From positions 1,302,001 through 1,366,000 of the forward strand of contig NZ_JBGKAD010000001.1 of the NCBI RefSeq assembly GCF_041361345.1: DNA of 64,000 nucleotides, written 5' to 3'. This document shows positions 1-64,000 of the stretch, one piece after another. The position numbers and the translations under genes were made by a program. The number at the start of each line of letters is the position of its first letter. Within the stretch, counting starts at the first letter, position 1. The notes beneath the pieces are model-generated. The model ran no database searches, was not told the DNA's origin, and worked only from the letters and a program-made list of their open reading frames with translations. Origin of the DNA: Halobaculum sp. MBLA0147. GTDB taxonomy: Archaea; Halobacteriota; Halobacteria; Halobacteriales; Haloferacaceae.

Positions 1-1
1 C

Positions 2-673
2 ACCGCGCCGCTGTGTGGCGCGCACTTCGACAGTGGGCGCCGTCGCTACGAGACGACACCGCGCAACACGGAGTACCACCCCGAGATGGGCCTGCGCGTA
101 CTGCTGTCGTCGCTCGTCCGGACGGGGGCGAAACACGACGTGGCCCTCACGCCGGTGTGTTCGCACGTCTCCCGCCACTACGCCCGCACCTACCTCGCCG
201 TCGACCACTCCGCGACCGCGGCCAACGAAGCTGTCGCCGAACTCGGTCACGTCGCTCACTGTCAAGACTGTCTGTACCGCGAGCACGAGCACGGCCTGCT
301 CGCCGACAGTCCCGAGACGTGTCCCAACTGTGACGGGGACCGCGTCGTCACCGCCGGCCCGCTCTGGCTCGGCCAGGTCGCCGACACGGCGTTCACGACG
401 GCCGTCCGCGAACACGTCACCGACGACATGGGCGAGGCGAAGCGCGCACGGCGACTGCTCGACACGGTCGCGAGCGAACTCGGGACACCGACCCACTACG
501 ACCAACACCGGCTGTGTGAACTGTGGGGGCGACCCGCGTCGGCGATGGACGAGTTCGTCGCGGCGCTCCGAGAGGCGGGCCACGAGGCCACACGCGCTCA
601 CTACGCCGGGACGGCCTTCGAGACGACCGCCGACGTGAGCGAGATCCGCGCCGCGACCGCCCACCTCGACTGA
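2..673 (+). CDS. trm1: tRNA (guanine-26-N2)-dimethyltransferase Trm1, C-terminal part (5' truncated by window edge)
   Basis: The frame is open from base 2, so the gene starts upstream of the window; about 223 residues are visible. Trm1 uses S-adenosylmethionine to dimethylate G26 at the junction of the D and anticodon stems of tRNA. The visible part begins in the conserved APLCGAH segment, followed by FDSGRRRYE and [16 protein letters not shown], which are typical of the end of the methyltransferase domain. Next comes a zinc-binding stretch (CQDC, then CPNC) and the conserved PLWLGQ of the Trm1 C-terminal domain. An in-frame ATG at 86 is internal and is not the start. A 21-bp tandem duplication follows the stop. 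The family call is secure; the N-terminal half cannot be checked. Confidence 0.93.
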
Positions 674-697
674 TCGAGAATCCGGACGCTACTCGTC

Positions 698-739
698 GTC
701 TCGGCTGTCGGCGACGGCGTCTCGGCTGTCGGCGACGGC
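698..739. repeat. 21-bp tandem duplication downstream of trm1
   Basis: Two identical 21-bp copies, 698-718 and 719-739, lie 25 bases after the trm1 stop and just before the DUF2070 promoter. This is one of several short tandem duplications found at gene 3' ends in this window. Confidence 0.9.
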
Positions 740-770
740 GTCCGACGCTCGACACACGGAAACAGCGTCG

Positions 771-778
771 TTTTAGTA
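771..778 (+). promoter_or_regulatory. TATA-like box of the DUF2070 gene
   Basis: TTTTAGTA centred about 29 bases before the ATG at 804 fits a leaderless haloarchaeal transcript. It favours ATG 804 over the in-frame GTG at 795, which would lie only about 20 bases away. Confidence 0.6.
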
Positions 779-803
779 CCCACCGTGTCGAACCGTGTGG
801 ACG

Positions 804-2702
804 ATGACGGCCTCACAGAGCAACCTCGCGGGGTTGTCGCGGTTCGTCTTCCGGGCCCCCTCGTGGTACCGCAGCGTGGCCGTCGCCCTGCTGTTGGCGG
901 CCGTCGCGGGCGTCGGGGCCTTCGAGCGCCCGGAGTCCGCGCAGGTGTGGCGCGGCGTCCTCTTCGTCGGCCGCGACGCGTGGGAGGGCGTGTTCTTCGT
1001 CGGGGTCCCGACCGTCGTCGCCGGGATCGGGACCGCGTGGGTGGACCGGTACGTCGGGGGGAAACTGTCCCCGGACCGCGCGATGCTGCTCGCGTTGGCG
1101 TGTGAGGTGTTGCTCGTCGCGGTCCTCGCGGTCGCGGCGACGGTGGCGTACCTCACGCCGCTCGACCAGACGTTCGTCTTCGACAGTCTCGTCGTCGCGC
1201 TCGCGTCCGTCTTCGCGCTGCGACTGCTGGTGATCGTCGCCATCTCGCGGTCGTCGATCCCGGTCGCCGCGATCCCGGCGAGCATCCAGACGGCCGTCTC
1301 CGCGCTGCTGTTGTTCGTCTACAGCGGGACACTCCGCCTCGTCGAGATCGGTGGCCCGATCCAGCGGGCGTTCCTGAACACCTACCTCTCGCGCCCGGAG
1401 GAGGCGCCCGCGGAGTTGTCGGCGATCTCGCCGGACCACTTCCTGCTGTTGGCTGCGACGTGCGTGCTGTACGCCGGCGCGGTCTGGGTGTTCCTCTACG
1501 TCGTCGACCGCCCGTGGCGGGAGTCGTTGGGCGTGTCCGTGTTGGACTTCCTGCAGGGGTTCGTCGGCCACATCACCGAAGGGAGCCGCGAGTTGGAGGA
1601 CTTCTTCGAGCAGTTGGGCGAGGAGGCGGTCGTCCCGGTGACCGTGTTGGGTGTCCGCCGCCCCGACGGGACGGAGAAGGCGCGGTGGGTGTTGCCGATG
1701 ATCCACCCGGGGCCGATGGGCGAGATCGGCGGCGGGAACCTCCCGCTGCGTGTCGCCGAGGAGGTAGAGGGGGTCGGCTTCCCGCCACACGCCACCGCGG
1801 GCCACGACTTCAACCTCGTCACCGAGCGGGAGGTCGACCGGCTGTTGGACGCCGCCGAGCGCGCGGACGCGAAGCTGTCGTACACGGACCGCGCGACCCA
1901 GAGCGTCCGTACCCACTCTGGCGAGGCGTCGGTGCTCGGGCAGGCGTTCGGCGACGACGCGGTGTTGGTCTCGACGTTCGCGCCGGGGTACGCCGACGAC
2001 GTGGAGTACGCCGTCGGGCTCTCCGCGGCGGCCGAGGCCCGCACCAGCGGTCTCGACGACGTACTGCTCGCGGACGCACACAACTCCAACGACGGGTTGG
2101 AGGGGCCGGACCTCGGTCACGTCACGCCCGGCTCCAGCCGGTCGTTCGACATGATGGGTGCCGCCGGCGAGGCGGGCGAGCGGCTCGCGACGGCACCACG
2201 CGGCGAGTTGTCGGTCGGCGTCGGTCACGTCGAGACGCGGTGGGACCCCGAGGACGGTGTCGGCCCGCTCGGAGTGCGTGCGATGGTGACCGAAGTGGAC
2301 GGCCAGCGGACCGCCTACGTGTTGATCGACGGCAACAACATGGAACCGGGGCTGCGCGGCGAGTTGGTGGACGCACTCGACTGCGTCGACGACGCGGAGG
2401 TGTTGACGACGGACACCCACATCGTCAACACGGTGGAGGCGGAGAACCAGGTCGGCGACGAGATCGACTGGGAGCCGCTGGTCGAGGTGGTCCGCGAGGC
2501 GACGGAGGCGGCGTGTGCGGACCTCGAACCCGCCGAGGCCGCGATGGCGACGGAACACGCCGAGGTGACCGTCTTCGGCAACGACCGCACGGAGACGCTC
2601 GCCAGCCACGCCAACGCCGCCGTCCAGATGGGTGGGGCGCTGGCGGCCTCCGTCGTCCTCACGTCGCTGGCGCTGTCGGCGCTGTTGTTCTTCGTCACCT
2701 GA
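804..2702 (+). CDS. DUF2070 family membrane protein
   Basis: About 632 residues. Six hydrophobic segments fill roughly residues 30-250. A large soluble acidic domain follows, and a final hydrophobic segment lies at the C-terminus (about 605-630, ending LFFVT). The soluble part contains PMIHPGPMGEIGG, ATAGHDFN and LLADAHNSND, His/Asp-rich motifs I associate with the archaeal DUF2070 family. The function of that family is not established; the conserved His and Asp hint at metal binding, but that is inference. The gene follows trm1 with its own TATA box and converges with the CDF transporter 38 bases away. I chose ATG 804 because of promoter spacing. Confidence 0.8.
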   Translation: MTASQSNLAGLSRFVFRAPSWYRSVAVALLLAAVAGVGAFERPESAQVWRGVLFVGRDAWEGVFFVGVPTVVAGIGTAWVDRYVGGKLSPDRAMLLALACEVLLVAVLAVAATVAYLTPLDQTFVFDSLVVALASVFALRLLVIVAISRSSIPVAAIPASIQTAVSALLLFVYSGTLRLVEIGGPIQRAFLNTYLSRPEEAPAELSAISPDHFLLLAATCVLYAGAVWVFLYVVDRPWRESLGVSVLDFLQGFVGHITEGSRELEDFFEQLGEEAVVPVTVLGVRRPDGTEKARWVLPMIHPGPMGEIGGGNLPLRVAEEVEGVGFPPHATAGHDFNLVTEREVDRLLDAAERADAKLSYTDRATQSVRTHSGEASVLGQAFGDDAVLVSTFAPGYADDVEYAVGLSAAAEARTSGLDDVLLADAHNSNDGLEGPDLGHVTPGSSRSFDMMGAAGEAGERLATAPRGELSVGVGHVETRWDPEDGVGPLGVRAMVTEVDGQRTAYVLIDGNNMEPGLRGELVDALDCVDDAEVLTTDTHIVNTVEAENQVGDEIDWEPLVEVVREATEAACADLEPAEAAMATEHAEVTVFGNDRTETLASHANAAVQMGGALAASVVLTSLALSALLFFVT

Positions 2703-2739
2703 TCGACTCGCCGTGGAGCGTTCGTCGTCGGCGTGCCGT

Positions 2740-3705
2740 TCACCCCTCCGCCTCGACGTAGACGATCGAGACGCGGTCGTCCGTCTCGCGGAGGGCGCTC
2801 TCGACGGCGGTGGTCGCGGCGTCGACACCCGCGGTGTCGAGATCCGGGTCGAAACTCACGTCGGCGGTGACGAGCACCTGGCTGGCACCGACGAACATCG
2901 TCCGGAGCGCGTCAACGTGGACGACGCCGTCGGTGTCGGCGGCCGCCGCGCGGAGTGCGTCTTCGCGTCCCGGAGACAGCGACTCACCCAACAGGAGCCG
3001 CTTGTTCTGCCACGCCAGCGCGAGCGCGAACCCCATCAGGAGGAGTCCGATCAACAGCGCCGTCGCGGCGTCGAACGCCTCGACACCGGTGACGCGGGTG
3101 AGCACGATCCCGACGAGCGCGATGACGGCGCCGCCGAGTGCGACGGCGTCCTCGGTGAACGCCGTCAGCGTGGTCACGTCGCTCGTCTCCCGGAACGCCT
3201 CGCGGATCCCGGACCAGTCGTACGTCTCGATCTGCCGCTGGAGTTCCCCGTTCGCCTTGGCGAGCGCCCACGTCTCGAAGACGATGGCGGCGCTCAACAC
3301 GCCGACGCTCAACTGGAACGTCGACAGCGGCACTAGTGCCGTGAAGTCGATCCCGGCGATCACGACCTCGCGTGGGCCGCCGCCGTGGCCGCCGTGGCTC
3401 GTCAGCGCGGAGTAGCCGTGTTTGAACGACTCCCACCCGGCGATGCCGAACAGGAGCACGGAGACGAGAAACGAGTAGAAGAACTGTGCCTTGCCGTAGC
3501 CGAACGGGTGTGTCTGCGTCGCCTCCCGCGCAGAGTACCGGATACCGATCAACAGGAACACCTGGTTCCCGGTGTCGGAGACGGAGTGGTACGCCTCCGA
3601 GAGCATCGACGGGCTCCCCGACGCGAGGAAGGCGAAGAACTTCAACACCGCGATCGCACCGTTCGCGATCAGCGCGGCGATCACGACGGACTTGCTTCCA
3701 GCCAT
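2740..3705 (-). CDS. cation diffusion facilitator (CDF) family transporter
   Basis: About 321 residues with about six membrane segments and a soluble C-terminal domain of about 95 residues, the classic CDF layout. It is expected to export divalent cations (Zn, Mn, Fe or Co) by proton antiport; the metal cannot be told from sequence. Metal-site candidates are the HSVSD motif in EAYHSVSDTGNQ near residue 43 and the ED of FTEDAVALGG in a later helix. A Gly/His-rich loop (SHGGHGGGP, about residue 105) may help capture metal. The TATA box at 3731-3740 favours the ATG at 3705 over the GTG six bases upstream. The closest relatives I recall are ZnT9-like CDFs. Confidence 0.88.
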   Translation of the reverse strand: MAGSKSVVIAALIANGAIAVLKFFAFLASGSPSMLSEAYHSVSDTGNQVFLLIGIRYSAREATQTHPFGYGKAQFFYSFLVSVLLFGIAGWESFKHGYSALTSHGGHGGGPREVVIAGIDFTALVPLSTFQLSVGVLSAAIVFETWALAKANGELQRQIETYDWSGIREAFRETSDVTTLTAFTEDAVALGGAVIALVGIVLTRVTGVEAFDAATALLIGLLLMGFALALAWQNKRLLLGESLSPGREDALRAAAADTDGVVHVDALRTMFVGASQVLVTADVSFDPDLDTAGVDAATTAVESALRETDDRVSIVYVEAEG

Positions 3706-3730
3706 CGTCACCCGCGACGAGACGTGTGGG

Positions 3731-3740
3731 CATAATACCC
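3731..3740 (-). promoter_or_regulatory. TATA-like box of the CDF transporter gene
   Basis: On the minus strand GGGTATTATG lies about 30 bases before the ATG at 3705, consistent with a leaderless or nearly leaderless transcript. Confidence 0.6.
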
Positions 3741-3819
3741 CGGGGCGTGGCTGCCTCGCCGACTGGACGAGGCGGCCGCGTCGCCCGTCGCCGACGGCGG
3801 GGCCGGACTCACCGGTCGG

Positions 3820-4467
3820 TCACGGGGTCGCACACGCCAACGACGTCGTGATGAACCCACGGGCGTAGCCCGTCTGCCGGACCGCGACGGTCGTCGCCGA
3901 CTCGTTGCAGTCGAACCACTCCCGCTCGCGGTTCGAGACGACCACGCCACGGTCGTCGCGGTCCGCCCGGACGGCGATGACGTACCGCCCCGGTTCGCGG
4001 AGGTCGACGAGCAGTTCGCCCGCCGCGGGGAGCGCGTCTGTGCGGTCGACCACACTCTCCCCGTTCAGCCAGACGCGCGTTTCGACACGTCGCTCTGCGT
4101 CGGTCGCGTTGCGGATCACGACCTCGTGGGGCTCGACGTCCGGCGGACGGGCGTCGTCGCTGCCGACGGCGACGGTCGCGACCGGGTCGCTCGCGTAGCC
4201 GGCGGTCGCTCCCGCCGTCGGCGTCGGCCAGTCCGGCCCCACGTCGGCGTGGGTGGGGGTCACGGAGACGGCACGTGCGGTCGGTGTCTCGTCGGTGGGT
4301 GACCGGGCGGTCGGGTCGGCGTCGGCGGACTCGGTGTCGGACTGCGGCCGCCTGGTGTCGCCGGGTGTCTCCGTCGCCGGGGTTGCGACGCGGTCGAGAC
4401 AGCCGCCGGCCGCGACGGCCGCGACGGCGGCGAGGAGGCCGCGACGGGAGGGCGTGTGTTCGGGCAC
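3820..4467 (-). CDS. Tat-type secreted lipoprotein, Ig-like, WFDCN family
   Basis: 215 residues. The N-terminus carries a twin-arginine motif (SRRGLLA, Arg 8-9), an Ala-rich hydrophobic core and a lipobox-type Cys at 23, so it is probably exported folded and lipid-anchored. A Thr/Pro/Asp-rich linker follows. The last 120 residues look like a small beta-sandwich (HEVVIRNATDAERRVETRV, then GRYVIAVRADRDD), then the motif WFDCNESATT and a final Cys in LACATP. The protein at 43318-43890 has the same plan and the same WFDCN and terminal-Cys motifs, so they are paralogs. The two conserved Cys could form a disulfide outside the cell. Function unknown. The start is GTG, supported by AGACTTGTAC at 4491-4500. 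Confidence 0.75.
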   Translation of the reverse strand: MPEHTPSRRGLLAAVAAVAAGGCLDRVATPATETPGDTRRPQSDTESADADPTARSPTDETPTARAVSVTPTHADVGPDWPTPTAGATAGYASDPVATVAVGSDDARPPDVEPHEVVIRNATDAERRVETRVWLNGESVVDRTDALPAAGELLVDLREPGRYVIAVRADRDDRGVVVSNREREWFDCNESATTVAVRQTGYARGFITTSLACATP

Positions 4468-4585
4468 GTGTGACGACTCTCCGACGGCGGGTACAAGTCT
4501 TGTGTCGGGGCGACGAGAGACGAGCGAGAGGTCCGTGAGTCGTCGAACGCCCGCGAGTCGAGAAGAGACGGGGCACCCGGCGTCG

Positions 4586-5809
4586 CTACTCCTCGCCGGA
4601 CTCGAAGTGGTCGCCCGCGGCGGCGGGGATGCGGGTCTTCCCGAACAGCGCCAACACGAGGATCACGGTCACGAACGGGATCGTCCGCACGAGCGGGCCG
4701 GGGATCGACAACACGCCGCCGGCCTGCAACCCGAGTTGGAGCTGAGTGAGCGAGGTGAACAGCATCGTCGACAGCAGCGCGCCGATCGGGTCGTAGTTGC
4801 CGAACAGGTACGCGACGATGGCGATGAACCCGCGCCCGTTGACCATCGTCGCCCCCGCGCCGGTGAACCCGCGCAACGAGATCGACAGCGCCGCGCCGCC
4901 GAACCCGGACAACACACCCGACAACAGGACCGCGGCGTACCGCACCCGCGAGACGTTCACGCCCGCGGTGTCGAGTGCAGACGGGTTCTCGCCGGAGGCG
5001 CGTACCCACCGACCGAACGTCGTCCGCCGGAGCAGCCACCACGACCCCGCGACCGCGACGAACAGCATGTACACGGTCGGGGAGGCGTCGAACAACGCCC
5101 CGAGGAACGGGAGTTCCGACAGGACCGGCACCGTCACCGTCCCGAACGAGGGGATCGTCGGGGAGTTCTTCGACCCGAAGATCACGACGGAGGCGAACGG
5201 CGCCAACCCCAACGCGATCAGCCAGATCGCCAGCCCCGCGATGATCTGGTCGGCCCGGAACTCGATACACGCGACCGCGAACAGCAAGGCGAGCAGCGTC
5301 GAGGCGAACACACCCCCGGCGAGTCCGACCCAGACGCTCCCAGTGAACTGCGTCACGGCGGCGGCGACGAACGCCGAGATGATGAGCAGCCCCTCCAGCC
5401 CGATGTTGATGACGCCGGACTTCTCCGCGAAGATCCCGCCCAGCGCCGCGAACGCGATGGGCACCGTCCGGCGGAGCGTCGCCGCCAGCGTCCCCTTCGC
5501 GAAGAGGATCGAGACGACCTGTCCCGCCGTCGACGACGGCGCCGCCACGCCGATCGCCACCAGCACCCCGAACGCCGCCAGCACGACGCCCGCGACGAAC
5601 TGGCCGAGGCTGGCGTCCGCGAGCCGATCCGCGACCGACGAGCCGGTGTCCGTCGACTCCGCGTCCGTCGTGTCGGGCTCGGACTCTGCGTCCGTCGTGT
5701 CGGGGTCCGTCGACTCCGCGTCCGGCACCGACTCGTCGGTCTCCGTCGACTCGGTTCCGTCGATCTGGTTCGAACGCCCGTCGTCTCCCGCCGTCGGATC
5801 GTCACTCAT
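4586..5809 (-). CDS. ABC transporter permease, BMP/nucleoside-type uptake system (second permease)
   Basis: 407 residues. The first 75 residues are a repetitive Asp/Glu/Ser/Thr-rich cytoplasmic head (TDAESEPDTTDAESTDTGSS). About nine membrane segments of the branched-chain/sugar permease superfamily follow. Diagnostic stretches are AALGGIFAEKSGVINIGLEG near residue 125 and ASGENPSALDTAGVN near 270. It forms the membrane channel together with the upstream permease. The ATG at 5809 overlaps the stop of that gene in an ATGA, indicating translational coupling. It is the last gene of the operon. Known homologs transport purine nucleosides; the substrate here is inferred. Confidence 0.88.
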   Translation of the reverse strand: MSDDPTAGDDGRSNQIDGTESTETDESVPDAESTDPDTTDAESEPDTTDAESTDTGSSVADRLADASLGQFVAGVVLAAFGVLVAIGVAAPSSTAGQVVSILFAKGTLAATLRRTVPIAFAALGGIFAEKSGVINIGLEGLLIISAFVAAAVTQFTGSVWVGLAGGVFASTLLALLFAVACIEFRADQIIAGLAIWLIALGLAPFASVVIFGSKNSPTIPSFGTVTVPVLSELPFLGALFDASPTVYMLFVAVAGSWWLLRRTTFGRWVRASGENPSALDTAGVNVSRVRYAAVLLSGVLSGFGGAALSISLRGFTGAGATMVNGRGFIAIVAYLFGNYDPIGALLSTMLFTSLTQLQLGLQAGGVLSIPGPLVRTIPFVTVILVLALFGKTRIPAAAGDHFESGEE

Positions 5810-7206
5810 CGGTCGTCACCTCCCTCGGGTGCGGCCGTGTCGTCGGAAGCCGTCGAGCCCGTCGCCGTATCCGGTATCGTGTCGTCGGTCGTCTGTCCCT
5901 CCGTCGTCGCGTCCGCGGCGGTGTCACCAGTCTCCGGACCGTCCGTGTCCCCGACCGGCCGGCCGCCGTCGGTGGCGACGGCCTCCGACCCGGCGTCGTC
6001 CGGGAGGTAGCGCCGCCCGAGCAGCCGGAAGAACTCCGGCATCGCGACGAACAACACGATCAGCCCGCGGATCACGCCGACGAGTTCCGGCGGTACGTCG
6101 GTGGCGACGCTGACGTTGATCGAGCCGGACTTCAGGACGCCGAACAGCAGCCCGGCGGCCAACACGCCGATCGGGTTGTTGCCCGCGAGGATGGTGACGG
6201 TGATGCCGTCGAAGCCGTACGCCGGCACGTTCGTCTGGAAGTTGCCGAGTTTCATCATCACGTACGCCGCGCCGCCGATCCCGCCGAGGGCACCCGACAG
6301 CGTCATCGCCGCGACGACCGTCCGCGAGGCGTCGACGCCGCCGTACTCCGCGGCCGGCGGCTGGAGCCCACTCGTGCGGACGTCGTAGCCGAACGCGGTC
6401 GCCGCCAGCAGGTACGCCGCCGCGACCGCCAGCGTGATCGCCAGCGCCAACGCCACCACGGAGAAGTCCGCGGTCTCGGGGAAGACGACCCGCGGGAACT
6501 GCGCGAACGCCGGCAGCGTCCGGGTCTGCGTGGCGAAGCTCTCCGGGTCCTTGAACTCCGCCTGGACGAGGTACAAGACGACGTTCGTCGCCACGAAGTT
6601 GAGCATGATCGTCGTGATCACCTCGTTGGCGTCCGCGTACGCCTTCAGCGCACCCGGGATCGCCCCGTACAGCCCGCCGAAGACGGCGCCAGTCGCCACC
6701 CCCAGCGGGAGGATCACGAGCGTGCCGACGAGCCCGGTCACCGCCTGTGAGGCGGCGTAGGTGACGACCGCCGTCGCCAGCCCGCCGACGACCATCTGGC
6801 CCTGCGTCCCGATGTTGAACACGCCCGCCTTGAACGCGACCGCGACGGAGAGCCCGGTGAACACGAGGATCGTCGTCTCCCCGAGCGTCGTCGCGAGTTT
6901 GCCGTTCGTCGGGTCCGCCAGCGGGTTCCCGAACGCGCCGAGGAACAGTTGGTCGTAGACGACCAGCGGGTCGTAACAGGAGCCGAAGAACGCCGCCCGC
7001 GAACAGCCCGCGACCAGCCCGGCCGTGTAGATCAACACCGCCCCCACCGCGACCGACAGCAGCAGCGCCGACACCGAGATCGCCACCCGCTCGCGGGCGG
7101 AGGCACTCGTCAGCCGGTCGAGCACCGTCCGGAGTCGTGTCGCGAGGTCGCCGCCCCCGTCCCCGTCGTCGCCGGGCGTCACCCCGGTCGAGCCGGCGTC
7201 ACTCAC
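5806..7206 (-). CDS. ABC transporter permease, BMP/nucleoside-type uptake system (first permease)
   Basis: 466 residues from a GTG that overlaps the end of the ATPase gene by 8 bases. A short acidic N-terminus leads into about ten membrane segments with FKAGVFNIGTQGQMVVGG, GAIPGALKAYADANEVIT and ILAGNNPIGVLAAGLLFG, conserved in the larger of the two permeases of BmpA-linked systems. About 65 acidic, low-complexity residues close the protein. The open frame extends to 7356, but only the GTG at 7206 keeps the tight operon spacing. It pairs with the permease at 4586-5809 and with the ATPase at 7199-8965. Confidence 0.88.
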   Translation of the reverse strand: MSDAGSTGVTPGDDGDGGGDLATRLRTVLDRLTSASARERVAISVSALLLSVAVGAVLIYTAGLVAGCSRAAFFGSCYDPLVVYDQLFLGAFGNPLADPTNGKLATTLGETTILVFTGLSVAVAFKAGVFNIGTQGQMVVGGLATAVVTYAASQAVTGLVGTLVILPLGVATGAVFGGLYGAIPGALKAYADANEVITTIMLNFVATNVVLYLVQAEFKDPESFATQTRTLPAFAQFPRVVFPETADFSVVALALAITLAVAAAYLLAATAFGYDVRTSGLQPPAAEYGGVDASRTVVAAMTLSGALGGIGGAAYVMMKLGNFQTNVPAYGFDGITVTILAGNNPIGVLAAGLLFGVLKSGSINVSVATDVPPELVGVIRGLIVLFVAMPEFFRLLGRRYLPDDAGSEAVATDGGRPVGDTDGPETGDTAADATTEGQTTDDTIPDTATGSTASDDTAAPEGGDDR

Positions 7207-8965
7207 CGTCCCGCACCTCCTCGTCGCCGCCGGCCGTGACCGGTGACGTGTCGGGGTCGCCCGTCGCCGAACCTGACGTGTCTGTCGCGTCCGTCGGCGC
7301 CGTCCCCGCGTCCGTCGCATCGGCGCTGGCGCCAGGTGCCTCGCCCGACGCGTCACCCGCGGTCCCGTCCGCGGGTGTCGTCGCGGCGACGCGCTCGACG
7401 CGTGGCACCGTCTCGGCGTCCTCGCCGGCCATCAACAGGCCGAGTTGCTCCTCGGAGACCGCGTCCGGGTCCACCACGTCGACGACGGACCCTTGGTGCA
7501 TCACGGCGAGGCGATCCGACAGCTCCCGCACCTCGTCGAGTTTCGAGGAGACGAGGAGGATGGCCGTGCCGCCGCCACGGAGGTCGATCAGCCGATCGTG
7601 GATGAACTCCGTCGAGCCGATGTCGACCCCCCGCGTCGGGTGCGAGGCGACGAGACACGACGGGTCGCGGGCCACCTCGCGGCCGACGACGAACTTCTGT
7701 TGGTTGCCGCCGGACAGCGACTCCGCGCTGGCGTCGGGGTCCGGCGGGCGCACGTCGTACTCCTCGACGATCGCCGCGGCGTGCTCGCGGGTCGTCGTCC
7801 AGTCGATCCGGCCCCCACGCGAGAACGGCTCGTCGTGTTGGCTCCCGAGCAGCCCGTTCGCGGTGAGGTCGAACGGCATCACCAGCCCGCGCTCCTGACG
7901 GTCTTCGGGGACGTACGCCATCCCGCGGCGGGCGCGTTCGCGCCGCGAGACGCCGCGCAGTGACTCGTCGTCCAGTCGGATCTCCCCGGCCTCCGGCCGC
8001 GTGAGCCCGGTGACGGCCTCGATCAACTCCGACTGGCCGTTGCCGTCGACCCCGGCGATCCCGAGGATCTCCCCCTCGCGAACCGCCAGGTTCACGCCGT
8101 CGACCGCTCGCACGCCGCGGTCGTCCGTCACGACCAACTCGGAGACGTCGAGCACCGTCTCGCCGGGCCGGACGGCCGGCGTCTCCGTCTCCAAGACGAC
8201 GCCACGGCCGACCATCATCTCCGCCAACTCCTCGCGCGTGGTCGTGTTCGCGTCGACGGTGCCGACCTTCTCCCCGTCGCGTAACACGGTCACGTCGTCG
8301 GCGGCATCCATCGCCTCGCCGAGTTTGTGGGTGATGAAGAGTATCGTCTTCCCGGCCGCCGTCAGTTCCTCGAAGACGCGGAACAGGTCTTCGACCTCCT
8401 GTGGGGTGAGCACCGCCGTCGGCTCGTCGAGGATCAACACGTCCGCGCCGCGGTACAGCGCCTTGAGGATCTCGACGCGCTGTTGGACGCCGACGGAGAC
8501 GTCCGCGATCTGTGCGTCCGGGTCCACGTCGAAGCCGTACCGGTCCGAGAGGTCTCGCACCGCCTCGCGGCCGGCCTCGCGGTCGACCGCGAGGCCGCCC
8601 CACTTCGTCGGCTCGTCGCCGAGCGTGACGTTCTCCGCGACCGTCATCGTGTCGACCAGCATGAAGTGCTGGTGGATCATCCCGACCCCGGCCTCGATGG
8701 CGTCCCGCGGGGAGTCGAACGTCGACGGGGGCGCGCGCACGTCGCCCGTCGCGTCCGTCTCGAGTCCGTCGGGGTCGACGTACACCGACCCCTCCGTGGG
8801 GCGGTACAACCCGTAGAGGACGTTCATCAGGGTCGTCTTGCCGGCCCCGTTCTCCCCCAAGAGCGCGTGGACGGAGCCACGCTCGACGGACAGCGTCACC
8901 TCGTCGTTGGCGACGACGCCGGGGAACCGTTTCGTGATCCGTTCCAGACGAACCGCTTCGACCAT
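7199..8965 (-). CDS. ABC transporter ATP-binding protein with two ABC domains (BMP/nucleoside or sugar uptake)
   Basis: 588 residues holding two fused nucleotide-binding domains. Domain 1 has Walker A GENGAGKTT at 37-45, Q-loop MIHQHFMLVD, signature VGVQQRVEI and Walker B VLILDEPTAVLTP. Domain 2 has a degenerate Walker A, GVDGNGQSEL, with no Lys, signature LSGGNQQKF, and an altered Walker B (CLVASHPTRGVD). So domain 1 is the likely active ATPase, the usual arrangement in ribose- and nucleoside-type importers. About 60 residues of Ala/Thr/Asp-rich tail follow. The ATG at 8965 has TTTATTG about 30 bases upstream. It is the second gene of the operon after the binding lipoprotein. Confidence 0.93.
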   Translation of the reverse strand: MVEAVRLERITKRFPGVVANDEVTLSVERGSVHALLGENGAGKTTLMNVLYGLYRPTEGSVYVDPDGLETDATGDVRAPPSTFDSPRDAIEAGVGMIHQHFMLVDTMTVAENVTLGDEPTKWGGLAVDREAGREAVRDLSDRYGFDVDPDAQIADVSVGVQQRVEILKALYRGADVLILDEPTAVLTPQEVEDLFRVFEELTAAGKTILFITHKLGEAMDAADDVTVLRDGEKVGTVDANTTTREELAEMMVGRGVVLETETPAVRPGETVLDVSELVVTDDRGVRAVDGVNLAVREGEILGIAGVDGNGQSELIEAVTGLTRPEAGEIRLDDESLRGVSRRERARRGMAYVPEDRQERGLVMPFDLTANGLLGSQHDEPFSRGGRIDWTTTREHAAAIVEEYDVRPPDPDASAESLSGGNQQKFVVGREVARDPSCLVASHPTRGVDIGSTEFIHDRLIDLRGGGTAILLVSSKLDEVRELSDRLAVMHQGSVVDVVDPDAVSEEQLGLLMAGEDAETVPRVERVAATTPADGTAGDASGEAPGASADATDAGTAPTDATDTSGSATGDPDTSPVTAGGDEEVRDGE

Positions 8966-8990
8966 CCTGTGCCCCGTTTCGCCGGTCGGT

Positions 8991-9000
8991 CAATAAACCC
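8991..9000 (-). promoter_or_regulatory. TATA-like box before the ABC ATPase gene
   Basis: GGGTTTATTG on the minus strand lies about 30 bases upstream of the ATG at 8965. It suggests the ATPase-permease part can be transcribed separately from the binding-protein gene. Confidence 0.6.
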
Positions 9001-9126
9001 CGCGTTCTGGCCGACAGACGGCGTGAACAGTACGAAAACGGAGGGTGCGACGGCCGGTGCTACGCGGCCCGGGCGGGCCGCAGGTAGGGTGGACCGTGAT
9101 TCGGACCCTCGTGATCGATCCCGAGT

Positions 9127-10218
9127 TCAGACGCCGGACGGGTCGGTCGGCACCGTCACGTCGCCGTTCACGATCGCCTCGCGGGCACTCGAGATCTGTG
9201 ACTTCACGTCCTCGGCGACCTCGCCGCCGAGCTGGTCGCCGTACTCCAGCGACACGCCGTCGTTGGCGAGCCCGAGCGTCTGGACGCTCCCGCCCTCGTA
9301 GGCGTCCTCGACGACGGACTCGATGGCGTTGTAGACGGCCGTGTCGACGCGCTTGACCATCGAGCCGAGGATCACGTCCGCGTACGAGGACTTCGTCACG
9401 GACTGGCGCCGGTCCACGCCGATGGCGAACTTCCCCTGCTCTTGTGCGGCCTGGAACACGCCGGTCCCGGTGTTCCCGGAGGCGTGGTACACCACGTCGG
9501 CGTCGTTGTTGTACATCGACAGCGCCGCCTCCTTCCCACCCTGCGGGTCGGAGAAGGAGCCGACGTACGTCGACTGCGTCTGGATGTTCGAGTCCAACGA
9601 GTCGACGCCGGCCAGGAAGCCGGCCTCGAACTTCTTGATCAGCGACCCCTCGACGCCGCCGACGAAGCCGACGTTGCCGTTCCCGCCGCTCTCGCCGCCA
9701 CCGGCGGTGAACGTCGAGGTCGACACCAGTCCCGCGAGCAGTCCCGCGAGGTACGACCCCTCCTGCTCCTTGAACACGTAGGAGGCGACGTTGTCGGACT
9801 CGACGACGCTGTCGACGATCATGAACTGCTGGTCGGAGAACGACTTCGCCGTCTGTTTCAGCGCGTCCGTCTGCAGGAACCCGATACAACACACCAGGTC
9901 GTAGTCGGGGTCGGTCGACTGTGCGAACTGCTGTTGGTAGTTCTTGAACTGCGAGACCTCGCTCGGCTGGGTCCGACTGGAGGCGACGGGGAAGTCCTCC
10001 TTCGCCTGCTGGAGCCCCTGCTGGGCCTGGTCGTTGAACGACCCGTCGTCCAACCCGCCGGTGGCGTACACCATCCCGACGTTGACGTCGGCCGCCGCCG
10101 TCTCGGTGCCGCCGCCGCCACCGCCACCGCCCCCGCCGCCTGTACAGCCAGCGAGTCCCGCGAGTCCGCCGAGCCCCGCCGCACGGACGAACTGCCGCCT
10201 GTCGATGTCGCGTGCCAT
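9127..10218 (-). CDS. BMP family substrate-binding lipoprotein of an ABC uptake system
   Basis: 363 residues. Tat signal DRRQFVRAAG (Arg 7-8) and a lipobox ending at Cys 25, followed by a run of about ten Gly, give a lipid-anchored protein outside the membrane. GMVYATGGLDDGSFND matches the start of Bmp/PnrA/Med-type binding proteins, which bind purine nucleosides in the characterised cases. Later motifs include HASGNTGTGVFQAAQE and AIGVDRRQS, also typical. The ATG at 10218 is preferred to the GTG at 10224 because it gives the standard Tat N-terminus. It heads the cluster with the ATPase and both permeases; 160 bases separate it from the ATPase, longer than the other junctions. Confidence 0.92.
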   Translation of the reverse strand: MARDIDRRQFVRAAGLGGLAGLAGCTGGGGGGGGGGGTETAAADVNVGMVYATGGLDDGSFNDQAQQGLQQAKEDFPVASSRTQPSEVSQFKNYQQQFAQSTDPDYDLVCCIGFLQTDALKQTAKSFSDQQFMIVDSVVESDNVASYVFKEQEGSYLAGLLAGLVSTSTFTAGGGESGGNGNVGFVGGVEGSLIKKFEAGFLAGVDSLDSNIQTQSTYVGSFSDPQGGKEAALSMYNNDADVVYHASGNTGTGVFQAAQEQGKFAIGVDRRQSVTKSSYADVILGSMVKRVDTAVYNAIESVVEDAYEGGSVQTLGLANDGVSLEYGDQLGGEVAEDVKSQISSAREAIVNGDVTVPTDPSGV

Positions 10219-10244
10219 GTCCACTCGTAGAGGTGTCGTTCTCC

Positions 10245-10252
10245 GGTATAAG
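10245..10252 (-). promoter_or_regulatory. TATA-like box of the BMP lipoprotein gene
   Basis: CTTATACC on the minus strand lies about 31 bases before the ATG at 10218. A second AT-rich site (ATATACGTAAT) lies near 10303-10313 in the same intergenic region. Confidence 0.6.
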
Positions 10253-10467
10253 ACTCACGCTCGGCGTCCCCGAAACGTGCGCGAAACCGGCGCTCGGCGG
10301 CCGGATATACGTAATCTCGGAGGCGTGTCGGTACCGGCGGTCGTGTCTCTACGCCACTCACCTATCTCGGCCGTCGCTCCGGAATCGAGCGACGGACTGC
10401 GGAGTACGAACCGCGAGCGAACCCGTCGTGTGACGAGACGAGCTCGAGACGTCCGACGGCACCGGAC

Positions 10468-11853
10468 TCAGGCGTCGGCGGCGGCGGCGACGGCGGCGGC
10501 GACGGTGTCGGTCGCCGTCTCGATCACGGCGTCGACGTCGTCGCTCTCGGCGTACACGCGGACGTACGGCTCCGTCCCGCTAGGGCGGACGAGCACCCAC
10601 GAGTCGTCCGGGAAGGTCAGTCGGACGCCGTACTCCGTGTTCGCGGTCGTCTCCGGGAACGCTTCGGGCAGTGTCGTCGCCAGTCGCTCCATCGCGTCGG
10701 CCTTCGCCGCGTCGGGACAGGAGACACTCTCCTTGCGGTACGGCCGCTCGGTGACCGGCTCCCGGAGCGCGTCGAGCCCGGACGCGGCGACCAGTCGCGT
10801 GAAGACGGCCGCGCTGGCGACGCCGTCGATCCAACCGCCGAAGGCGGTGTGGACGTGTTTCCACGGTTCCGCGGCGAACGCCACGTCGCCGCCGTCGGCG
10901 CGGGCCGCCGCGATCCCGTCGTGGAGGTAGCCGAGCGCGACGCGCTCGACGCGCCCGCCGGCCGCCGCGACGCGCTCGTCGATCCGCCCGGAGGCGTTCG
11001 GCGTGGTGACGACGACCGGGTCCGCCACCTCGCGTTCGCGGACGTACGCCTCCGCGAGGATCGCGAGGATCGTGTCCTCGTGGACCACCTCGCCGTCCCC
11101 GTCACAGATCACGATCCGGTCGGCGTCGCCGTCGTGGCCGATCCCGAACGCCGCCGCCTCGTCGTCCGCGACGAACGCCCGGAGGTCCGTCAAGGTCTCC
11201 GCGGTGGGTTTCGACTCGCGGCCGGGGAAGTGGCCGTCGACGTTCGCGTTCAGTGTCACCACCTCCGCGCCCAACTCGCGCAGTACTTGTGGGGTCGCCA
11301 CCGACGCGACGCCGTTCCCGCAGTCGACGACCACGCGGAGTGGGTCGTCGTCGGCAGCTGGGTCCGCACCGAACTGCCGGGCGTACGTCGCGACGGCCTC
11401 GCGGTACGCCGGCAGCGGGTCGGTGCGGCCGGCGGTGCCCCACTCGTCCCACGTCGTCGCGTCGGCGTCGTCGGCCGCCACGCGGGCCTCGATCTCCGAC
11501 TCGGCAGTCTCGCCGTACTCCTCGCCGTCGACGAACAGTTTGATGCCGTTGTCCGTCGGGGGGTTGTGGGAGGCGGTGAGCATCACGCCGCGGCGACCGC
11601 GGGAGGCGTACGCCAGCGTCGGGGTCGGGACCACGCCGATCCGCTCGACGCGGGCGCCGGCCGCCACCAGCCCCGCCTCGACGGCCGCCGCCAACCCCGG
11701 GCCGGTCGTGCGTCCGTCGCGTCCGACGACGAACTCGCGGTCGTCGGCCTCGCGAGCGTGGGCGCCGACGGCACGCGCCACGTCGAGCGCGAGCTCCGTC
11801 GTCACGCGGTCGTCGACACTCCCGCGGATGCCCGCCGTTCCGAACAGGTCCAT
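10468..11853 (-). CDS. glmM: phosphoglucosamine mutase / phosphohexomutase (GlmM type)
   Basis: 461 residues of the alpha-D-phosphohexomutase family, which interconverts hexose 1- and 6-phosphates, probably glucosamine phosphate for UDP-GlcNAc and glycan synthesis. It starts MDLFGTAGIRG. The phosphoserine loop TASHNPPTDNG puts the catalytic Ser at 95, the metal loop is GHDGDADR, and the C-terminal phosphate loop is RPSGTEPYVRVY. The open frame extends upstream, but ATG 11853 gives the canonical N-terminus. It follows the presenilin-like gene by 70 bases on the same strand. Phosphomannomutase activity cannot be excluded from sequence. Confidence 0.88.
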   Translation of the reverse strand: MDLFGTAGIRGSVDDRVTTELALDVARAVGAHAREADDREFVVGRDGRTTGPGLAAAVEAGLVAAGARVERIGVVPTPTLAYASRGRRGVMLTASHNPPTDNGIKLFVDGEEYGETAESEIEARVAADDADATTWDEWGTAGRTDPLPAYREAVATYARQFGADPAADDDPLRVVVDCGNGVASVATPQVLRELGAEVVTLNANVDGHFPGRESKPTAETLTDLRAFVADDEAAAFGIGHDGDADRIVICDGDGEVVHEDTILAILAEAYVREREVADPVVVTTPNASGRIDERVAAAGGRVERVALGYLHDGIAAARADGGDVAFAAEPWKHVHTAFGGWIDGVASAAVFTRLVAASGLDALREPVTERPYRKESVSCPDAAKADAMERLATTLPEAFPETTANTEYGVRLTFPDDSWVLVRPSGTEPYVRVYAESDDVDAVIETATDTVAAAVAAAADA

Positions 11854-11923
11854 ACCCGAGTGTCGTGTGGCGAGGGTTTCACTCGTGTGGTTCGGCTGCG
11901 GCCGCCCGACGGGCTCGAACGAC

Positions 11924-12964
11924 TCACACGCCGACTGCGGTGGCGAGCGGGACACCGGCGACGAGCGCGCCGAGGAGGTAGCCTCCGATCGTCGTCGCGT
12001 TCAACGCCGGGAGCCCGGCGTGCGCACCACCGACGCGACGGACGACCACCTCCAGCACCGCCAGTCCGACCAGACTCCCGAGGAGTGCCCCGAGCGCCGG
12101 CCAGTTCAGGCCGGCCACGACCGGCGTCGCGTCGAGGAACCACGTCGCGGAGACGACGAGGAACCCCGGCACCATCGCGTCGCCGACACCGAGGATCTTG
12201 AAGTCTGGACCGTCGGTCTCGTCACCGTCGGCGGTCGTCGTGTCCGTCGCCGGTCCGTCCGTCTCGTCCGAGGTGTCTCCGTCGGTGGCCTCGTCGTCCT
12301 CGAACGAGAGTCGGTACTCGCGCAACGACGCGTCGAGTCGGTCGGGGACGAAGAACGCCCCCGGAATCGACATCTCCAGCCCGGCTGCCGCGATGGTCTC
12401 CATCGCGTCCGACCGATACACGGCGTACGCGTCGTACGCGGCCCACCCGACGAGCGCGACGAGTGCCGGCAACGGGCCGTAGCTCGTCCCCAGTATCGCC
12501 GCGATCACGGCGCCGAAGGCGACGCCGACGAGGTTCACCACGTACCACTCCGGGTGTCGCCAGAGGACCACGACGACGGCCAGTGGTGGGAGGAACGCCA
12601 GCGGTGCCGTCGCGACACCGGCCCCGATCAGCACGCGCCCGAACATGAACGCGAGGTAGCCGAGGAAGGCTGCCTGGAGTGCGACCCGTCCGTAGTCGTA
12701 CCGCTGGAGGAGGAAGAACACGACGAGCCCACCCGCGAACGGGACGAGCAGGTGACGCAGCGACCCGACGGAGGAGCTGTCGACCGCCAGGCCGAGTCCC
12801 GCAGTGGCGACGGGCTCTGCCAGCGCCACCCCGGCGAGGACGGTGGCGACGAACAGGACCCACGTGGTCAGCGTCTGGAGCGCGTCCGTCGGACCGAACG
12901 CGTCCTCGGCCGCGACCGCTCTCGTGGCGTCACTCTCGACCGTCCCCTCGGCCTCGCCGCTCAC
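11924..12964 (-). CDS. presenilin-like A22 family intramembrane aspartyl protease
   Basis: 346 residues with about nine hydrophobic segments. The presenilin/SPP signature appears in order: YD in WAAYDAYAVY, GxGD in ILGVGDAMVPG, and PAL in GLPALNATT. The two Asp (YD and GxGD) are the expected catalytic pair, and PAL forms part of the active site. A hydrophilic acidic loop of about 55 residues separates YD from GxGD, as in presenilins. The GTG at 12964 overlaps the stop of a 38-codon ORF (GTGA), suggesting coupled translation. Substrates are unknown. Confidence 0.88.
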   Translation of the reverse strand: MSGEAEGTVESDATRAVAAEDAFGPTDALQTLTTWVLFVATVLAGVALAEPVATAGLGLAVDSSSVGSLRHLLVPFAGGLVVFFLLQRYDYGRVALQAAFLGYLAFMFGRVLIGAGVATAPLAFLPPLAVVVVLWRHPEWYVVNLVGVAFGAVIAAILGTSYGPLPALVALVGWAAYDAYAVYRSDAMETIAAAGLEMSIPGAFFVPDRLDASLREYRLSFEDDEATDGDTSDETDGPATDTTTADGDETDGPDFKILGVGDAMVPGFLVVSATWFLDATPVVAGLNWPALGALLGSLVGLAVLEVVVRRVGGAHAGLPALNATTIGGYLLGALVAGVPLATAVGV

Positions 12965-13077
12965 GAGCACACACCTCCGTTCGCGTCGCCCGTCGCGACG
13001 AGCACGCCGTCCGTCGCCGTCGATCTGTCGGCCTCCCGATACGTCGTCGGTCTCGATCCGGTACCGCTCCGTGGCAT
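12961..13077 (-). CDS. 38-residue micro-protein, translationally coupled to the presenilin-like gene
   Basis: An ATG at 13077 (with a GTG one codon before) opens 38 codons starting MPRSGTGSRPTTYREADR and ending GGVCS. The stop overlaps the GTG of the protease gene as GTGA. A TATA-like box at 13101-13114 lies about 30 bases upstream, the right distance for a leaderless transcript starting at this small ORF, not at the protease. I recognise no domain. It could be a real micro-protein or a leader whose translation drives the downstream gene by reinitiation. Confidence 0.45.
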   Translation of the reverse strand: MPRSGTGSRPTTYREADRSTATDGVLVATGDANGGVCS

Positions 13078-13100
13078 CACGAGGGATTACAGTGGCCGTC

Positions 13101-13114
13101 GGTACATAGTGGTT
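13101..13114 (-). promoter_or_regulatory. TATA-like box of the micro-ORF/presenilin-like operon
   Basis: Minus-strand AACCACTATGTACC lies about 30 bases before the micro-ORF start at 13077 and about 140 bases before the protease start. The transcript therefore begins at the small ORF. Confidence 0.5.
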
Positions 13115-13313
13115 TTCAGAACTCGTCTTCTGAACTCGATCTGACACGTCCGGGCGGTCGATCGGCGAGGGTGGTGTCGACGGCCACGACGTGACGTGGG
13201 TCGCGGCGCGTCCGACCACTGTCGTCTCGGCTCCGAGGCAGTGGGATGGCCGACTCTCGGACACCGCCGGGGCCGCCGGTAGGCTGATAGTCGTCGGGTC
13301 GTAGGTGTCGCCC

Positions 13314-14270
13314 GTGAGCACTGACGAGACGGACGAGGCCGGTGCGACCGACGCGGTGACGACACACCCTGCGGACGTGTTCGCGCCGGTCGCCGAGGAG
13401 ACACGCGTCGAGATCCTCCGGGCGTTCGCGGACGAACAGCGCCGGATCGGCGAGGCGTTCGCGGACGCGGACCAGGCGTCGGCCGAGGACCTGATCCCGG
13501 GGTTCACCTTCACCGAACTGTTCGAGCGCGTCGACGTCGAGGACTCCGGGCGGTTCAACTACCACCTCGACAAGCTCACCGGGCAGTACGTGACGAAACT
13601 GGACGAGGAGACGTACGCACCGACGTGGGCCGGTGTCGAGGTCGCCGGAGCGGTGTTGGCCGGCGGGTACGGCGACCACGAGATCGAGCGGACGGAGATC
13701 GACCGCTCGTGTCCCTCGTGTGGCAGTGGGCTGGCGGTCCAGTACGACGACGGCTACCTGATCGTCTCCTGTACGGAGTCCGATGACCCCGTTCTCCTCG
13801 CCGGAGTGCCGGCGGGTGTCTTCGAGGGGCGGTCGCTCGCCGACGCCGTCGACGTCGCCGCCGCTCACCAGCGACGCCTGCAGGAGGCGGTGACGGACGG
13901 GTACTGTCCGCTGTGTTACGGAGACGTGACGGCGTCGCTGGCTCCGTCGACGACCGAGGGCGTCGTCTCCGACGCCGCCTACCAGTTCCGTGGCGTCTGT
14001 GACCGGTGTGGGAACGTGTTCTTGGGCGGGCTCGCGTCGCTGTTGTTCCGGCACCCGGCCGTCGTCGGGTTCTACCACGACCACGGGGAGGACCCGCGAG
14101 ACGCCTACACGGACGCGTTCGACCCCGTCGGCGAGGGGGACGAGATCACGACGGTGGTGAGCGAGTCGCCGCCGCAGGTGGTCGTCGAGTTCGAACTCGA
14201 CGACGAGACGCTCGCGGTCACCGTCGACGAAGACGCGACGGTCGTCGACACGGAGCGTCGGCCGACGTGA
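13314..14270 (+). CDS. ArsR-like winged-helix transcriptional regulator with zinc-ribbon C-terminal domain
   Basis: 318 residues. Residues about 20-110 form a winged helix (APVAEETRVEILRAF, then GRFNYHLDKLTGQYV). It is followed by a zinc ribbon with CPSCGSG, a CPLC pair and CDRCGN, so metal binding by Cys clusters is likely. The rest is acidic beta-rich sequence. Haloarchaea carry many such DUF-annotated regulators; the regulated gene is unknown. The GTG at 13314 is chosen because CTGATAG at 13284-13290 lies about 27 bases upstream; another GTG at 13305 is in frame. The gene converges with the thioredoxin-like gene. Confidence 0.82.
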   Translation: MSTDETDEAGATDAVTTHPADVFAPVAEETRVEILRAFADEQRRIGEAFADADQASAEDLIPGFTFTELFERVDVEDSGRFNYHLDKLTGQYVTKLDEETYAPTWAGVEVAGAVLAGGYGDHEIERTEIDRSCPSCGSGLAVQYDDGYLIVSCTESDDPVLLAGVPAGVFEGRSLADAVDVAAAHQRRLQEAVTDGYCPLCYGDVTASLAPSTTEGVVSDAAYQFRGVCDRCGNVFLGGLASLLFRHPAVVGFYHDHGEDPRDAYTDAFDPVGEGDEITTVVSESPPQVVVEFELDDETLAVTVDEDATVVDTERRPT

Positions 14271-14338
14271 GACGGGTCCGTCGGTCGTCGGCGGACCCCC
14301 CGACTCGGCGAAGTTCCCGACGCCGGAGCGTCACCGGC

Positions 14339-14899
14339 TCACTCCTCGTGCCACTTGATCGAGCAGCCGCGGCTCGGCCCCGGGTCGACCGTCACCGCCT
14401 CGCCCGCCAACACTGCGTCGACGGCCTCGCGGACGTAGAGCTCCGTCGCCTCGTCGTCTGGGTTCGGTGCGTCGTCGAGTCGCCCCTGGTAGGCGAGTCG
14501 GAAGGTACCGTCCTCGTTCGCGAACAGGAACGGATCGGGGGTACAGACCGCGCCGTACTCGCGGGCGACCGCCTGTGACTCGTCGCGCAGGTAGGCGTCG
14601 TACGCCACCTCGCCCGACTCGACGTACTCCCGCATCGACTCGACGGAGTCCTCGGGGTACTCCTCGGCGTCGTTCGGGTTGATCCCGACGACCGCGAGGT
14701 CGTCGTAGTCGGCAGCCAGCTCGTTGAGCAGGTCGAACTTCGCCTGCGCGTACGGGCAGTGGTTGCACGTGAACACGACCAACAGCGCGTCGTAGTCGGC
14801 GAAGTCGGCGAGCGTGTAGTCCCCGTCGACGCCCGGGAGGTCGAACGCCGGTGCCTCGTCGCCCAGCGACAGTGCCGGATCGGACTCTTTCAGTACCAT
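14339..14899 (-). CDS. thioredoxin-like (redoxin) family protein
   Basis: 186 residues with an AhpC/TSA-redoxin type thioredoxin fold: GDEAPAFDLPGVDGD, then the redox motif CNHC (Cys 45 and 48) in FTCNHCPYAQAKF, and later VVGINPNDAEEYPEDS and TPDPFLFANEDG. It matches the family often labelled thioredoxin family protein next to peroxiredoxins. It would act as a cytoplasmic thiol oxidoreductase; the partner is unknown. ATG 14899 gives a standard N-terminus (MVLKESDPALSLGDEAP) and a weak TATA (GGTTTCAC, 14921-14929) fits a leaderless start there. The same frame stays open to a GTG at 15277; see the next entry. Confidence 0.88.
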   Translation of the reverse strand: MVLKESDPALSLGDEAPAFDLPGVDGDYTLADFADYDALLVVFTCNHCPYAQAKFDLLNELAADYDDLAVVGINPNDAEEYPEDSVESMREYVESGEVAYDAYLRDESQAVAREYGAVCTPDPFLFANEDGTFRLAYQGRLDDAPNPDDEATELYVREAVDAVLAGEAVTVDPGPSRGCSIKWHEE

Positions 14900-15277
14900 A
14901 TCCGTCCGTAGGGCCGCCTCGGTGAAACCGTTCCCGACACCGGCACGGAGTCGGTCGGAGGTCGTCGCTGCCGTCCGTCTCCCGGTACGGCCACGGGGCG
15001 ACGACACTGGGTGGACCGCCGCGGCGTCGAGACACGTGACCGCGGTACCGACGACACCGGCCGAGACACCGACGAGTGGGATCGCCCGTAGGAGTGCGTC
15101 GAGCCCGAGGATCGCCCCGGAGACGGTGACGGCAGTCGCGGCCACCACGGCGACGACCCCGAGGAGTCGCCGCAGCGTCCGTCCCGTCCGGCCGGGTCGT
15201 CTGCACGTCGCCGTCCCGTCGCCGCGGTCGCGGCCGCTCCGGAGCGTCGGCACCGCGGTCACGTCGTCGTCGGTCAC
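14900..15277 (-). other. in-frame upstream extension of the thioredoxin-like ORF with two predicted membrane segments
   Basis: The frame of the thioredoxin-like gene continues without a stop to a GTG at 15277, adding 126 residues. The added part has a basic stretch and two hydrophobic segments (RLLGVVAVVAATAVTVSGA and LVGVSAGVVGTAV), then a basic linker. A TATA-like box (ACATTCAAGT, 15301-15310) lies about 28 bases before this GTG. Possible readings: a membrane-anchored long form of the redoxin, a separate small membrane protein whose stop was lost, or chance openness in GC-rich DNA. I cannot decide between them. Confidence 0.35.
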
Positions 15278-15335
15278 GGGGTGTGTGGTCCCGGTTCGGT
15301 ACTTGAATGTCGGGGTGAGAGCCGGGGCGGCTCCG

Positions 15336-16148
15336 CTACCGAGACCGATCTTCGGCGTACGCCCAGTCGTCGACGATCAGCCCGTCGACACCCGCACGAC
15401 ACAGCGGCGCGACCGGGTCGTGGCTCCGGATCGTCCAGACGTTCACCGCGAAGTCGGCGTCGTGTGCCGCCGCTACCCGTGCCCGCGGCGCTCGCTCGCC
15501 GTCCCCTCCACCACCGGTACCACCGTCTCCGCCGTCGTCCGCAGACTCGCCACGGTTCCCGTCGTCCGCAGACTCGCCACGGTTCCCGTCGTCCGCCGAC
15601 TCGCGGCCGAGCACGAGGTCGTACTGCGGGTGGAGTGCGTCACACCCCAGTTCGGTCGCGGTCTCGACCGCCGCGTCCCAGTCGTCGTCTGCGGTCACGT
15701 ACGCGATCGGGTCGTCCGCGACCGCCCGCCACTCTTCGAGCGCGGTCTCGGAGAACGACGAGACGAGGATCTCGTTGCCGGCATCCCCACAGCACGCGGC
15801 TACGTCGGCCGCGATCCCCGTCTCCTTCAGTTCGACGTTGACGCCGGTGTCCGCTGGAATCGCCGCCAGCGCCTCGGCGAGCGTCGGGACTCGTTCGGTG
15901 GAGTCGAGTACCGAGTGCGACCGGAGATCGGCGAGGTCGGTCTCCGCGACGGAGCCGCCGACACCGAGCAGCCGGTCGAGCGTGTCGTCGTGGAAGACGA
16001 CCAACTCGCCGGAGCCACACCGGCGTACGTCCAGTTCGATCAGGTCCGCGTGGGCGGCGGCGGCGCGGAAGGCACCACGGGTGTTCTCGGGGTGACGCTC
16101 CGGACAGCCGCGGTGAGCGATCACGGCCGGCGAGTCGCTGGGTGACAC
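15336..16148 (-). CDS. glpQ: glycerophosphodiester phosphodiesterase
   Basis: 270 residues of the GDPD/PLC TIM-barrel family, hydrolysing glycerophosphodiesters to glycerol 3-phosphate and an alcohol. AHRGCPERHPENT contains the conserved HR and E-N-T (His 12). ELDVRRCGSGELVVFHDDTLDR carries the metal and catalytic His/Asp residues, then NVELK and the final NVWTIRS and GVDGLIVDDW. Residues about 183-216 hold a Gly/Asp-rich insert with a nine-residue repeat (ESADDGNRG twice), encoded by a 27-bp tandem repeat. No signal peptide is seen, so it is probably cytoplasmic. GTG start; divergent from the isoaspartyl methyltransferase. Confidence 0.88.
   Translation of the reverse strand: MSPSDSPAVIAHRGCPERHPENTRGAFRAAAAHADLIELDVRRCGSGELVVFHDDTLDRLLGVGGSVAETDLADLRSHSVLDSTERVPTLAEALAAIPADTGVNVELKETGIAADVAACCGDAGNEILVSSFSETALEEWRAVADDPIAYVTADDDWDAAVETATELGCDALHPQYDLVLGRESADDGNRGESADDGNRGESADDGGDGGTGGGGDGERAPRARVAAAHDADFAVNVWTIRSHDPVAPLCRAGVDGLIVDDWAYAEDRSR
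15542..15595. repeat. 27-bp tandem repeat inside the glycerophosphodiesterase gene
   Basis: Two identical 27-bp copies (15542-15568 and 15569-15595) encode the repeated ESADDGNRG of a surface insert. The unit is a multiple of three, so copy-number change would keep the frame. Confidence 0.9.
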
Positions 16149-16213
16149 GGTCCCGGCGACGGGCGCGTAGGTGAAGAGGGCTCGGGACGGGCGGTGGTGT
16201 CGGCACCGTGCAG

Positions 16214-16222
16214 TTGATTACG
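16214..16222 (+). promoter_or_regulatory. TATA-like box of the isoaspartyl methyltransferase gene
   Basis: TTGATTACG lies about 26 bases before the ATG at 16243, supporting that start and a leaderless transcript. Confidence 0.55.
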
Positions 16223-16242
16223 ACGCGCGGCGGAGGCGAGGT

Positions 16243-17001
16243 ATGGACGGACCGGACCCGGAGTTGCTCCGGGAGGACATGCTCGACGCGGTGGAACACG
16301 CGCTGGGGCGGGCACCCAGCGAGTCGGTCCGCGAGGCGATGGCGGCGGTGCCCCGCGAGGCGTTCGTGTCGGAGGCGCCGTACGCCAACCGGACGGGCGA
16401 CCACGACGGGTCGCGAGTGCTCTCGCCGGCGACGGTCGCGCGACTGTTCGACGCGTTGGCGGCCGAGTCGGGGGAAGACCTGTTGCTCGTCGGCGCGGGC
16501 GTGGGGTACACGGCGGCGGTGGCGGCGGAGATCGTGGGCGCACGACACGTCCACGCGGTCGACATCGCTCGCGGGATGGTGCGGGAGGCGCGCGGCAACC
16601 TCGCGTCGGCGGGGTACGAGGCGGTGCTCGTCGACCGGCGGAACGGGTCGAACGGACTCCCGCAGTACGCGCCGTTCGACCGGGTGCTCGTCGAGGCGGC
16701 CGCCGTCTCCCCGCCGCGGACGTTGGTGGACCAGTTGGCCGACGACGGGCGACTGGTGATGCCACGGGGGCGTGGCGGCGACCAGACGGTCGTCGCCGTC
16801 GAGCCGGACGCACCGAGCGGGTACGAGACGGTCGCGGAGTTCGGACCGGTGGGGCTCCAGCCGCTGCTCGTCGACGGGGAACAGCCGGACGCGCCGGTGC
16901 GCAACCGGACGGAACGCGAGGATCGAGAGTTCGCCCAGCAGGGGTACTTCGCGAAGACGGGCTGGGAGCAGGACTGGATCGACTGGGACGGCGCCGAGTG
17001 A
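16243..17001 (+). CDS. pcm: protein-L-isoaspartate O-methyltransferase-like protein
   Basis: 252 residues. The enzyme uses S-adenosylmethionine to methylate isoaspartyl residues in aged proteins. AAVPREAFVSEAPYANR, then the SAM-binding glycine loop LLLVGAGVGYTAAV near residue 85, with VHAVDIARGMVREAR and FDRVLVEAAAVSPP, match the PIMT family. The substrate-loop motif is DGSRVLSPATVARLF, slightly divergent from classical PIMT, so a related protein methyltransferase role is possible. An acidic/aromatic tail (GWEQDWIDWDGAE) ends the protein. The start is set by the TATA at 16214-16222. A long non-coding repeat tract and terminators follow. Confidence 0.85.
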   Translation: MDGPDPELLREDMLDAVEHALGRAPSESVREAMAAVPREAFVSEAPYANRTGDHDGSRVLSPATVARLFDALAAESGEDLLLVGAGVGYTAAVAAEIVGARHVHAVDIARGMVREARGNLASAGYEAVLVDRRNGSNGLPQYAPFDRVLVEAAAVSPPRTLVDQLADDGRLVMPRGRGGDQTVVAVEPDAPSGYETVAEFGPVGLQPLLVDGEQPDAPVRNRTEREDREFAQQGYFAKTGWEQDWIDWDGAE

Positions 17002-17269
17002 GGGCGGTGGACCTCGGGCGGAGCAGGGGTGTGAGTGGGTTCTGTGGACGGCCGTATCACGGGTTCGGAGCAGGTGGTGTCGTGTCGCGTGCCGCACGTG
17101 GGTCGACGGGATCGGGGGCGACGTGGAGGTCGGTCAGACTCTCGACCGGGCGGTGCGGGGCGCAGTGCGGTAGTAGAGCGGTAGCGGGGCGGGTACGGCG
17201 GCGGTACAGTGCAGTGCGGTGGCGGTACGGCGTGGATGTGGTCGCAGAGCAGTGGAGTGCTGCGCGGCG

Positions 17270-17515
17270 GCGGAGCGGTACAGTGCGGTGGCGGCGGCGG
17301 AGCGGTGCGGTTGCGATGGCAGAGCGGTGCAGTGCGGTTGCGGTGGCGGAGCGGTGCAGTGCGGTGGCGACGGCGGAGCGGTGCGGTTGCGATGGCGGAG
17401 CGGTGCGGTGCGGTGGCGGCGGCGGAGCGGTGCGGTTGCGATGGCGGAGCGGTGCAGTGCGGGCCGGTGGCGGAGCGGTGCAGTGCGGGCCGGTGGCGGT
17501 GCGGATGCGGCGCGG
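17270..17515. repeat. tandem array of alternating about 22-bp and 27-bp G-rich units
   Basis: About nine copies beginning GCGGAGCGGTGC. They fall into a 22-bp form (ending GGTTGCGATG) and a 26-27-bp form (ending CAGTGCGGTGGCGGCG or close variants), so copies differ by a 4-5-bp step. Order of lengths read: 27, 22, 27, 27, 22, 27, 22, 26, 26. The plus strand is strongly G-rich. More degenerate copies extend back to about 17150. Confidence 0.85.
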
Positions 17516-17545
17516 TGGCAGCGGCGGTCGCGGCACCGCAATCCA

Positions 17546-17599
17546 CCGCGAGCGCGCCGAGGGCGCGCTCGCGGCCCTTTTTGATCGAGCTTTTTTCCT
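17546..17599 (+). terminator. intrinsic-like terminator of the pcm transcript
   Basis: A perfect 13-bp GC-rich inverted repeat (17546-17558 and 17562-17574, 3-base loop) is followed at once by CCCTTTTT and, ten bases on, by a run of six T. Archaeal termination depends mainly on T-tracts; the hairpin makes this an unusually bacterial-looking terminator. Confidence 0.6.
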
Positions 17600-17644
17600 C
17601 GGGTGGCGCGCGCCGCGCGCCACCCGAGGAGTGAAAAAGGTCGG
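17597..17644 (-). terminator. palindrome and T-tract at the end of the acyl-CoA ligase transcript
   Basis: A perfect 16-bp inverted repeat (17597-17612 and 17614-17629, 1-base loop) lies just past the ligase stop. Read on the minus strand, a CCTTTTTC tract (17633-17640) comes between the stop and the palindrome. With the neighbouring hairpin it forms a bidirectional barrier between convergent genes; cruciform extrusion is possible. Confidence 0.5.
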
Positions 17645-17648
17645 TTTT

Positions 17649-19748
17649 TCAGTCGTAGAGTCGCTCGATCTCGGCCTCGTAGTAGGACTCGATATTGCGG
17701 CGCTTCTTCTTCATCGTCGGGGTCAAGAGGTCGTTGTCCTCTGTGAACCCGTCGGGCACCAGGCGGAACTGCTTGATCTGTTCGTGTTTCTCGAAGTCCT
17801 CGTTGACGGCGTCGACCTCGCGCTGGATGCGCTCGATCACGGCGTCCTCGCGACACACCATGCGGTCGCTGTCCGGGAGGTCGATCCCTTCCGCGGCGGC
17901 CCACGAGCGCACCGCCTCGAAGTTCGGTACCAGGAGGGCACCGACGAACTTCCGTGCGTCACCCAACACCATCGCCTGTTCGACCAACTCGGAGGCGGCG
18001 AAGGCGTCCTCGATTGGACCCGGCGGCACCATCTTCCCGGTCGACAGCTTGAGGAGTTGCTTGGCGCGCTCGCGGAACGCGATGTAGCCGTCCGGCTGGA
18101 TCTCTACCACGTCGCCCGTCCGGAACCAGCGCGTCGACTCGTCGGCGTCCGTCGCCGTCCCTGGTGTCGACTCCGTCTCGACGGCGCCGCCGTCGCCCGC
18201 GACGCTCGCGTCGTCGGACCGGGTGTCGCGGCCGGCATCGAGTTCCGCCTCGGTGACGAACGCTGCCTCGGTCTTCTCGGGCTTCTCCCAGTAGCCGTCG
18301 AAGACGTTCGGGCCGCGCACGAGCAGTTCGCCCACGTCCTCGGAGTCCGTGTCCGGCGGCGCGACGCGCGTGTCGAGACGGACCTCTACGTCTTGGACCG
18401 GCGGACCGATGGTGCCGACCTGCGGTGCCTCGGGCGGGTTGACGGCGACGACCGGCGAGGTCTCCGTCAGGCCGTACCCCTCCAAGACGGGGACACCCAT
18501 CCCGTGGAACAGCTCACACAACTCCGCCGACAGCGAGCCCCCGCCAGAGATGAAGAAGTCGACGTTGCCGCCCAGCGCCTCCTTCACCGTCGAGAACACC
18601 AGTCTGTCCGCGAGCGCGTACTTCGCCGACAGCAGCGGGCCGGGCCGCTCGGCGCGGTAGTGGCGCCGTCCCACGTCCGTCGCCCACTCGAAGATCCGGC
18701 GTTTGAGCCCCGAGTCGCTCGCCTGCTCGCGGATCGCGGCGTACAGCTTCTCGTACACTCGCGGGACGCTCGTCGCCAACTCCGGGGAGACGAGTTGGAA
18801 GTCGTCCCGCAGGGTGTCGGGCGACTCCGCGTACGCCACCGTCGCACCGGCGGCGAACATGAGGAAGTGTCCCGAGAGGCGCTCGAAGACGTGCGCCAAC
18901 GGGAGGAACGACAGCGTCGTCTTCTCGGGGGTGATCGCCGGAGTTCCCGTCTCCGCCTTGTCCGGACGCGGACCGAACCGCCGGTAACACTGCTCGACGT
19001 TCGACAGGAAGTTCCGGTTCGTCAACACCGCACCCTTCGGCTGGCCCGTCGTCCCGGAGGTGTAGATCAGACTCGACGGGTCCGACGGCGCGCGCTCGAC
19101 CACCCAGTCCGACTCGCTCGACTCCCCGTCGCGGCCGGTAGCTGTCCCGTCTGTCTCGTGGTTACCGCTCGACAGTTCAGACTCGTGGTCGACACCCAAC
19201 TCGTGGACCTCCCCGAGGGTGTACACGTCCTCGCGCTCGTGTGGCTCGCCGTCCATCACGACGACGAACTCCAGCGAGAGGTCGTCCTCGACGGCCAACA
19301 CCCGTTCCAGCAGTTCCCGGTTCTCCACGACGACGCCGTCGGCGTCTGGGTCGTCGAGCAGGTACCGCACCTGGTCCTCCGAGGAGGAGGTGTACACCGT
19401 CGTCACCACCCCGCCGGCCCCCAACACGGCGAAGTCGGTCTGTGCCCACTCCATGCGCGTGTGGGCGAACAGCCCCACCCTGTCGCCCGGCTCCACTCCC
19501 AACGCCCGGAACCCGTACGAGAGGTGTCGGACGACGTCGTGGACGGTCCCGTACGTCAACGTCGCGTAGTCGTCGGCCGGCGCAGCGTCGACGACCCCTG
19601 CTCGCACGAGCGAGCGGTCGTACACCCCACCTTTGTACCGTTGTGCGGGCCGGTCCGCGTGCTCGCGTGCGCTCGCCCGGAACGTCGCCGCGATGGAGTC
19701 ACGCGTCGGGTCCGGCCGGTAGTCGGCCTCGGCAGTCTGCCAGTCCAT
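17649..19748 (-). CDS. long-chain fatty acid-CoA ligase (AMP-dependent synthetase)
   Basis: 699 residues of the adenylate-forming superfamily: ATP activates a fatty acid to an acyl-AMP, then transfer to CoA. The AMP-binding loop YTSGTTGQPKGA lies near residue 235. ERLSGHFLMFAAGATV, then YGLTETSPVV and VLEGYG match FAA1/FadD15-type long-chain ligases. The C-terminal lysine loop appears as KMVPPGPIEDAF with the conserved STGK. Insertions of Asp/Glu/Ser-rich sequence (about residues 205-225 and 510-545) are typical halophile loops. ATG 19748 is chosen, with CTTATTT upstream; an upstream GTG extends only nine codons. Confidence 0.9.
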   Translation of the reverse strand: MDWQTAEADYRPDPTRDSIAATFRASAREHADRPAQRYKGGVYDRSLVRAGVVDAAPADDYATLTYGTVHDVVRHLSYGFRALGVEPGDRVGLFAHTRMEWAQTDFAVLGAGGVVTTVYTSSSEDQVRYLLDDPDADGVVVENRELLERVLAVEDDLSLEFVVVMDGEPHEREDVYTLGEVHELGVDHESELSSGNHETDGTATGRDGESSESDWVVERAPSDPSSLIYTSGTTGQPKGAVLTNRNFLSNVEQCYRRFGPRPDKAETGTPAITPEKTTLSFLPLAHVFERLSGHFLMFAAGATVAYAESPDTLRDDFQLVSPELATSVPRVYEKLYAAIREQASDSGLKRRIFEWATDVGRRHYRAERPGPLLSAKYALADRLVFSTVKEALGGNVDFFISGGGSLSAELCELFHGMGVPVLEGYGLTETSPVVAVNPPEAPQVGTIGPPVQDVEVRLDTRVAPPDTDSEDVGELLVRGPNVFDGYWEKPEKTEAAFVTEAELDAGRDTRSDDASVAGDGGAVETESTPGTATDADESTRWFRTGDVVEIQPDGYIAFRERAKQLLKLSTGKMVPPGPIEDAFAASELVEQAMVLGDARKFVGALLVPNFEAVRSWAAAEGIDLPDSDRMVCREDAVIERIQREVDAVNEDFEKHEQIKQFRLVPDGFTEDNDLLTPTMKKKRRNIESYYEAEIERLYD

Positions 19749-19770
19749 ACCACGCTCTCGGCGGTTCGAC

Positions 19771-19780
19771 CACAAATAAG
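19771..19780 (-). promoter_or_regulatory. TATA-like box of the acyl-CoA ligase gene
   Basis: CTTATTTGTG on the minus strand lies about 27 bases before the ATG at 19748, marking its own promoter separate from the AEC transporter gene. Confidence 0.65.
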
Positions 19781-19873
19781 CGTGTGGTACACCGGCTCCG
19801 TTTCCGACCGTTGTCGTCGCGTGGGAACCACGTCGGACCCACCGACGGCCCGGCGACGCGGCGTCTACGGTCC

Positions 19874-20836
19874 TCAGCCGACCAGTCCACCGCGGAGGAG
19901 CGCGATCAACACGGTGAGGACGGGAACGGACAGCAGCGTGGTGACGAGCACTGCGGTCGAGACGTACTCGGGGACGGAGACGTCGGAGTCGCCGATGGTC
20001 GCCTCCTCGGCGAACTCGCCGACGAGGATCACCGGCGTCACCGCCGCCGGCATCGCCGACTCCAACACGAACACCCGCGCGACGGTGGCGTCGCCGAAGC
20101 CGACGAGCGTCGCGACACCGACGGCGACGGCCGGCGCGACGCCGAGTTTCAACACCGTCGGGGCACCCACCCGCGACAGCGCCGCGCCGTAGTCCGTCTG
20201 GGAGAGCTGGATGCCGAGTATCAACAGCATCACCGGGATCGAACTGTCACCGACGAGCCCGAGCGTCGACATCGCCGCGCTGCCGGTCGGCGGCACCACG
20301 CCGAGCCAGCGCGCGCCGAGCGCGACGGGGACGGCGTACACCAGTGGGATCGAGAGCACCCGCCGCACGCCGGCGCGGCCGCTCCCGCCGCCGGCACGAG
20401 CCGCGACGTACACCCCGACGGTGTACAGCAACACCGCCTGCACGCCGACGTACAACACCGCGACCGCACGCCCGCCGTCGGGGAAGGCGAAGTCCGACAG
20501 TGGGATGCCGTAGTTGCCGGCGTTCGGGAACGTCGCCGCCAGGACGAGCGCGGACAGCCGCGGCTCAGTCTCGCCGAGCAGCCGCCCGGCGAGTTCGCCG
20601 ACGACGGTCATCGCGAGGACGAACGCGACGGTCGCGCCGGCGACTCTCGCCAGTGTCGCCCCGGAGAACGTGGTCGTGGCGAGGCTGTGGAGGACGAGCG
20701 CGGGCGCCAACACGTACACGACGACCGTGTTCAGCGGGGCCGGGTCGACGCCGACGGTCCGTCCCAGGAGGAAGCCGACGCCGGCGACGGCGACGATGGG
20801 GAGGATCGCACCCGCGAGGATACCCGCGAGACTCAC
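19874..20836 (-). CDS. AEC (auxin efflux carrier) family transporter
   Basis: 320 residues with about ten hydrophobic segments in two halves, the AEC/PIN-like fold. It begins LAGAILPIVAVAGVGFLLGR and contains TFPNAGNYGIPLSDFAFPDG and SSIPVMLLILGIQLSQ, conserved in bacterial and archaeal AEC proteins. Characterised members export or exchange small organic acids; the substrate here is unknown. The GTG at 20836 overlaps the stop of the upstream phosphoribosyltransferase gene (GTGA), so the two are co-translated. Confidence 0.85.
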   Translation of the reverse strand: MSLAGILAGAILPIVAVAGVGFLLGRTVGVDPAPLNTVVVYVLAPALVLHSLATTTFSGATLARVAGATVAFVLAMTVVGELAGRLLGETEPRLSALVLAATFPNAGNYGIPLSDFAFPDGGRAVAVLYVGVQAVLLYTVGVYVAARAGGGSGRAGVRRVLSIPLVYAVPVALGARWLGVVPPTGSAAMSTLGLVGDSSIPVMLLILGIQLSQTDYGAALSRVGAPTVLKLGVAPAVAVGVATLVGFGDATVARVFVLESAMPAAVTPVILVGEFAEEATIGDSDVSVPEYVSTAVLVTTLLSVPVLTVLIALLRGGLVG

Positions 20837-21615
20837 TCCTCGTCGGTCGCCGTCCCGCCGTCCGTCGTCTCGTCACCGGTCGCCGTCCCGCCGTCCGTCT
20901 CGACCGTGCCCCCGGAGACGGCGCCGTCGACGAGCGTGTACTCACCGTCGGTCTCGGCGAGGACGTCGCGGCGGCCCATCTCGTCGAGCACCTCGCGGAG
21001 CCGACCGGGCTGGGCGATCTCCATCTCGATCCGGTCGACACCGTGGTACTCGGCCAACAGTCCACGGATCTCCCCCGCGTCGTAGGGGCCGTCGCCGTCT
21101 TTCGCCATCACGCCGGAGATCAGGTCCACCATGTCCTCGATGAAGTTCCACGGGTAGACGATCCAGGCCCACTCGTCGAGTCGTTCCCCGACGAACTCCG
21201 GCTCGAACGCGGAGGTCTGGAGCAACTGCAGCGTCGCCGTCCGCACCTCGCCGGCTCCACGGTCGGTGACGTACTCGTGGGCGCGCTCGATGGACCCACC
21301 CGTGTCGGCGATGTCGTCGATGATGAGCACGTCCTTCCCGTCGACGCTCCCCTCCGGCATCGGGTAGCGGACGGTCGGCTCCCCGGACTTCTCGCCGGTC
21401 CCGACGTAGTGTTCCATCTTCAGACTCGTCAGGTCGTCGAGCCCGAGGAAGTCACACAACACGCGGCCGGCGAACCAGCCGCCACGAGCCAGGGCGACGA
21501 CCACGTCCGGCTCGAAGTGGTCCGCCTTCACCTGATCGGAGACCTCCCGACAGAGGTCGTAGATGTACTCCCAGTTCGTGATGGTGCAGTCGAACTCGTC
21601 CGGGAGATCGCTCAT
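20833..21615 (-). CDS. phosphoribosyltransferase-domain protein
   Basis: 260 residues. Residues about 30-155 hold a type I phosphoribosyltransferase fold: VVVALARGGWFAGRVLCDFL and the PRPP loop DVLIIDDIADTGGS. This matches archaeal hypoxanthine/guanine- or xanthine-type enzymes, or regulatory homologs. A further domain (about 165-225; YDAGEIRGLLAEYHGVDRIE) looks like a small helical or winged domain, then an acidic Thr/Gly tail. It probably salvages purine bases; the exact base cannot be read. First gene of a pair with the AEC transporter, with GCTTATCCGA about 30 bases before its ATG. Confidence 0.82.
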   Translation of the reverse strand: MSDLPDEFDCTITNWEYIYDLCREVSDQVKADHFEPDVVVALARGGWFAGRVLCDFLGLDDLTSLKMEHYVGTGEKSGEPTVRYPMPEGSVDGKDVLIIDDIADTGGSIERAHEYVTDRGAGEVRTATLQLLQTSAFEPEFVGERLDEWAWIVYPWNFIEDMVDLISGVMAKDGDGPYDAGEIRGLLAEYHGVDRIEMEIAQPGRLREVLDEMGRRDVLAETDGEYTLVDGAVSGGTVETDGGTATGDETTDGGTATDEE

Positions 21616-21640
21616 TGACGCCCGGTAGTGGCAGTGGCAG

Positions 21641-21650
21641 TCGGATAAGC
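21641..21650 (-). promoter_or_regulatory. TATA-like box of the phosphoribosyltransferase-AEC operon
   Basis: GCTTATCCGA on the minus strand lies about 30 bases before the ATG at 21615. Confidence 0.65.
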
Positions 21651-21689
21651 GTTTAGAGTCGACTCCTCTCCGTAGTCCGTAGTCAGTTA

Positions 21690-21709
21690 CCCACGACTGA
21701 AGTCGTGGG
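21690..21709. mobile_element. hairpin resembling an IS200/IS605-type transposon end
   Basis: A 9-bp perfect stem with a 2-base loop (CCCACGACT-GA-AGTCGTGGG). From memory, hairpins of this sequence type occur at ends of IS605/IS1341-like elements in haloarchaea; this is recollection, not a search. No transposase or tnpB ORF is nearby, so at most it is a solo end or remnant. It sits next to the lower-GC glycosyltransferase gene. Confidence 0.4.
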
Positions 21710-21763
21710 CTCTCCGTGATTCTGTGTGAGTCCTCGCGGCCGATCCACCGGCGCCGCGACCGG

Positions 21764-23062
21764 TCACGGGAGTTTCAGCTCCCCGATACACTCCTCGCCG
21801 GCGTCACCGAATCTCTCGATCCAGTACTTCTCCATGTCCGACAGTCTGACGTGACAACCGGGAACAGACTCACCGGCGAGGTACTCACTGGCCGGTCCGC
21901 TACGCCGGTAGGTGTACCACGGCTGGAACACGATGTCGACGAATCCCGGGACCGCAATCAACAGAACGGCTGCGGTCAGAACGTGGTGAGGACCGACGGG
22001 ACCGGCAGAGAGATCGAACGTCGACACCGTAGCGATCAGTACGCCGATCGGAACGGCTGCAATCGGGGCGAAGGAGACGATGTCGGGACCCGAGATCTGC
22101 CCGACCAGTGTTCCGACGACGGAGTACCACACGAACAGTACGGCGATCAGTAACTTCGGACCGTCACGAGACCGGACACCGCTTCGGACGAGCAGAACGA
22201 ACCCGACCACAGACAACAGTAGCAGACCTTCGATCCCACGGTACTCCGACAGCAGTGGCAACAGAGACGGTGTCGTCTCCGCACCAGTGTAGATCAGCGG
22301 AGCGACGATCGTTTGGTTCAGCATGTGTACGCCGGCACCCTGAAGCACGATCGGGAGAACGGTCAGAGCACCCGCGACGGCGGCTCCAGACGACGATCGA
22401 ACCAGTTCTCTCGTCGAGAGGTCGCCGGAGACGAACCGAGCGAGGATCACGGCCCCGACGGCCGGGACGATCGGGGCCGCGAAGTGCCAGAAGAGCGGAG
22501 CAGACACGGTGGCGGCTCCCGCGAGGAAGTACCGCCGCCGATCGACGGCGAGGACCGCACCGACAGTGAACAGAGCGGTGTAGTACTTCGTGTACGGCCC
22601 TGCACTGAAGAACGTGAAGAACGCTGGGACTGCGACGACGGCGACACCTGCAGAGAAGGCAGCGGGCAGCGATTCGGTCCAGCCCCGAACCAACTCGATC
22701 GTCAAGACGACTGTCGTGAACGCAGAGAGTCCGGTGACACCGACACTCAGGTAGTAGACAGTGATCCTGTCGTAGCTACCCATCACGGTGAGTACGCCAG
22801 TGAGTACGTGAATCCCGGGCGGTTTCGGATCCCAGATCGTCCGATACGGCGAGCCCCCCGTGGCGAGTTCCCATCCGCCGTACAGGTACGTCGCCGGGTC
22901 ACCGACCAACAACGGCCACTTGACCGAGTAGAGTGTGAACAGTACTACTGTGTACGAGAGGAGCAAGAACGCAGGGAAGTAGACGGCTACGGCTGCGTTC
23001 TCTCTCGCCGACTCGAGGAGAGCCGTCACTTCGAGACCCTCCCGCGGGTTCGAATCGTTCAC
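21764..23062 (-). CDS. GT-C type membrane glycosyltransferase (dolichyl-phosphate mannosyltransferase-like)
   Basis: 432 residues with about ten to twelve hydrophobic segments and few charges. GDPATYLYGGWELATGG near residue 53, followed by the acidic loop WDPKPPGIHVLTG, resembles the first extracytoplasmic loop of GT-C glycosyltransferases (PMT/ArnT-like), where Asp residues are catalytic. Such enzymes use lipid-phosphate sugars to glycosylate surface proteins or lipids. The last 50 residues are soluble with two Cys. Base composition is visibly less GC-rich than its neighbours and a transposon-end-like hairpin lies just downstream, so horizontal transfer is plausible. GTG start with ATTATAAT about 26 bases upstream. 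Confidence 0.65.
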   Translation of the reverse strand: MNDSNPREGLEVTALLESARENAAVAVYFPAFLLLSYTVVLFTLYSVKWPLLVGDPATYLYGGWELATGGSPYRTIWDPKPPGIHVLTGVLTVMGSYDRITVYYLSVGVTGLSAFTTVVLTIELVRGWTESLPAAFSAGVAVVAVPAFFTFFSAGPYTKYYTALFTVGAVLAVDRRRYFLAGAATVSAPLFWHFAAPIVPAVGAVILARFVSGDLSTRELVRSSSGAAVAGALTVLPIVLQGAGVHMLNQTIVAPLIYTGAETTPSLLPLLSEYRGIEGLLLLSVVGFVLLVRSGVRSRDGPKLLIAVLFVWYSVVGTLVGQISGPDIVSFAPIAAVPIGVLIATVSTFDLSAGPVGPHHVLTAAVLLIAVPGFVDIVFQPWYTYRRSGPASEYLAGESVPGCHVRLSDMEKYWIERFGDAGEECIGELKLP

Positions 23063-23082
23063 AGCGGTCTCACAGTGTTGTC

Positions 23083-23092
23083 GATTATAATC
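23083..23092 (-). promoter_or_regulatory. TATA box of the glycosyltransferase gene
   Basis: The self-complementary GATTATAATC is centred about 26 bases before the GTG at 23062, a strong leaderless promoter. Its symmetry means it could also fire rightward into the 475-bp gap before dapA. Confidence 0.7.
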
Positions 23093-23567
23093 TCTGTGTT
23101 ACCACACGTCCGCTCGTCGAGTTCTGTACGGTGTACCGGGGTTCGACTCTCCGTGCGAACCGTTCGACGAGTGACGAGAGCACCGTCGCCTCGACGCGAT
23201 CGTCTGGTGTACACACGAGTGAACTGTACTCGAGAGTGGCAGTGGTCAGGATTCTCGTCGACGTTCCGAGTCTGCGTCCGTCCCGACGGAGGTACGCTCG
23301 GGTCGTCCGTCTCGCCACTGCCGAAACGCTCTTGACTCGATGCACCGATTGGTCGTGTATGACGCCGAACGGCTCCAGAACGCTCTCGACGGAGCCGTCC
23401 GGCCGGTTCTCGCGTCCGTCCAAACGTAAACGGTGAGCGACCGCTCGGTGCGGGCGTAGCGCCCCCGTCCCGGGTGACCGCAGACGACTCGCGAGCGACC
23501 GCTGGATCTCGCGACCGACGCACCGCAAGCCGACAGACGACGACACTACCACGGAGACACCACACAG
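23093..23567. other. 475-bp intergenic region between the glycosyltransferase and dapA
   Basis: No convincing gene. One 29-codon ORF (23340-23429, +, beginning MHRLVVYDAERLQ) has natural-looking composition but no well-placed TATA box. The last 130 bases before dapA show no obvious TATA at the -27 position, so dapA probably has a 5' leader. No riboswitch fold is recognised. Confidence 0.5.
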
Positions 23568-24563
23568 ATGACCGACGACACACCGACGACAGACGACACA
23601 CAGACCACGGACGACACACTCAGTTCGATTCCGCGAGACGCACGGACGGACGACTACGACACCTTCGCGGGGGTGTACCCGGCACTCCCGACGCCGTTCG
23701 ACGACGGGGGCGCCGTCGACCACGACCGTCTCGCCCAGCGGGCGCGTCGGCTCGAGGCTGCCGGAGTCGACGGCGTGGTACCGGTCGGCTCCACCGGCGA
23801 GTCGGCGACACTGACCCACGACGAACACGTCGCGGTCGTCGAGACGGTCGTGGCGGCCGTCGACTGCCCGGTGATCGCCGGGAGCGGCTCCAACTCGACG
23901 CACGAAGCCGTCTCGCTGTCGGAGCGTTCGGTCGCGGCCGGCGCGGACGCACTCCTCCTCATCTCGCCGTACTACAACAAGCCCGAGATGCGCGGAGTCG
24001 CGGAGCACTACCGGACCGTCGCAGACAGCGTCGACGTTCCCTGTATCGTCTACAACGTCCCCTCGCGGACGGGGTCGAACCTCGAGCCCGAGACCGTCGC
24101 CGACCTAGCGAGTCACCCGCAGATCCGCGGGTACAAGGCCGCCTCGGGCGACGTAGCGCAGGTCTCGGAGGTGGTCGAACGGACGCGCGAGGAGACGTTC
24201 GACGTGCTCTCGGGCGACGACGCACTCACGCTGCCGGTCGTCTCCGTCGGCGGGACGGGGACGATCAGCGTCGTCGGCAACGTCGAACCCGAGCGGACGC
24301 GAGCGGTCGTCGCCGCCGCGATGCGGGGCGACCTGCGGACGGCGCGCGAGCACCACCACGACCTCGCCCCGCTCGTGCGGGCGCTGTTCCGGGAGACGAA
24401 CCCGATCCCGGTGACGGAGGCGATGGCGATCCGCGAGGACGGCCCGGCGCGACTCCGGTCGCCGCTGACGCTTGGGACCGAGGAGACACGCGAGCGGCTC
24501 CGTGACCTCCTCGCGACGCTGGACGAGACACCGCGACCCGAGTCGGGGGTGGCCGAGGCGTGA
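23568..24563 (+). CDS. dapA: 4-hydroxy-tetrahydrodipicolinate synthase
   Basis: 331 residues. Condenses pyruvate with aspartate semialdehyde, the first committed step of diaminopimelate/lysine synthesis. GSTGESATL near residue 74, the catalytic Tyr in YNVPSRTGSN (about 162) and the Schiff-base Lys in RGYKAASGD (about 190) are all present. A 30-residue Asp/Thr-rich N-terminal extension precedes the TIM barrel. Members of this family can be other pyruvate aldolases, but the overlap with dapB, dapD and lysA settles the role. Its stop overlaps the GTG of dapB (GTGA). Confidence 0.95.
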   Translation: MTDDTPTTDDTQTTDDTLSSIPRDARTDDYDTFAGVYPALPTPFDDGGAVDHDRLAQRARRLEAAGVDGVVPVGSTGESATLTHDEHVAVVETVVAAVDCPVIAGSGSNSTHEAVSLSERSVAAGADALLLISPYYNKPEMRGVAEHYRTVADSVDVPCIVYNVPSRTGSNLEPETVADLASHPQIRGYKAASGDVAQVSEVVERTREETFDVLSGDDALTLPVVSVGGTGTISVVGNVEPERTRAVVAAAMRGDLRTAREHHHDLAPLVRALFRETNPIPVTEAMAIREDGPARLRSPLTLGTEETRERLRDLLATLDETPRPESGVAEA

Positions 24564-25600
24564 CGGACGGGCGAGCGGGAGACACCGTCGGTGTGGACAC
24601 AGCCGACGACGACGCCGCCTCGGTCGTCGTCACCGGCGCGGGCGGGCGGATGGGTCGTGAAGTGATCGCCGCCGCGAGCGAGCGCGACGACGTGCGTGTC
24701 GTCGGCGCGGTGAACCGGAGTCCGGTCGCACACGGCGGTCGGGGTGAACGAGACGACGGTGGTGCCGAGTCGGAGCTCGGCGCCTACGGCACGGTCGACG
24801 GGGTGCCGGTCGCGCCGTCGGAGCGACTCGGGGACGTGCTCGCACGGCGCGAGAGCCCGGCGGCGACGGTCGTCGTCGACTTCACCGCGCCCGCGGCGAC
24901 GACGACGTACGCAGAGACCGCGGCCGACCACGGCGCGGCGGTCGTCAGCGGGACGACGGGGCTCGCGGACGCCGACCACGACGCACTCGACGCCGCGGCG
25001 GCGTCCGTGCCGGTGCTGTGGGCGAGCAACTTCTCGCGTGGGATCGCGGCACTGCGGCGGGCGGTGACGGCCGCGGCACGAGCCGTACCGGGGTACGACG
25101 TGGAGGTGACGGAGACCCACCACGACGGGAAACGCGACGCGCCGAGTGGGACCGCGGAGACGCTCGTCGACGACGTGGTCGCCGTCCGCCCCGACCTGGA
25201 GACGCGCCAGCACGGCCGCGAGGGGGTCGCACCGCGCGACCCCGGCGAGATCGGCGTCCACGCGCGCCGTGCCGGCGACGTGGCCGGCGAACACGAGGTG
25301 TTGCTGGCTGGCGAGGAGAACGTGCTCTCGTTGACCCACCGCGCCGGCTCCCGGCGGGTGTTCGCCGCCGGTGCGCTCGACGCGGCCGCCTGGGTCGCGG
25401 GTCGCGAGCCGGGACGGTACGACTTCGACGACGTGTTGGACGAGGAGTCCGTGGACGACGGCGTGAGCCGAACCCACGGAACGGACGCAGACGGGAGAAC
25501 GACAGACGGCGCGGACGAGGGAGCGACAGACGCCGGGCAGCGGGGGCGTGCCGACGACGAGGCCGGCACCACCCGCCGTGACGGGGGTGACCGCCGGTGA
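24560..25600 (+). CDS. dapB: 4-hydroxy-tetrahydrodipicolinate reductase
   Basis: 346 residues. Reduces the DapA product with NAD(P)H. VVVTGAGGRMGREV near residue 24 is the dinucleotide loop. VVDFTAPAAT, SGTTGL and the active-site segment ETHHDGKRDAPSGTA (His-His and Lys) are conserved. Residues 45-65 and the last 50 are acidic low-complexity additions; the tail is longer than in most DapB proteins. GTG start overlaps the dapA stop and the gene's own stop overlaps the dapD start, so translation is coupled. Confidence 0.95.
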   Translation: MTDGRAGDTVGVDTADDDAASVVVTGAGGRMGREVIAAASERDDVRVVGAVNRSPVAHGGRGERDDGGAESELGAYGTVDGVPVAPSERLGDVLARRESPAATVVVDFTAPAATTTYAETAADHGAAVVSGTTGLADADHDALDAAAASVPVLWASNFSRGIAALRRAVTAAARAVPGYDVEVTETHHDGKRDAPSGTAETLVDDVVAVRPDLETRQHGREGVAPRDPGEIGVHARRAGDVAGEHEVLLAGEENVLSLTHRAGSRRVFAAGALDAAAWVAGREPGRYDFDDVLDEESVDDGVSRTHGTDADGRTTDGADEGATDAGQRGRADDEAGTTRRDGGDRR

Positions 25601-26442
25601 GCGCACTCGAAGACGAGATCGAGACGCTGTGGGCGGCGTACGAGGACGGACTCGACGCGGCGTCGGCGTCGGCCGAGCAGGTCGCGACCGTCGAGGCGTT
25701 CCTCGACGCCCTGGAGGCCGGCGAGGTGCGTGCCGCGGAGAAGACCGGCTCGGACGTGACGAGCTGGCGGGTCAACGAGTGGGTCAAGCGCGGCGTGTTG
25801 CTCGCCTTCGGACTCCACGAGACGCGGCGGCGAGAGTACGGCGGCGTCGCGTACTACGACGTGCTCCCGTTGCGGGACACCGAGGACCTCGGGGCGCGTG
25901 GTACCCGCAACACGCCGGACGGGACCGTCCTGCGCCGTGGGGCGTACCTCGGTGCGGACTGTATCGCGATGTCGCCGTCGTTCGTCAACGTCGGCGCCTA
26001 CGTCGACGACGGCACGCTGGTCGACTCCTGTGACACGGTCGGATCGTGTGCCCAGATCGGCGCGGACGTGAAGCTGGGGGCCAACACCCTGATCGGCGGC
26101 GTGCTCGAACCGGTCGAGGACGCCCCGGTCGTGATCGAGGACGGCGTCGCGCTCGGCGCGGGCTGTCGGGTCACCTCCGGGTTCCGCGTCGGCGAGAACT
26201 GTGTCGTCGGGGAGAACACGCTGTTGACGCCGAACGTCCCCGTCTACGACCTCGTCGACGAGGAGGTGTACTTCGGCCACCTCCCGGCGGAGCGACGGGC
26301 GTTCGGTCGCTACGTCGAGTCGAGTCTCGGCGAGCACGACCTGTTCGGCGAGCGCGGCGCGTTCAAGCCGGCGGTCGTCGCGACCGACTTGGAGGCGGAG
26401 ACGGTCGAGGCGACGGAACGCGAGGAGGTGCTCCGACAGTGA
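25597..26442 (+). CDS. dapD: 2,3,4,5-tetrahydropyridine-2,6-dicarboxylate N-succinyltransferase
   Basis: 281 residues. Transfers succinyl from succinyl-CoA, so this organism appears to use the succinylase branch of lysine synthesis. The helical N-terminus (ETLWAAYEDGLDAA) is followed by the left-handed beta-helix of hexapeptide repeats (GTRNTPDGTVLRRGAYLGAD, VNVGAYVDDGTLVDS, GVLEPVEDAPVVIEDGVALG). GTG start overlaps the dapB stop and the gene overlaps lysA by GTGA. Strong match along the full length. Confidence 0.95.
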   Translation: MSALEDEIETLWAAYEDGLDAASASAEQVATVEAFLDALEAGEVRAAEKTGSDVTSWRVNEWVKRGVLLAFGLHETRRREYGGVAYYDVLPLRDTEDLGARGTRNTPDGTVLRRGAYLGADCIAMSPSFVNVGAYVDDGTLVDSCDTVGSCAQIGADVKLGANTLIGGVLEPVEDAPVVIEDGVALGAGCRVTSGFRVGENCVVGENTLLTPNVPVYDLVDEEVYFGHLPAERRAFGRYVESSLGEHDLFGERGAFKPAVVATDLEAETVEATEREEVLRQ

Positions 26443-27797
26443 GCCGCGAGGAGTCCGTCACTACCGGCGACGGAGTCAGTGAGGGCGACCGACACGGTAC
26501 GACCGGTGACCCGGCGAGACACGGCCCGCCGGTGCGACGGCTCGACGACTGGGACGCGACGCGACTGGAGGGGCTCGCCGACCAGTACGACACCCCACTG
26601 TACGTGATCGACCGCGAGCGGGTCCGCGAGAACCTCCGGCGGTTCCGCGACGCCGTCGAGAGCGCGCTCCCGAACCCGCGGGTGATGTACGCCGCGAAGG
26701 CGAACACCGGTCCCGCGGTGTTGGAGGCGGTGTTGGAGACCGGGACGGAGATCGAGTGTGCCGCTCGCGGGGAACTCCAGCGAGCGATCGCAGCCGGCGC
26801 GGAGCCCGACACGCTCCGGTACACGGCGGTGAACCCGCCCGCAGCGGACCTCGACTACGCCGTCGAACTCGCGAGCGACCACCCGGAGCTGACGGTGACG
26901 GCCGGCGCCCGCGACACGTTCGACCGGCTCGCGGAGCGCGGCTACGACGGGCGCGTCGCGGTCCGCGTCAACCCCGGTATCGGTACCGGTCACCACGAGA
27001 AGGTGGCGACCGGGAAGGACGCCAAGTTCGGCATCCCGGCCGAGGAGGTGCCCGCGGTCGCGGCCGACCTGGCCGAGCGGTTCGAACTGGTCGGCCTCCA
27101 CGCACACGTCGGGAGCGGGGTGCTCCACGACGACCTCGACGACCACTGTCGCGCGATCGAGACCGTCGCGGACCTCGCACGCGAGACGGCCGCGCACCTC
27201 GCGGACACGCCCGCGACGGGTGTCGACGCCCCCGCGGCCGCCTTCGAGTTCGTCGACTTCGGCGGCGGGTTCGGGGTGCCGTACCGTCCCGACGAGGCGC
27301 CGTTGGACCTGTCGGTCGTCGCCGAGCGAGTCGCCGCGGCGGTCGGCGAGTTGCCGGCGCGGGTGGAGTTGGAGCCCGGTCGGTACGTCGCCGCGGACGC
27401 CGGAACGCTGCTCACGCGGGTCAACACGGTGAAGGAGACGCCGGAGACGACGGTCGTCGGCGTCGACGCCTCGCTGGCGACGCTGGTTCGGCCGGCGATG
27501 TTCGACGCCTACCACGCCGTCCGGAACGTCTCCGGCGCCGACCGCGAGACGGTGTCCGCCTCCGTGGGCGGGCCGTGTTGCACGTCGGCAGACGTGTTCT
27601 GTACGGATCGCCCGCTGGCGGCGCCCGAACGCGGCGACCTGCTCGCCGTTGGCAACGCCGGCGCGTACGGCTACGAACTCGCGAGTCGCTTCCACTCACA
27701 GCCACTCCCAGCCGAGGTCGCCGTCGACGGCGACGAGGCTCGTGTGCGACGCGAGCGGGAGACGATGGCCGACGTGACGCGACTCGAACGGGACTGA
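26439..27797 (+). CDS. lysA: diaminopimelate decarboxylase
   Basis: 452 residues, a PLP-dependent fold-type III decarboxylase making L-lysine from meso-diaminopimelate. The PLP Lys is K87 in RVMYAAKANTGPAVL. Other conserved parts are HAHVGSGV, FGGGFGVPY, the phosphate loop ELEPGRYVAADAG, and the catalytic Cys in GGPCCTSADVF. The first 35 residues are a Gly/Asp-rich extension. The GTG at 26439 overlaps the dapD stop. The 3' end, including the stop, is part of a 20-bp tandem repeat. No dapF or dapE follows; the next gene is on the other strand. Confidence 0.95.
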   Translation: MSREESVTTGDGVSEGDRHGTTGDPARHGPPVRRLDDWDATRLEGLADQYDTPLYVIDRERVRENLRRFRDAVESALPNPRVMYAAKANTGPAVLEAVLETGTEIECAARGELQRAIAAGAEPDTLRYTAVNPPAADLDYAVELASDHPELTVTAGARDTFDRLAERGYDGRVAVRVNPGIGTGHHEKVATGKDAKFGIPAEEVPAVAADLAERFELVGLHAHVGSGVLHDDLDDHCRAIETVADLARETAAHLADTPATGVDAPAAAFEFVDFGGGFGVPYRPDEAPLDLSVVAERVAAAVGELPARVELEPGRYVAADAGTLLTRVNTVKETPETTVVGVDASLATLVRPAMFDAYHAVRNVSGADRETVSASVGGPCCTSADVFCTDRPLAAPERGDLLAVGNAGAYGYELASRFHSQPLPAEVAVDGDEARVRRERETMADVTRLERD

Positions 27798-27820
27798 TCC
27801 GACGCGAACGGGACTGGCGC
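27781..27820. repeat. 20-bp tandem duplication spanning the lysA stop codon
   Basis: Copy 1 (27781-27800) encodes the last codons of lysA plus its TGA. Copy 2 (27801-27820) differs at a few bases, sharing GCGAACGGGACTG-type sequence. The stop codon lies inside the repeated unit. Confidence 0.75.
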
Positions 27821-27866
27821 GACGGTGAGACGGGAACACGCCCCGCCGCGCCTCCGAGCGAGAGAG

Positions 27867-28292
27867 TCAGTCGGCGCCGGCGGGGCCGTCGCTCGGTGCC
27901 GTCGGTGTCGACACTGCGGCGCCACCGCCCGCGACGGGCGCCGGGGCCGAGTCGGGTGTCGCCGTGGCGTCCGTCGTCTCGGTCGCGGTCACGCCGGCTG
28001 CGGTGGTCTCGTCCGTCTCGGTCCTCGCGGGGGCGATCGCCTCGCCGTCCGGGCCGGCGACGGTCACGCCGTCGGCACGCACGTCGGTCGCGGCAGTGAC
28101 GGTCGTCGCGGCGTCGGCGACCGTCGGGACCGGTCCGCGGACGAACATCGCGTGGCCCACGACCAGTGCCGCGGCCGCACCGCCGACGGCGACGGCGACC
28201 TCGACGGACAACCCCACCAGCGGGACGGCTGCGAGTGGTCCGATGAGCAGCGCCGGAACGAGGCCGAGGACGTAGTCGTGGTACCCAGTCAT
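27867..28292 (-). CDS. small membrane protein with acidic Thr/Ala-rich tail
   Basis: 141 residues. Two hydrophobic segments (YVLGLVPALLIGPLAAVPL and VEVAVAVGGAAAALVVGHAMFV) lie in the first 50 residues, and the remainder is an Ala/Thr/Asp-rich tail without Cys. ATG 28292 is chosen over an upstream start because GTACATAGTACT at 28319-28330 gives the usual promoter spacing. No family I can name, although haloarchaea have many two-helix proteins of this shape. Convergent with lysA. Confidence 0.6.
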   Translation of the reverse strand: MTGYHDYVLGLVPALLIGPLAAVPLVGLSVEVAVAVGGAAAALVVGHAMFVRGPVPTVADAATTVTAATDVRADGVTVAGPDGEAIAPARTETDETTAAGVTATETTDATATPDSAPAPVAGGGAAVSTPTAPSDGPAGAD

Positions 28293-28318
28293 CGTACACA
28301 CTGTTCTACGGACACGGG

Positions 28319-28330
28319 GTACATAGTACT
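28319..28330 (-). promoter_or_regulatory. TATA-like box of the small membrane protein gene
   Basis: AGTACTATGTAC (minus strand) is self-complementary apart from the centre and lies 27-38 bases before the ATG at 28292. Confidence 0.5.
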
Positions 28331-28523
28331 TTCCCAGCACATGTCAGTCGGTCGTGGGTGGCCATCTAGAAAGTAGTCCGTAACTTACAGCGCCGCCGGG
28401 AGCCGTGTCACCACCCACACGTGGCGGCCGAGAACCGCAGCCCCACCGCTACCCGTCGTCGGGCGTCGACACCGTCGGTCCGCGGGGCTGCGGGCGTCGA
28501 CGAGACGATCGCGGGAGGAGCCC

Positions 28524-29834
28524 TCACTGCGGCGGGCGCAACAGCAGCGCCGCGAAGCCGGCGAGGACGGCGAGGGCGCCGCCGACGAGGAACGCGACCG
28601 ACCAGGAGGCGACGCCGACGAACCAGCCGACCACGGCGCCGCCGAAGACGCCACCCCACATCTTCCCGGAGTACAACAGCGCGTAGTTCGCCGAGGAGTG
28701 TTCGCGGCCGTAGTAGTCTCCGACGACGGAGGGGAACAGCGTGTACTGTGGCGACCAGAAGAACGTCGCGACGATCACCGCGCCGACGAACGGGATCGCC
28801 ATCCCGGCGCGGGCGAACGCCACCGTCCCGACGACGCCCAACCCACAGAGGACGAACGACGCCGCCATCGCCCGCTCGCGGTCGATCCGGTCCGAGAGGT
28901 CCCCGACGACGAGCCGGCCCACGCCGCCGGCGACCGGCAGCACCGTCGCGGAGGCCGTCGCCGTCACCGCGTCCAGCTCCAACGCGTCCGCGAAGGTGAC
29001 GATCTGGGCGGTGAGCATCAACCCCGCCGCGGAGACGCCGACGAACATCGCGTACATCACCCAGAACTGCCACGTCCCGAGCATCTCGCGCCACTCGAAC
29101 TGCCGCGTGTCCCCGGTCGCGCCGCCGTCCGCCGCCGGCTCTCCGTCCGTCGACGAGTCGTCCGTCTCCGTCGCCTGCTCTCCGTCGCCGTCCACGTCGA
29201 GGCCGTCGAGCCAGCCGCTGGGTGGGTCTCGGAGGATCACCGCGCCGACGAGGATGCCGAGGCCGATGACGACCCCGAGGTTCTGGAGCACGGTCGGGTA
29301 GCCCGCGGCGGTGGCGTTCGCGCGGACGTACGGCACCACGAGCGCCGAGCCGCCGGCGAACGCCATCGTCCCGACGCCGGTCGTCAGCCCCCGGCGGTCC
29401 GGGAACCACTTCAGCGCCGTGTTGACGGCGACGGTGTAGACGATCCCGACCCCGACGGCCCCCAGCGAGTACAGCAGGTAGAGTTGCCACACCTCGGTGG
29501 CGACGGAGAGGCCGAGGTAGCCCCCGCCGGCCAGCACGCCCGCCAACAGCGTGAGTCGCCGCGGGCCGTGGCGGTCGCGGTACCACCCCACCGGGAACTG
29601 GGAGCCGGACTGGAAGATCACGAACAGCGTGAAGACCAGTCCGATCGCCTCCGGCGAGATCTCTAGGGAACTCGCGAGCGGCGACTGGATCGACGACCAC
29701 ACGTACTGGTACGGACTCACCAGCCCCATCATCACCGCGGCGGCGGCCACCTGCCACCACCGCGAGAACCCGAGTTCCTCCTTCGCTCGGGCGGCGATGC
29801 GTGCGTCTTGGCCCGACGAGGCCGTCTCGCTCAT
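28524..29834 (-). CDS. major facilitator transporter, oxalate/formate antiporter (OFA) type
   Basis: 436 residues with 12 predicted membrane segments in two halves of six, separated by an acidic loop at about residues 212-245. The N-terminal region (FSRWWQVAAAAVMMGLVSPYQYVWSSI), the loop WYRDRHGPRRLTLLAG, NTALKWFPDRRGLTTG and later VVGDYYGREHSSANYALLYSGKMW fit the OFA group, which carries mono- or dicarboxylates. The substrate is unknown. ATG 29834 has CTGATACC about 27 bases upstream; the longer frame runs into the tRNA gene and is not real. No signal peptide. Confidence 0.85.
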   Translation of the reverse strand: MSETASSGQDARIAARAKEELGFSRWWQVAAAAVMMGLVSPYQYVWSSIQSPLASSLEISPEAIGLVFTLFVIFQSGSQFPVGWYRDRHGPRRLTLLAGVLAGGGYLGLSVATEVWQLYLLYSLGAVGVGIVYTVAVNTALKWFPDRRGLTTGVGTMAFAGGSALVVPYVRANATAAGYPTVLQNLGVVIGLGILVGAVILRDPPSGWLDGLDVDGDGEQATETDDSSTDGEPAADGGATGDTRQFEWREMLGTWQFWVMYAMFVGVSAAGLMLTAQIVTFADALELDAVTATASATVLPVAGGVGRLVVGDLSDRIDRERAMAASFVLCGLGVVGTVAFARAGMAIPFVGAVIVATFFWSPQYTLFPSVVGDYYGREHSSANYALLYSGKMWGGVFGGAVVGWFVGVASWSVAFLVGGALAVLAGFAALLLRPPQ

Positions 29835-29856
29835 ATGCCGTGGTGTCTCGTGACCG

Positions 29857-29866
29857 GTATCAGAAT
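29857..29866 (-). promoter_or_regulatory. TATA-like box of the MFS transporter gene
   Basis: ATTCTGATAC on the minus strand lies about 27 bases before the ATG at 29834, separating this gene from the upstream tRNA transcript. Confidence 0.55.
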
Positions 29867-29935
29867 TGCGTTCGCCCCCGGTCGTGCCGGCTCCGCCGGG
29901 CGACGCGGTGGCTCCGCGTGTGGCGTCGAGAGAGT

Positions 29936-30019
29936 CGGTGGGACTGGGATTCGAACCCAGGAGGCCTGACGGCCACCTGCTCTCAAGGCAGGCGCAATAG
30001 TCCGCTCTGCCATCCCACC
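29936..30019 (-). tRNA. tRNA-Ser(TGA)
   Basis: On the minus strand a 7-bp acceptor stem (GGTGGGA with TCCCACC) and discriminator G enclose a full cloverleaf. The D-arm is followed by anticodon stem CCTGC/GCAGG with loop CTTGAGA (anticodon TGA), a long class II variable arm and T-arm CTGGG-TTCGAAT-CCCAG. The long variable arm and anticodon identify serine. No intron is visible and CCA is not encoded. I looked for a repeated copy of the 3' end as an integration scar and found none. Confidence 0.93.
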
Positions 30020-30054
30020 GCGCGGTCGTGTGGAGTCGGGCGCCCCAGTTGAAG

Positions 30055-30486
30055 CTATCGCTCCGGGCTCCGCCGCACCTGCTCACCGCCGTTCGACACG
30101 GGTCTCGCGACCCCCTGCCAACCGGTCGCGTCGTAGTGGTGACACAGCGCGTTTCGGAGTGTCGCAACCGCACGCTCCCGTCGCGATCCAGTCCCCTGAT
30201 CCGCCGGGACAACTGCGTCTGGCGCCGCGTCGAGAACTGCGTCGGGCGAGACGCGCTCGCGGCGGTACGGCGCCGCGTTCGTCAACGTCGTCGTGACACA
30301 CCCGTCGCCGTCTTGGAGGGTCGTCTCAGCAGTGACGACGACACGTGCGACGTGTGCGGGCGGAGAGCCGTCGCGGTTCCGGTTCGCCTCGGCGACGTGT
30401 GCGAGGAACCCGTCGAAGGAACTCGGCGGTGGTTCGCGGCCGAACGGTCGTACTGCGTCGTCGTGTCCCACGTCGGAGTCGATCAC
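30055..30486 (-). CDS. uncharacterised 143-residue acidic protein
   Basis: 143 residues from a GTG at 30486, with AACAGTTAAC about 29 bases upstream. That placement is the main reason to believe it. The composition is halophile-like in the first half (VIDSDVGHDDAVRPFGREP, then SFDGFLAHVAEANRNRDG) and has an alternating pattern (HVARVVVTAETTLQDGDGCV) that could form beta strands. The last 40 residues are more basic (RRERAVATLRNALCHHYD). No motif I recognise. It ends 36 bases before the tRNA-Ser gene on the same strand. Confidence 0.5.
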   Translation of the reverse strand: MIDSDVGHDDAVRPFGREPPPSSFDGFLAHVAEANRNRDGSPPAHVARVVVTAETTLQDGDGCVTTTLTNAAPYRRERVSPDAVLDAAPDAVVPADQGTGSRRERAVATLRNALCHHYDATGWQGVARPVSNGGEQVRRSPER

Positions 30487-30510
30487 GACTCGGAGCTGTG
30501 ACGTAGCCGT

Positions 30511-30520
30511 GTTAACTGTT
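30511..30520 (-). promoter_or_regulatory. TATA-like box of the 143-residue ORF
   Basis: AACAGTTAAC (minus strand) is centred about 29 bases before the GTG at 30486. Confidence 0.5.
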
Positions 30521-30559
30521 GTCGCTGTCCCGTCTGCCGGCCGCACGCCGGTCTCGTAG

Positions 30560-31723
30560 TCACCACTCCCCGGCGAACGCCACGTCGAGTCCCACCTCGC
30601 TCGCGAGCAGTTCGAGGCGTCGCTTCTTGTCGTCGACACTCAGCGAGGTGTAGAGGAAGGTGCCGTCGACGAGTTCGTAGAACGCCCGCATCCGACGCCC
30701 GTCCGGGTGGTCCGCACTCGTGTTGAGGAGACAGTTCTTCGTCGCCCGTGGTGTCGCGTACGGGAGGTCGATCCGCGTCGTCAGATCGTGTGCGGCGATC
30801 AGGTGGTCGACCGCGAGTCCCATCGCCTCCTGCTGTTCCGTGGGCGGCGTCCCACCGGGCGCCGGGAGCCGCCACCCGTCGTCGAACGCCACCGCGTACC
30901 CCTCCGGGACCGACCCGTCGAAGGCGTCCGCTGCCTCGAAGTCGCTCGCGTCGCTCGCCGCGACGTACGTCCCCGCGTCCACGTCACCGTCGCCGGGGTC
31001 GTCGGCGCCGTCCGCGACTGCCTCGTCGTCCGCGGGGACGTGTGCCTCGGTGACGAACTGCCGGCGGTCCTCCAGCACGGCGACCAGATCGCGGACGAAC
31101 TCGCGGGCCTGCTCGGTCGTGTCGACCGGGAGGTCGCCCGTCTCCGTCTCGACAGCCTCGGCGACGGCCTCCGCGACCACCGTCTCCGACTCTCGCAGGT
31201 GTTCGATGGCGTTGTTCGTCTCGGCGACCTGGGCGGCGACTTCCGCGGAGCGTCCGGACTGGATCGACTCCTTCGTCAGCAGTTCCAACACCTCGGGGTC
31301 GTCGGCCAGGTCGTCGAGGTCGAACTCGACGACGGACACCTCTCCATCCGCGCCGGAGTTCTTCGACAGCACCTCGAAGTCGGTGCCGTTCGTCAGGACC
31401 CCCCAGTCGACCGCGAGTTCCTGCCGCATGTAGCTGCGGAGTTGCTCCACGTCGTCGTCCGTCAGCTCCGAGCGGACGGGTTTGGCCTCGACGAAGACAA
31501 CCGGCGAGTCCCCGACGACGAGCGCGTAGTCGACGTGTGTCGTCCGCGTCGCGAACCGGACGGTGTACTCCAACTCCACCTCCGTCGATCGGAGGTCCCA
31601 CCCGAGGAGGTCGAGGAACGGCTGGACGAGTCGGACCTTCGTGTTCTCCTCGTCCATCTGTGGCGACGCCTCGACGAGCCGCCGAGACTGTTCGACGTAG
31701 TCGTTCACCGCCGACCTGTCCAT
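30560..31723 (-). CDS. HsdR N-terminal (type I restriction-like) nuclease-domain protein, orphan
   Basis: 387 residues. The N-terminal 170 residues resemble the HSDR_N endonuclease domain: NTKVRLVQPFLDLLGWD, then the PD-(D/E)xK core with Asp 65 in HVDYALVV and Glu 79/Lys 81 in VFVEAKP, then GVLTNGTDFEVLS. No helicase (Walker) motif exists, and no HsdM or HsdS genes flank it, so it is not a working type I enzyme by itself. The middle is helical and acidic; the last 110 residues form a separate domain (PEGYAVAFDDGWRLPAP, then LPYATPRATKNCLLN). Such solo proteins are common in haloarchaea; a nucleic-acid role is inferred. The ATG is supported by GTTTTGCG at 31749-31756. Confidence 0.78.
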   Translation of the reverse strand: MDRSAVNDYVEQSRRLVEASPQMDEENTKVRLVQPFLDLLGWDLRSTEVELEYTVRFATRTTHVDYALVVGDSPVVFVEAKPVRSELTDDDVEQLRSYMRQELAVDWGVLTNGTDFEVLSKNSGADGEVSVVEFDLDDLADDPEVLELLTKESIQSGRSAEVAAQVAETNNAIEHLRESETVVAEAVAEAVETETGDLPVDTTEQAREFVRDLVAVLEDRRQFVTEAHVPADDEAVADGADDPGDGDVDAGTYVAASDASDFEAADAFDGSVPEGYAVAFDDGWRLPAPGGTPPTEQQEAMGLAVDHLIAAHDLTTRIDLPYATPRATKNCLLNTSADHPDGRRMRAFYELVDGTFLYTSLSVDDKKRRLELLASEVGLDVAFAGEW

Positions 31724-31748
31724 CGGTAGTTTCGTTCGACACCGAACC

Positions 31749-31756
31749 GCAAAACA
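31749..31756 (-). promoter_or_regulatory. TATA-like box of the HsdR-N-like gene
   Basis: GTTTTGCG (minus strand) lies about 29 bases before the ATG at 31723. Confidence 0.55.
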
Positions 31757-31914
31757 CCACCGGAAGATCACGGAAGGACACCACCAGGTCGCCTCCGCTC
31801 CAGCGTCGACCCACACCACACTCACACCGAACGCACACCACCCCGCCGCCGCGCCGGCGCCGTCCCACACCACGGACCACCCGGAGCGCACACCGACGTG
31901 GTTCCGAACCCCTA

Positions 31915-31922
31915 CCTTTACA
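31915..31922 (+). promoter_or_regulatory. TATA-like box of the 49-residue micro-protein gene
   Basis: CCTTTACA is centred about 29 bases before the ATG at 31948, the leaderless spacing used by other genes here. Confidence 0.55.
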
Positions 31923-31947
31923 ACCCCCACGGCAACAATTGTAAGAC

Positions 31948-32097
31948 ATGGCACACAGTCGCACGCCGGCCGAGAGTGAGGCCGGCACGCCACTCGACGG
32001 TTCGGCTGGACCGCTCACCCGAGCCGCAGCCCGCATCCTGCGCCACCTCCGCGAGTGGCCCGCCCGCTACGTCGCGATGCGGACGGGACGCGACTGA
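31948..32097 (+). CDS. 49-residue micro-protein
   Basis: A complete ORF beginning MAHSRTPAESEAGTP and ending with an amphipathic basic/hydrophobic segment (LTRAAARILRHLREWPARY) and VAMRTGRD. The first half is Ser/Thr/Glu-rich and flexible; the second could be a single membrane-surface or nucleic-acid-binding helix. Support is the correctly placed TATA box and the lack of another use for the space between divergent and convergent neighbours. No family recognised. Confidence 0.5.
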   Translation: MAHSRTPAESEAGTPLDGSAGPLTRAAARILRHLREWPARYVAMRTGRD

Positions 32098-32278
32098 CGG
32101 CGCCTGCGGCTCGAAGAACGTAGCTCCCCCCTCGCGACGCGCGCGCCGATTTCGATTCTCTCCGACGCCACACTCGACAGTCATCGCTCCGACTCGCGCC
32201 GCTCGACCGGGGAGAGTGTAGAGACCGGACGACGGACGGGCAGTGTGAGAACGGAGCCAGCGTGATCGACCGACCGCG

Positions 32279-33358
32279 TCAGATCCCGACGGCCATCCCG
32301 AACAGCGCAACGGAGATGATGCCGAACAGGATGCCGACGCCGGTCTTGAGCGTGTCCGTCTCGATGGCGTTCGAGACGTACGGGGCGATCTGGCCGCCGG
32401 TCACCGTCGCCGGGACGGTGAACACGACCATGTTCCACGGCGTGGAGGCGAGACTCAGCGAGTGCCCGCCGGGCACCAGCCCGCCGCCGAAGACGTGGAC
32501 GAGCGAGGCGAGGATCGCCGTCGCGGCGACGACGATGTGGTTCGTCCCGATGGCGACCCGCACCGGCACCTTCGTGCCGAGCATCGAGACGATGCCGAGT
32601 TCACCGATCCCGAAGCCGGCCAACCCCTGGAAGGTACCGCCGACGCTGTAGTTGAGGAACCGCCGGACGTAGCCGCCGCGGGTGTACGTGTAGTCGCTCC
32701 CGTCGCGGTCGACGCGCGTGACGGTCCCGTCGTCCGCCGTCTCCACGCCCGCGGGACCGAGCTTCCCGGGGTCGTCCGGCAGCGCCGCGGTGCCGCCGTC
32801 GGCGGCCGTCTCCGCCTCACCGCCGTCGTCGTGGTCGCCCTCGCCGCCGTGACCCAAGTCGGCCCGGAACAGGAGGTACGAGGCCGCCAGCAGCGCCGCC
32901 CCGAGCAGCCCGTGGAACACCGGCTCCGGGACGACGAACGACAACAGCGCGCCGCCGACGACGAACGGCACGCCACCGGCGACCAGTGATAAGGCGAGGC
33001 GGCGGTCGACGAGCCCGTACTGGACGAAGGCGACGGCGGAACTCGACAGCCCGAACGCCTCGCTGATCAGCCCCACCTTCACGAGCGTCTCCGGTTCCAA
33101 CGGCGCCGCGAACAGCGGGAACACGAAGATGAGGAACGGGACGAACAGCGCCGAGCCACTGATCCCGACCGTGTTGACGATCGTCGCGCCGGTGAGGAAC
33201 ACCGGGAACAGCCACCAGAACTCGAGCCAGTAGTCCAGTCCCGTCCCCGTCGTCGGCGCGAACCCGAGCACGGTCGCGACGAACACGACCGGCGCGACGA
33301 ACACGAGCAGGTGTTGGTACCGCAGGAACGTCCGCTGGAGGTCCGTCGTCGTCGCCAT
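32279..33358 (-). CDS. TauE/SafE (TSUP) family sulfite exporter-like permease
   Basis: 359 residues with about eight hydrophobic segments. The N-terminal repeat contains GATIVNTVGISGSALFVPFL and the second half GTFQGLAGFGIGELGIVSML and GTNHIVVAATAI, matching the duplicated TSUP motif. A hydrophilic loop (about residues 170-225), rich in Gly/Asp/His (GHGGEGDHDDGGE), separates the halves. Family members move sulfite, organosulfonates or other organic anions; the substrate here is not known. ATG start. Confidence 0.87.
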   Translation of the reverse strand: MATTTDLQRTFLRYQHLLVFVAPVVFVATVLGFAPTTGTGLDYWLEFWWLFPVFLTGATIVNTVGISGSALFVPFLIFVFPLFAAPLEPETLVKVGLISEAFGLSSSAVAFVQYGLVDRRLALSLVAGGVPFVVGGALLSFVVPEPVFHGLLGAALLAASYLLFRADLGHGGEGDHDDGGEAETAADGGTAALPDDPGKLGPAGVETADDGTVTRVDRDGSDYTYTRGGYVRRFLNYSVGGTFQGLAGFGIGELGIVSMLGTKVPVRVAIGTNHIVVAATAILASLVHVFGGGLVPGGHSLSLASTPWNMVVFTVPATVTGGQIAPYVSNAIETDTLKTGVGILFGIISVALFGMAVGI

Positions 33359-33640
33359 CCGTACTCACACTCCACGAGACCGCGACGGTGCGACCGACGA
33401 CGTGTCGGCGGGCGACTGGGCGGCTGTGAGCCCGCCGACGAGCGACAGGACGACTGCGAGAGCGTCGGCGAACGAGTCCGACATTCTAGGAGAACCCTCC
33501 GGGCGTCGACTGCAGGTGAGTCCGCACGCTGCTACGTGGACGGCACGAACCGGCGATCATGGTGACGCGCCGTTACGCGCAACCAGTGAAAAGGCTTGGT
33601 GTTCACGAGATCCGTGTGTCGGCGTGTCGCGCGCCGATTC

Positions 33641-33997
33641 TCACGGTTTTCCGTGTGGCTCCGGCGAGTGCTCGCGCCACGACTGCTCGTCTTCTGCGCC
33701 CAGTCCCTCGTCGAACAGCGCCGTCGCTCGTTCGTAGCCACCGTCCCCGTCGAGTCGTTCCGCGTCGTCGGTCACCGCCCAGTACGTCGCCTTGTGTTCG
33801 ACGAGGTCACGATCCTTCAGTCGGGAGAGTGCGGTACTGACCGCACCCGTGTCGACACCGGTCTGTGAGGCGACCTCGCGGGCTTCGAACGCACGATCTC
33901 GGTTGGCGGCGAGGAACCCGAGCACCCGATCGGGGACGGAGAGCTCCCCGAGCTCGTCCTCGCTCGTGTTCTCGAAGGTGTCCCGGTCGATGGACAT
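33641..33997 (-). CDS. winged-helix (MarR-like) DNA-binding regulator
   Basis: 118 residues. Residues about 20-75 form a winged helix (VPDRVLGFLAANRDRAFEAR, then TGVDTGAVSTALSRLKDRDLVEH), where the TGAVSTALSRL helix would read DNA. The C-terminal 40 residues are acidic and may dimerise. No effector or toxin gene follows on the same strand (the next 280 bases are non-coding), so its targets are unknown. The ATG is set by CTCTTTACAGC at 34021-34031. Divergent from the GMP synthase subunit gene. Confidence 0.75.
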   Translation of the reverse strand: MSIDRDTFENTSEDELGELSVPDRVLGFLAANRDRAFEAREVASQTGVDTGAVSTALSRLKDRDLVEHKATYWAVTDDAERLDGDGGYERATALFDEGLGAEDEQSWREHSPEPHGKP

Positions 33998-34020
33998 CGT
34001 CGGAGGGGAGTACGTCGTTC

Positions 34021-34031
34021 GCTGTAAAGAG
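34021..34031 (-). promoter_or_regulatory. TATA-like box of the winged-helix regulator gene
   Basis: CTCTTTACAGC on the minus strand lies about 29 bases before the ATG at 33997. Confidence 0.55.
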
Positions 34032-34187
34032 CGTTCGGAGTGAAAGTTGTGAAAGCGGTGATAGAGCAGTGACGCCGACGACAGATCGAGGCGAGAGACG
34101 TGTCCACCGCGACCGCGCAGTCCCGCCGGGTGTCACCCACGAGTCCGTCCCGAACCGCTCTTGTACGCCTCCCGACTACGAGCCGCC

Positions 34188-34748
34188 ATGACGGACCTTC
34201 GGATCGTGGTGATCGACAACCACGGCCAGTTCACACACTTGGAGAAGCGGGCGCTGCGGGACGCGGGCGTCGACACGGCGATCCTCGACAACGACACGCC
34301 GCCGAGCGAGATCGACGCCGACGGACTCGTCCTCTCCGGTGGTCCCTCGATGGACCGGGTCGGTCGCTGCGAGGAGTACCTGGAGATGGACGTGCCCGTG
34401 TTGGGAATCTGTCTCGGGATGCAGGCGATGGCCGCCGAGTTGGGCGGGACCGTCGGGAGCGGCGACTACGGCGGCTACGCCGACGTGACCGTCTCCGTGC
34501 TCGACGACGACGACCCGCTGATCGGCTCGTTGGCGCCGGAGACGCGGACGTGGGCCAGCCACGCCGACGAGGTGAAACAGCTCCCGGACGGGTTCACCCA
34601 CACCGCGACGAGCGACGTGTGTGGCGTCGAGGCGATGAGCGACCCCGAGCGCGGGCTCTACGGCGTCCAGTGGCACCCCGAGGTGGCTCACACCGCGGAG
34701 GGTGAGGCCGTCTTCGAGAACTTCTTGGAGATCTGCCGGGCCCGATAG
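34188..34748 (+). CDS. guaAA: GMP synthase (glutamine-hydrolysing) subunit A, glutaminase
   Basis: 186 residues. A class I glutamine amidotransferase that feeds ammonia to the separate ATP-pyrophosphatase subunit B to convert XMP to GMP; the two-subunit form is archaeal. VLSGGPSMDRVGRC, the nucleophile Cys 75 in GICLGMQ, and His 163/Glu 165 in WHPEVAHT complete the catalytic triad. Length is right for the stand-alone subunit. Subunit B is not in this window. CTCTTGTACG about 27 bases before the ATG at 34188 supports a leaderless start. Confidence 0.94.
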   Translation: MTDLRIVVIDNHGQFTHLEKRALRDAGVDTAILDNDTPPSEIDADGLVLSGGPSMDRVGRCEEYLEMDVPVLGICLGMQAMAAELGGTVGSGDYGGYADVTVSVLDDDDPLIGSLAPETRTWASHADEVKQLPDGFTHTATSDVCGVEAMSDPERGLYGVQWHPEVAHTAEGEAVFENFLEICRAR

Positions 34749-34842
34749 CGGACTCGGCTCGTCGAAGCCGATCCGACGGACACGACCCGGTAGTCTCGAT
34801 CCACCGAGACGGACTCGCCGGACCCAATCCGACGCCGCTCGC

Positions 34843-36321
34843 CTACACCTCGCCGTGTGTGTCGCCGGACAGCGACCGCACGGAGTCGTCCAACTCCTCG
34901 ACCATCCCGGTCTGTCGGCGGGCGGTCGTCGCGACCGCCTCGACGGACTCCGAGATCGTCCCGGCCAACTCCACCGCCTCGTCGACCATCGCGGAGATCT
35001 CCTCCGTCGACGCCGCCTGGTCGTCCGTCGCGCGCGACACCTCGCGGATCCCGTCGGCCGCCTCCTCGACGGCGCCGACGATCTCGTCGAACCGTTCGAG
35101 CGCCTCGTCGACCCGTTCGATCCCTATCTCGATACGTTCGGTCGTCTCCGCGAGGTTCTCGACGGTCGCGTCCGTCTCCGCCTGAATCTCGCCGACCGTC
35201 TCCTCGATCCGGGCGGCCTGCCGCTGGGACTCCTCGGCGAGACTCTTCACCTCGTCGGCGACGACTGCGAACCCCTCGCCGGCCTCCCCCGCGCGAGCCG
35301 CCTCGATGGAGGCGTTGAGCGCCAACATGTTCGTCTGATCCGCGATGTCGTCGATCACCTCGACCACCTCGTCGATCTCGCCGACGCGCGACTCCAGTCG
35401 TTCCACGTCCGTCGTCACCTCCGTGGCGGCGTCCGCGACCGACTCCATCGTCTCTAGGGCCTCGGCGGCGGCCGTCTCACCCTCGTCGGCGAGGTCGGCC
35501 GCCTCCGCGCTGGTGCTCGCGACCCCGTCGGCCGTCGACGCCACCTCCTCGACGGTCGCCGACAGCGTCGCTACCTCGTCGGCGACCGTCCGCATACTCT
35601 CGGCCTGGTCGGCCGTCGTGTCGTCGATGTCGCTCGCACGCTCGGCCACCTCCGTCGCCGTCTCGCGGAGCTCCTGTACCTCCGCGCGGACCTCGGCGAG
35701 GTGGTCGCCGACGGCGGCGCCGACCCCCTCAACGTCGTCGACGATCTCGGTCAACTCGTCGTCCAACAGCGTGTCCGTCGTGTCGAAGGCGACGGTCGTG
35801 TCGAACTGGCCCGTCTCGTAGGCCGCCAGCGTCTCGCCGACCGCCTCGAACATCGCGTCCAACTCCGCCCGGAACCGCGCGGACTCGCGGCGGTCCTGGA
35901 CAATCTCGATCACGCCGACCAGCTCGTCGCCGTCGAACACCGGCGTCGCGACGAACCAGATCTCGCGGCCGTCGACGACGCTCGTGTCCTCGTAGACGTG
36001 CTCGCCCGCCAGCAGGGCGTACTCCGGGTCCGCCTCTGCGACGCCGTCGTACGCCGTCGCGGCACGCCGCGGCTCGCGGACCACCTTCTCCGCGAGCGTC
36101 AGACTCCGCTGGTCCGTGTCGTAGATCGCGTCGCCCAGTCCGGGCTCGCCGAACACCGTCTCCCGGTCCGCGCCGAGCAACTCGCCGATCTCCGGCCCCC
36201 ATCCGACGACGCGACTCTCCGCGTCGAGTGCGAACGCAGGCACGTCGAAGCTGTCCAAGACGAGTTCCAGCCCGAACCCGTGGTCGCCCGCCGATCCCGC
36301 CGTCACCGCCGTCTCACTCAT
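34843..36321 (-). CDS. soluble methyl-accepting chemotaxis (Htr-type) transducer with PAS sensor domain
   Basis: 492 residues without membrane segments or signal peptide, so a cytoplasmic receptor. Residues about 15-130 form a PAS domain ([20 protein letters not shown], then [20 protein letters not shown]). A short linker leads to the long coiled-coil signalling domain whose hairpin tip is [19 protein letters not shown] near residue 335, the conserved CheA/CheW contact. Glu/Gln-rich heptads on either side carry likely methylation sites. It would sense an internal cue (redox, oxygen or metabolite; the cofactor is not readable) and steer archaellar motion. ATG start with GTTTTGCCGC upstream. 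Divergent from oligoendopeptidase F. Confidence 0.93.
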
Positions 36322-36340
36322 ACCACTACCGAGAGACGGA

Positions 36341-36350
36341 GCGGCAAAAC
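36341..36350 (-). promoter_or_regulatory. TATA-like box of the chemotaxis transducer gene
   Basis: GTTTTGCCGC (minus strand) lies about 25 bases before the ATG at 36321; the same TTTTGCC form precedes the geranylgeranyl reductase gene. Confidence 0.55.
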
Positions 36351-36427
36351 ACCTCGGGGCCGCGTCCCACCACAGGGGACGCAACTCGGCCCCGACGACG
36401 TTGCGGCCGAACCGTCGGGCACGACAA

Positions 36428-36435
36428 GGCTTACG
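36428..36435 (+). promoter_or_regulatory. TATA-like box of the oligoendopeptidase F gene
   Basis: GGCTTACG lies about 28 bases before the GTG at 36460 and fixes that start within a frame that stays open for 250 further codons upstream. Confidence 0.6.
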
Positions 36436-36459
36436 ACCGCGGTTCCCCAGCCTCCGTAC

Positions 36460-38262
36460 GTGAGCAGCGTCCCCGAGCGTTCGGAGATCGACGAGGAGTA
36501 CAAGTGGAGTATCGAGTCTATGTTCGCGGACGACGAGGCGTGGGAGGAGTCCTTCGAGGCGGTCTCGGAGCGGCTCGACGACCTGCGTGCCTACGAGGGC
36601 CGGGTCGACGAGAGCGCCGCCACGCTGCGCGAACTGCTGGAGACGCGCGAGGAGATCTCTCGGGAGATCGCCCGGGTCGTCCAGTACGCGCAACTCCGCG
36701 CGAACGAGGACACGCGCGATCAGACGTACCAGGCGATGACGGCGAAGGCCCAGTCGCTGGCGACGGAGGCGTCCAGCGCCGCCAGCTACCTCGAACCGGA
36801 GCTGCAGGCGCTCGACGACGACACCCTCGCGGCGTTCGTCGACGAGGAGCCCGCTCTCGCCGAGTACGAGCACTACTTCGACGACGTGCGCCGCCAGCGC
36901 GAGCACACGCGCTCGGCGGAGATCGAGGAGATTCTCTCGGAGTTGGGGGAGGTGCTCGACGCCGCCAGCGAGACGTACTCGATGCTGACGAACGCGGACA
37001 TGACGTTCCCCACCGTCGAAGGGCCGGACGGCGACGACGTTGAGATCTCCCAGAGCAACTTCACGTCGCTGCTGCAGAAGCCCGACCGGCAGTTCCGCCA
37101 GACCGTCTACGACGAGTTCTACGAGGAGTGGGGCGACGTGCGCAACACCGTCGGCACCACGCTGTCGAAGACGGTGAAGACGCACGTCAAGACGGCCGAC
37201 ATTCGTGGGTACGACTCCGCGCGTGCGGCCGCGCTCGACGGGCCGAACGTCCCCGTCGAGGTGTACGACACGCTGTTGGACTCCGTCCACGACAACGTCG
37301 ACGCCCTGGGGCGCCACGCGGAACTCAAGCGGCGCGCGCTGGACGTCGACCAGTTGGAGATGTGGGACGTGTACATGTCGATGACGGGCGACGAGAGTCC
37401 GGAGGTGCCCTACGAGCGGGCCAAGGAGTTGGTGATCGACGCCGTCGAGCCGCTGGGTGAGGCCTACCAGTCGCGGATGGCCGAGGGGCTGGAGTCGCGG
37501 TGGGTCGACGTCTACGAGAACCGTGGGAAGCGGTCGGGCGCGTACTCCGCGGGGACGTACGACACCCAGCCGTTCATCATGATGAACTACCAGGACGACG
37601 TCTCCTCGCTGTACACGCTGGCCCACGAGTTGGGTCACTCGATGCACTCGGAGTTGGCCAACGAGAGCCAGCCGTGGCAGTACGCCGACTACGAGATCTT
37701 CGTCGCCGAGGTGGCCTCGACGGTCAACGAGACACTGCTGACGCACCACCTGCTGGAGAACGTCGACGACGAGGAACTGCGTGCCCACGCCATCGACCAG
37801 TACCTCGAACGGTTCCGGTCGACGCTGTTCCGGCAGACGATGTTCGCGGACTTCGAACAGCGGATCCACGAGCGCGCCGAGCGCGACGAGCCGCTGACGC
37901 CGGACACGTTCGACGAGATCTACGGCGACGTGAAGGAGACGTTCTACGCGACGGAGGCCGCGAACGTCGACGACCTGATCCGCCGCGAGTGGATGCGCAT
38001 CCCGCACTTCTACTACGACTTCTACGTCTACCAGTACGCGACCGGGATCTCGGCGGCCGCCGCCATCGTGGAGTCGATCCGCGAGGACGGGGAGTCCGCC
38101 GCGGCCGACTACCGGCGCGCACTCGAAGCCGGCGGGAGCGCGTACCCGCTGGAGGTGCTGGAGATCGCCGGCGTCGACCTCACCTCGCCCGAACCGGTGG
38201 AGTCCGCCATCGACGTCTACCGCGAGTTCCTCGACCGGAGCGAGGACCTGCTGGAGCTGTAG
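36460..38262 (+). CDS. pepF: oligoendopeptidase F (M3B metallopeptidase)
   Basis: 600 residues, a cytoplasmic zinc peptidase that trims oligopeptides. The zinc motif HELGHSMH starts at His 389 (H389, E390, H393) and the third ligand Glu lies in [30 protein letters not shown] upstream and [14 protein letters not shown] downstream are diagnostic of PepF. The N-terminal half is the usual all-helical lobe. GTG start chosen from the TATA at 36428-36435; the open frame extends back to 35701 opposite the chemoreceptor only because stops are rare at this GC. Repeats follow its stop. Confidence 0.95.
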
Positions 38263-38328
38263 CGACCCGGCGGCGAACCCTCTCCGTCCGGTCTCGATCC
38301 AGACGACTTCTCGGCGCGACGCCGGGTC

Positions 38329-38454
38329 TCTCGACACGACGCCGAGGAATTCTCGACGCGACACCGGAGCCTCTCGACACGACGGCGAAGGCCTCTCTAC
38401 GCCACGCCGACGATCTCTCGACACGACGGCAGAGGCCTCTCTACGCCACGCCGA
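38329..38454. repeat. tandem repeats of about 44 bp downstream of pepF
   Basis: Two nearly identical 40-bp units (38371-38410 and 38415-38454), starting CTCTCGACACGACGGC and ending CTCTACGCCACGCCGA, are spaced 44 bp apart. They are preceded by shorter degenerate copies of the TCTCGACACGACGCCG element from about 38329. They fill most of the pepF to 38462 gap. Confidence 0.85.
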
Positions 38455-38461
38455 GAGACGC

Positions 38462-38764
38462 CTACCGCCGGGCGGCGTCCGTGTCGCCGCGGTAGGTCGC
38501 CACCAGCTCGGCGACGGCGTCGAACTCGGCGGCGGGGTACACCGCCTCGTCGTGGGTGCCCACGACGGCGAAGTAGGCGTCGTGAGCCGCGCCGGTGACT
38601 TCGACGCGGAAGACGGTGAGCGATCGCTCGTCCGCACCGACGAGTCGGTGTGCCCACCACTCCGTGTCGGTGACCGTCCCGTCCACCGCCGCCGCGACGA
38701 CCGACCGGGCCGTCGACGCCGTCGGCGTGTCGGTCGCGGAGCCGTCCCTGGCGTGCGCTGCCAT
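38462..38764 (-). CDS. uncharacterised 100-residue acidic protein
   Basis: 100 residues starting [14 protein letters not shown]. After a flexible Thr/Ser/Asp-rich start, [20 protein letters not shown] and [21 protein letters not shown] suggest a small alpha/beta domain with paired Trp. The ending is Ala/Arg rich. Start chosen from CGCTTATCAG about 27 bases upstream, the best-formed promoter in this stretch, which also argues that the gene is real. No family I can name; divergent from the PAN gene. Confidence 0.65.
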
Positions 38765-38786
38765 GTCAAATGGTACCACGCCCACA

Positions 38787-38796
38787 CTGATAAGCG
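38787..38796 (-). promoter_or_regulatory. TATA box of the 100-residue protein gene
   Basis: CGCTTATCAG on the minus strand is centred about 27 bases before the ATG at 38764. Confidence 0.65.
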
Positions 38797-38884
38797 CGTC
38801 CCCTCGGTTCTCGGGAGTGATACCGCCGGTCGACCGGTGTCGCCGAAGTCGGGAGTGCCCGCGCGAGTTCCCGCGACCCAAAGC

Positions 38885-38893
38885 CACATTACC
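38885..38893 (+). promoter_or_regulatory. TATA-like box of the PAN gene
   Basis: CACATTACC lies about 32 bases before the ATG at 38921. Confidence 0.5.
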
Positions 38894-38920
38894 GGCGGCC
38901 CCGAAAGGTCGGCGTACTTC

Positions 38921-40150
38921 ATGTCACGGAGCCCCTCTCTCCCGGAACGCCCTCGTCTGGATCTCGATCCGGAGATGAGCGAACGCGAGCGGTTGAACGC
39001 GATGCGGAAACACTTCACACGGATCGTCCAGGTGAACGAGGAACTCGACGAGCGGCTGTCGGACGCCGAGCAGCGGCGGTCGGACCTCCGCGAGGAGGTC
39101 GACACGCTCAAGCGGCGCAACGAGGCGCTGAAGACCTCCTCGTTGTACGTCGCGACCGTCGAGGAGCTCGCCGAGGAGGGTGTCGTCATCAAACAGCACG
39201 GCAACAACCAGGAGGTGTTGACCGAGGTGTCGCCGAGCCTCGCCGAGGAGTTGGAGGCCGGCGACCGCGTGGCGATCAACGACTCCTTCTCGATCCAGAC
39301 GACGCTGGACGACGAGACGGACGCCCGCGCACAGGCGATGGAGGTCGACGGGTCGCCGGAGGTCGTCTACGACGACATCGGCGGCATCGACGAGCAGGTC
39401 CGCGAGGTCCGCGAGGCCGTCGAGGACCCGCTCGTCAACGCCGATCAGTTCCGCGAGGTGGGTGTCGAACCTCCGAGCGGCGTGCTGTTGCACGGCCCGC
39501 CGGGCACCGGGAAGACGATGCTGGCGAAGGCCGTCGCCAACGAGACGGACGCGACGTTCATCAAGATGGCCGGCTCGGAGCTCGTCCGGAAGTTCATCGG
39601 GGAGGGCGCACGGCTCGTGCGTGACCTCTTCGAGTTGGCCGCCGAGCGGGAGCCGGCCGTCATCTTCATCGACGAGATCGACGCCGTCGCCGCCAAGCGG
39701 ACGGACTCGAAGACCTCCGGGGACGCGGAGGTCCAGCGGACGATGATGCAACTGCTCTCGGAGATGGACGGGTTCGAGGACCGCGGCGAGGTGCGGATCA
39801 TCGCCGCGACGAACCGGTTCGACATGCTCGACGAGGCGATCCTCCGCCCGGGGCGGTTCGACCGCCTCATCGAGGTACCGAAGCCGGGCCAGGAGGGACG
39901 CGAACAGATCCTCTCGATCCACACCCGCGACATGAACGTCGCCGACGACGTGGACTTCGCGGAGATCGCCGCCGAGTTGGACGACTACTCCGGTGCGGAC
40001 ATCAACGCCCTGACTACGGAGGCGGGGATGTTCGCCATCCGCGACGACCGCTCGGAGGTGCGGCAGGCGGACTTCGAGGACGCCCGCGAGAAGGTCGAGG
40101 ACGACGACGAGGGGCCGCTGGCGGACGAACTGCGACCGTACCAGTACTGA
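38921..40150 (+). CDS. pan: proteasome-activating nucleotidase (PAN), AAA+ ATPase
   Basis: 409 residues. Hexameric ATPase that unfolds proteins and feeds them into the 20S proteasome. An N-terminal coiled coil (about 20-65) precedes an OB domain ([18 protein letters not shown]). The AAA+ module has Walker A GPPGTGKT near 192, pore loop [10 protein letters not shown], Walker [11 protein letters not shown], and sensor/arginine-finger segment [13 protein letters not shown]. The C-terminus is RPYQY; the proteasome-docking HbYX motif needs Tyr second from the end, whereas here Tyr is last and third from last. ATG 38921 gives the standard PAN N-terminus. A 31-bp tandem repeat follows the stop. Confidence 0.95.
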
Positions 40151-40164
40151 CGACGCGACACGGG

Positions 40165-40226
40165 CTGCCGGCACGACACGGACTGTCGACGCGCACTGCC
40201 GGCACGACACGGACTGTCGACACGGT
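40165..40226. repeat. 31-bp tandem duplication downstream of pan
   Basis: Two copies (40165-40195 and 40196-40226) share CTGCCGGCACGACACGGACT and differ only near their ends. They start 14 bases after the pan stop and end 20 bases before the next promoter. Confidence 0.85.
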
Positions 40227-40245
40227 ACGGGCTCCGACCGACAGT

Positions 40246-40254
40246 CACTTTCTG
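40246..40254 (+). promoter_or_regulatory. TATA-like box of the pyruvoyl-dependent arginine decarboxylase gene
   Basis: CACTTTCTG lies about 25 bases before the ATG at 40275. Confidence 0.5.
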
Positions 40255-40274
40255 TTCTGTCGTCACGTCTCGGT

Positions 40275-40925
40275 ATGGAGATTCACGTCGCGGCGGGTGT
40301 CGGCCACGGACCGACGGAGCTGTCGGCGTTCGACGCCGCCCTCGCCGACGCGGGTGTCGGTGACTACAACCTCGTCACCGTCTCCTCGGTCGTCCCGGCC
40401 GACGGGACCGTCCGCGTCGTCGACCGCGCCCCCGACCTGGGACCGGCGGGTGGCCGCCTCACGGTCGTCCGAGCGACGACGACCGCCGCGCCGACCGGGA
40501 CGCTCGACCCCGAGCGACCGGCGGCACCACGCGGCGCGGGTGGGATCACCGAGCGAGTCGTGACGAACGGGGCCGAAGAGCACGACGCGTCGAGCGGCAC
40601 CGCCGAGACGACGGTCGCCGACACACCGACGCCGACCGAGCCGGACCTCGTCGCCGGCCTCGGGTGGGCGACCGGACCGGGCCCGGGACTGTTCTACGAG
40701 GCGACCGGCGACGACCCCGCGGCAGTTCGCGATCGGATCGTCCGCGGCCTCGAGGCCGGCGGCGGGTTGCGCGACTGGGACGTACCGGAGCGGACGGTGA
40801 CGCTGGCGACCGCGGCCACGGAGCCGGACGCCCACGTCGCAGCCGTCGTCGTGGCGGCGTACGGCGGTGCCGAGCCGATCGCGACCCGCGTCGGCGGTGA
40901 CGACGACCGCACGCGACAGGTCTGA
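40275..40925 (+). CDS. pdaD: pyruvoyl-dependent arginine decarboxylase
   Basis: 216 residues. Makes agmatine from arginine; in archaea agmatine supports polyamine synthesis and tRNA-Ile2 agmatidine. The proenzyme self-cleaves at a Ser-Ser pair, here S37-S38 in NLVTVSSVVP, creating the pyruvoyl group. HGPTELSAFDAAL at the start and GPGPGLFYEATGDD in the second half are family signatures. It is about 50 residues longer than the usual size of about 165 because of an Ala/Thr/Asp-rich insert at roughly 80-125. The last eight codons and the stop form one copy of a 25-bp tandem repeat. Confidence 0.9.
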   Translation: MEIHVAAGVGHGPTELSAFDAALADAGVGDYNLVTVSSVVPADGTVRVVDRAPDLGPAGGRLTVVRATTTAAPTGTLDPERPAAPRGAGGITERVVTNGAEEHDASSGTAETTVADTPTPTEPDLVAGLGWATGPGPGLFYEATGDDPAAVRDRIVRGLEAGGGLRDWDVPERTVTLATAATEPDAHVAAVVVAAYGGAEPIATRVGGDDDRTRQV

Positions 40926-40948
40926 CGACGACCGCACGAGACAGATCT
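40899..40948. repeat. 25-bp tandem duplication spanning the pdaD stop codon
   Basis: Copy 1 (40899-40923) encodes DDDRTRQV up to the stop, and copy 2 (40924-40948) repeats it downstream with three changes. The TGA begins copy 2. A 1-base length change would extend the protein into the second copy. Confidence 0.9.
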
Positions 40949-41070
40949 GACGACACGTGTCGCGTCGACGACGATCGGCCACGTCGGGTTCGACGGCACG
41001 TGTCGCGGAGACGACACGAACGGTGTCGGAGTCTCGTCAGGGTGTGTGAATCGGTTGCAGGGGACGACGG

Positions 41071-41078
41071 GTTTATCC
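41071..41078 (+). promoter_or_regulatory. TATA-like box of the DUF5811 gene
   Basis: GTTTATCC lies about 35 bases before the ATG at 41109, allowing a leader of a few bases. Confidence 0.5.
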
Positions 41079-41108
41079 ACCGGTGAGCCGTACCACGACC
41101 GACTCTCG

Positions 41109-41489
41109 ATGAACGGCAACAACCCCTACGCGGGGCCGCCGGGCGTGGTCGACGCCGGGCAGCCGGAGGAAGTGGACCTCACGTCGGACCAGAAAGACAC
41201 GCTCCGCGAGGCGGTGGCGAACATCGTCACCCGGACGGAGTCGTACCTGCCGGACGGCTACACCGTCGGCTCGGAGTTGAACTACGGCCACGACGGCCCG
41301 CAGGCGACCGTCGCCGTCCGACCGCCGGTCGGGCGCGCCGTCTCCGCCGGCTTCTCTCCGAGTATCGACGACCTCGCCGCGGGGCTCGACGACGACGACC
41401 GCGAGGAGGTCGCGAAGGGGCTGGCGGCGAGTGCCGCCGTGCAGGTGATGGACGCCGTCGGCGACGACATCGAACCCACCGCGCGGTGA
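41109..41489 (+). CDS. DUF5811-like haloarchaeal protein
   Basis: 126 residues starting MNGNNPYAGPPGVVDAGQPE. A compact alpha/beta domain follows (TLREAVANIVTRTESYLPDG, YTVGSELNYGHDGPQATVAV, GRAVSAGFSPS) with a helical acidic end (DREEVAKGLAASAAVQVMDA). From memory this start and length fit the haloarchaea-restricted DUF5811 family, which has no known role. ATG at 41109, leader with TATA at 41071-41078. It stands alone between pdaD and a regulator gene. Confidence 0.7.
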   Translation: MNGNNPYAGPPGVVDAGQPEEVDLTSDQKDTLREAVANIVTRTESYLPDGYTVGSELNYGHDGPQATVAVRPPVGRAVSAGFSPSIDDLAAGLDDDDREEVAKGLAASAAVQVMDAVGDDIEPTAR

Positions 41490-41660
41490 GCCGCGCCCGT
41501 CGCGAGCGGCTGTCGTTCGAGTAACCGGTGTGTCGCTTGCCGAACCGCCATCGCTCGGCGAGATACCTCTGTGACGGCGAGCGTCTACCGCCGAGGCGAC
41601 ACGCCGGCGGCCGCCGACGCCCTGAAGACTTACTACCTTCGACCGACCACACGGACGACG

Positions 41661-42323
41661 ATGGCCGACCTGCTGGGTTCGGAGCCGGAGGTCGAGGACA
41701 CGCCCGCGGGCGACCCCAGAGTGGTCACCGTCGACGGCGAGGCGGCCGACGAGGTGCTGTCGGCGCTGTCGGCCGACACGGCACGACGGATTCTCGCACA
41801 ACTCCACGAGCGACCCGGCCCCGCGAGTGACCTCGCCGACCGCGTCGACACGACGCTGCAGAACGCCCAACACCACCTCGGGACGCTCCACGACGCGGGG
41901 CTGATCGAGGTGGCCGACACGACCTACTCCGAGAAGGGTCGCGAGATGGACGTGTACGCACCCGCGGACCGCGCGCTGGTGGTCGTCGCGGGACGCGAGT
42001 CCGAGACGCAGGGGCTGGTCGGCGCGGTGAAGCGGCTGCTCGGTGGGCTCGTCCCCGTCGCGCTCGCGGCCGTCGCCGCCGAAGTCCTGTTGGACGGGCC
42101 GTTCGCCCCGTCGTTCGCCGCACAGAGTGGGGGTGCAGACGGCGGCGAGACGGCGGTCACCACCTCCGCCGACGTGGCCAGCGAGACGGTCGCGCGGGGC
42201 GCCGCCGATCCGGGCTTGCTCGCGCAACTCGGACAGTCGCCGGGTGCCCTGCTCTTCGCGGGTGGGCTGCTCGCGGTGGTGGCGTCTCTCGCCGTCGTCG
42301 CCGTCGCCCGGCGACGCGAGTGA
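41661..42323 (+). CDS. ArsR-family winged-helix protein with C-terminal membrane anchor
   Basis: 220 residues. The winged helix (about 27-95; ADEVLSALSADTARRILAQL, then TTLQNAQHHLGTLHDAGLIE) has a strong ArsR-type recognition helix. EKGREMDVYAPADRALVVVAG completes the wing. Two hydrophobic segments follow: LVPVALAAVAAEVLL (about 132-146) and LLFAGGLLAVVASLAVVAVA near the end, with RRRE as last residues. A DNA-binding protein held at the membrane could sense envelope or ion state; this is inferred. ATG 41661 has CTTACTACC about 30 bases upstream. Confidence 0.78.
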   Translation: MADLLGSEPEVEDTPAGDPRVVTVDGEAADEVLSALSADTARRILAQLHERPGPASDLADRVDTTLQNAQHHLGTLHDAGLIEVADTTYSEKGREMDVYAPADRALVVVAGRESETQGLVGAVKRLLGGLVPVALAAVAAEVLLDGPFAPSFAAQSGGADGGETAVTTSADVASETVARGAADPGLLAQLGQSPGALLFAGGLLAVVASLAVVAVARRRE

Positions 42324-42401
42324 CCGGTGACTCGTCGGCGAGACGGGTCACACCGCGGTCGATGCCGACTCGGTCGACTCGGTTCCGTCCTACTCGCGTG
42401 A

Positions 42402-42419
42402 CTCAAACGGCCGTTTGAG
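42402..42419. promoter_or_regulatory. perfect 18-bp palindromic operator-like site
   Basis: CTCAAACGGCCGTTTGAG is a perfect inverted repeat (two 9-bp halves), the form expected for a TetR/AcrR dimer. It sits a few bases upstream of a TATA-like box (TACTTACG, 42431-42438) on the plus strand, yet no plus-strand gene follows. Confidence 0.6.
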
Positions 42420-42454
42420 CGTACACCGACTACTTACGTGGGGGGACAGTACGT

Positions 42455-42525
42455 GGGAGTACGGTTCCCGAGACGCTTCGGCCCTCCACTCCACACCGTT
42501 CGCTTGGGAACCGCGCTCCCCCCTA
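42455..42525 (+). ncRNA. candidate small hairpin RNA downstream of the operator/TATA
   Basis: About 20-30 bases after TACTTACG begins a 15-bp arm (GGGAGTACGGTTCCC, 42455-42469) that pairs with GGGAACCGCGCTCCC (42506-42520) at 13 of 15 positions, enclosing a 36-base loop. The arm starts where transcription should start. There is no plausible ORF before the region runs into the 3' end of the convergent phosphoesterase gene. This could be a regulated small RNA, or a promoter whose gene was lost. Confidence 0.3.
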
Positions 42526-42586
42526 CTCGTGGTTCACTGCCGCGAGCGACCGCCGTGTCGGTCGGAGACCGAGCACGGTACGACGC

Positions 42587-43171
42587 TCAGTCGTCCGGTC
42601 GAATTTCGGTCTCGGCGAACACCTCGCCGTCGACGGTGACGAGCCGACAGACGACACCGGCCCTCTCCGCGGCCGCGTCACCGTCGCCGTCGGCACCGTC
42701 GGCACGGGTGTCGTCACCTTCGGCGTCGTCGCCGAGCGGTTCGATCTCGGCGTGCGCCTGCCGGTTCCCGCGTGGTTGCGCGTGGCTGCCGGGGTTACAG
42801 AACACGAGGTCGTCGGCAGTCTCCAGCGTCGGTCGGTGGCTGTGACCGAAGACGACGGCGTCGGCGTCGCGTTCGCGGCCGAACAGTGCGAGGCCGGTCC
42901 GCCCGCTCCGCGACCGGTGGCGCACGGCGAAGGTGACACCGCCGTAGCTCACCACCCGCGACTCCGGCAGGCGGTCGCGCACGGCCGCGTCGTCGTTGTT
43001 GCCGGTGACCCCGTACAGTCGTGACGCGACAGACTCGAAGGCGTCCAACACCGACTCCGTGTAGAAGTCGCCCGCGTGGACGACCGCGTCCGCGCGCTCG
43101 ACCGCCTCCAGCGTCCGCCCGGCGAGTCTGTGGCCGTCCGTACCGTGTGTGTCGGCGACGACGACGAGCAT
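42587..43171 (-). CDS. YfcE/MJ0936-type metallophosphoesterase
   Basis: 194 residues. Calcineurin-like phosphoesterase with all metal motifs: VVADTHG, HAGDFY, GVTGNNDD, FGHSHRP and NPGSHAQPRGN. It is expected to bind two divalent metals and hydrolyse phosphodiesters. The family has no settled natural substrate. An acidic insert (about 145-175; Asp/Ala/Gly-rich) precedes the last strand. ATG at 43171, divergent from the second WFDCN lipoprotein gene. Confidence 0.88.
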   Translation of the reverse strand: MLVVVADTHGTDGHRLAGRTLEAVERADAVVHAGDFYTESVLDAFESVASRLYGVTGNNDDAAVRDRLPESRVVSYGGVTFAVRHRSRSGRTGLALFGRERDADAVVFGHSHRPTLETADDLVFCNPGSHAQPRGNRQAHAEIEPLGDDAEGDDTRADGADGDGDAAAERAGVVCRLVTVDGEVFAETEIRPDD

Positions 43172-43317
43172 ACACTCGCTCGGGCGGGGACCGAGGTGAA
43201 GGTGGTGGTCGGAGCGAGCGGTGTCTCGACCGAGGAGTCGAGAAACCGGGGTGTAGACGGACACGCGGGCGGGACGGCCCACAAGACACACCACGGAGCC
43301 ACTCGGGCTGGTCGACC

Positions 43318-43890
43318 GTGAGCGACGAACTGTCTTCGACTGGCCGCCGGTCGACCCGTCGGCAGACACTCGTCGGACTCGCCGGCATCGCAGGGCTCGC
43401 GACGACGAGCGGGTGTCTCGGCAGCACCCTGTCGGGGCGGTACGGTACCCCACCGGACGACTGGCCGACGCCGGGAGACAGCGACACCGAGGTCACGCCC
43501 GAACTCCCGCCGGGCGACCCCGCTCACGCCGTACAGATCGGCCAGAGCGACGAGCGTGACGGCGAGGACGCAGCCGCACCACACCGCGTGGTCGTCCGGA
43601 ACGGGAGCGACGAGCCACGACGTGTCGCCGTCCGCGTGACGCGGCGCGACCGCGAACACCCGCTCGGCGAACGACGGCTCCGTCCCGACGAGACGCTGGT
43701 CGTCGGCCTGTTCCCGCCCGGCGGCTACGTGGTCTTCCTCCGAGACCTGACCGGGGACCACCGGCTGGCCGTCGGCAGCGCCGACCGGAACTGGTTCGAC
43801 TGCAACGACAGTTGGACGACGCTGGTCCTCACCGACGGCGGGATCGGTGTCACCGGCGGACGGACGACGGTGGCGTGTGGACCGTTCTGA
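43318..43890 (+). CDS. Tat-type secreted lipoprotein, Ig-like, WFDCN family (paralog of 3820-4467)
   Basis: 190 residues. Twin arginine at 14-15 (STRRQTLVG), a hydrophobic core and Cys 33 in LATTSGCLGS give a Tat lipoprotein. After a Pro/Asp-rich linker, HRVVVRNGSDEPRRVAVRV, LRPDETLVVGLFPPGGYVVF and WFDCNDSWTT parallel the 3.8-kb protein step by step, and both end with a single Cys three or four residues from the terminus (VACGPF here). Probably a small beta-sandwich outside the membrane; role unknown. GTG at 43318 chosen because it gives a complete signal sequence. Confidence 0.75.
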   Translation: MSDELSSTGRRSTRRQTLVGLAGIAGLATTSGCLGSTLSGRYGTPPDDWPTPGDSDTEVTPELPPGDPAHAVQIGQSDERDGEDAAAPHRVVVRNGSDEPRRVAVRVTRRDREHPLGERRLRPDETLVVGLFPPGGYVVFLRDLTGDHRLAVGSADRNWFDCNDSWTTLVLTDGGIGVTGGRTTVACGPF

Positions 43891-43989
43891 TCGAGCGGCG
43901 ATCGTCCGTCGGTCGACGGCTACCACACTGTCGGCGACGACTGCGCGCCGCTCGACGAGTACCCGCCGTCCGACGGCCGCGTGAAGCAA

Positions 43990-43999
43990 GAGTTTTGCC
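43990..43999 (+). promoter_or_regulatory. TATA-like box of the geranylgeranyl reductase gene
   Basis: GAGTTTTGCC lies about 28 bases before the ATG at 44023. Confidence 0.6.
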
Positions 44000-44022
44000 G
44001 GGTCGGTGGCGACTCTCGTGGT

Positions 44023-45396
44023 ATGAGTACCACCTACGAGCCGGACGTCGCGGTGGTGGGCGCCGGCACCGTCGGCTGTTACGCGGCCGCGACGGTCGCC
44101 GACGCCGGGTTGGACGCCGTCGTCGTCGAGCGAAAACCGGAGTCCGAGGCGGGCCACATCGCCTGCGGCGACGCGCTCAAGGGGGCCGACGAGTTCCCCG
44201 AGGCGATCCCGAAGTCCCAGATCGAGTCGGCGTTCACCAACACCGGTGTCGATCACGGCCGCTTCGAGATCCCCTCCGAGGACACCACCCTCGAGATCCC
44301 CGTCCCCGGGGAACTCGCCGTCATCGACCGGCTGGAGTACGGCCGCAAGCTGATCGAGGGCGCAGAGCGTGCCGGGGCGACGTTCCACTACGACACCGTC
44401 GTCCAGGACGTGTTGCAGGCCGACGACGGCACCGTGACCGGCGTCCGCGGGAAGTCGGACGGCGACGTGGTGACGTACGACGCCGACGTGGTGATCGACG
44501 GGGCGGGTGCGCTGTCGATCCTCCAGGACAAGGCAGACCTGCGTGACGCCACCTTCGACACGAACGTCTCCTTCCAGCAGTTCTGTTCGGCCTACCGCGA
44601 GATCGTCGAGGTGCCCGAGCCGGTGGAGTACGACGACGCCCTCGTGTTCAAACCGACGGAGCGTGCCGCGGGGTACCTCTGGTACTTCCCGCGGACTGAC
44701 ACGGAGATCAACGCCGGACTCGGCTTCCAGATGACGGAGGAGCCGATGAAGCTCGTCGACGACCTGAAACGCGACCTGCGGGACCGCGCGGAGTTCGCTG
44801 GCGCCGAGGTGAAGGACAAACTCGGCGCGGCGCTGCCGACGCGGCGGCCGTACGACTCTGCGGTCGCGCCGGGGTTCCTGGCGGCCGGCGACGCGGCGGG
44901 CCACGTCAACCCGACGACCGGCGGCGGGATCGCCGGCGCCGCCTACGCCGCCACCTACGCGGCCGAGCAGGCCGTCACGGCGATCTCGGAGGGAGACGTG
45001 AGCGAGGCGAACCTCTGGGCGTACAACGAGCGCGTGATGGACCACTTCGGCGCACGCTACGCCGGCTTGGACGTGTACAACATCCTCTCGACGGCCGTCG
45101 ACGTGGACGACCTGATGGGACTGCTCGCGGCGCTGCCGGGCGAGAAGCTCGCGGAGGCGCTGTACTCCGGGAAGGCGTCCGTCGGGGCACGGCTGGCGCT
45201 GAAGACCGCCTACGAGAGCTACGGCCACTGGAGTCAGATCTGGGAGTTCTACAAGACCAAGCGGGTCGCGGAGGACCTGATCGACCACTACGGTCGGTAC
45301 CCGGACAGCCCCGAACACTTCGCCGGCTGGCGCAACACCCGCGACGCCCTGATGGAGGACGTGTACGACGTGACCGGGGCCGACCCGAAGTACTGA
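44023..45396 (+). CDS. geranylgeranyl reductase family flavoprotein (digeranylgeranylglycerophospholipid reductase type)
   Basis: 457 residues. FAD-dependent reductase that saturates the isoprenoid chains of archaeal lipids. The Rossmann start VAVVGAGTVGCYAAATVADAG lies at residues 9-29, and the second FAD motif GDAAGHVNPTTGGGI near 290. YLWYFPR and the conserved Cys in HIACGDALKG fit the family. The C-terminal 120 residues are helical (YDVTGADPKY end). Several paralogs usually exist per haloarchaeal genome, acting on lipids, menaquinone side chains or dolichol, so the exact substrate is open. Confidence 0.88.
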   Translation: MSTTYEPDVAVVGAGTVGCYAAATVADAGLDAVVVERKPESEAGHIACGDALKGADEFPEAIPKSQIESAFTNTGVDHGRFEIPSEDTTLEIPVPGELAVIDRLEYGRKLIEGAERAGATFHYDTVVQDVLQADDGTVTGVRGKSDGDVVTYDADVVIDGAGALSILQDKADLRDATFDTNVSFQQFCSAYREIVEVPEPVEYDDALVFKPTERAAGYLWYFPRTDTEINAGLGFQMTEEPMKLVDDLKRDLRDRAEFAGAEVKDKLGAALPTRRPYDSAVAPGFLAAGDAAGHVNPTTGGGIAGAAYAATYAAEQAVTAISEGDVSEANLWAYNERVMDHFGARYAGLDVYNILSTAVDVDDLMGLLAALPGEKLAEALYSGKASVGARLALKTAYESYGHWSQIWEFYKTKRVAEDLIDHYGRYPDSPEHFAGWRNTRDALMEDVYDVTGADPKY

Positions 45397-45462
45397 GAGG
45401 GTTCGCTCGGCCGGCGCTCTCCGCGTCGCGGTCTCGTGTCCTCAGGATCGACGGCAGTGTAG

Positions 45463-45789
45463 TCACTCGTCGGTGAGGCCGAGACGGCGCTCGCGGGTGC
45501 GGCGCTCGCGGGTTCGTCGCTCTCGCTCGCGTCGCTCTCGGAGAAGTTCTGTCGCACGGCGGGTCTCGTCCGTCCCCGTTCCCGTCCGAGCCGCGAACCC
45601 ACACATCTCTTCGGCCGACGGCAGTCGCTCGACGACGACGGTTCCGTCGTCGGTCACGTCGAACACGACTTTCCCCGTCGTGTCGACGTTCAACTCCTCG
45701 CGGACGCGTTCCGGGAGTGTCACCCTCCCCTGCCGGTCTACGGTGACGACTTCGTAGGGGGTGCGCTCGGAGTCGTCTGATCCGCTCAC
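45463..45789 (-). CDS. AbrB/SpoVT-type DNA-binding protein (antitoxin-like), no adjacent toxin
   Basis: 108 residues. Residues about 10-55 form a swapped-hairpin AbrB domain (YEVVTVDRQGRVTLPERVRE, then KVVFDVTDDGTVVVERLP). The rest is a charged helix with tandem RERRTRE repeats ending RRLGLTDE, probably a coiled tail. AbrB-like proteins are often VapB antitoxins, but no PIN or other toxin gene is next to it; the downstream neighbour is the convergent reductase gene. The GTG at 45789 is chosen because upstream sequence loses halophile composition. Confidence 0.75.
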   Translation of the reverse strand: MSGSDDSERTPYEVVTVDRQGRVTLPERVREELNVDTTGKVVFDVTDDGTVVVERLPSAEEMCGFAARTGTGTDETRRATELLRERRERERRTRERRTRERRLGLTDE

Positions 45790-45980
45790 ACGCCGAGCCA
45801 CGTCGCGAGACGACAACACTCTTCGGGTGGACGAGGAGGGGAGGTACAGACGAACCGGCCGCCGGGGTAGCGCGCGAACGCGAGTGTCACGAGCGCCTCG
45901 ATGGGAACGGGAATCTAGCGACCACCCGGCGTCCTCTCTCGTCCCCGCGTCCACTCCACGACTCTCGCTCGGACACGGAA

Positions 45981-45988
45981 CGCTTTAG
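45981..45988 (+). promoter_or_regulatory. TATA-like box of the pccB operon
   Basis: CGCTTTAG lies about 33 bases before the ATG of a 10-codon leader ORF at 46018 and about 62 before the pccB GTG, so the transcript should begin just ahead of the leader ORF. Confidence 0.5.
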
Positions 45989-46017
45989 CCGCCGCTGGTC
46001 GCAATCGTTGCCAACAG

Positions 46018-46050
46018 ATGACTGTGCAGTCAGGAGGTGAGTCGTCGTGA
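46018..46050 (+). CDS. 10-residue leader ORF coupled to pccB
   Basis: ATG at 46018 opens [10 protein letters not shown] followed by a TGA whose T and G belong to the GTG start of pccB (GTGA). A Shine-Dalgarno-like AGGAGGTGA (46032-46040) lies inside this ORF, seven bases before the pccB start. The arrangement suggests translation of the leader delivers ribosomes to pccB. No role for the peptide is evident. Confidence 0.4.
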
Positions 46051-47597
46051 CGATGGACGACCGGATCGAGGAACTCCGCGAGCGCCGCCGCGAGGCCGAG
46101 AAGGGTGGCGGCGAGGAGCGCATCCAGTCCCAACACGACAAGGGGAAGATGACCGCCCGCGAGCGGATCGACTACTTCCTCGACGACGACACGTTCCACG
46201 AGTTCGACCAGTTCCGCACCCACCGAACGCACACGTTCGGGATGGAGGAGAAGCAGTACTACGGCGACGGCGTCGTCACCGGCTACGGCGAGGTGAACGG
46301 CCGGACCGTGTTCGTGTTCGCCCACGACTTCACCGTCCTCGGCGGCTCGCTGGGCGAGGTGTTCGCCGAGAAGGTGTGTAAGGTGATGGACCGCGCGATG
46401 GACGTGGGTGCGCCGGTCGTCGGGCTCAACGACTCCGCCGGCGCCCGCATCCAGGAGGGCGTCTCCTCGCTGGCCGGGTTCGCGGAGATCTTCCGACGCA
46501 ACACGGAGGCGTCGGGCGTGATCCCGCAGTTGTCGGGGATCATGGGGCCGTGTGCCGGCGGCGCGGTGTACTCCCCGGCGATCACGGACTTCGTGTTCAT
46601 GGTGCAGGACACGAGTCACATGTTCATCACCGGGCCGGACGTGATCGAGACGGTCACCGGCGAGGAGGTCACCTTCGAGGAGTTGGGTGGCGCACAGACC
46701 CACGCCAGTACCTCCGGGGTCGCACACTTCGCGGAGCCGAGCGAGGAGGAGCTGTTGGACGACATGCGGCGACTGCTCTCGTATCTCCCGCAGAACAACG
46801 TCGAGGATCCGCCACGCGTCGACCCGTGGGACGACCCCGAGCGCCGCGACGAGGAACTCAACGAGATCGTCCCGGACGAACCGCGGAAGCCGTACGACGT
46901 GACGAACGTGGTCACGTCCGTCGTCGACGAGGGGTCGTTCTTCGAGACCCACGAGGGGTTCGCGAAGAACCTCGTCACCGGGTTCGCGCGACTGGACGGC
47001 CACTCGATCGGCGTCGTCGCGAACCAGCCGCGCGTGAACGCGGGGACGTTGGACATCGAGTCCAGTCAGAAGGGGGCGCGGTTCGTGCGGTTCTGTGACG
47101 CGTTCAACGTGCCGATCCTCACCTTCGTGGACGTGCCCGGGTTCATGCCCGGGACGGACCAGGAACACAACGGGATCATCCGCCACGGCGCGAAGCTGTT
47201 GTACGCCTACAGCGAGGCGACGGTGCCGCTGATGACGGTCATCACGCGGAAGGCGTACGGCGGTGCCTACGACGTGATGGCGTCGAAACACATCGGCGGC
47301 GACGTGAACTACGCGTGGCCGACGGCGGAGATCGCCGTGATGGGGCCGAAAGGGGCGGTGAACATCCTCTACGACGACGAACTCGAGGAGGCCGAGGACA
47401 CCGAACGGCGGCGCCAGGAGCTGATCGACGAGTACCGCGAGGAGTTCGCGAACCCGTACACGGCGGCGGACCGCGGGTTCTTAGACGACGTGATCGAGCC
47501 GACGGAGACGCGCCCGCGACTGATCGACGACCTGTCGATGCTCGCGAGCAAGCGCGACGAGCAGCCGGACAAGAAACACGGCAACATCCCGATCTGA
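46047..47597 (+). CDS. pccB: acyl-CoA (propionyl-/acetyl-CoA) carboxylase carboxyltransferase subunit
   Basis: 516 residues. The carboxyltransferase moves CO2 from biotin to acyl-CoA, giving methylmalonyl- or malonyl-CoA. [48 protein letters not shown] and [20 protein letters not shown] are classic PccB motifs along the expected length. The GTG at 46047 is chosen because a strong AGGAGG sits seven bases upstream; an ATG two codons later is also possible. pccX follows after two bases. No biotin carboxylase or biotin-carrier gene (pccA) is in the window. Confidence 0.95.
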
Positions 47598-47599
47598 CG

Positions 47600-48010
47600 A
47601 TGGCCGACCACCGAGACGACGGCGACGCCGCGGCGACGGTCGGCGACGACGGGTCGGCCGCAGCCGGCGGTGACGACGGGGCGGCTACAGCCGGCGACGA
47701 CGACGGGGGGACTGCGGACGGGGCGTCGGTCGTCGACCCGCAGGAGTTGGCGGCGGCACTCGACGTGCCGGGCGACGCCACCGCGGACGAGGCGGCGGCG
47801 ATCACGGCCGTCGTGGGGGCCCACCTCCGCGATCAGGTCGCCGCGGCGGCGGCAGCGGCCGCGGCGAGCGAGGACGCCGACACCGGCTGGGACGGCGAGC
47901 GCTGGCGGTTCGCCGGTCGCTTGGAGGGCATCGGTCGTCCGGCGGGACGCGTCCCCGACGGCGCGCCCGACGACGAGTGGGCTGCCTCGGGTCGCAGCGA
48001 CCGGTTCTAG
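47600..48010 (+). CDS. pccX: acyl-CoA carboxylase epsilon-like accessory subunit (PccX type)
   Basis: 136 residues. The first 45 are an acidic Gly/Ala/Asp-rich extension. The core (about 46-90) begins [20 protein letters not shown], and the C-terminus [20 protein letters not shown] then SDRF is the signature of carboxylase epsilon/PccX proteins, short subunits that activate the carboxyltransferase. It lies two bases after pccB. The tandem pair pccB-pccX matches the known haloarchaeal gene set apart from pccA, which is absent here. It would be cytoplasmic. Confidence 0.82.
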
Positions 48011-48060
48011 GGAGCGAGACGCGCTTCCACTTCGTCTGTGTCAGTTCTGGAACAGTATCA

Positions 48061-48071
48061 CTTATATAATT
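48061..48071 (+). promoter_or_regulatory. strong TATA box in the pccX-UDG intergenic region
   Basis: CTTATATAATT is the most AT-rich 11-mer for many kilobases. On the plus strand it would start a transcript near 48092-48096, at the first hairpin; its symmetry also allows leftward transcription against pccX. Confidence 0.6.
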
Positions 48072-48091
48072 CGATGTTTGCGGGTGGCGCG

Positions 48092-48400
48092 TGCGAGGCG
48101 CGAGTGAAACGAGCGCCTCGGCTGCGAACGGGGAGCGGAGCGACCCGTGAGCCGCGCGAGGGAGGAGCGAGCGCAGCGAGCGACGAGGCTGGGGAGGGTG
48201 AGGCGTTGTGCGGGGCAGATTCGGGCGGGACTGGAAGGGGCGGTCACGGCGGCTACGCCGCCGTGAGCTCGGGAGAGCTCCGCTCTCCCGTAGAGGGGCT
48301 CGCGTGCACTTTAGTCGTCTCGGCGACCCCTATCGCGCCGAGTGGTGCCGAGAGGCGCGATATGTCGCCGAGCGACCGCGAGCCACTCGGGGCTTCCTGA
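48092..48400 (+). ncRNA. candidate structured non-coding RNA
   Basis: Downstream of the TATA box the strand folds repeatedly on itself. GAGGCGC pairs with GCGCCTC (48094-48117), TCACGGCGG with CCGCCGTGA (about 48242-48264), CGGGAGAG with CTCTCCCG (about 48269-48290), and ATCGCGCC with GGCGCGAT (48333-48361). No CCA end, anticodon, SRP helix-8 or RNase P motif was found. Alternatives are a dispersed haloarchaeal repeat or decayed sequence. Confidence 0.35.
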
Positions 48401-48422
48401 GTGGTAGTCTCACCCGACGACC

Positions 48423-48434
48423 CACCCTTATCTG
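48423..48434 (+). promoter_or_regulatory. TATA-like box of the UDG-family gene
   Basis: CACCCTTATCTG lies about 72 bases before the GTG at 48501, implying a leader of roughly 45 bases that contains the hairpin at 48478-48499. Confidence 0.5.
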
Positions 48435-48477
48435 AACACGATCACCGAGACGACACGACGAATCGAAACGGGCAACA

Positions 48478-48499
48478 CCCCCGGTCGGTAACCCGGGGG
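48478..48499 (+). promoter_or_regulatory. leader hairpin adjoining the UDG-family start codon
   Basis: CCCCCGG (48478-48484) pairs with CCGGGGG (48493-48499) around an 8-base loop, ending one base before the GTG at 48501. It would sequester the ribosome landing site unless opened. Confidence 0.5.
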
Positions 48500-48500
48500 C

Positions 48501-49133
48501 GTGCAGACGGTCACGGACAGGGTGTCGAACCCCTTCGGGTTCGCGCCGGACTGCGAGCGGTTCGTCCCGGGGTACGGCGACGCGAACGCGGACTTCCACG
48601 TCGTCGGCGACCACCCGAAGGCACACGGCGGGGTCGAGACGGGCGTCCCGTTCACGGAGACGGTGGCGTCCGAGCGGTTCCAGACCGCACTCCGCCGTGC
48701 GGGGCTGCTGGAGACGACCGGCGACGAGCCGGACGTGGCCGGCACCTACCTCTCGTACCGGCACCTCTGTGTCCCGGACGACGCGGAGCCGACCGCCGCC
48801 GAGTACGCGGACACCGAACGGTTCGTCGACACGGAGATCCGCGCGATCACCGCCCACGTGCTCTTGCCGGTCGGCGAGCGGGCGACACGCTACGTGTTGG
48901 AGACGTACACCGCACAGGCACACAAGACGGAGTACGACATGGCCGCGCTCCACGGCGAGGAGATCCGCGGCGCAGGGTGGCTCGTCTTCCCCGTGCGTGA
49001 CCCCCGCGAGTGGGACGCGGGCGACGACGACCGGCTCGTCACGGCACTGCGAGAGTTGCAGGCGACGGACTACCGTCGCGAGTCCGATCTGGGACGGTTC
49101 CTCGCCGGTGACGACCCGTACCGTGTGCGGTGA
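48501..49133 (+). CDS. uracil-DNA glycosylase superfamily protein
   Basis: 210 residues. The segment VVGDHPKAHGGVETGVPFTE near residue 35 resembles the catalytic loop of type IV/V uracil-DNA glycosylases (G-E-A-P-G then G-x-P-F in classical members), and HVLLPVGERATRYVLETYTA near 115 the second loop. The usual four-Cys iron-sulfur cluster is not evident. It may remove uracil from deaminated DNA, or be a divergent relative. GTG at 48501. The 3' end and stop are within a 22-bp tandem repeat. Confidence 0.7.
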   Translation: MQTVTDRVSNPFGFAPDCERFVPGYGDANADFHVVGDHPKAHGGVETGVPFTETVASERFQTALRRAGLLETTGDEPDVAGTYLSYRHLCVPDDAEPTAAEYADTERFVDTEIRAITAHVLLPVGERATRYVLETYTAQAHKTEYDMAALHGEEIRGAGWLVFPVRDPREWDAGDDDRLVTALRELQATDYRRESDLGRFLAGDDPYRVR

Positions 49134-49158
49134 CCGCCCGTACCGCGTGTGGTGACGG
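49115..49158. repeat. 22-bp tandem duplication spanning the UDG-family stop codon
   Basis: Copy 1 (49115-49136) encodes the final PYRVR and stop; copy 2 (49137-49158) repeats CCCGTACCG.GTG.GGTGAC downstream. The TGA is inside the unit. Confidence 0.85.
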
Positions 49159-49227
49159 GTGAGTCGACCGACTGACACGTCACGGCGGGATGGGAACGCT
49201 CTTCTCTCGGCGTCGTCCACTCCGGGT

Positions 49228-50361
49228 GTGAAGCGGATTCGGCTCCACAACGAGGAGTTCGAGGGCGAGAACGACGTGTACGTCCTCGACGACGGGACGG
49301 AGACGGTACTGGTCGACGCCGGCGCGGCGATGGACACCGTCCGGAGTGACCTCGAAGACGGGTTGGCGACGCTCGACCGCACGCTGGCGGACGTGGACGC
49401 CGTCGTCCTCACCCACTGGCACCACGACCACGCCGGACTGGCGGGGGAGATCCAGCGGCGCTCGGGCGCGACCGTCTACGCCCACGAGGCGGACGCGCCG
49501 CTGATCGCCGGGACGGAGACCTCGCCGTTGGACGCCGCGGCGGCCCGCGAGGAGACGCTCCGCGAGTGGGGCGTCCCCGAAGAGCCGCGCGCAGAACTGG
49601 CCGACTTCGTCGCCGCACACCTCGATCTGGCCGGCGAGGACGTGGACGTGACGCCGCTGACCGACGGCGACACGGTCTCCGCCGCCGGTGTCGAGCTGGA
49701 GGCGGTCCACCTCCCCGGTCACGCCGCCGGGTTGACCGCCTACGCGACCTCGTTGGCAGAGTTGCGCGCGACCACCGGCGACGACGCTGACGCGTGGCGC
49801 GCGGACGGCGACGACGGCAACGACCTCGCAGCGGCGTCACGCGACGACGGAGCCACCGGCGAGCCGCCCGACGGCGAGGCGCTGTTCGTCGGCGACGCGA
49901 TTCTCCCGGTGTACACCCCGAACGTCGGCGGCGCGGACGTGCGCGTCGAGGGGCCGCTGGCGGCGTACGCCGACAGTCTCGTCCGCCTCGCCGCGCGAGC
50001 GCCGGTCGTCGCGTTCCCGGGCCACCGCGACCCGATCACCGACCCCGTCGAGCGCGCGGCGACGATCCTGGAACACCACCGCGACCGCACGCGGAACGTC
50101 GTCGACGCGCTCGCGACGCTCGGGCCGTCGACACCGTGGGAGGTGTCCGCAGAGTTGTTCGGCGACCTCGCGGCGATCCACATCCTCCACGGCCCCGGCG
50201 AGGCGTACGCACACCTCGACCACCTCGCGGCCCACGGCGTCGCCGAGCGCGACGGCCGTCGGTACGAACTCGTCGACACCGAGGCAGACGTGGACGTGGA
50301 CGGGTTGTTCCCGACGATCGACGCGGTCGAGGACGACACGGCCGCCGACGACCACTCGTAG
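49228..50361 (+). CDS. metallo-beta-lactamase fold hydrolase with C-terminal winged-helix-like domain
   Basis: 377 residues. VLTHWHHDHAG (HxHxDH) near residue 74, HLPGHAAG, FVGDAIL and FPGHRDPI supply the four metal-binding motifs. A Gly/Asp-rich insert lies at about 185-215. The last 80 residues (STPWEVSAELFG, then HLDHLAAHGVAERDGRRYEL) look like the winged-helix tail of LACTB2-like enzymes, which are often nucleases or thioesterases; the substrate is unknown. GTG at 49228 gives the usual N-terminus (VKRIRLHNEEFEGENDVYVL); the open frame starts at 49159 but adds only low-complexity sequence. Convergent with the giant surface-protein gene. Confidence 0.85.
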   Translation: MKRIRLHNEEFEGENDVYVLDDGTETVLVDAGAAMDTVRSDLEDGLATLDRTLADVDAVVLTHWHHDHAGLAGEIQRRSGATVYAHEADAPLIAGTETSPLDAAAAREETLREWGVPEEPRAELADFVAAHLDLAGEDVDVTPLTDGDTVSAAGVELEAVHLPGHAAGLTAYATSLAELRATTGDDADAWRADGDDGNDLAAASRDDGATGEPPDGEALFVGDAILPVYTPNVGGADVRVEGPLAAYADSLVRLAARAPVVAFPGHRDPITDPVERAATILEHHRDRTRNVVDALATLGPSTPWEVSAELFGDLAAIHILHGPGEAYAHLDHLAAHGVAERDGRRYELVDTEADVDVDGLFPTIDAVEDDTAADDHS

Positions 50362-50451
50362 TGACCGCGCGGCGCCGCCGACGGGCTCGTCACACCGATC
50401 GTCCGACGGGTCGAGAGACCGTCCCGCAGTGACAGTCACCCACGACACCGG

Positions 50452-53400
50452 TCAGCGTCGGCGTTCGCGGTAGTACAGACCGCCGACGACGAGCAGTACG
50501 CCGGTCAACAGCACCACGAGCGCGTTCGTCGCCCCGCCGTCGAGCCACTCGGGTGTCGGTGTCGTGGTCGCAGTCGGCGACGCCGTCGTGGTCGCCGTCG
50601 GGGACGGCGTGCGAGTCGGCGTCGCAGTGACAGTCGGTGTCGGACTCGGCGTCGGGGTCGGGGTCGGAGACGGTGTCGGCGTCGCGGTCGACTCGACCGT
50701 CACCGTGCCGACGACCGTCTCGCCGAGTGCGAGGCGGCGGTCGCCGGGGGCACCGAACTGCCGCCGGAACGACACCGTCCGAGTCTCACCGCCAGCGACG
50801 ATCACGCTCCGGACAGCGACGGTGGCGCCGTCGACACGGAGCCGGAGCGTCCGGCGTGCCTCGGCGACGCCGTCGTTCGCGAGGGTGACGGACAGCGCCA
50901 CGGGCTCGCCGGTCGCGACGCGACTGCGGTTCAGACTGGTCGCGGTGACACGTGCCCGGCCCGTGTCGGTCCCGACGGCGAACACCGAGAGCCCCGGCGA
51001 GACGGCTCGGAAGCGGTGACGACCCGCGTCTCGACCGACGTGTGCGGTCGCCAGTGCGACCCACTCGCCGTCGTGGAAGCGGAACAGTCGTACGTCGTCG
51101 GGTGCCACCCCGGCCGCCCGCAGGCGTTCGGCCGTGACGGAGAACTGGAACCCGACGGAGCCGATCTGGTCGTCGGGCACCGCGTGTCGGACGTTGAGGT
51201 AGCCGAGCACCCGCCCGGTCGTCCGGTCGTCGTCCGTGGCGCCACCCGTCGGCGCGTCGCCAGTCGTCGCGTCGTCACCGGTCGTCGTGTCTCCCGTCTC
51301 GGTCTGGTTCGTGCGGTTCGCGGTGGTGGTCGCGCTCGTGTCGTTCGAGCCATCCGGCGTGGTAGTCGCGGCACCACTCGCGGTGGTCCCGTCCCCGGCG
51401 GACGTGTTCACCGCGGTGAGCGCCGCGGGGGGCGTCGGAGAGACGGTCGTCCGGAGGCCGTACGCGGTGTCGTTCACCGACAGGCCGACGGACTCGACGA
51501 AGATCGTCTCGTTCGTGCCGGCACCGACGGGCGCGGTGACCCGTTGTCCGCGGCGAGCCTGCGTGACGCGCACGTCGACCGTCGACGCGTTCGACGGGTC
51601 GACGCGCACGTCGGCGCCGTCGTCGACGAACGTCCGTTCGGTCGTCACGGTCTCGGTACGGACGGTCGCGTTGGCGACGCTCGTCGCGTTCGACACCGAG
51701 TCGCTCCCGTTCGTCTCCGTCTCCGTCGCACCGTCCGTCGACGACTCCTCGTTCGTGTCGTCGCCGCCGGTCGACGGTCTGACCACGATCGGCTGCACGA
51801 CCGGGTCGTTCGACGCGTTGCCGTCGCCGACCCCGACGGCGTCGACGGTGCCGGTCGCCCCGTCGGTCCCCTCGGCGTCGGCGGCGGTGAGGACTCTGGC
51901 GACGTAGTCGCCGTCGGAGGGCGCCTCCCAGGTCGCGACGTACTCGAACGGCGCTGCGACCGTCGCGTCGGTCCTGCCGAAGTCGTCGAGTCGTAACGTC
52001 GTCGCGGACGGGCCGACGACCTCCACGACGAGGTCACCGCTGCCCGTGTCGACTCGTTCGTCGACCGACACGCGGACCGTGATCTCTCGTCCGTCCGTGT
52101 TCGTCGCGTTCACTCGCGTCACCGTCGGGGCAGTGTCGAGGACGAGCGTCGGCCCACCGGTCCCACCCGCGGTCGTCGTGTGGCCGACCCCGTCTGCGAC
52201 GGTGAGTGTGACGGGGTACGTCCCCTCACTGTCGGCGACACTCGCGTCGACCGTCGCGGTGCCGACGTACACGTCGTCGCCGTCCGGGTCCGACAACGCG
52301 ACCGTCCCGACACCGAGTCCGTCGACCGTCGCCGTCGGCGACACGACCGCCGTCTGGTCCGACAGTCGCGCACGGATCCGCACGGTGTCGTTCGCCCCGA
52401 CACGCCCGTCCGCGTCCGTCTCGTCGGTCAACTGGAGGCCCGAGACCGCCGGGCCCGTCGTGTCGAGTGCCAGCGTCTCGCTCGCCGGTGGGGTCGCGGT
52501 CCGGCGCTGCCCCGACCGATCCGTCGCGGCGACGGTGACGCTCCCGGCGACGGCGCCGTCGGTGCCCGCCGCACTCGCGTCGACCGTCGCAGTGCCGACG
52601 TACACGTCGTCGCCGTCCGGGTCCGAGAGGACGACCGTCCCGGCGCCGACGGCGGCGAGATCGGCCGTCACGGCGTCCGTCGGTGCACTCGGTGCCGGTA
52701 ACCCGGCCGTCGCGTCCGTCACGGTCGCAGTCACCCGTACCGTGTCGCCGCCGGTGACGGTGCCGTCGGCGTCCGTCGCGTCGCGGACGCGTACGTCCGA
52801 CACGGTCGGGCGTGTCGTGTCGAGCGTCAGATCGCCGTCGGTCGCCGTGGTCGTCGTCGTCCCCGTCGCGTCGGTCACGGTCACGTCGACGGTCCTCGTG
52901 CCGTCGCTCACACCCGGCGCGGACGTGTCGACGGAGGCGGTCGCGTCGTACACCCCGTCGCCGTCGCCGTCGGAGAGGTCGACGGCGGCGTCACCGCCGA
53001 ACGGCGAGAGGTCCGCCGTCACACTCGCCACGCCGCCGACTGCCGTCCCGGGTGCTCCGGCGAGCGCGTCCGTGGCGTTCACCGCGACACGCACGGACTC
53101 GTCGCCCGCGAGGAAGCCGTCTCCTGCGGTGCCGTCGTCGTCTGCGGGGTCGCCGTCGCCGGTGTCGGCGACGGTCGCCCGTCGAACACGTGGGGGCGCC
53201 GTGTCGACGGTCACGACGCCGGTCGCGGTCCTCGTCAGTCCCTCGCGGTCGGTGACGGTCACGTCGACTGCGGTGCTGCCGGCCGAGACCGCTCCGACAC
53301 CCGTGTCGACCGTGACGGTGGTGTCGTACACGTCGTCGCCGTCACCGTCGGTGAGGGGCACGTCGGCGGTGCCGTTCAGCCCCGAGAGGTCCGCCGTGAC

Positions 53401-56400
53401 CGCGTCCGACGCCAGTCCCGCGGTCGCGTCGGTCGCGTCGACGGCGACAGTCACTCGCTCGCCGTCACTCGCCACGGCCTCGGTCCCCCCGACGACCGTG
53501 TCGCCGTCGACGGCCGTCACGGAGACGCTCGCGACCGTCGGCGGTGTCGCGTCGAGCGTGGTCGTCGACGCGGCGGTGGCGGTGTTGTTCGCCCGGTCGC
53601 TCGCGGCGACGGCCACCGACACCGACCCGTCGGTCACGCCGGTCGCGTCCGCGTCGACCGTGACGGTCGTCTGGTACGTCCCGTCGGTGTCGCCGTCGGT
53701 GAGTGTCACGGCGTCGTGTCCGGCACCGAGCAGCCCGGAGAGGGTCGCCGTCACGGTCGTGGGAGCCACCCCAGTCGCGTCCCCGCCGGGGTCGGACGGG
53801 CTCGCAGTCACCGTCAGGCTCTCGCCGTCGGTCACGTCCCCGTCGGTGTCGCCGTCGGTGAGCGTCACCGCTCCGACCGTCGGGGGTGTGGTGTCGACCG
53901 TCACCGTCGGTGTCCGACTCGCGGTGTTGTTCGCGCCGTCTGCGACGGTGACGGCGAGTGTCACGTCGCCCTCCGTGGCGCCGGAGTCGGAGACCGTGAC
54001 ACTCGTCCGGTAGGTGTCCGGCTGGCCGCCGACGGGAGAGAGTGTCGCCTCGCTCGCGCCGCCGAGTGGTGACAGGTCCGCCGTCACCGCACTCGCGTCG
54101 AGTCCGGCCGTCGTGTCCGTCGCCTCGACGGTGAGAGTGAGCGTCTCGCCTCCGCGGAGCGTGTCGTCGTCTCCGACCGTGTCACTCTCCGTCAGTGTCA
54201 CCGACTGGACCGCCGGGTCCGTCGTGTCGAGCGTCACGTCTGCCCCGTCTGTCCCACTCAGTCGCGCGGCGTCGGTTCCAGTCACGTCCACCGTCACCGA
54301 GCCGTCACTCGCGGCCGTCGCCGCGTCCACCGTCGCGGTCGTCTGGTACGTCCCGTCCTCGTCGTCGTCGGTCAGCGAGACGGTCCCCGCACCGAGGGCA
54401 GAGAGGTCCGCGTCGACGCTCTCGACGGCCGAACCGGTGCCGTCCAGGTCTGCCGCGACGGTGACGGTCTCGCCGTCGCGCACGGTCGCGTCGGCGCCGT
54501 CGCCGCTCGTGACCGTCACGCCCGACACCGTCGGCGGGACGGTGTCGAGTGTCACCGTCACCGAGTCGTTCGTCGCCGCGTTCGCGGCACCGTCCGTCGC
54601 CGTCACTCCCACCGTCACCGCACCGTCGCTCGCGCCGCCGGCGTCGCCGTCGACGGGCTGTGTCGTGGTCGCGTACTCGGTTCCTCCCTGTGGCGACAAC
54701 GACACTGCGCCACCGAGTCCGAGGCCGGAGAGGTCGACGGTCACCGTGTCGACGGCGGTCCCAGGCGGTGTGTCGGTGACGTTCGCCCGGACGCGCACGT
54801 CGTCGCCGTCGGTCACGACGCCGTCCGCGTTCCGCGCGTCGACGACTGTCACGTTCGCCACCGTCGGTGCCGTGGCGTCGACCGTCAGCGTCCGACTGTC
54901 GTCCGAGCCGACGTTGTCGGCCACGTCCCCGGCGGTGACGTTCACCGCCACCGAGCCGTCCGTCGGCTCGGCGTTCGACCCCACGTCGACCGTCGCCTCG
55001 TAGGTGTCGTCGTCGTTGCCGTCGGTGAGCGTGACACTCCCGACACCGAGTGCGGCCGTGGTGGACCCGGCGAGTGTCACCCCGCCCGTCGCGACGCCGC
55101 TGCCTCCGTCCGTCACCGTGGCGGTGAGCGTGACACTGTCGCCGGCAGCCACGATTCCGTCGTCGGGTGTCCCGGCGTCGACACCGTCGTCGACCGTCAC
55201 GCCGGTGACGCTGGGTGCGGTCGCGTCGACCAGCAATGTCCCGGTGGTGTCCGTCCGCGTGTTCGTCTCCGCGTCCTCAACGGTGACCGTCACCGACCGG
55301 TCGCCCGCCGTCGCACTCGCGCCGACCGTCTCCGTCGTCGTGTAGTTCCCGTCGGCCGAGTCGACCGTCAGTCCGACGCTACTCCCGAGTCCGTACGCCC
55401 CGAGGTCGGCGGTCACGTCGATCGTACTCGTCGCGTCGGCGGCCGCGACCTCGACGAGCACCTCGTCGCCCGGCTTCACCGCACCGTCGCCGTCGGTCGC
55501 GTCGACGAGCCGGAGTCCGGAGATCGTCGGGCGCGTGGAGTCGAGACTCAACGTCGCCGTACTCGTCACCTCGCGTGTCTGTCCCTCCGTGTCCGTCGCG
55601 GTCACGTCGACGGCGTAGTCGCCGTCCGACGCCGCCTGTGTGCGGTCGACCGTGACGGTACCGTCGTAGGTGTCGTCGCCGTCTCCGTCGTCGAGTGACA
55701 CTGCCGATCCGGCGCCGAACGCCGAGAGGTTCGCTGTGACCGACGACACGCCGGCCGTGTCCGCGAGTTCGACGGCCACACGGATCTGGTCGCCGTCGCC
55801 GACGACCCCGTCGCCGCCGGACTCGTCCGAGACCCCGATCGCGTCGGCGGCCGTCGCGGCGCCGACGAACGCCGGCGGCCCACCGTCGAAGGCCGGGCCG
55901 GTCTGGGCGTCGCCGTTCGCGTTTCCGGTCGCGTCCGTCCCGGTCAGGCTCACGCTCGTCGCACCGTCGGTCCCGCTCGCCGTCGCCGACAGGTTCACCC
56001 GGTACGTGTCTCCGCCGACGTTCGACAGCGTCCTCGTCCCGAGTCCGTACGTCGAGAGGTCCGCCGTGACGCGCCCGACACCCGCGCCGCCGTCCGTCAC
56101 GGTCGCTTCGACGGTGACGTTCTCCCCGACCACCACGGTGCCGTCGGCGTCTTCGTCGGTCACGGAGACGCCCGAGAGCGACGGCGCCGTCGTGTCGACG
56201 GTGACCGTCCCGACCGTCGTCGTGTTCGTCACACCCTCGGTGTCCGCGACCGTCGCCGTGATCGTCACCGCCCCGTCGCTCACGCCGGCGGCGTCGCCGT
56301 CGACCGTCACCGTCCTGTCGTAGGTCCCGTCGGTGTCACCGTCGGTGAGCGTGACGGCGTCGTTGCCCGTCCCGAGCACGCCCGAGAGGTCCGCCGTCAC

Positions 56401-57924
56401 CGCGCCGGAGTCGACGCCGCTCGTGGCGTCGGTCGGCGCGACCGCCACGCGCAGTTCGTCGCCGTCACCGACGACACCGTCCGTCGCGTCCGTCTCCGAC
56501 CCGCCGACGACCTCCGTCTCCGCGATCGGTTCCGGATCGACCGCCGGTGGCGTGGTGTCGACGGTGGTGCTACTCGTCTCACCCGCCGCACCGTCCTTCG
56601 TCAGGCCGCTCGTGTCGGCGGCGGTCTGGAGCGTCGCGGTGTAGTCACCGTCCGCCGTCAACTCGACGGTCGCCGTGTACGTGTACGGTCCCGTCCCGCT
56701 CTCCGTGAAGACCCCCTCCGAGACCGTCTGGCCGTCCGGTCCGGTCACCTGGACCTCGATCGAGCCGAGCTGCTCGGAGCTGTCGACGGAGAGTTCGACG
56801 CTCTGTGCGTCTGGAGTCGAGACGTTCGTCAGCGAGAACCCAGAGATGTCCGGCTCCGTGTTCAACGCCAGGCTCCCGGTCGTCGCCGTCCCCTCGGTGC
56901 CGAGCGTGTCGGCGGCCGTCACGCCGACGGTGTAACTCCCGTCGGCGTTCGCCTGTGACTCGTCGACGGTGACGGTCGCGTCGTAGGTGCCGTCGGTGTT
57001 CCCGTCGGTGAGTGCCACGTCGGTGCCGGCACCGAACGCCGACAGGTCGGCAGTGACGGTGTCGACGCCGACGCCGGTGTCCGTCACGTCGGCCGCGACA
57101 CGCACCGTGTCCCCGTCACCGACTGGATCCACCCCCGTGGCGTTCTCCAACACGAGATTCGACAGCGACGGCGGCGTGGTGTCGAGTCGGAGCGACCCGC
57201 CGCTGGTCGCGCTCGCGAGGTTCGTCGGTGTGTCCGTGTCGTTCGCGTAGACCGAGACGGCGTAGCTCCCGTCCGAGTCGGCCGCCGCGGCGTCGACGGT
57301 GACGGTCGTCGCGTACGTGTCACCGCCGGTGTTCGACAGCGTCGCGTTCCCCGACCCGCCGAACGCCGACAGGTCGGCGGTGACGTTCTCGACGGTCGAG
57401 GTCCGGTCCACGACACCCGTCGCCTCAACCCGCACCGAGTCGCCGTCGGTCACGTCGCCGTCGCCGTCCGTCGCGTCCGACAGCGTGAGGTTCGACTGTG
57501 TGAGCACCGGCGGCGTGGTGTCGCGGGTGAGTTGGTCTCTGATCGTCGTCCCGTCGGCGCCGTCGTTCCCCGCAGCGTCTTTCGCCTCCCCGAGTTCCGC
57601 GACGTACGTCGTGTCCGTCGCGGGTGTGAACGTTCCGACGTACTCGTAGCTGCCGCCCAGATCCGTCTCGGTGAACGTACCTTCGTTCAGCGACGTGTAG
57701 AACCCCTCGTCGTCGTCGACGACCACGAGAACGTCCGTCAACTGCTCGTCACTCTCGAAGCTGACCTCGATCGTGTCGTCGGCGACCTCCGTGACGACGA
57801 AGTTCGAGATCGTCGGTGCCGTCGTGTCCGCGACCGCCCTCGCAGGTCGCACGTCGGCACCCGTACTCGCGTCGGCTCCCGTACTCACGTCGGCTCCCGT
57901 ACGTAGTGTGGTGTCGACACCCAC
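50452..57924 (-). CDS. giant modular cell-surface protein: about 18 Ig-like modules, PGF-pre-PGF domain, Thr/Pro stalk, C-terminal membrane anchor
   Basis: 2,490 residues from GTG 57924, but this start lacks a signal peptide; the signal lies in another frame upstream (57885-58121). From about residue 35 to 2045 the protein is a chain of about 18 beta-sandwich modules of roughly 110 residues, each opening with a D-T-x-P-P-x-V type motif and containing VTADLS...G and LTDGDTDGTY. Three (first, fourth, last) are a different subtype (SNFVVTEVADDTIEVSF-like). Next come a Thr/Ser/Asn-rich stretch with many N-x-T/S sequons, then a PGF-pre-PGF domain (LGYLNVRHAVPDDQIGS to SPGLSVFAVG, about 2230-2305). 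A CARDB-like domain, a (T-P) stalk and one membrane segment with RERRR tail follow. No PGF-CTERM motif. Probably adhesion or matrix. Confidence 0.85.
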   Translation of the reverse strand: MGVDTTLRTGADVSTGADASTGADVRPARAVADTTAPTISNFVVTEVADDTIEVSFESDEQLTDVLVVVDDDEGFYTSLNEGTFTETDLGGSYEYVGTFTPATDTTYVAELGEAKDAAGNDGADGTTIRDQLTRDTTPPVLTQSNLTLSDATDGDGDVTDGDSVRVEATGVVDRTSTVENVTADLSAFGGSGNATLSNTGGDTYATTVTVDAAAADSDGSYAVSVYANDTDTPTNLASATSGGSLRLDTTPPSLSNLVLENATGVDPVGDGDTVRVAADVTDTGVGVDTVTADLSAFGAGTDVALTDGNTDGTYDATVTVDESQANADGSYTVGVTAADTLGTEGTATTGSLALNTEPDISGFSLTNVSTPDAQSVELSVDSSEQLGSIEVQVTGPDGQTVSEGVFTESGTGPYTYTATVELTADGDYTATLQTAADTSGLTKDGAAGETSSTTVDTTPPAVDPEPIAETEVVGGSETDATDGVVGDGDELRVAVAPTDATSGVDSGAVTADLSGVLGTGNDAVTLTDGDTDGTYDRTVTVDGDAAGVSDGAVTITATVADTEGVTNTTTVGTVTVDTTAPSLSGVSVTDEDADGTVVVGENVTVEATVTDGGAGVGRVTADLSTYGLGTRTLSNVGGDTYRVNLSATASGTDGATSVSLTGTDATGNANGDAQTGPAFDGGPPAFVGAATAADAIGVSDESGGDGVVGDGDQIRVAVELADTAGVSSVTANLSAFGAGSAVSLDDGDGDDTYDGTVTVDRTQAASDGDYAVDVTATDTEGQTREVTSTATLSLDSTRPTISGLRLVDATDGDGAVKPGDEVLVEVAAADATSTIDVTADLGAYGLGSSVGLTVDSADGNYTTTETVGASATAGDRSVTVTVEDAETNTRTDTTGTLLVDATAPSVTGVTVDDGVDAGTPDDGIVAAGDSVTLTATVTDGGSGVATGGVTLAGSTTAALGVGSVTLTDGNDDDTYEATVDVGSNAEPTDGSVAVNVTAGDVADNVGSDDSRTLTVDATAPTVANVTVVDARNADGVVTDGDDVRVRANVTDTPPGTAVDTVTVDLSGLGLGGAVSLSPQGGTEYATTTQPVDGDAGGASDGAVTVGVTATDGAANAATNDSVTVTLDTVPPTVSGVTVTSGDGADATVRDGETVTVAADLDGTGSAVESVDADLSALGAGTVSLTDDDEDGTYQTTATVDAATAASDGSVTVDVTGTDAARLSGTDGADVTLDTTDPAVQSVTLTESDTVGDDDTLRGGETLTLTVEATDTTAGLDASAVTADLSPLGGASEATLSPVGGQPDTYRTSVTVSDSGATEGDVTLAVTVADGANNTASRTPTVTVDTTPPTVGAVTLTDGDTDGDVTDGESLTVTASPSDPGGDATGVAPTTVTATLSGLLGAGHDAVTLTDGDTDGTYQTTVTVDADATGVTDGSVSVAVAASDRANNTATAASTTTLDATPPTVASVSVTAVDGDTVVGGTEAVASDGERVTVAVDATDATAGLASDAVTADLSGLNGTADVPLTDGDGDDVYDTTVTVDTGVGAVSAGSTAVDVTVTDREGLTRTATGVVTVDTAPPRVRRATVADTGDGDPADDDGTAGDGFLAGDESVRVAVNATDALAGAPGTAVGGVASVTADLSPFGGDAAVDLSDGDGDGVYDATASVDTSAPGVSDGTRTVDVTVTDATGTTTTTATDGDLTLDTTRPTVSDVRVRDATDADGTVTGGDTVRVTATVTDATAGLPAPSAPTDAVTADLAAVGAGTVVLSDPDGDDVYVGTATVDASAAGTDGAVAGSVTVAATDRSGQRRTATPPASETLALDTTGPAVSGLQLTDETDADGRVGANDTVRIRARLSDQTAVVSPTATVDGLGVGTVALSDPDGDDVYVGTATVDASVADSEGTYPVTLTVADGVGHTTTAGGTGGPTLVLDTAPTVTRVNATNTDGREITVRVSVDERVDTGSGDLVVEVVGPSATTLRLDDFGRTDATVAAPFEYVATWEAPSDGDYVARVLTAADAEGTDGATGTVDAVGVGDGNASNDPVVQPIVVRPSTGGDDTNEESSTDGATETETNGSDSVSNATSVANATVRTETVTTERTFVDDGADVRVDPSNASTVDVRVTQARRGQRVTAPVGAGTNETIFVESVGLSVNDTAYGLRTTVSPTPPAALTAVNTSAGDGTTASGAATTTPDGSNDTSATTTANRTNQTETGDTTTGDDATTGDAPTGGATDDDRTTGRVLGYLNVRHAVPDDQIGSVGFQFSVTAERLRAAGVAPDDVRLFRFHDGEWVALATAHVGRDAGRHRFRAVSPGLSVFAVGTDTGRARVTATSLNRSRVATGEPVALSVTLANDGVAEARRTLRLRVDGATVAVRSVIVAGGETRTVSFRRQFGAPGDRRLALGETVVGTVTVESTATPTPSPTPTPTPSPTPTVTATPTRTPSPTATTTASPTATTTPTPEWLDGGATNALVVLLTGVLLVVGGLYYRERRR

Positions 57925-57947
57925 CCGACGCCCGTACCCACGTCGGC
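57841..57947. repeat. 18-bp repeats at the frame break of the giant surface protein
   Basis: Minus-strand units of the form GCCGACGTGAGTACGGGA occur at 57894-57877, 57876-57859 and, partly, 57858-57841 in the main frame. A fourth copy at 57947-57930 lies in the signal-peptide frame. The 35-base spacer between them (57929-57895) is one short of a multiple of three. Confidence 0.85.
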
Positions 57948-58121
57948 ACGACGACTCCGGTCGACGGGGTCGCCCGGCGGCTCGCCACCACCGACGACCG
58001 CCGACCCGCCGCCACCAGCAGGAACACTGGCCTCGGCGACGTTCCCGTCGACCGCGACGGCACCGACACTCCCGATTATCACGACCGCGACGACCAACAG
58101 CGAGAGTAGTCTCCGAGACAC
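57885..58121 (-). CDS. signal-peptide ORF of the giant surface protein, out of frame with the main ORF
   Basis: 78 codons from GTG 58121: MSRRLLSLLVVAVVIIGSVG is a clear Sec signal, then AVAVDGNVAEAS and a Gly-rich segment that reaches RADVGTGVG, similar to the GADVSTG repeats of the main ORF in the next frame. The frame closes 16 bases after the main ORF has opened. A one-base deletion in the 35-base spacer explains everything. GGGTTATTAC at 58161-58170 is the promoter. This is the natural 5' part of the 50452-57924 gene; alternatively a programmed frameshift or sequencing error. Confidence 0.7.
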   Translation of the reverse strand: MSRRLLSLLVVAVVIIGSVGAVAVDGNVAEASVPAGGGGSAVVGGGEPPGDPVDRSRRADVGTGVGWVSTPHYVREPT

Positions 58122-58160
58122 GTGTAGTACTCTGAACTCGTCGTGAGTGTACGCTCCACA

Positions 58161-58170
58161 GTAATAACCC
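58161..58170 (-). promoter_or_regulatory. TATA box of the giant surface-protein gene
   Basis: GGGTTATTAC (minus strand) lies about 43 bases before the GTG at 58121 and 240 before the main ORF, confirming that the signal-peptide ORF is the translational start. Confidence 0.65.
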
Positions 58171-58307
58171 CCACTGACTCGTTCTCGTGAACGATACTCG
58201 GAGTACTAGACAGGACTCGACCCACGACGCCCGCGACCCGCGACTGTCGGCGCCACGACGCCCGCGAACCGCGACGGTTGAAGTGTCGTACGCTCCAACG
58301 ACGGCCG

Positions 58308-59282
58308 ATGGGAAACGCAGACCTCCGCGACGTGGCGGTCATCGAGGACGTGTCGTTCGACGACGTGTCCGGGGTGGTGGCGGTCGACGCGCACAACTGG
58401 CTGTACCGGTACCTGACGACCACCGTCCGGTTCACCGCCGACGAGGCGTACACCACCGCCGACGGGAGGGAGGTCGCGAACCTGATCGGCATCGTCCAGG
58501 GGGTGCCGAAGTTCTTCGAACACGACCTCACGCCGGTGTTCGTCTTCGACGGTGGTGTCACGGACCTCAAGGCCGACGAGGTCGAGCGCCGCCGCGAGCA
58601 GCGCGAGGCCGCCGAGGAACGGAAGGAAGCGGCCGAAGCGCGCGGTGACGCCGTCGAGGCCGCGCGGCTCGACGCCCAGACACAGCGGCTCACCGACACG
58701 ATCCAGGAGACCTCGCGCGAACTGCTCCGACTGCTCGACGTGCCGGTCGTCGAAGCACCCGCCGAGGGGGAGGCACAGGCGGCCCACATGAACGCGACCG
58801 GCACTGCCGACTACGTCGGGAGCGAGGACTACGACGTGTTGCTGTTCGGCGGCCCGTGCACGCTCCGGCAGCTCACCTCCTCTGGCGACCCGGAACTGAT
58901 GGACCTCGCCGCGACGCTGGACCGCCACGAGATCACCCGCGAACAGCTGATCGACGTGGCGATGCTGTGCGGGACGGACTTCAACGAGGGCGTCTCCGGC
59001 GTCGGGCCGAAGACCGCGGTGAAGCTGGTCCGCGAACACGGCGACCTCTTCGGCGCGTTGCGTGCCGAGGACGCCGAGGTCGCGAACGCCGACCGCGTCC
59101 GCTCGTTCTTCCGCGACCCGCCCGTCGCGGACGTGTCCGTCGACACGTCGGTGACGCCGGACGTGGACGCCGCCCGCGAGTACGTCGTCGCGGAGTGGGG
59201 CGTCGCGGCCGACGAGGTCGACGCGGGGTTCGACCGCATCGAGGACGCCCTCACCCAGACCGGACTGGACGACTGGACCTGA
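58308..59282 (+). CDS. fen1: flap endonuclease 1
   Basis: 324 residues. Structure-specific nuclease that removes 5' flaps and RNA primers during replication and repair. Catalytic acidic residues are visible in [38 protein letters not shown] and CGTDFNEG, and the helix-hairpin-helix [13 protein letters not shown] follows. The helical-arch region (about 85-130) is Glu/Arg/Ala-rich. The C-terminus TQTGLDDWT resembles a reduced PCNA-binding box (Q-x-x-L). ATG with GGTTGAAG about 27 bases upstream. Convergent with aroA; a 24-bp repeat array fills the gap. Confidence 0.95.
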
Positions 59283-59334
59283 CTCGGACCGCCGGACCAG
59301 ACGACTGGACTCGACGCAGAACACTGGACTGGAC

Positions 59335-59425
59335 GACTGGGTCCGACGCGGACCGCTGGACTGGGTCCGACGCGGACCGCTGGACTGGATCCGACGCGGA
59401 CCGCTGGACTGGGTCCGACGCGGAA
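59335..59425. repeat. 24-bp tandem array downstream of fen1
   Basis: Three full copies (59335-59358, 59359-59382, 59383-59406) and a partial fourth to about 59425, beginning GACTGGGTCCGACGCGGACC. Copy 3 has one change. More degenerate relatives start right after the fen1 stop at 59282, whose last codons GGACTGGACGACTGGACC share the theme. Confidence 0.92.
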
Positions 59426-59454
59426 CTGTCTGCACCGAGGGTGGAACTCGCTCC

Positions 59455-60747
59455 TCACTCGGTCGTCGACACGTCCGCGCCGAGCGCCGACAGGGCGTCG
59501 AAGAAGCCGGGGAACGACACGTCGACGTGTTCGGCACCGCGGATCGTCGTCTCCCCGTCGGCGACGAGCCCCGCCACCGCGAACGCCATCACGAGCCGGT
59601 GGTCGCCGCGACCGTCGAGTGTCGCCCCCGTCAACGCGGAGTCGTCGCCGTGGACGTGTAGCGCGTCCGGCTCCTCGGTGACGCTCGCGCCGAGTCGGTC
59701 CAACGCCTCCGCCATCGCCGCCACGCGGTCCGTCTCCTTGTAGCGGACGTGCTCCGCGTCGACGATCCGCGTCTCCCCGTCCGCGACGGCACCCAAGACG
59801 GCGATCGTCGGCAACAGGTCCGGCGTGTCCGCCACACTCACCTCGACACCCGACAGCGGCGCGCGGGCGACGGTCAACTCGCCGGCCGACCGATCCCACG
59901 ACACGTCGCCGCCCATCCGGTCGAGCACGTCGACGATCGCCGTGTCGCCCTGCGCGCTCGGGCGGGCTCCCTCGATCACGACCGGCTCTTCGTCGGCCGC
60001 GACCGCACCGGCGGCCAACGGGTACGAGATCGACGAGAAGTCGCCCGGAACGGCGTAACGGTCGGCCGCGTACGTCTGTCCGCCGGGGACGGCGAAGCCG
60101 GCGGCCGTCCGCTCGGTCTCGACACCGAAGTCCGCGAGCAGTTCGCGCGTGATCTCGACGTACGGGGCGGACTTCAGCTCCGTCTCCAGATCGATCTCGA
60201 TCCCGGACTCGGTGACGCCACCGGCCATCAGCAGTGCGGTGACGAACTGCGAGGACACGTCACCCGGGATCGAGACGGTTCCGCCGGCGACACCGTCCCC
60301 GACGACGAGGGGTGCCTGCCCGTTCCCGCGAGTGGACTCTCCACGGCCGTCGAGGTCCGCGAGCGCGTCGAGCAGCGGGCCCTGCGGGCGCGAGCGGAGC
60401 GACTCGTCGCCCGTGAGGACGACGAGGCCGTCGGCGAGCCCGCCCGCGGCGGCCGCGAGTCGCATCGTCGTCCCGGAGTTGCCACAGTCGATCACGTCGG
60501 CGGGTGTCTCCGGGCGCCCGGCGAACCCCTCGACGTGTGCCTCGCCGGCCGCGTCGTCCCACGTCACGTCGCCACCGAAGGCCGCGACCGCGCGCCCGGT
60601 GGCGACGGGGTCGGCACTGTACAGTGGGTCTTCGACGACCGTCCCCTCGCCGTAGCCGGCGGCCAACAGCGCGCGGTGGGTGTAACTCTTCGAGGGCGGC
60701 GCGTGGACCCGTCCGGCGACGCGCGAGGGAGCGACGTGTGCGTCCAT
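59455..60747 (-). CDS. aroA: 3-phosphoshikimate 1-carboxyvinyltransferase (EPSP synthase)
   Basis: 430 residues. Sixth step of the shikimate pathway to aromatic amino acids. [15 protein letters not shown] near residue 17 (the PEP/S3P lysine), [11 protein letters not shown] near 90 and [10 protein letters not shown] are family signatures. [19 protein letters not shown] and [20 protein letters not shown] in the second lobe, and [13 protein letters not shown] near the end, complete the match. ATG 60747 with CCATTTG upstream (60771-60780). The frame runs further upstream but loses homology. Confidence 0.95.
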
Positions 60748-60770
60748 GGTCGGGGGTGTGCGGCGGCGTG

Positions 60771-60780
60771 CAAATGGGTG
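60771..60780 (-). promoter_or_regulatory. TATA-like box of aroA
   Basis: CACCCATTTG (minus strand) lies about 28 bases before the ATG at 60747. Confidence 0.55.
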
Positions 60781-60852
60781 TCGGAGGTGGCAGTCGGTGG
60801 TCGACGACTGGACTCGACCCGGAGTGGTGTCCGCCCAGTTCCTGGGACGAGT

Positions 60853-60862
60853 GTTCAAGTAC
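60853..60862 (+). promoter_or_regulatory. TATA-like box of the VapBC-like pair
   Basis: GTTCAAGTAC lies about 26 bases before the ATG at 60884. Confidence 0.55.
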
Positions 60863-60883
60863 GGAGACGCACCACACACTGGT

Positions 60884-61093
60884 ATGTCGGGAACGGACGA
60901 CGACGAGACCGTCGACGGGTCGGGTACGGTCGATAACGGCGACACGACGGAGTGTAGTGACGACGCTGCGGACCCTTCTACCGATTTCGAGAGCGAGTAC
61001 CCCGGTGCGTTCGACGCGCTCGACCCGATCGTGACGGAGGAGCCGACGGACGCGGTCGCCGACCACGACCGGACACCGGAGTTCGAGTCGTGA
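60884..61093 (+). CDS. small acidic protein preceding a PIN-domain gene, candidate antitoxin
   Basis: 69 residues, extremely acidic ([10 protein letters not shown], then [20 protein letters not shown]). No AbrB, MetJ-Arc or helix-turn-helix fold is visible, unlike usual VapB proteins. The stop overlaps the GTG of the PIN-domain gene (GTGA), the coupling typical of antitoxin-toxin operons, and its own promoter is well placed. As an antitoxin it might neutralise by wrapping its C-terminal segment around the toxin; that is inference. Confidence 0.6.
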
Positions 61094-61515
61094 GAGCGGC
61101 GGTCGACGCGAACGTCTTGATCGCCGCTCGCCTCGAACGCGACCAACACCACGAGCGGGCGACGGTACTGACACGAGCGATCGACCGTGCGGAGCTCCCC
61201 AGAACTGCCGTCCCGGGGGGTGTCCTCGAAGAGACGCTGAACTACGTCCACAGCCGCGGCTCACACCCGGCTGCGGTGGCGACGCTCGACGGACTCGCCG
61301 ACAGTGTCGGGTTCGAGATCACAGCCACGGACTCGGCGGACCTCGACCGTGGTCGGTCGGTGTTTCGCCGGTACGACGCGCTGTCGCTGACGGACGCCGT
61401 GATCGTCGCCTGGATGCGACGGGTCGGCGTCGAGTACCTCTACTCGTTCGACGACGACTTCGACGCCGTCGACGGCGTCGTGCGACTGGAGACGCCCCAC
61501 TGGCCGGCGTCGTGA
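61090..61515 (+). CDS. PIN-domain ribonuclease, VapC-like toxin
   Basis: 141 residues. The four acidic PIN positions are visible: Asp 6 in [10 protein letters not shown], Glu in VLEETLNYV (about 47), Asp in [12 protein letters not shown] (about 99), and Asp in SFDDDFD (about 118). The length and the [13 protein letters not shown]-type region fit VapC-family metal-dependent RNases. GTG 61090 overlaps the upstream acidic ORF. Some archaeal PIN proteins act in rRNA processing instead, but the coupled small partner argues for toxin-antitoxin. Confidence 0.8.
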
Positions 61516-61560
61516 CGGCAGACACTCGCCGGACCGTCCCGACGCGACCGAGTGGACAAC

Positions 61561-61570
61561 GGCTTTGCCA
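61561..61570 (+). promoter_or_regulatory. TATA-like box of the Xaa-Pro peptidase gene
   Basis: GGCTTTGCCA lies about 27 bases before the GTG at 61592; a GAGGAG sits five bases before that GTG. Confidence 0.5.
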
Positions 61571-61591
61571 CCCGCGACCCACCGAGGAGAC

Positions 61592-62767
61592 GTGACACGA
61601 CAGTTCACTGCAGTCGACGAGGCACTCGCCGCGGCGGACGCGGACGGCTACCTCGTGAACGCGGGCGGCGACGACGCGACACAGCGGTACCTCTCCGGGT
61701 TCGACGCGCCGGACCCGTTCTTCACCGTCTACACCCCCGACGGCCTCCACCTGCTCGTCAGCGGGTTGGAGTACGGCCGCGCGAAGACCGCCGCCGACGC
61801 GGACCACGTCGCCCGGTACGCGGACTACGACCGCCAGCAGTTGATCGAGCAGCACGGTGAACGGACCGGCACGGCGAAGCTCGTCGCGGCGTTCCTCGCG
61901 GACGCCGGCGTCGAGTCGGTGCTGGCTCCCGACCGGTTCCCGCTGGGCATCGCCGACGCTCTGCGCGACGTGGGTGTCGACGTGACGGTCGACGACGACG
62001 ACGCCGTCGGCGACCTCCGCGCGGTGAAGACGGACGAGGAGGTCGAGTGGATCCGCGAGGCACAGGCGGCCAACGAGACCGCGATGGCCGCCGCCGAGGA
62101 GCTCCTCCGGGCGGCGACCGTCGAGGACGGGACGCTGTACCACGACGGCGAGCCGCTGACGAGCGAGCGCGTCCGCCGGGAGATCGAGGTGACGCTGTTG
62201 CGCCACGGCTGTGCGCTCGACGAGACGATCGTCGCCTGTGGGGCGGACGCCGCCGACCCACACGAGCGGGGGAGCGGTCCGCTGACGGCCGACGACACGA
62301 TCGTCGTCGACATCTTCCCGCGAGACAAGGAGACGCGGTACCACGGGGACATGACGCGGACGTTCGTGGTCGGCGAACCCAGCGACGAGGTGCGGCGACG
62401 GTACGAGTTGACCCACGAGGCGATGGAGGCGGCACTGGACGCCGTCGCGGCCGGGGTCACCGGGAGCGAGGTCCACGGCGCCGCGTGTGACGTGTACGAG
62501 GACGCGGGGTACACGACGTTCCGGACGGACCCGAGCACGGAGACGGGGTTCATCCACTCCACCGGTCACGGGCTCGGCCTGGAGGTCCACGAGGCCCCGA
62601 GCGTGAGTCCGCGCGGCGAGGAGTTGGAGGCGGGCAACGTGATCACCATCGAGCCGGGGCTGTACGATCCCGCCGTCGGCGGCGTGCGGATCGAGGACAC
62701 CGTCGTGGTCACCGAGGACGGCTACCGGAACCTCACCGACTACCCGATCGAACTCGTCGTCGACTGA
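61592..62767 (+). CDS. pepQ: M24 family Xaa-Pro peptidase
   Basis: 391 residues. N-terminal creatinase-like domain (about 1-140) and pita-bread metallopeptidase domain. Metal ligands are visible in VVDIFPRD, HGDMTRTF, HGLGLEVHE, EPGLYDP and RIEDTVVV. It should release amino acids before proline from di- or oligopeptides. An 18-residue insert (DGTLYHDGEPLTSERVRREI) lies within the second domain. GTG at 61592 is set by the TATA and GAGGAG upstream. A 19-bp sequence spanning the stop recurs 83 bases later. Confidence 0.9.
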   Translation: MTRQFTAVDEALAAADADGYLVNAGGDDATQRYLSGFDAPDPFFTVYTPDGLHLLVSGLEYGRAKTAADADHVARYADYDRQQLIEQHGERTGTAKLVAAFLADAGVESVLAPDRFPLGIADALRDVGVDVTVDDDDAVGDLRAVKTDEEVEWIREAQAANETAMAAAEELLRAATVEDGTLYHDGEPLTSERVRREIEVTLLRHGCALDETIVACGADAADPHERGSGPLTADDTIVVDIFPRDKETRYHGDMTRTFVVGEPSDEVRRRYELTHEAMEAALDAVAAGVTGSEVHGAACDVYEDAGYTTFRTDPSTETGFIHSTGHGLGLEVHEAPSVSPRGEELEAGNVITIEPGLYDPAVGGVRIEDTVVVTEDGYRNLTDYPIELVVD

Positions 62768-62862
62768 CGGAGCGGCGACCCCCCGTCGGCCGCTCCGCCG
62801 CCGACTGACGTACCGGCAACCTCTGCGCCGGTCGATCCACTCGCGACTGACGGAGCGGCGAC
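62761..62862. repeat. 19-bp direct repeat spanning the pepQ stop codon
   Basis: CGACTGACGGAGCGGCGAC occurs at 62761-62779, including the pepQ TGA, and again identically at 62844-62862. Both copies are followed within 15 bases by CGTCGGCCG. This is the spaced version of the stop-codon duplications seen elsewhere. Confidence 0.85.
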
Positions 62863-62898
62863 GTCTCTCGTCGGCCGATCGGCCGCTCTCTCGACGAC

Positions 62899-64000
62899 TC
62901 ACTCCGCACCGAACTCGTCGAGCGTCTGGTGGACGCTCTCGCGGATCTCGGAGACCGGCGCCGAGTCGGCCTCCAAGCCGAGTTCCTCGACCGCGGCGGC
63001 GCCGACGCGGTCCGTCGCGTCGGCGTGCGTGTACACCCCGAGTCGCCACCGGCGGCGCTGTGCCACTCGCAGCGCGGAGACGAGTGGCGACTCGTCCTCC
63101 AGGCGTCGCACCTCGTCGTTGACCACGACCTCCGAGGAGGACTCCCGCATCGTGGGTTCGGCCTCCACGTCGACGATCACCTCGCTGGCGTCGAGCCCGG
63201 CGCGGTCCGCGACGGCGCGCTCTGCGGCCCGCTCCTGGTCGTGATCGAACTCGCGGACGCGCGCCGGCACGTCGTCGTACTCCGCCCACACTGCCCGCTT
63301 GTAGAGGTCCCGCTCGTCGTACCGGCGCGCGAACTCGCTGGTCGCCTCCGTCGCCCGCAGCGCGGCCAGCAGGTCGTAGTCGTCCCATCGCCGCACCTCG
63401 TGGGCGGTGTGGTCCGTCTCGTCCAACAGCCGTTCCGTCGCGCGCCGCAACATCGCCTTGCTGATCCGGGCAGTGTGTTGGGTGTAGACGGTCGGGTTCA
63501 TCAGCGCCCGCGCCAACAGCAGCGACTCGGCGGTCTGGACGTTCCCCTCCGCGAGCACCAACTCCCCGTCCGCGAAGGTCAACTCCCGGATCAGTCGCTC
63601 GTGGTCGATCGTGCCGTACGGCACGCCAGTGTGGTGGGCGTCGCGCACGAGGTAGTCCATCCGGTCGACGTCCAACTCCCCGGAGACCAACTGGCCGTAC
63701 CGCCCCTCGCCGGCGATCAACCCGGCGACGCGGTCCGGTTCCAAGTCGTGGTCGCGCAACACCTCGCCGACGGTGGCGTCCGTGAGCAACTCGCCCACGT
63801 CGTCGTGGTAGAGGCCGGTCCGGCGGTGGAGGAGCGCCTCGACGTTGTGACTGAACGGGGCGTGACCCACGTCGTGCAGCAGCGCGGCCGCCCGGACGCG
63901 CTCGGCCTCCGTGCCGGCGACGCCCAGCGAGTCGAGCGCGCGGTCCGCGAGGTGGTAGACACCCAGCGAGTGTTCGAACCGCGTGTGGTTCGCGGAGGGG
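62899..64000 (-). CDS. HD-domain phosphohydrolase (dNTPase-like), truncated by the window edge
   Basis: About 367 residues are visible; the 5' end lies beyond base 64000. The frame is open to the edge. The HD motifs appear as HTRFEHSLGVYHLADRAL, LLHDVGHAPFSHNVE (His-Asp) and, further on, DVDRMDYLVRDAHHTGVPYG, matching SAMHD1/dGTPase-like archaeal proteins. The C-terminal 130 residues are more variable and acidic. Family members hydrolyse dNTPs or related phosphates; the substrate here is open. Confidence 0.9.
   Translation of the reverse strand, partial: PSANHTRFEHSLGVYHLADRALDSLGVAGTEAERVRAAALLHDVGHAPFSHNVEALLHRRTGLYHDDVGELLTDATVGEVLRDHDLEPDRVAGLIAGEGRYGQLVSGELDVDRMDYLVRDAHHTGVPYGTIDHERLIRELTFADGELVLAEGNVQTAESLLLARALMNPTVYTQHTARISKAMLRRATERLLDETDHTAHEVRRWDDYDLLAALRATEATSEFARRYDERDLYKRAVWAEYDDVPARVREFDHDQERAAERAVADRAGLDASEVIVDVEAEPTMRESSSEVVVNDEVRRLEDESPLVSALRVAQRRRWRLGVYTHADATDRVGAAAVEELGLEADSAPVSEIRESVHQTLDEFGAE

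Follow-up and report, generated by a model that had tools for sequence, protein, structure and literature searches.

REP/RAYT elements are single mobile hairpins with fixed unpaired bases, of which one strand is recognised. Dispersed structured repeats are known in bacteria in other forms as well, for example BOX of S. pneumoniae, which PMC3049150 presents as a modular, tightly folded element with optional repeated modules between fixed ends, over-represented between convergent genes. In haloarchaea, the PATEs and SMRs of Haloquadratum are mobile elements that do without a transposase, and PATEs, as described in PMC3119063, have near-terminal palindromes, lack terminal repeats and resemble the termini of IS605. 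The miniature inverted-repeat elements (MITEs) of the IS6 family in archaea include MITEHarch3, for which there is an ISfinder entry (PMC6807381), and a pair of IS6 MITEs that are 227 and 336 bp long (PMC7986276). A review of prokaryotic MITEs (PMC10969869) was also used for comparison.

The DNA analysed here, referred to as the window, is a 64,000-nucleotide stretch of the genome of Halobaculum sp. MBLA0147. It contains a decayed MITE of the IS6 type that carries a structured core (Table 1), and this locus probably belongs to a family of mobile haloarchaeal hairpins with a conserved structure, one copy of which here lies inside such a MITE.

Table 1. Features of the decayed MITE and of its structured core, in window coordinates.
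Feature	Position	Strand	Basis or remark
Whole element: decayed IS6-type MITE with core	48055..48443	+	Left-end remnant and right terminal repeat
Decayed left terminal inverted repeat, contains the TATA (48061-48071)	48055..48075	+	Alignment to GGTAGTGTTCAGATAAGCCGAT
5' module with exchangeable hairpins (48095-48119, 48128-48148)	48080..48227	+	Sister copies, other genera, fold
Conserved motif GCGAGGGA in 5' module	48156..48163	+	
Conserved motif GGCTGGGGAGG in 5' module	48187..48197	+	
Structured core, haloarchaea-wide hairpin family	48228..48402	+	Covariance model R1, 107 bits, E 2.7e-21
P1 5' arm GGAAG, pairs with 48393-48397	48233..48237	+	Helix 1, 98.9% of cells paired
Two extra hairpins between P1 and P2	48242..48292	+	Lacking in minimal 125-nt copies L006-L010
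P2 5' arm GAGGGGCTCGCG, pairs with 48377-48388, one mismatch	48293..48304	+	Helices 2-3
Conserved 9-nt bulge	48305..48313	+	Small hairpin instead in some Halorussus copies
P3 5' arm GTCG-T-CTCGGCGAC, pairs with 48364-48376	48314..48327	+	Helix 4, 98.8% paired
Conserved C-N-C internal loop opposite T48363	48328..48330	+	
P4 hairpin, TATCGCGCC (48331-48339) / GGCGCGATA (48354-48362)	48331..48362	+	Helix 5, 98.8% paired
P1 3' arm CTTCC	48393..48397	+	In other genera, the mobile unit has its 3' boundary at the GGGGCTT(T/C)C end
Right terminal inverted repeat CTTATCTGAACAC (48427-48439) with 4 further nt on its outer side	48427..48443	+	Exact match

A first-pass annotation of the window had drawn attention to a strong TATA box followed by a chain of hairpins, and had proposed two readings, a gene for a non-coding RNA and a structured repeat with dispersed copies. 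The box, CTTATATAATT, can indeed be read in the sequence, and no credible gene lies behind it. Its reading as a promoter, however, is not supported, since the left-end remnant aligns to GGTAGTGTTCAGATAAGCCGAT at a fixed distance before GCGGGTGGCG, that is, to the left terminal repeat of the sister copies at the right distance, with 6 of 3000 shuffles scoring as well. Moreover, seven sister copies aligned at the position of the TATA have GTGTTCAGATAAG-type ends there and no TATA. The box thus lies in the left end, now decayed, of a transposable element whose IS6-type terminal repeats had been missed in the first-pass annotation. The right terminal repeat alone is intact in the window copy; related genomes have intact IS6-family elements of ~700 bp, the ends of which are identical to the CTTATCTGAACAC of this repeat. 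The 5' module is found in sister copies and in copies of other genera too (L089 and L095, for example).

In a genome of the same genus (G001), the flanking genes are 94 nt apart, as opposed to 490 nt in the window (counted from the sequence), and hence the element is absent from G001, which retains the empty site. No clear target duplication was seen around the window copy (4/8 when scored by eye), the left end of which is decayed. Further along the window, at 50452-57924 on the minus strand, there is an ORF of 2490 aa with repeated segments that appear Ig/cadherin-like by eye; with its C-terminal threonine-proline-rich stretch and hydrophobic anchor, the predicted product looks like a surface protein.

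Many further copies are present in the same genome. With 48200-48420 as the query, 54 matches were obtained (E up to 1), of which the best besides the window copy itself are 86-93% identical, and these copies share the right end CTTATCTGAACAC and the left end GTGTTCAGATAAG. A pattern search for the terminal ends in this genome led to 66 matches versus 13 for the reversed control, and many of the terminal-repeat matches are paired 160-480 bp apart. Target duplications were sought in 18 elements of this genome, 16 MITEs and two IS. Among the MITEs, two have exact 8-bp duplications and two have duplications matching at 7/8, whereas none of 306 mismatched flank pairs reached at least 7/8 (permutation 0/20000), and of the lengths from 4 to 12 only 8 stands out.

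The ends GG(C/T)(A/G)GTGTTCAGATAAG are common to the copies of this genome and to intact IS6 elements of 697-701 bp in its relatives. Among nine loci of such intact relatives, L238, L241 and L244 possess perfect ends of this type together with an exact 8-bp duplication, while L245 combines an exact 8-bp duplication with ends that differ slightly. No intact IS6 copy was found in the genome of the window itself, where two elements of ~690 bp (L031 and L032) have the same ends as the MITEs and degenerate transposase genes; the better of the two matches the NCBIfam IS6 model NF033587 with an E value of 1.2e-34 and 119.8 bits, against a cut-off of 125. Taken together, the IS6-type terminal repeats and the 8-bp duplications of sister copies indicate that the MITE was most likely moved by an IS6-family transposase acting in trans.

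The shell is, in other words, a known kind of element, an IS6 MITE. The family in the window is like the archaeal IS6 MITEs described in the sources named above in its IS6-type ends, 8-bp duplications, lack of a transposase and similar length, and it differs in that its core is shared with genera whose copies are mostly devoid of such ends. The window shell is likened to MITEHarch3 by description alone.

Several smaller observations were made alongside. The hairpin modules GAACGGGGAGCGGAGCGACCCGTGAG, GAGGCGCGGCTGCGCCGCGCCTC and similar ones, which are exchangeable units, occur in the same genome apart from the core as well (L033-L036, L024; C1 926878, 699027, 64151 and others). At L034 340-580 (C1, ~733840-734081), a short relative of the MITE adjoins a run of GTTTCAATCCCGGTGTGGGTTTCC repeats that resembles a CRISPR array. 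In another genus, a reduced cousin (G009 L053 and L057, ~1380-1600) with the ends GGAAGGGGC...GGGGCTTCC has exchangeable hairpins only between its ends and no core P3/P4.

The chain of stems itself proved to be real. The predicted RNA fold of 48073-48415 has an energy of -187.6 kcal/mol compared with a shuffle mean of -169.5 (z -3.0), none of the 100 shuffles being as good, and the comparative data give one long bulged hairpin at 48233-48397. The long-range pairing of AGGGGC with GACCCCT, suggested in the first-pass annotation to close one large fold, did not stand up to the comparison, as the GGG is near-invariant (80 of 93 copies) while its putative partner varies (CCC in 57 copies, CAC in 14, CTC in nine, CGC in six, other in seven). 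The true conserved outer stem is that of GGAAG with CTTCC (P1 in Table 1), and GGAAG/CTTCC alternates with GAAAG/CTTTC among the copies. In the case of P2, other copies have GAGGGGATCGCG or GATCCGCTCGCG as the 5' arm, with matching 3' arms. Both-side changes were detected in 11 of the 13 pairs of helix 4 and in eight of the nine pairs of helix 5, where TATC/GATA is nearly invariant and the P4 loop (48340-48353) is replaceable. The unpaired features kept across copies are the GGACTGAAAG start, a GGG/GGG internal loop, the 9-nt bulge and the C-N-C/T internal loop, which adjoins the almost invariant TATC/GATA. Rfam 15 contains no match to the locus at the gathering score and nothing credible below it, and the earlier remark that it matched no known RNA class holds for this release; the sole Rfam match across the window is a tRNA at 29936-30019.

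A covariance model was built from six minimal copies, five from the genome of the window and one from the same genus. For the covariation alignment, a search at E 0.01 had given 113 matches, coming from 89 loci, and 93 of these, at 1e-12 and from 87 loci, were kept, the rows left out being antisense, partial or weak matches; redundant loci of the same places never entered. In these 93 copies, 98.0% of 3666 pair cells are standard. Both-side changes occur in 32 of 40 pairs and in 492 cells, the shuffle mean being 137 (0/500 shuffles), and the covariation amounts to 0.385, in comparison with 0.104 for shuffled and at most 0.042 for slid alignments. The alignment is fitted to the structure of the model and favours that structure; however, in view of the slid controls and of how large the effect is, this bias is unlikely to be the full explanation of the covariation. 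The search across haloarchaea thus revealed massive compensatory change and not the drift without it that would have spoken against a conserved structure. Conserved secondary structure with compensatory change, by which a structured RNA family is recognised, was found, and the predicted fold of the core is conserved in this way across the order.

Wobbles are rare (1.9% of cells). When all distinct rows from two alignments are taken together, 127 of the 6763 cells are G-T or T-G and 32 are A-C or C-A. Since an unbiased correction of palindromes in double-stranded DNA would give GT equal to AC, this asymmetry points to selection on one strand to fold, and it is one defined strand of the hairpin that is predicted to fold, in the form of either RNA or single-stranded DNA.

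The model of six minimal copies detected the core, a bulged hairpin of ~125 nt, in 88 of 293 genomes of the order (E up to 1e-4), the genome of the window included, and in 31 of the 87 genera sampled. With this distribution and the many copies in its own genome, the dispersed structured repeat is the part of the original proposal that survives, and the lone RNA gene with a promoter is the part that does not. Copy numbers are lower bounds, 12 candidates per genome having been scored. By an exact pattern, 28 copies were found in one genome of the genus holding Halorussus, compared with 0 for the control. An exact-pattern scan gave 80 loci, 76 of which were confirmed by the covariance model, and its named hosts include Halorussus, Haladaptatus, Haloarcula, Halomicroarcula, Halobacterium, Halohasta, Halorubrum and Salinibaculum. 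The model did not bear out the other four, which lie in unrelated MAGs (L173, L183, L187 and L198) and were taken as chance, and viral contigs yielded 0 exact-pattern matches. The genes neighbouring the core are diverse, and a riboswitch-like leader was rejected because those downstream of it are diverse. Gene orientation was recorded for 78 cores, namely 89 minus six that overlap a called ORF and five without a flanking ORF; in 51 of them the downstream gene is co-directional with the core (rough gene calls).

Outside this genus, IS6-type ends near the core are found in counts like those of the reversed-pattern control, clear IS6-like ends on both sides being limited to the Halorussus copies L079 and L195, and hence IS6 ends were rejected as a general feature of the core. 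The boundaries were examined in pairs of copies at least 88% alike that lie in unrelated flanks, 14 Haloarcula-type loci being left out because they are syntenic; the thresholds for this comparison and for the 3' repeats were our own choice. The similarity ends no more than 8 nt from the hairpin edge on the 5' side in all 25 pairs, and no more than 3 nt from it on the 3' side in 23 of the 25. Judging from these limits, it appears that in other genera the hairpin moves as a unit by itself. In addition, L249 and L250 share 97% identity over 198 nt, from the hairpin start into a second copy of their own 3' end, and such 3'-end repeats follow 44 of 154 cores, as against none of 154 with shuffled flanks. 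Many Halorussus copies adjoin upstream arrays of degenerate ~26-bp repeats, and others the GGCTGGGGAGG module, which is present in the window copy too. In Halorussus-type genomes, degenerate ~26-bp CGGTGACACAnnCCACCG-like arrays touch the 5' edge of the hairpin (L075, L080, L084 and L087), each repeat unit being a possible small stem-loop.

Similarity between cores is 0.76 for syntenic copies (seven pairs), 0.76 within a genome and 0.73 for unrelated copies, and the flanks of the syntenic pairs, which belong to Halorussus-type genomes, are mostly 80-87% identical. As syntenic cores are no more alike than unrelated ones, it can be inferred that stems and loops are replaced in blocks, with the predicted fold retained.

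The Haloarcula copies of the core share a syntenic plasmid locus, found for example on pNG500 and pHH126; these plasmids are typed as MPF_T in PLSDB and contain T4SS genes. There the core is divergent from an SSB-like gene annotated as "SOSS complex subunit B family protein", and a conserved TATA-like box of the TATATAAAG type lies ~300 nt upstream of the core, together with a conserved 5' domain. This setting suggests a possible function for the plasmid, either as RNA or as single-stranded DNA. The locus itself, the core with its ~300 nt 5' domain (L233 of pNG500, 4827-7180; L236 of pHH126, 2751-5706; L148, 5053-5660), is a candidate long ncRNA, single-strand origin or leading-region element. 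The small plasmids pNB101 and pHLAJ5II gave no match to the core, the 5' domain alone being matched: upstream of the rep gene in pNB101 (L234 2196-2334) and upstream of an ORF in pHLAJ5II (L235 859-1034).

On the features tested, the core fits none of BOX, PATE and REP. Like the REP/RAYT hairpins, it is a single mobile hairpin with fixed unpaired bases and one strand involved, but it is about three times longer, and no dependence on RAYT or Y1 was found. With BOX, as outlined in PMC3049150, it shares the modular, dispersed and tightly folded character and the optional repeated modules between fixed ends; it differs in its structure and in forming a family that spans an order with strand-specific covariation, and among the 78 cores 12 lie between convergent and 24 between divergent genes (rough gene calls). 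The likeness is an analogy alone, and no homology to boxA, boxB or boxC is claimed. The PATEs of PMC3119063 are likewise haloarchaeal and transposase-free, and with their near-terminal palindromes and no terminal repeats they are similar to most core copies outside this genus, whereas their IS605-like termini have no counterpart in any Y1 association of the core, a comparison made by description alone. In addition, PATEs are recognised by having neither terminal repeats nor a target duplication, while the copies of the window and its genus do have terminal repeats and the sister copies do have duplications.

The Y1 transposase (PF01797) is present in 52 of the 88 core-bearing genomes and in 134 of the 205 others (p 0.35), and it is missing from nine of 23 high-copy genomes. 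Mobilisation in the manner of PATE/IS605 or REP-RAYT found no support in these counts over 293 genomes, although a Y1 helper may have been lost from core-bearing genomes. In the literature on haloarchaeal repeats we found no description of the core, and none of the papers retrieved described an archaeal family that spans an order and combines so much strand-specific covariation with boundaries at the base of the hairpin and a 3' end duplicated in tandem.

It is proposed, tentatively and with less than even confidence, that the core represents a new class of mobile hairpin: a folded strand of RNA or single-stranded DNA with a fixed bulge code, copied by a putative non-Y1 enzyme, without terminal repeats, with tandem duplication of the 3' end, with stems rewritten by exchange and with an ancestral-looking plasmid form in Haloarcula beside the SSB-like gene. 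In the more probable explanation favoured overall, the fixed bulges would let a putative enzyme recognise the folded single strand, either RNA or DNA that becomes exposed during replication or transfer, and copy the hairpin to new sites. Copying would sometimes re-use or read through its own 3' end, giving rise to the tandem 3'-end repeats, exchange between hairpin copies would keep rewriting the stems, and in this genus the hairpin would have become the cargo of an IS6-type MITE.

The strand-specific covariation would also be expected of a functional family of structured ncRNA genes, the copies of which would be transcribed and retained because they serve the cell or a plasmid, their spread being secondary. 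The syntenic plasmid copy of Haloarcula, with the TATATAAAG-type box ~300 nt upstream and the conserved 5' domain, is in agreement with such a family, and so are the co-directional downstream genes in 51 of 78 places (rough gene calls). Nevertheless, we consider it rather unlikely, bearing in mind copy numbers of at least 28, the large differences between genera, the 205 of 293 genomes with no match, the diversity of the neighbouring genes, the lack of an Rfam class and the fact that the sole TATA at the window copy is a decayed transposon end. Some hairpins, such as Frpo/ssi and sso, work as folded single-stranded DNA in plasmid transfer or rolling-circle replication. The core could act in this manner as a single-strand origin or leading-region promoter, its chromosomal copies being relics, and the location on T4SS plasmids (pNG500 and pHH126), divergent from the SSB-like gene, along with the occurrence of the adjoining 5' domain ahead of the pNB101 rep gene and a pHLAJ5II ORF, would suit this role. 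However, those small plasmids match the 5' domain and not the core, and most copies examined adjoin ordinary chromosomal genes, so that an origin or promoter of this kind seems improbable.

The MITE shell, the unusually perfect stems and the modules swapped between copies might, finally, reflect nothing but an ordinary IS6-type MITE, the palindromes of which stay perfect through quasi-palindrome correction (template switching), the fold itself being unselected. Correction of this kind should erase the fixed unpaired bulges, yet they survive across genera; one strand has four times as many GT as AC cells, and the copies of other genera are mostly without IS6 ends. This explanation is regarded as highly improbable, and the window locus is best understood as a member of a mobile hairpin family carried within an IS6-type MITE. 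The core of this family provides a concrete substrate with which a mobilising enzyme not yet described, or a further class of structured RNA in archaea, could be sought, and it is a natural case in which structure is kept while the sequence is rewritten.

Follow-up and report, generated by a model that had tools for sequence, protein, structure and literature searches.

Organization of the surface-protein locus

The window, a 64,000-nucleotide stretch of DNA, corresponds to bases 1302001-1366000 of contig 1 of a 4.29-Mb genome assembled in 6 contigs. Base composition, the PGF-pre-PGF domain described below, and relatives such as Haloferax point to a haloarchaeon. Its minus strand carries two overlapping open reading frames that together have the features of a giant surface-protein gene. 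The upstream ORF (58121..57885, minus strand) starts with GTG, comprises 78 codons, and ends with the TGA at positions 57887-57885. Its translation, VSRRLLSLLVVAVVIIGSVGAVAVDGNVAEAS...REPT*, includes a typical Sec-like signal peptide, VSRRLLSLLVVAVVIIGSVGAVAVDG. The downstream ORF (57924..50452, minus strand) encodes the body of the protein in 2,490 codons. The body is in the -1 frame relative to the signal frame and overlaps it ahead of the signal-frame stop. A TATA-like TTATTA sequence recognized by eye only (58167..58162, minus strand) is located 41 nt upstream of the GTG and is the probable archaeal promoter of the gene. Direct repeats of 26 bases (58218-58278), 92% alike and 31 bases apart, occupy the intergenic DNA that separates this gene from a divergent FEN1-like gene.

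In the codon-usage HMM, the signal frame covers positions 57925-58106 and the body frame covers 50692-57837, with the repeat region between them left undecided. GC content at the three codon positions fails to discriminate between frames in the linker, which is rich in glycine, alanine, and proline and has a high GC content in every frame. The codon bias of the body is still strong across approximately 7.1 kb (HMM score 1062). A second apparent frame change at 50550-50690 was rejected as an artefact of threonine- and proline-rich codons, and the ORF is open throughout.

The body contains approximately 16 or more repeats of about 110 amino acids with DTTPP-like motifs, and is rich in threonine and aspartate. 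Searches of the body sequence against Pfam and the PDB returned no match. AlphaFold modelled the first 240 residues with modest confidence (mean pLDDT 60.7), and the first domain alone is usable. This domain is predicted to be a beta-sandwich, and its PDB matches, which are of modest confidence, are generic Ig/FN3 sandwiches, including domains of the adhesin SiiE. Residues 2233-2317 (50974..51228, minus strand) match the PGF-pre-PGF domain (NCBIfam TIGR04213) with an E-value of 6.9e-12 and a score of 45.6 bits against a cut-off of 28. As read from the translation, a threonine- and proline-rich stretch is followed by the hydrophobic C-terminal segment NALVVLLTGVLLVVGGLYY (50470..50526, minus strand) and then by RERRR. 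The hydrophobic segment is likely to be a membrane anchor. The predicted features of the gene product are most likely those of a long cell-surface stalk or adhesin.

Repeats in the linker between signal peptide and body

The linker contains a tandem array of 2.9 copies of an 18-bp repeat (57850..57902, minus strand), which encodes TGADVSTGADASTGADV in the body frame. A related copy (57932..57949, minus strand) encodes ADVGTG in the signal frame. In the best rotation, this copy matches the array at 16 of 18 bases; 200 dinucleotide shuffles yielded no match as good. Held to one fixed rotation, it agrees less well, at 13 of 18 bases, a value attained by 52 of 1000 shuffles. Successive copies are spaced by 18, 18, 35, and 18 bases. 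The fourth and fifth copies are 68-76% alike and thus related, not identical; the copies flanking the frame break share exact identity in short stretches only.

The site of the frame change is a 35-base degenerate repeat step (57897..57931, minus strand) that is a net one base short. It is defined by the copy spacing, by the HMM change between 57925 and 57837, and by the distance from the GTG at 58121 to the end of PTISNF, the first conserved motif of the body, which is 323 nt or 108 codons minus one base. The base loss is assigned to this interval as a whole. Because the repeat peptide ADV[S/G]TG occurs in both frames and the step is 35 instead of 36 bases, the signal-peptide and body ORFs evidently derive from one ancestral ORF whose linker has become shorter by a net one base. 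The possibility that the signal peptide belongs to a separate small gene was rejected on the grounds of the repeat peptide common to both frames and the existence of fused homologues. The DNA matches that the 330-base region 57841-58170 has elsewhere, both in this genome and among relatives, are short, rich in GC, and attributable to chance, and none of those inspected in this genome is a related signal-peptide gene.

Orthologues from two assemblies of the same genus (G001, locus L019, and G003, locus L020) run uninterrupted from the signal peptide into the body, with open frames of 2,592 and 2,596 codons, respectively. Genes for UDG and a metallo-beta-lactamase flank both orthologues, as they do here, and the G003 orthologue additionally shares the FEN1/XPG-type nuclease neighbour. 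Signal peptide and body also form one open frame in the homologues of G108, G066, G132, G106, and Haloferax larsenii; the N-terminus of the Haloferax larsenii homologue is that of the G106 homologue, and the two should probably be counted as one. A homologue was also found in G064; the intact genes considered here are those with a resolved N-terminus, which this one lacks. With one genome per species in the comparison, the out-of-frame state was found in none of the homologues examined (those of G001, G003, G108, G066, G132, G106, and Haloferax larsenii). Because all of these are intact, the frame break is private to the genome studied here, which departs from the family trait of a signal peptide in frame with a PGF-pre-PGF body.

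The linker sequence differs between all the species compared. In the G001 orthologue the linker is also repetitive, with an unrelated 30-bp tandem unit (L019:12496-12628). The linker seems to gain repeats repeatedly, and by comparison of these sequences the frame break is placed in a fast-changing, repetitive segment of the gene. An earlier note on this DNA had described a signal peptide and a body in separate frames, related 18-bp repeats in both, and a spacer of 35 bases, one below the frame-keeping 36. The two ORFs, the codon HMM, the repeat peptides (ADVSTG for the body frame, ADVGTG for the signal frame), and the copy spacing confirm this description, and the intact orthologues uphold the proposal that one gene is split between its signal peptide and its body.

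Frame breaks elsewhere in the assembly

The background of frame breaks was estimated by a codon HMM scan of the window and 60 further 20-kb stretches, approximately 1.26 Mb in total, with flagged cases read by eye. In simulations of one-base deletions, the HMM saw 118 of 120 and flagged 95 of 120. The first 464 kb gave 12 flagged changes, nearly all of which, like nearly all of those in the whole scan, could be put down to normal transitions between genes or to low-complexity sequence. Apart from the break studied here, the approximately 1.26 Mb contained two that are clear. One splits a universal stress protein gene over two frames (L081:961-1438; contig 1 of this genome, near 501,175), both halves of which match Pfam Usp. 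The other splits a gene for a TrmB-like regulator (L093:9208-9894; contig 1, near 1,419,570), whose second half matches DUF7437. Genes of the Usp and TrmB/DUF7437-like types look dispensable, and no frame break in an essential gene was noticed in the approximately 1.26 Mb scanned. A possible further frame change lies beside a conserved haloarchaeal gene (L031:18499-19339) and is uncertain, as are a few short cases. The background is low, of the order of ten frame breaks per genome, and could reflect either a handful of recent null alleles or a handful of consensus errors left in the assembly. The completeness of the genome is 97.4%, compared with 97% for a same-genus assembly.

Origin of the frame break

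The earlier note had offered four explanations of the break: a mutation, an assembly error, a programmed -1 shift, and phase variation. The first two stand, and the last two are disfavoured. In programmed -1 ribosomal frameshifting, the ribosome would link both frames during translation. The geometry is suitable for such a shift: the body is in the -1 frame and overlaps the signal frame before its stop. Programmed frameshifting exists in archaea, in the fucA1 gene of Sulfolobus solfataricus, and has been reported for some haloarchaeal viruses (PMC8211752). As in fucA1, the 5' part of the gene is in frame 0, the 3' part is in frame -1, and the ORFs overlap in an archaeon. However, known programmed cases depend on a slippery site and usually have a conserved frameshift position, the latter being among the criteria of the GeneTack survey (PMC3711429). 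Between the start and the stop (58121-57885) there is no slippery heptamer of the form X XXY YYZ, whether strict or relaxed, and the position of the break is conserved in no homologue. This explanation is very unlikely, the least probable of the four. In phase variation, changes in the linker length caused by the repeats would move the signal peptide into and out of frame and turn the surface display of the protein on and off. This process typically acts on surface proteins, tandem repeats are positioned right at the break, and out-of-register exchange between the related copies in the two frames could alter the frame. The surface protein and the tandem repeat at the break resemble bacterial phase variation by slipped-strand mispairing, but the period here is a multiple of three and there is no hypermutable tract. 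Changes in the number of 18-base units preserve the frame, and the region 57840-58121 holds no short non-triplet tract, with just one run of four identical bases. The short extent of exact identity between the copies flanking the break and the intact state of every homologue examined also argue against phase variation, which is improbable. It is still less probable, in its specific form, that this haloarchaeon toggles the display of a giant Ig-repeat surface protein by out-of-register exchange between linker copies in two frames.

The main rival to a real indel is a local consensus or assembly error in the GC-rich repeat, with the gene intact in the organism and the protein exported. Such an error accounts for the sequence as well as a real indel does. 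It fits the private nature of the break among intact homologues, the undamaged state of the rest of the ORF, the difficulty of assembling a repeat linker, and the presence of two other single frame breaks in approximately 1.26 Mb of the assembly. Single validated frameshifts are often errors, and the authors of the GeneTack survey, a large study of frame transitions in prokaryotes, anticipate that most singletons, though validated by BLAST, reflect sequencing errors (PMC3711429). Against this stand the low background of frame breaks despite an HMM that sees nearly all simulated deletions, the lack of a long homopolymer at the break, and a genome completeness on par with that of the same-genus assembly. 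The two other breaks in dispensable-looking genes and the lack of any in an essential gene were counted in favour of real mutation. The repeat context favours real slippage, yet it also carries an assembly risk. A consensus error is a serious possibility, to which we assign somewhat less than an even chance.

The best explanation, at about even odds, is a real, non-programmed single indel that arose in a repeat linker prone to slippage and cut the body off from its export signal. On this reading, the gene encodes a giant haloarchaeal surface protein of Ig-like repeats that is secreted and anchored in the membrane, and degenerate tandem repeats make up its N-terminal linker, which joins the signal peptide to the first domain. 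A single indel with a net loss of one base, probably caused by replication slippage in the GC-rich linker, would have put the signal peptide out of frame. The break falls in a repeat linker that is repetitive in the G001 orthologue too, as slippage would predict. Translation from the normal start would stop after 78 codons and the body would not be exported; at most, it might be made without a signal peptide from an internal start, such as the GTG at 57924. The event is probably recent, because the remaining gene shows no visible decay. From the sequence, we infer that the base is truly missing in the organism, that it was lost by slippage, and that export of the protein was lost with it.

The observation of the break is correct and is more than chance, and nothing unusual is needed to explain it: the repeat linker of a surface protein of known type carries a frame break private to this genome. 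The break occurs in one genome while the homologues are intact, and there is no recoding signal; in these respects it resembles the singleton frame-broken genes of the GeneTack survey (PMC3711429). It differs from them in that it falls within a repeat linker directly after the signal peptide and leaves the other 2,490 codons open. If the base is truly missing, a single event in the repeat-rich linker has cost the strain the export of a giant surface protein, a small example of haloarchaeal surface change. If the break is an error, the annotation should show an intact gene. In either case, gene callers can be expected to report a protein without a signal peptide and thereby to mislabel its location.

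The protein is similar to haloarchaeal PGF-pre-PGF Ig-repeat surface proteins (TIGR04213) in its N-terminal signal peptide, tandem domains of approximately 110 amino acids, PGF-pre-PGF domain, and C-terminal hydrophobic anchor. Unlike in those homologues, the signal peptide is out of frame here. Despite the presence of the PGF-pre-PGF domain, the body has no C-terminal PGF motif at window positions 50452-50560, where EWLDGG is found instead. The C-terminus differs in this from the Haloferax larsenii homologue, which has the PGF motif DTPGFG; the G001 orthologue is also without a PGF motif. Judging from these C-termini, this genus may have replaced archaeosortase processing by retention of the membrane anchor.
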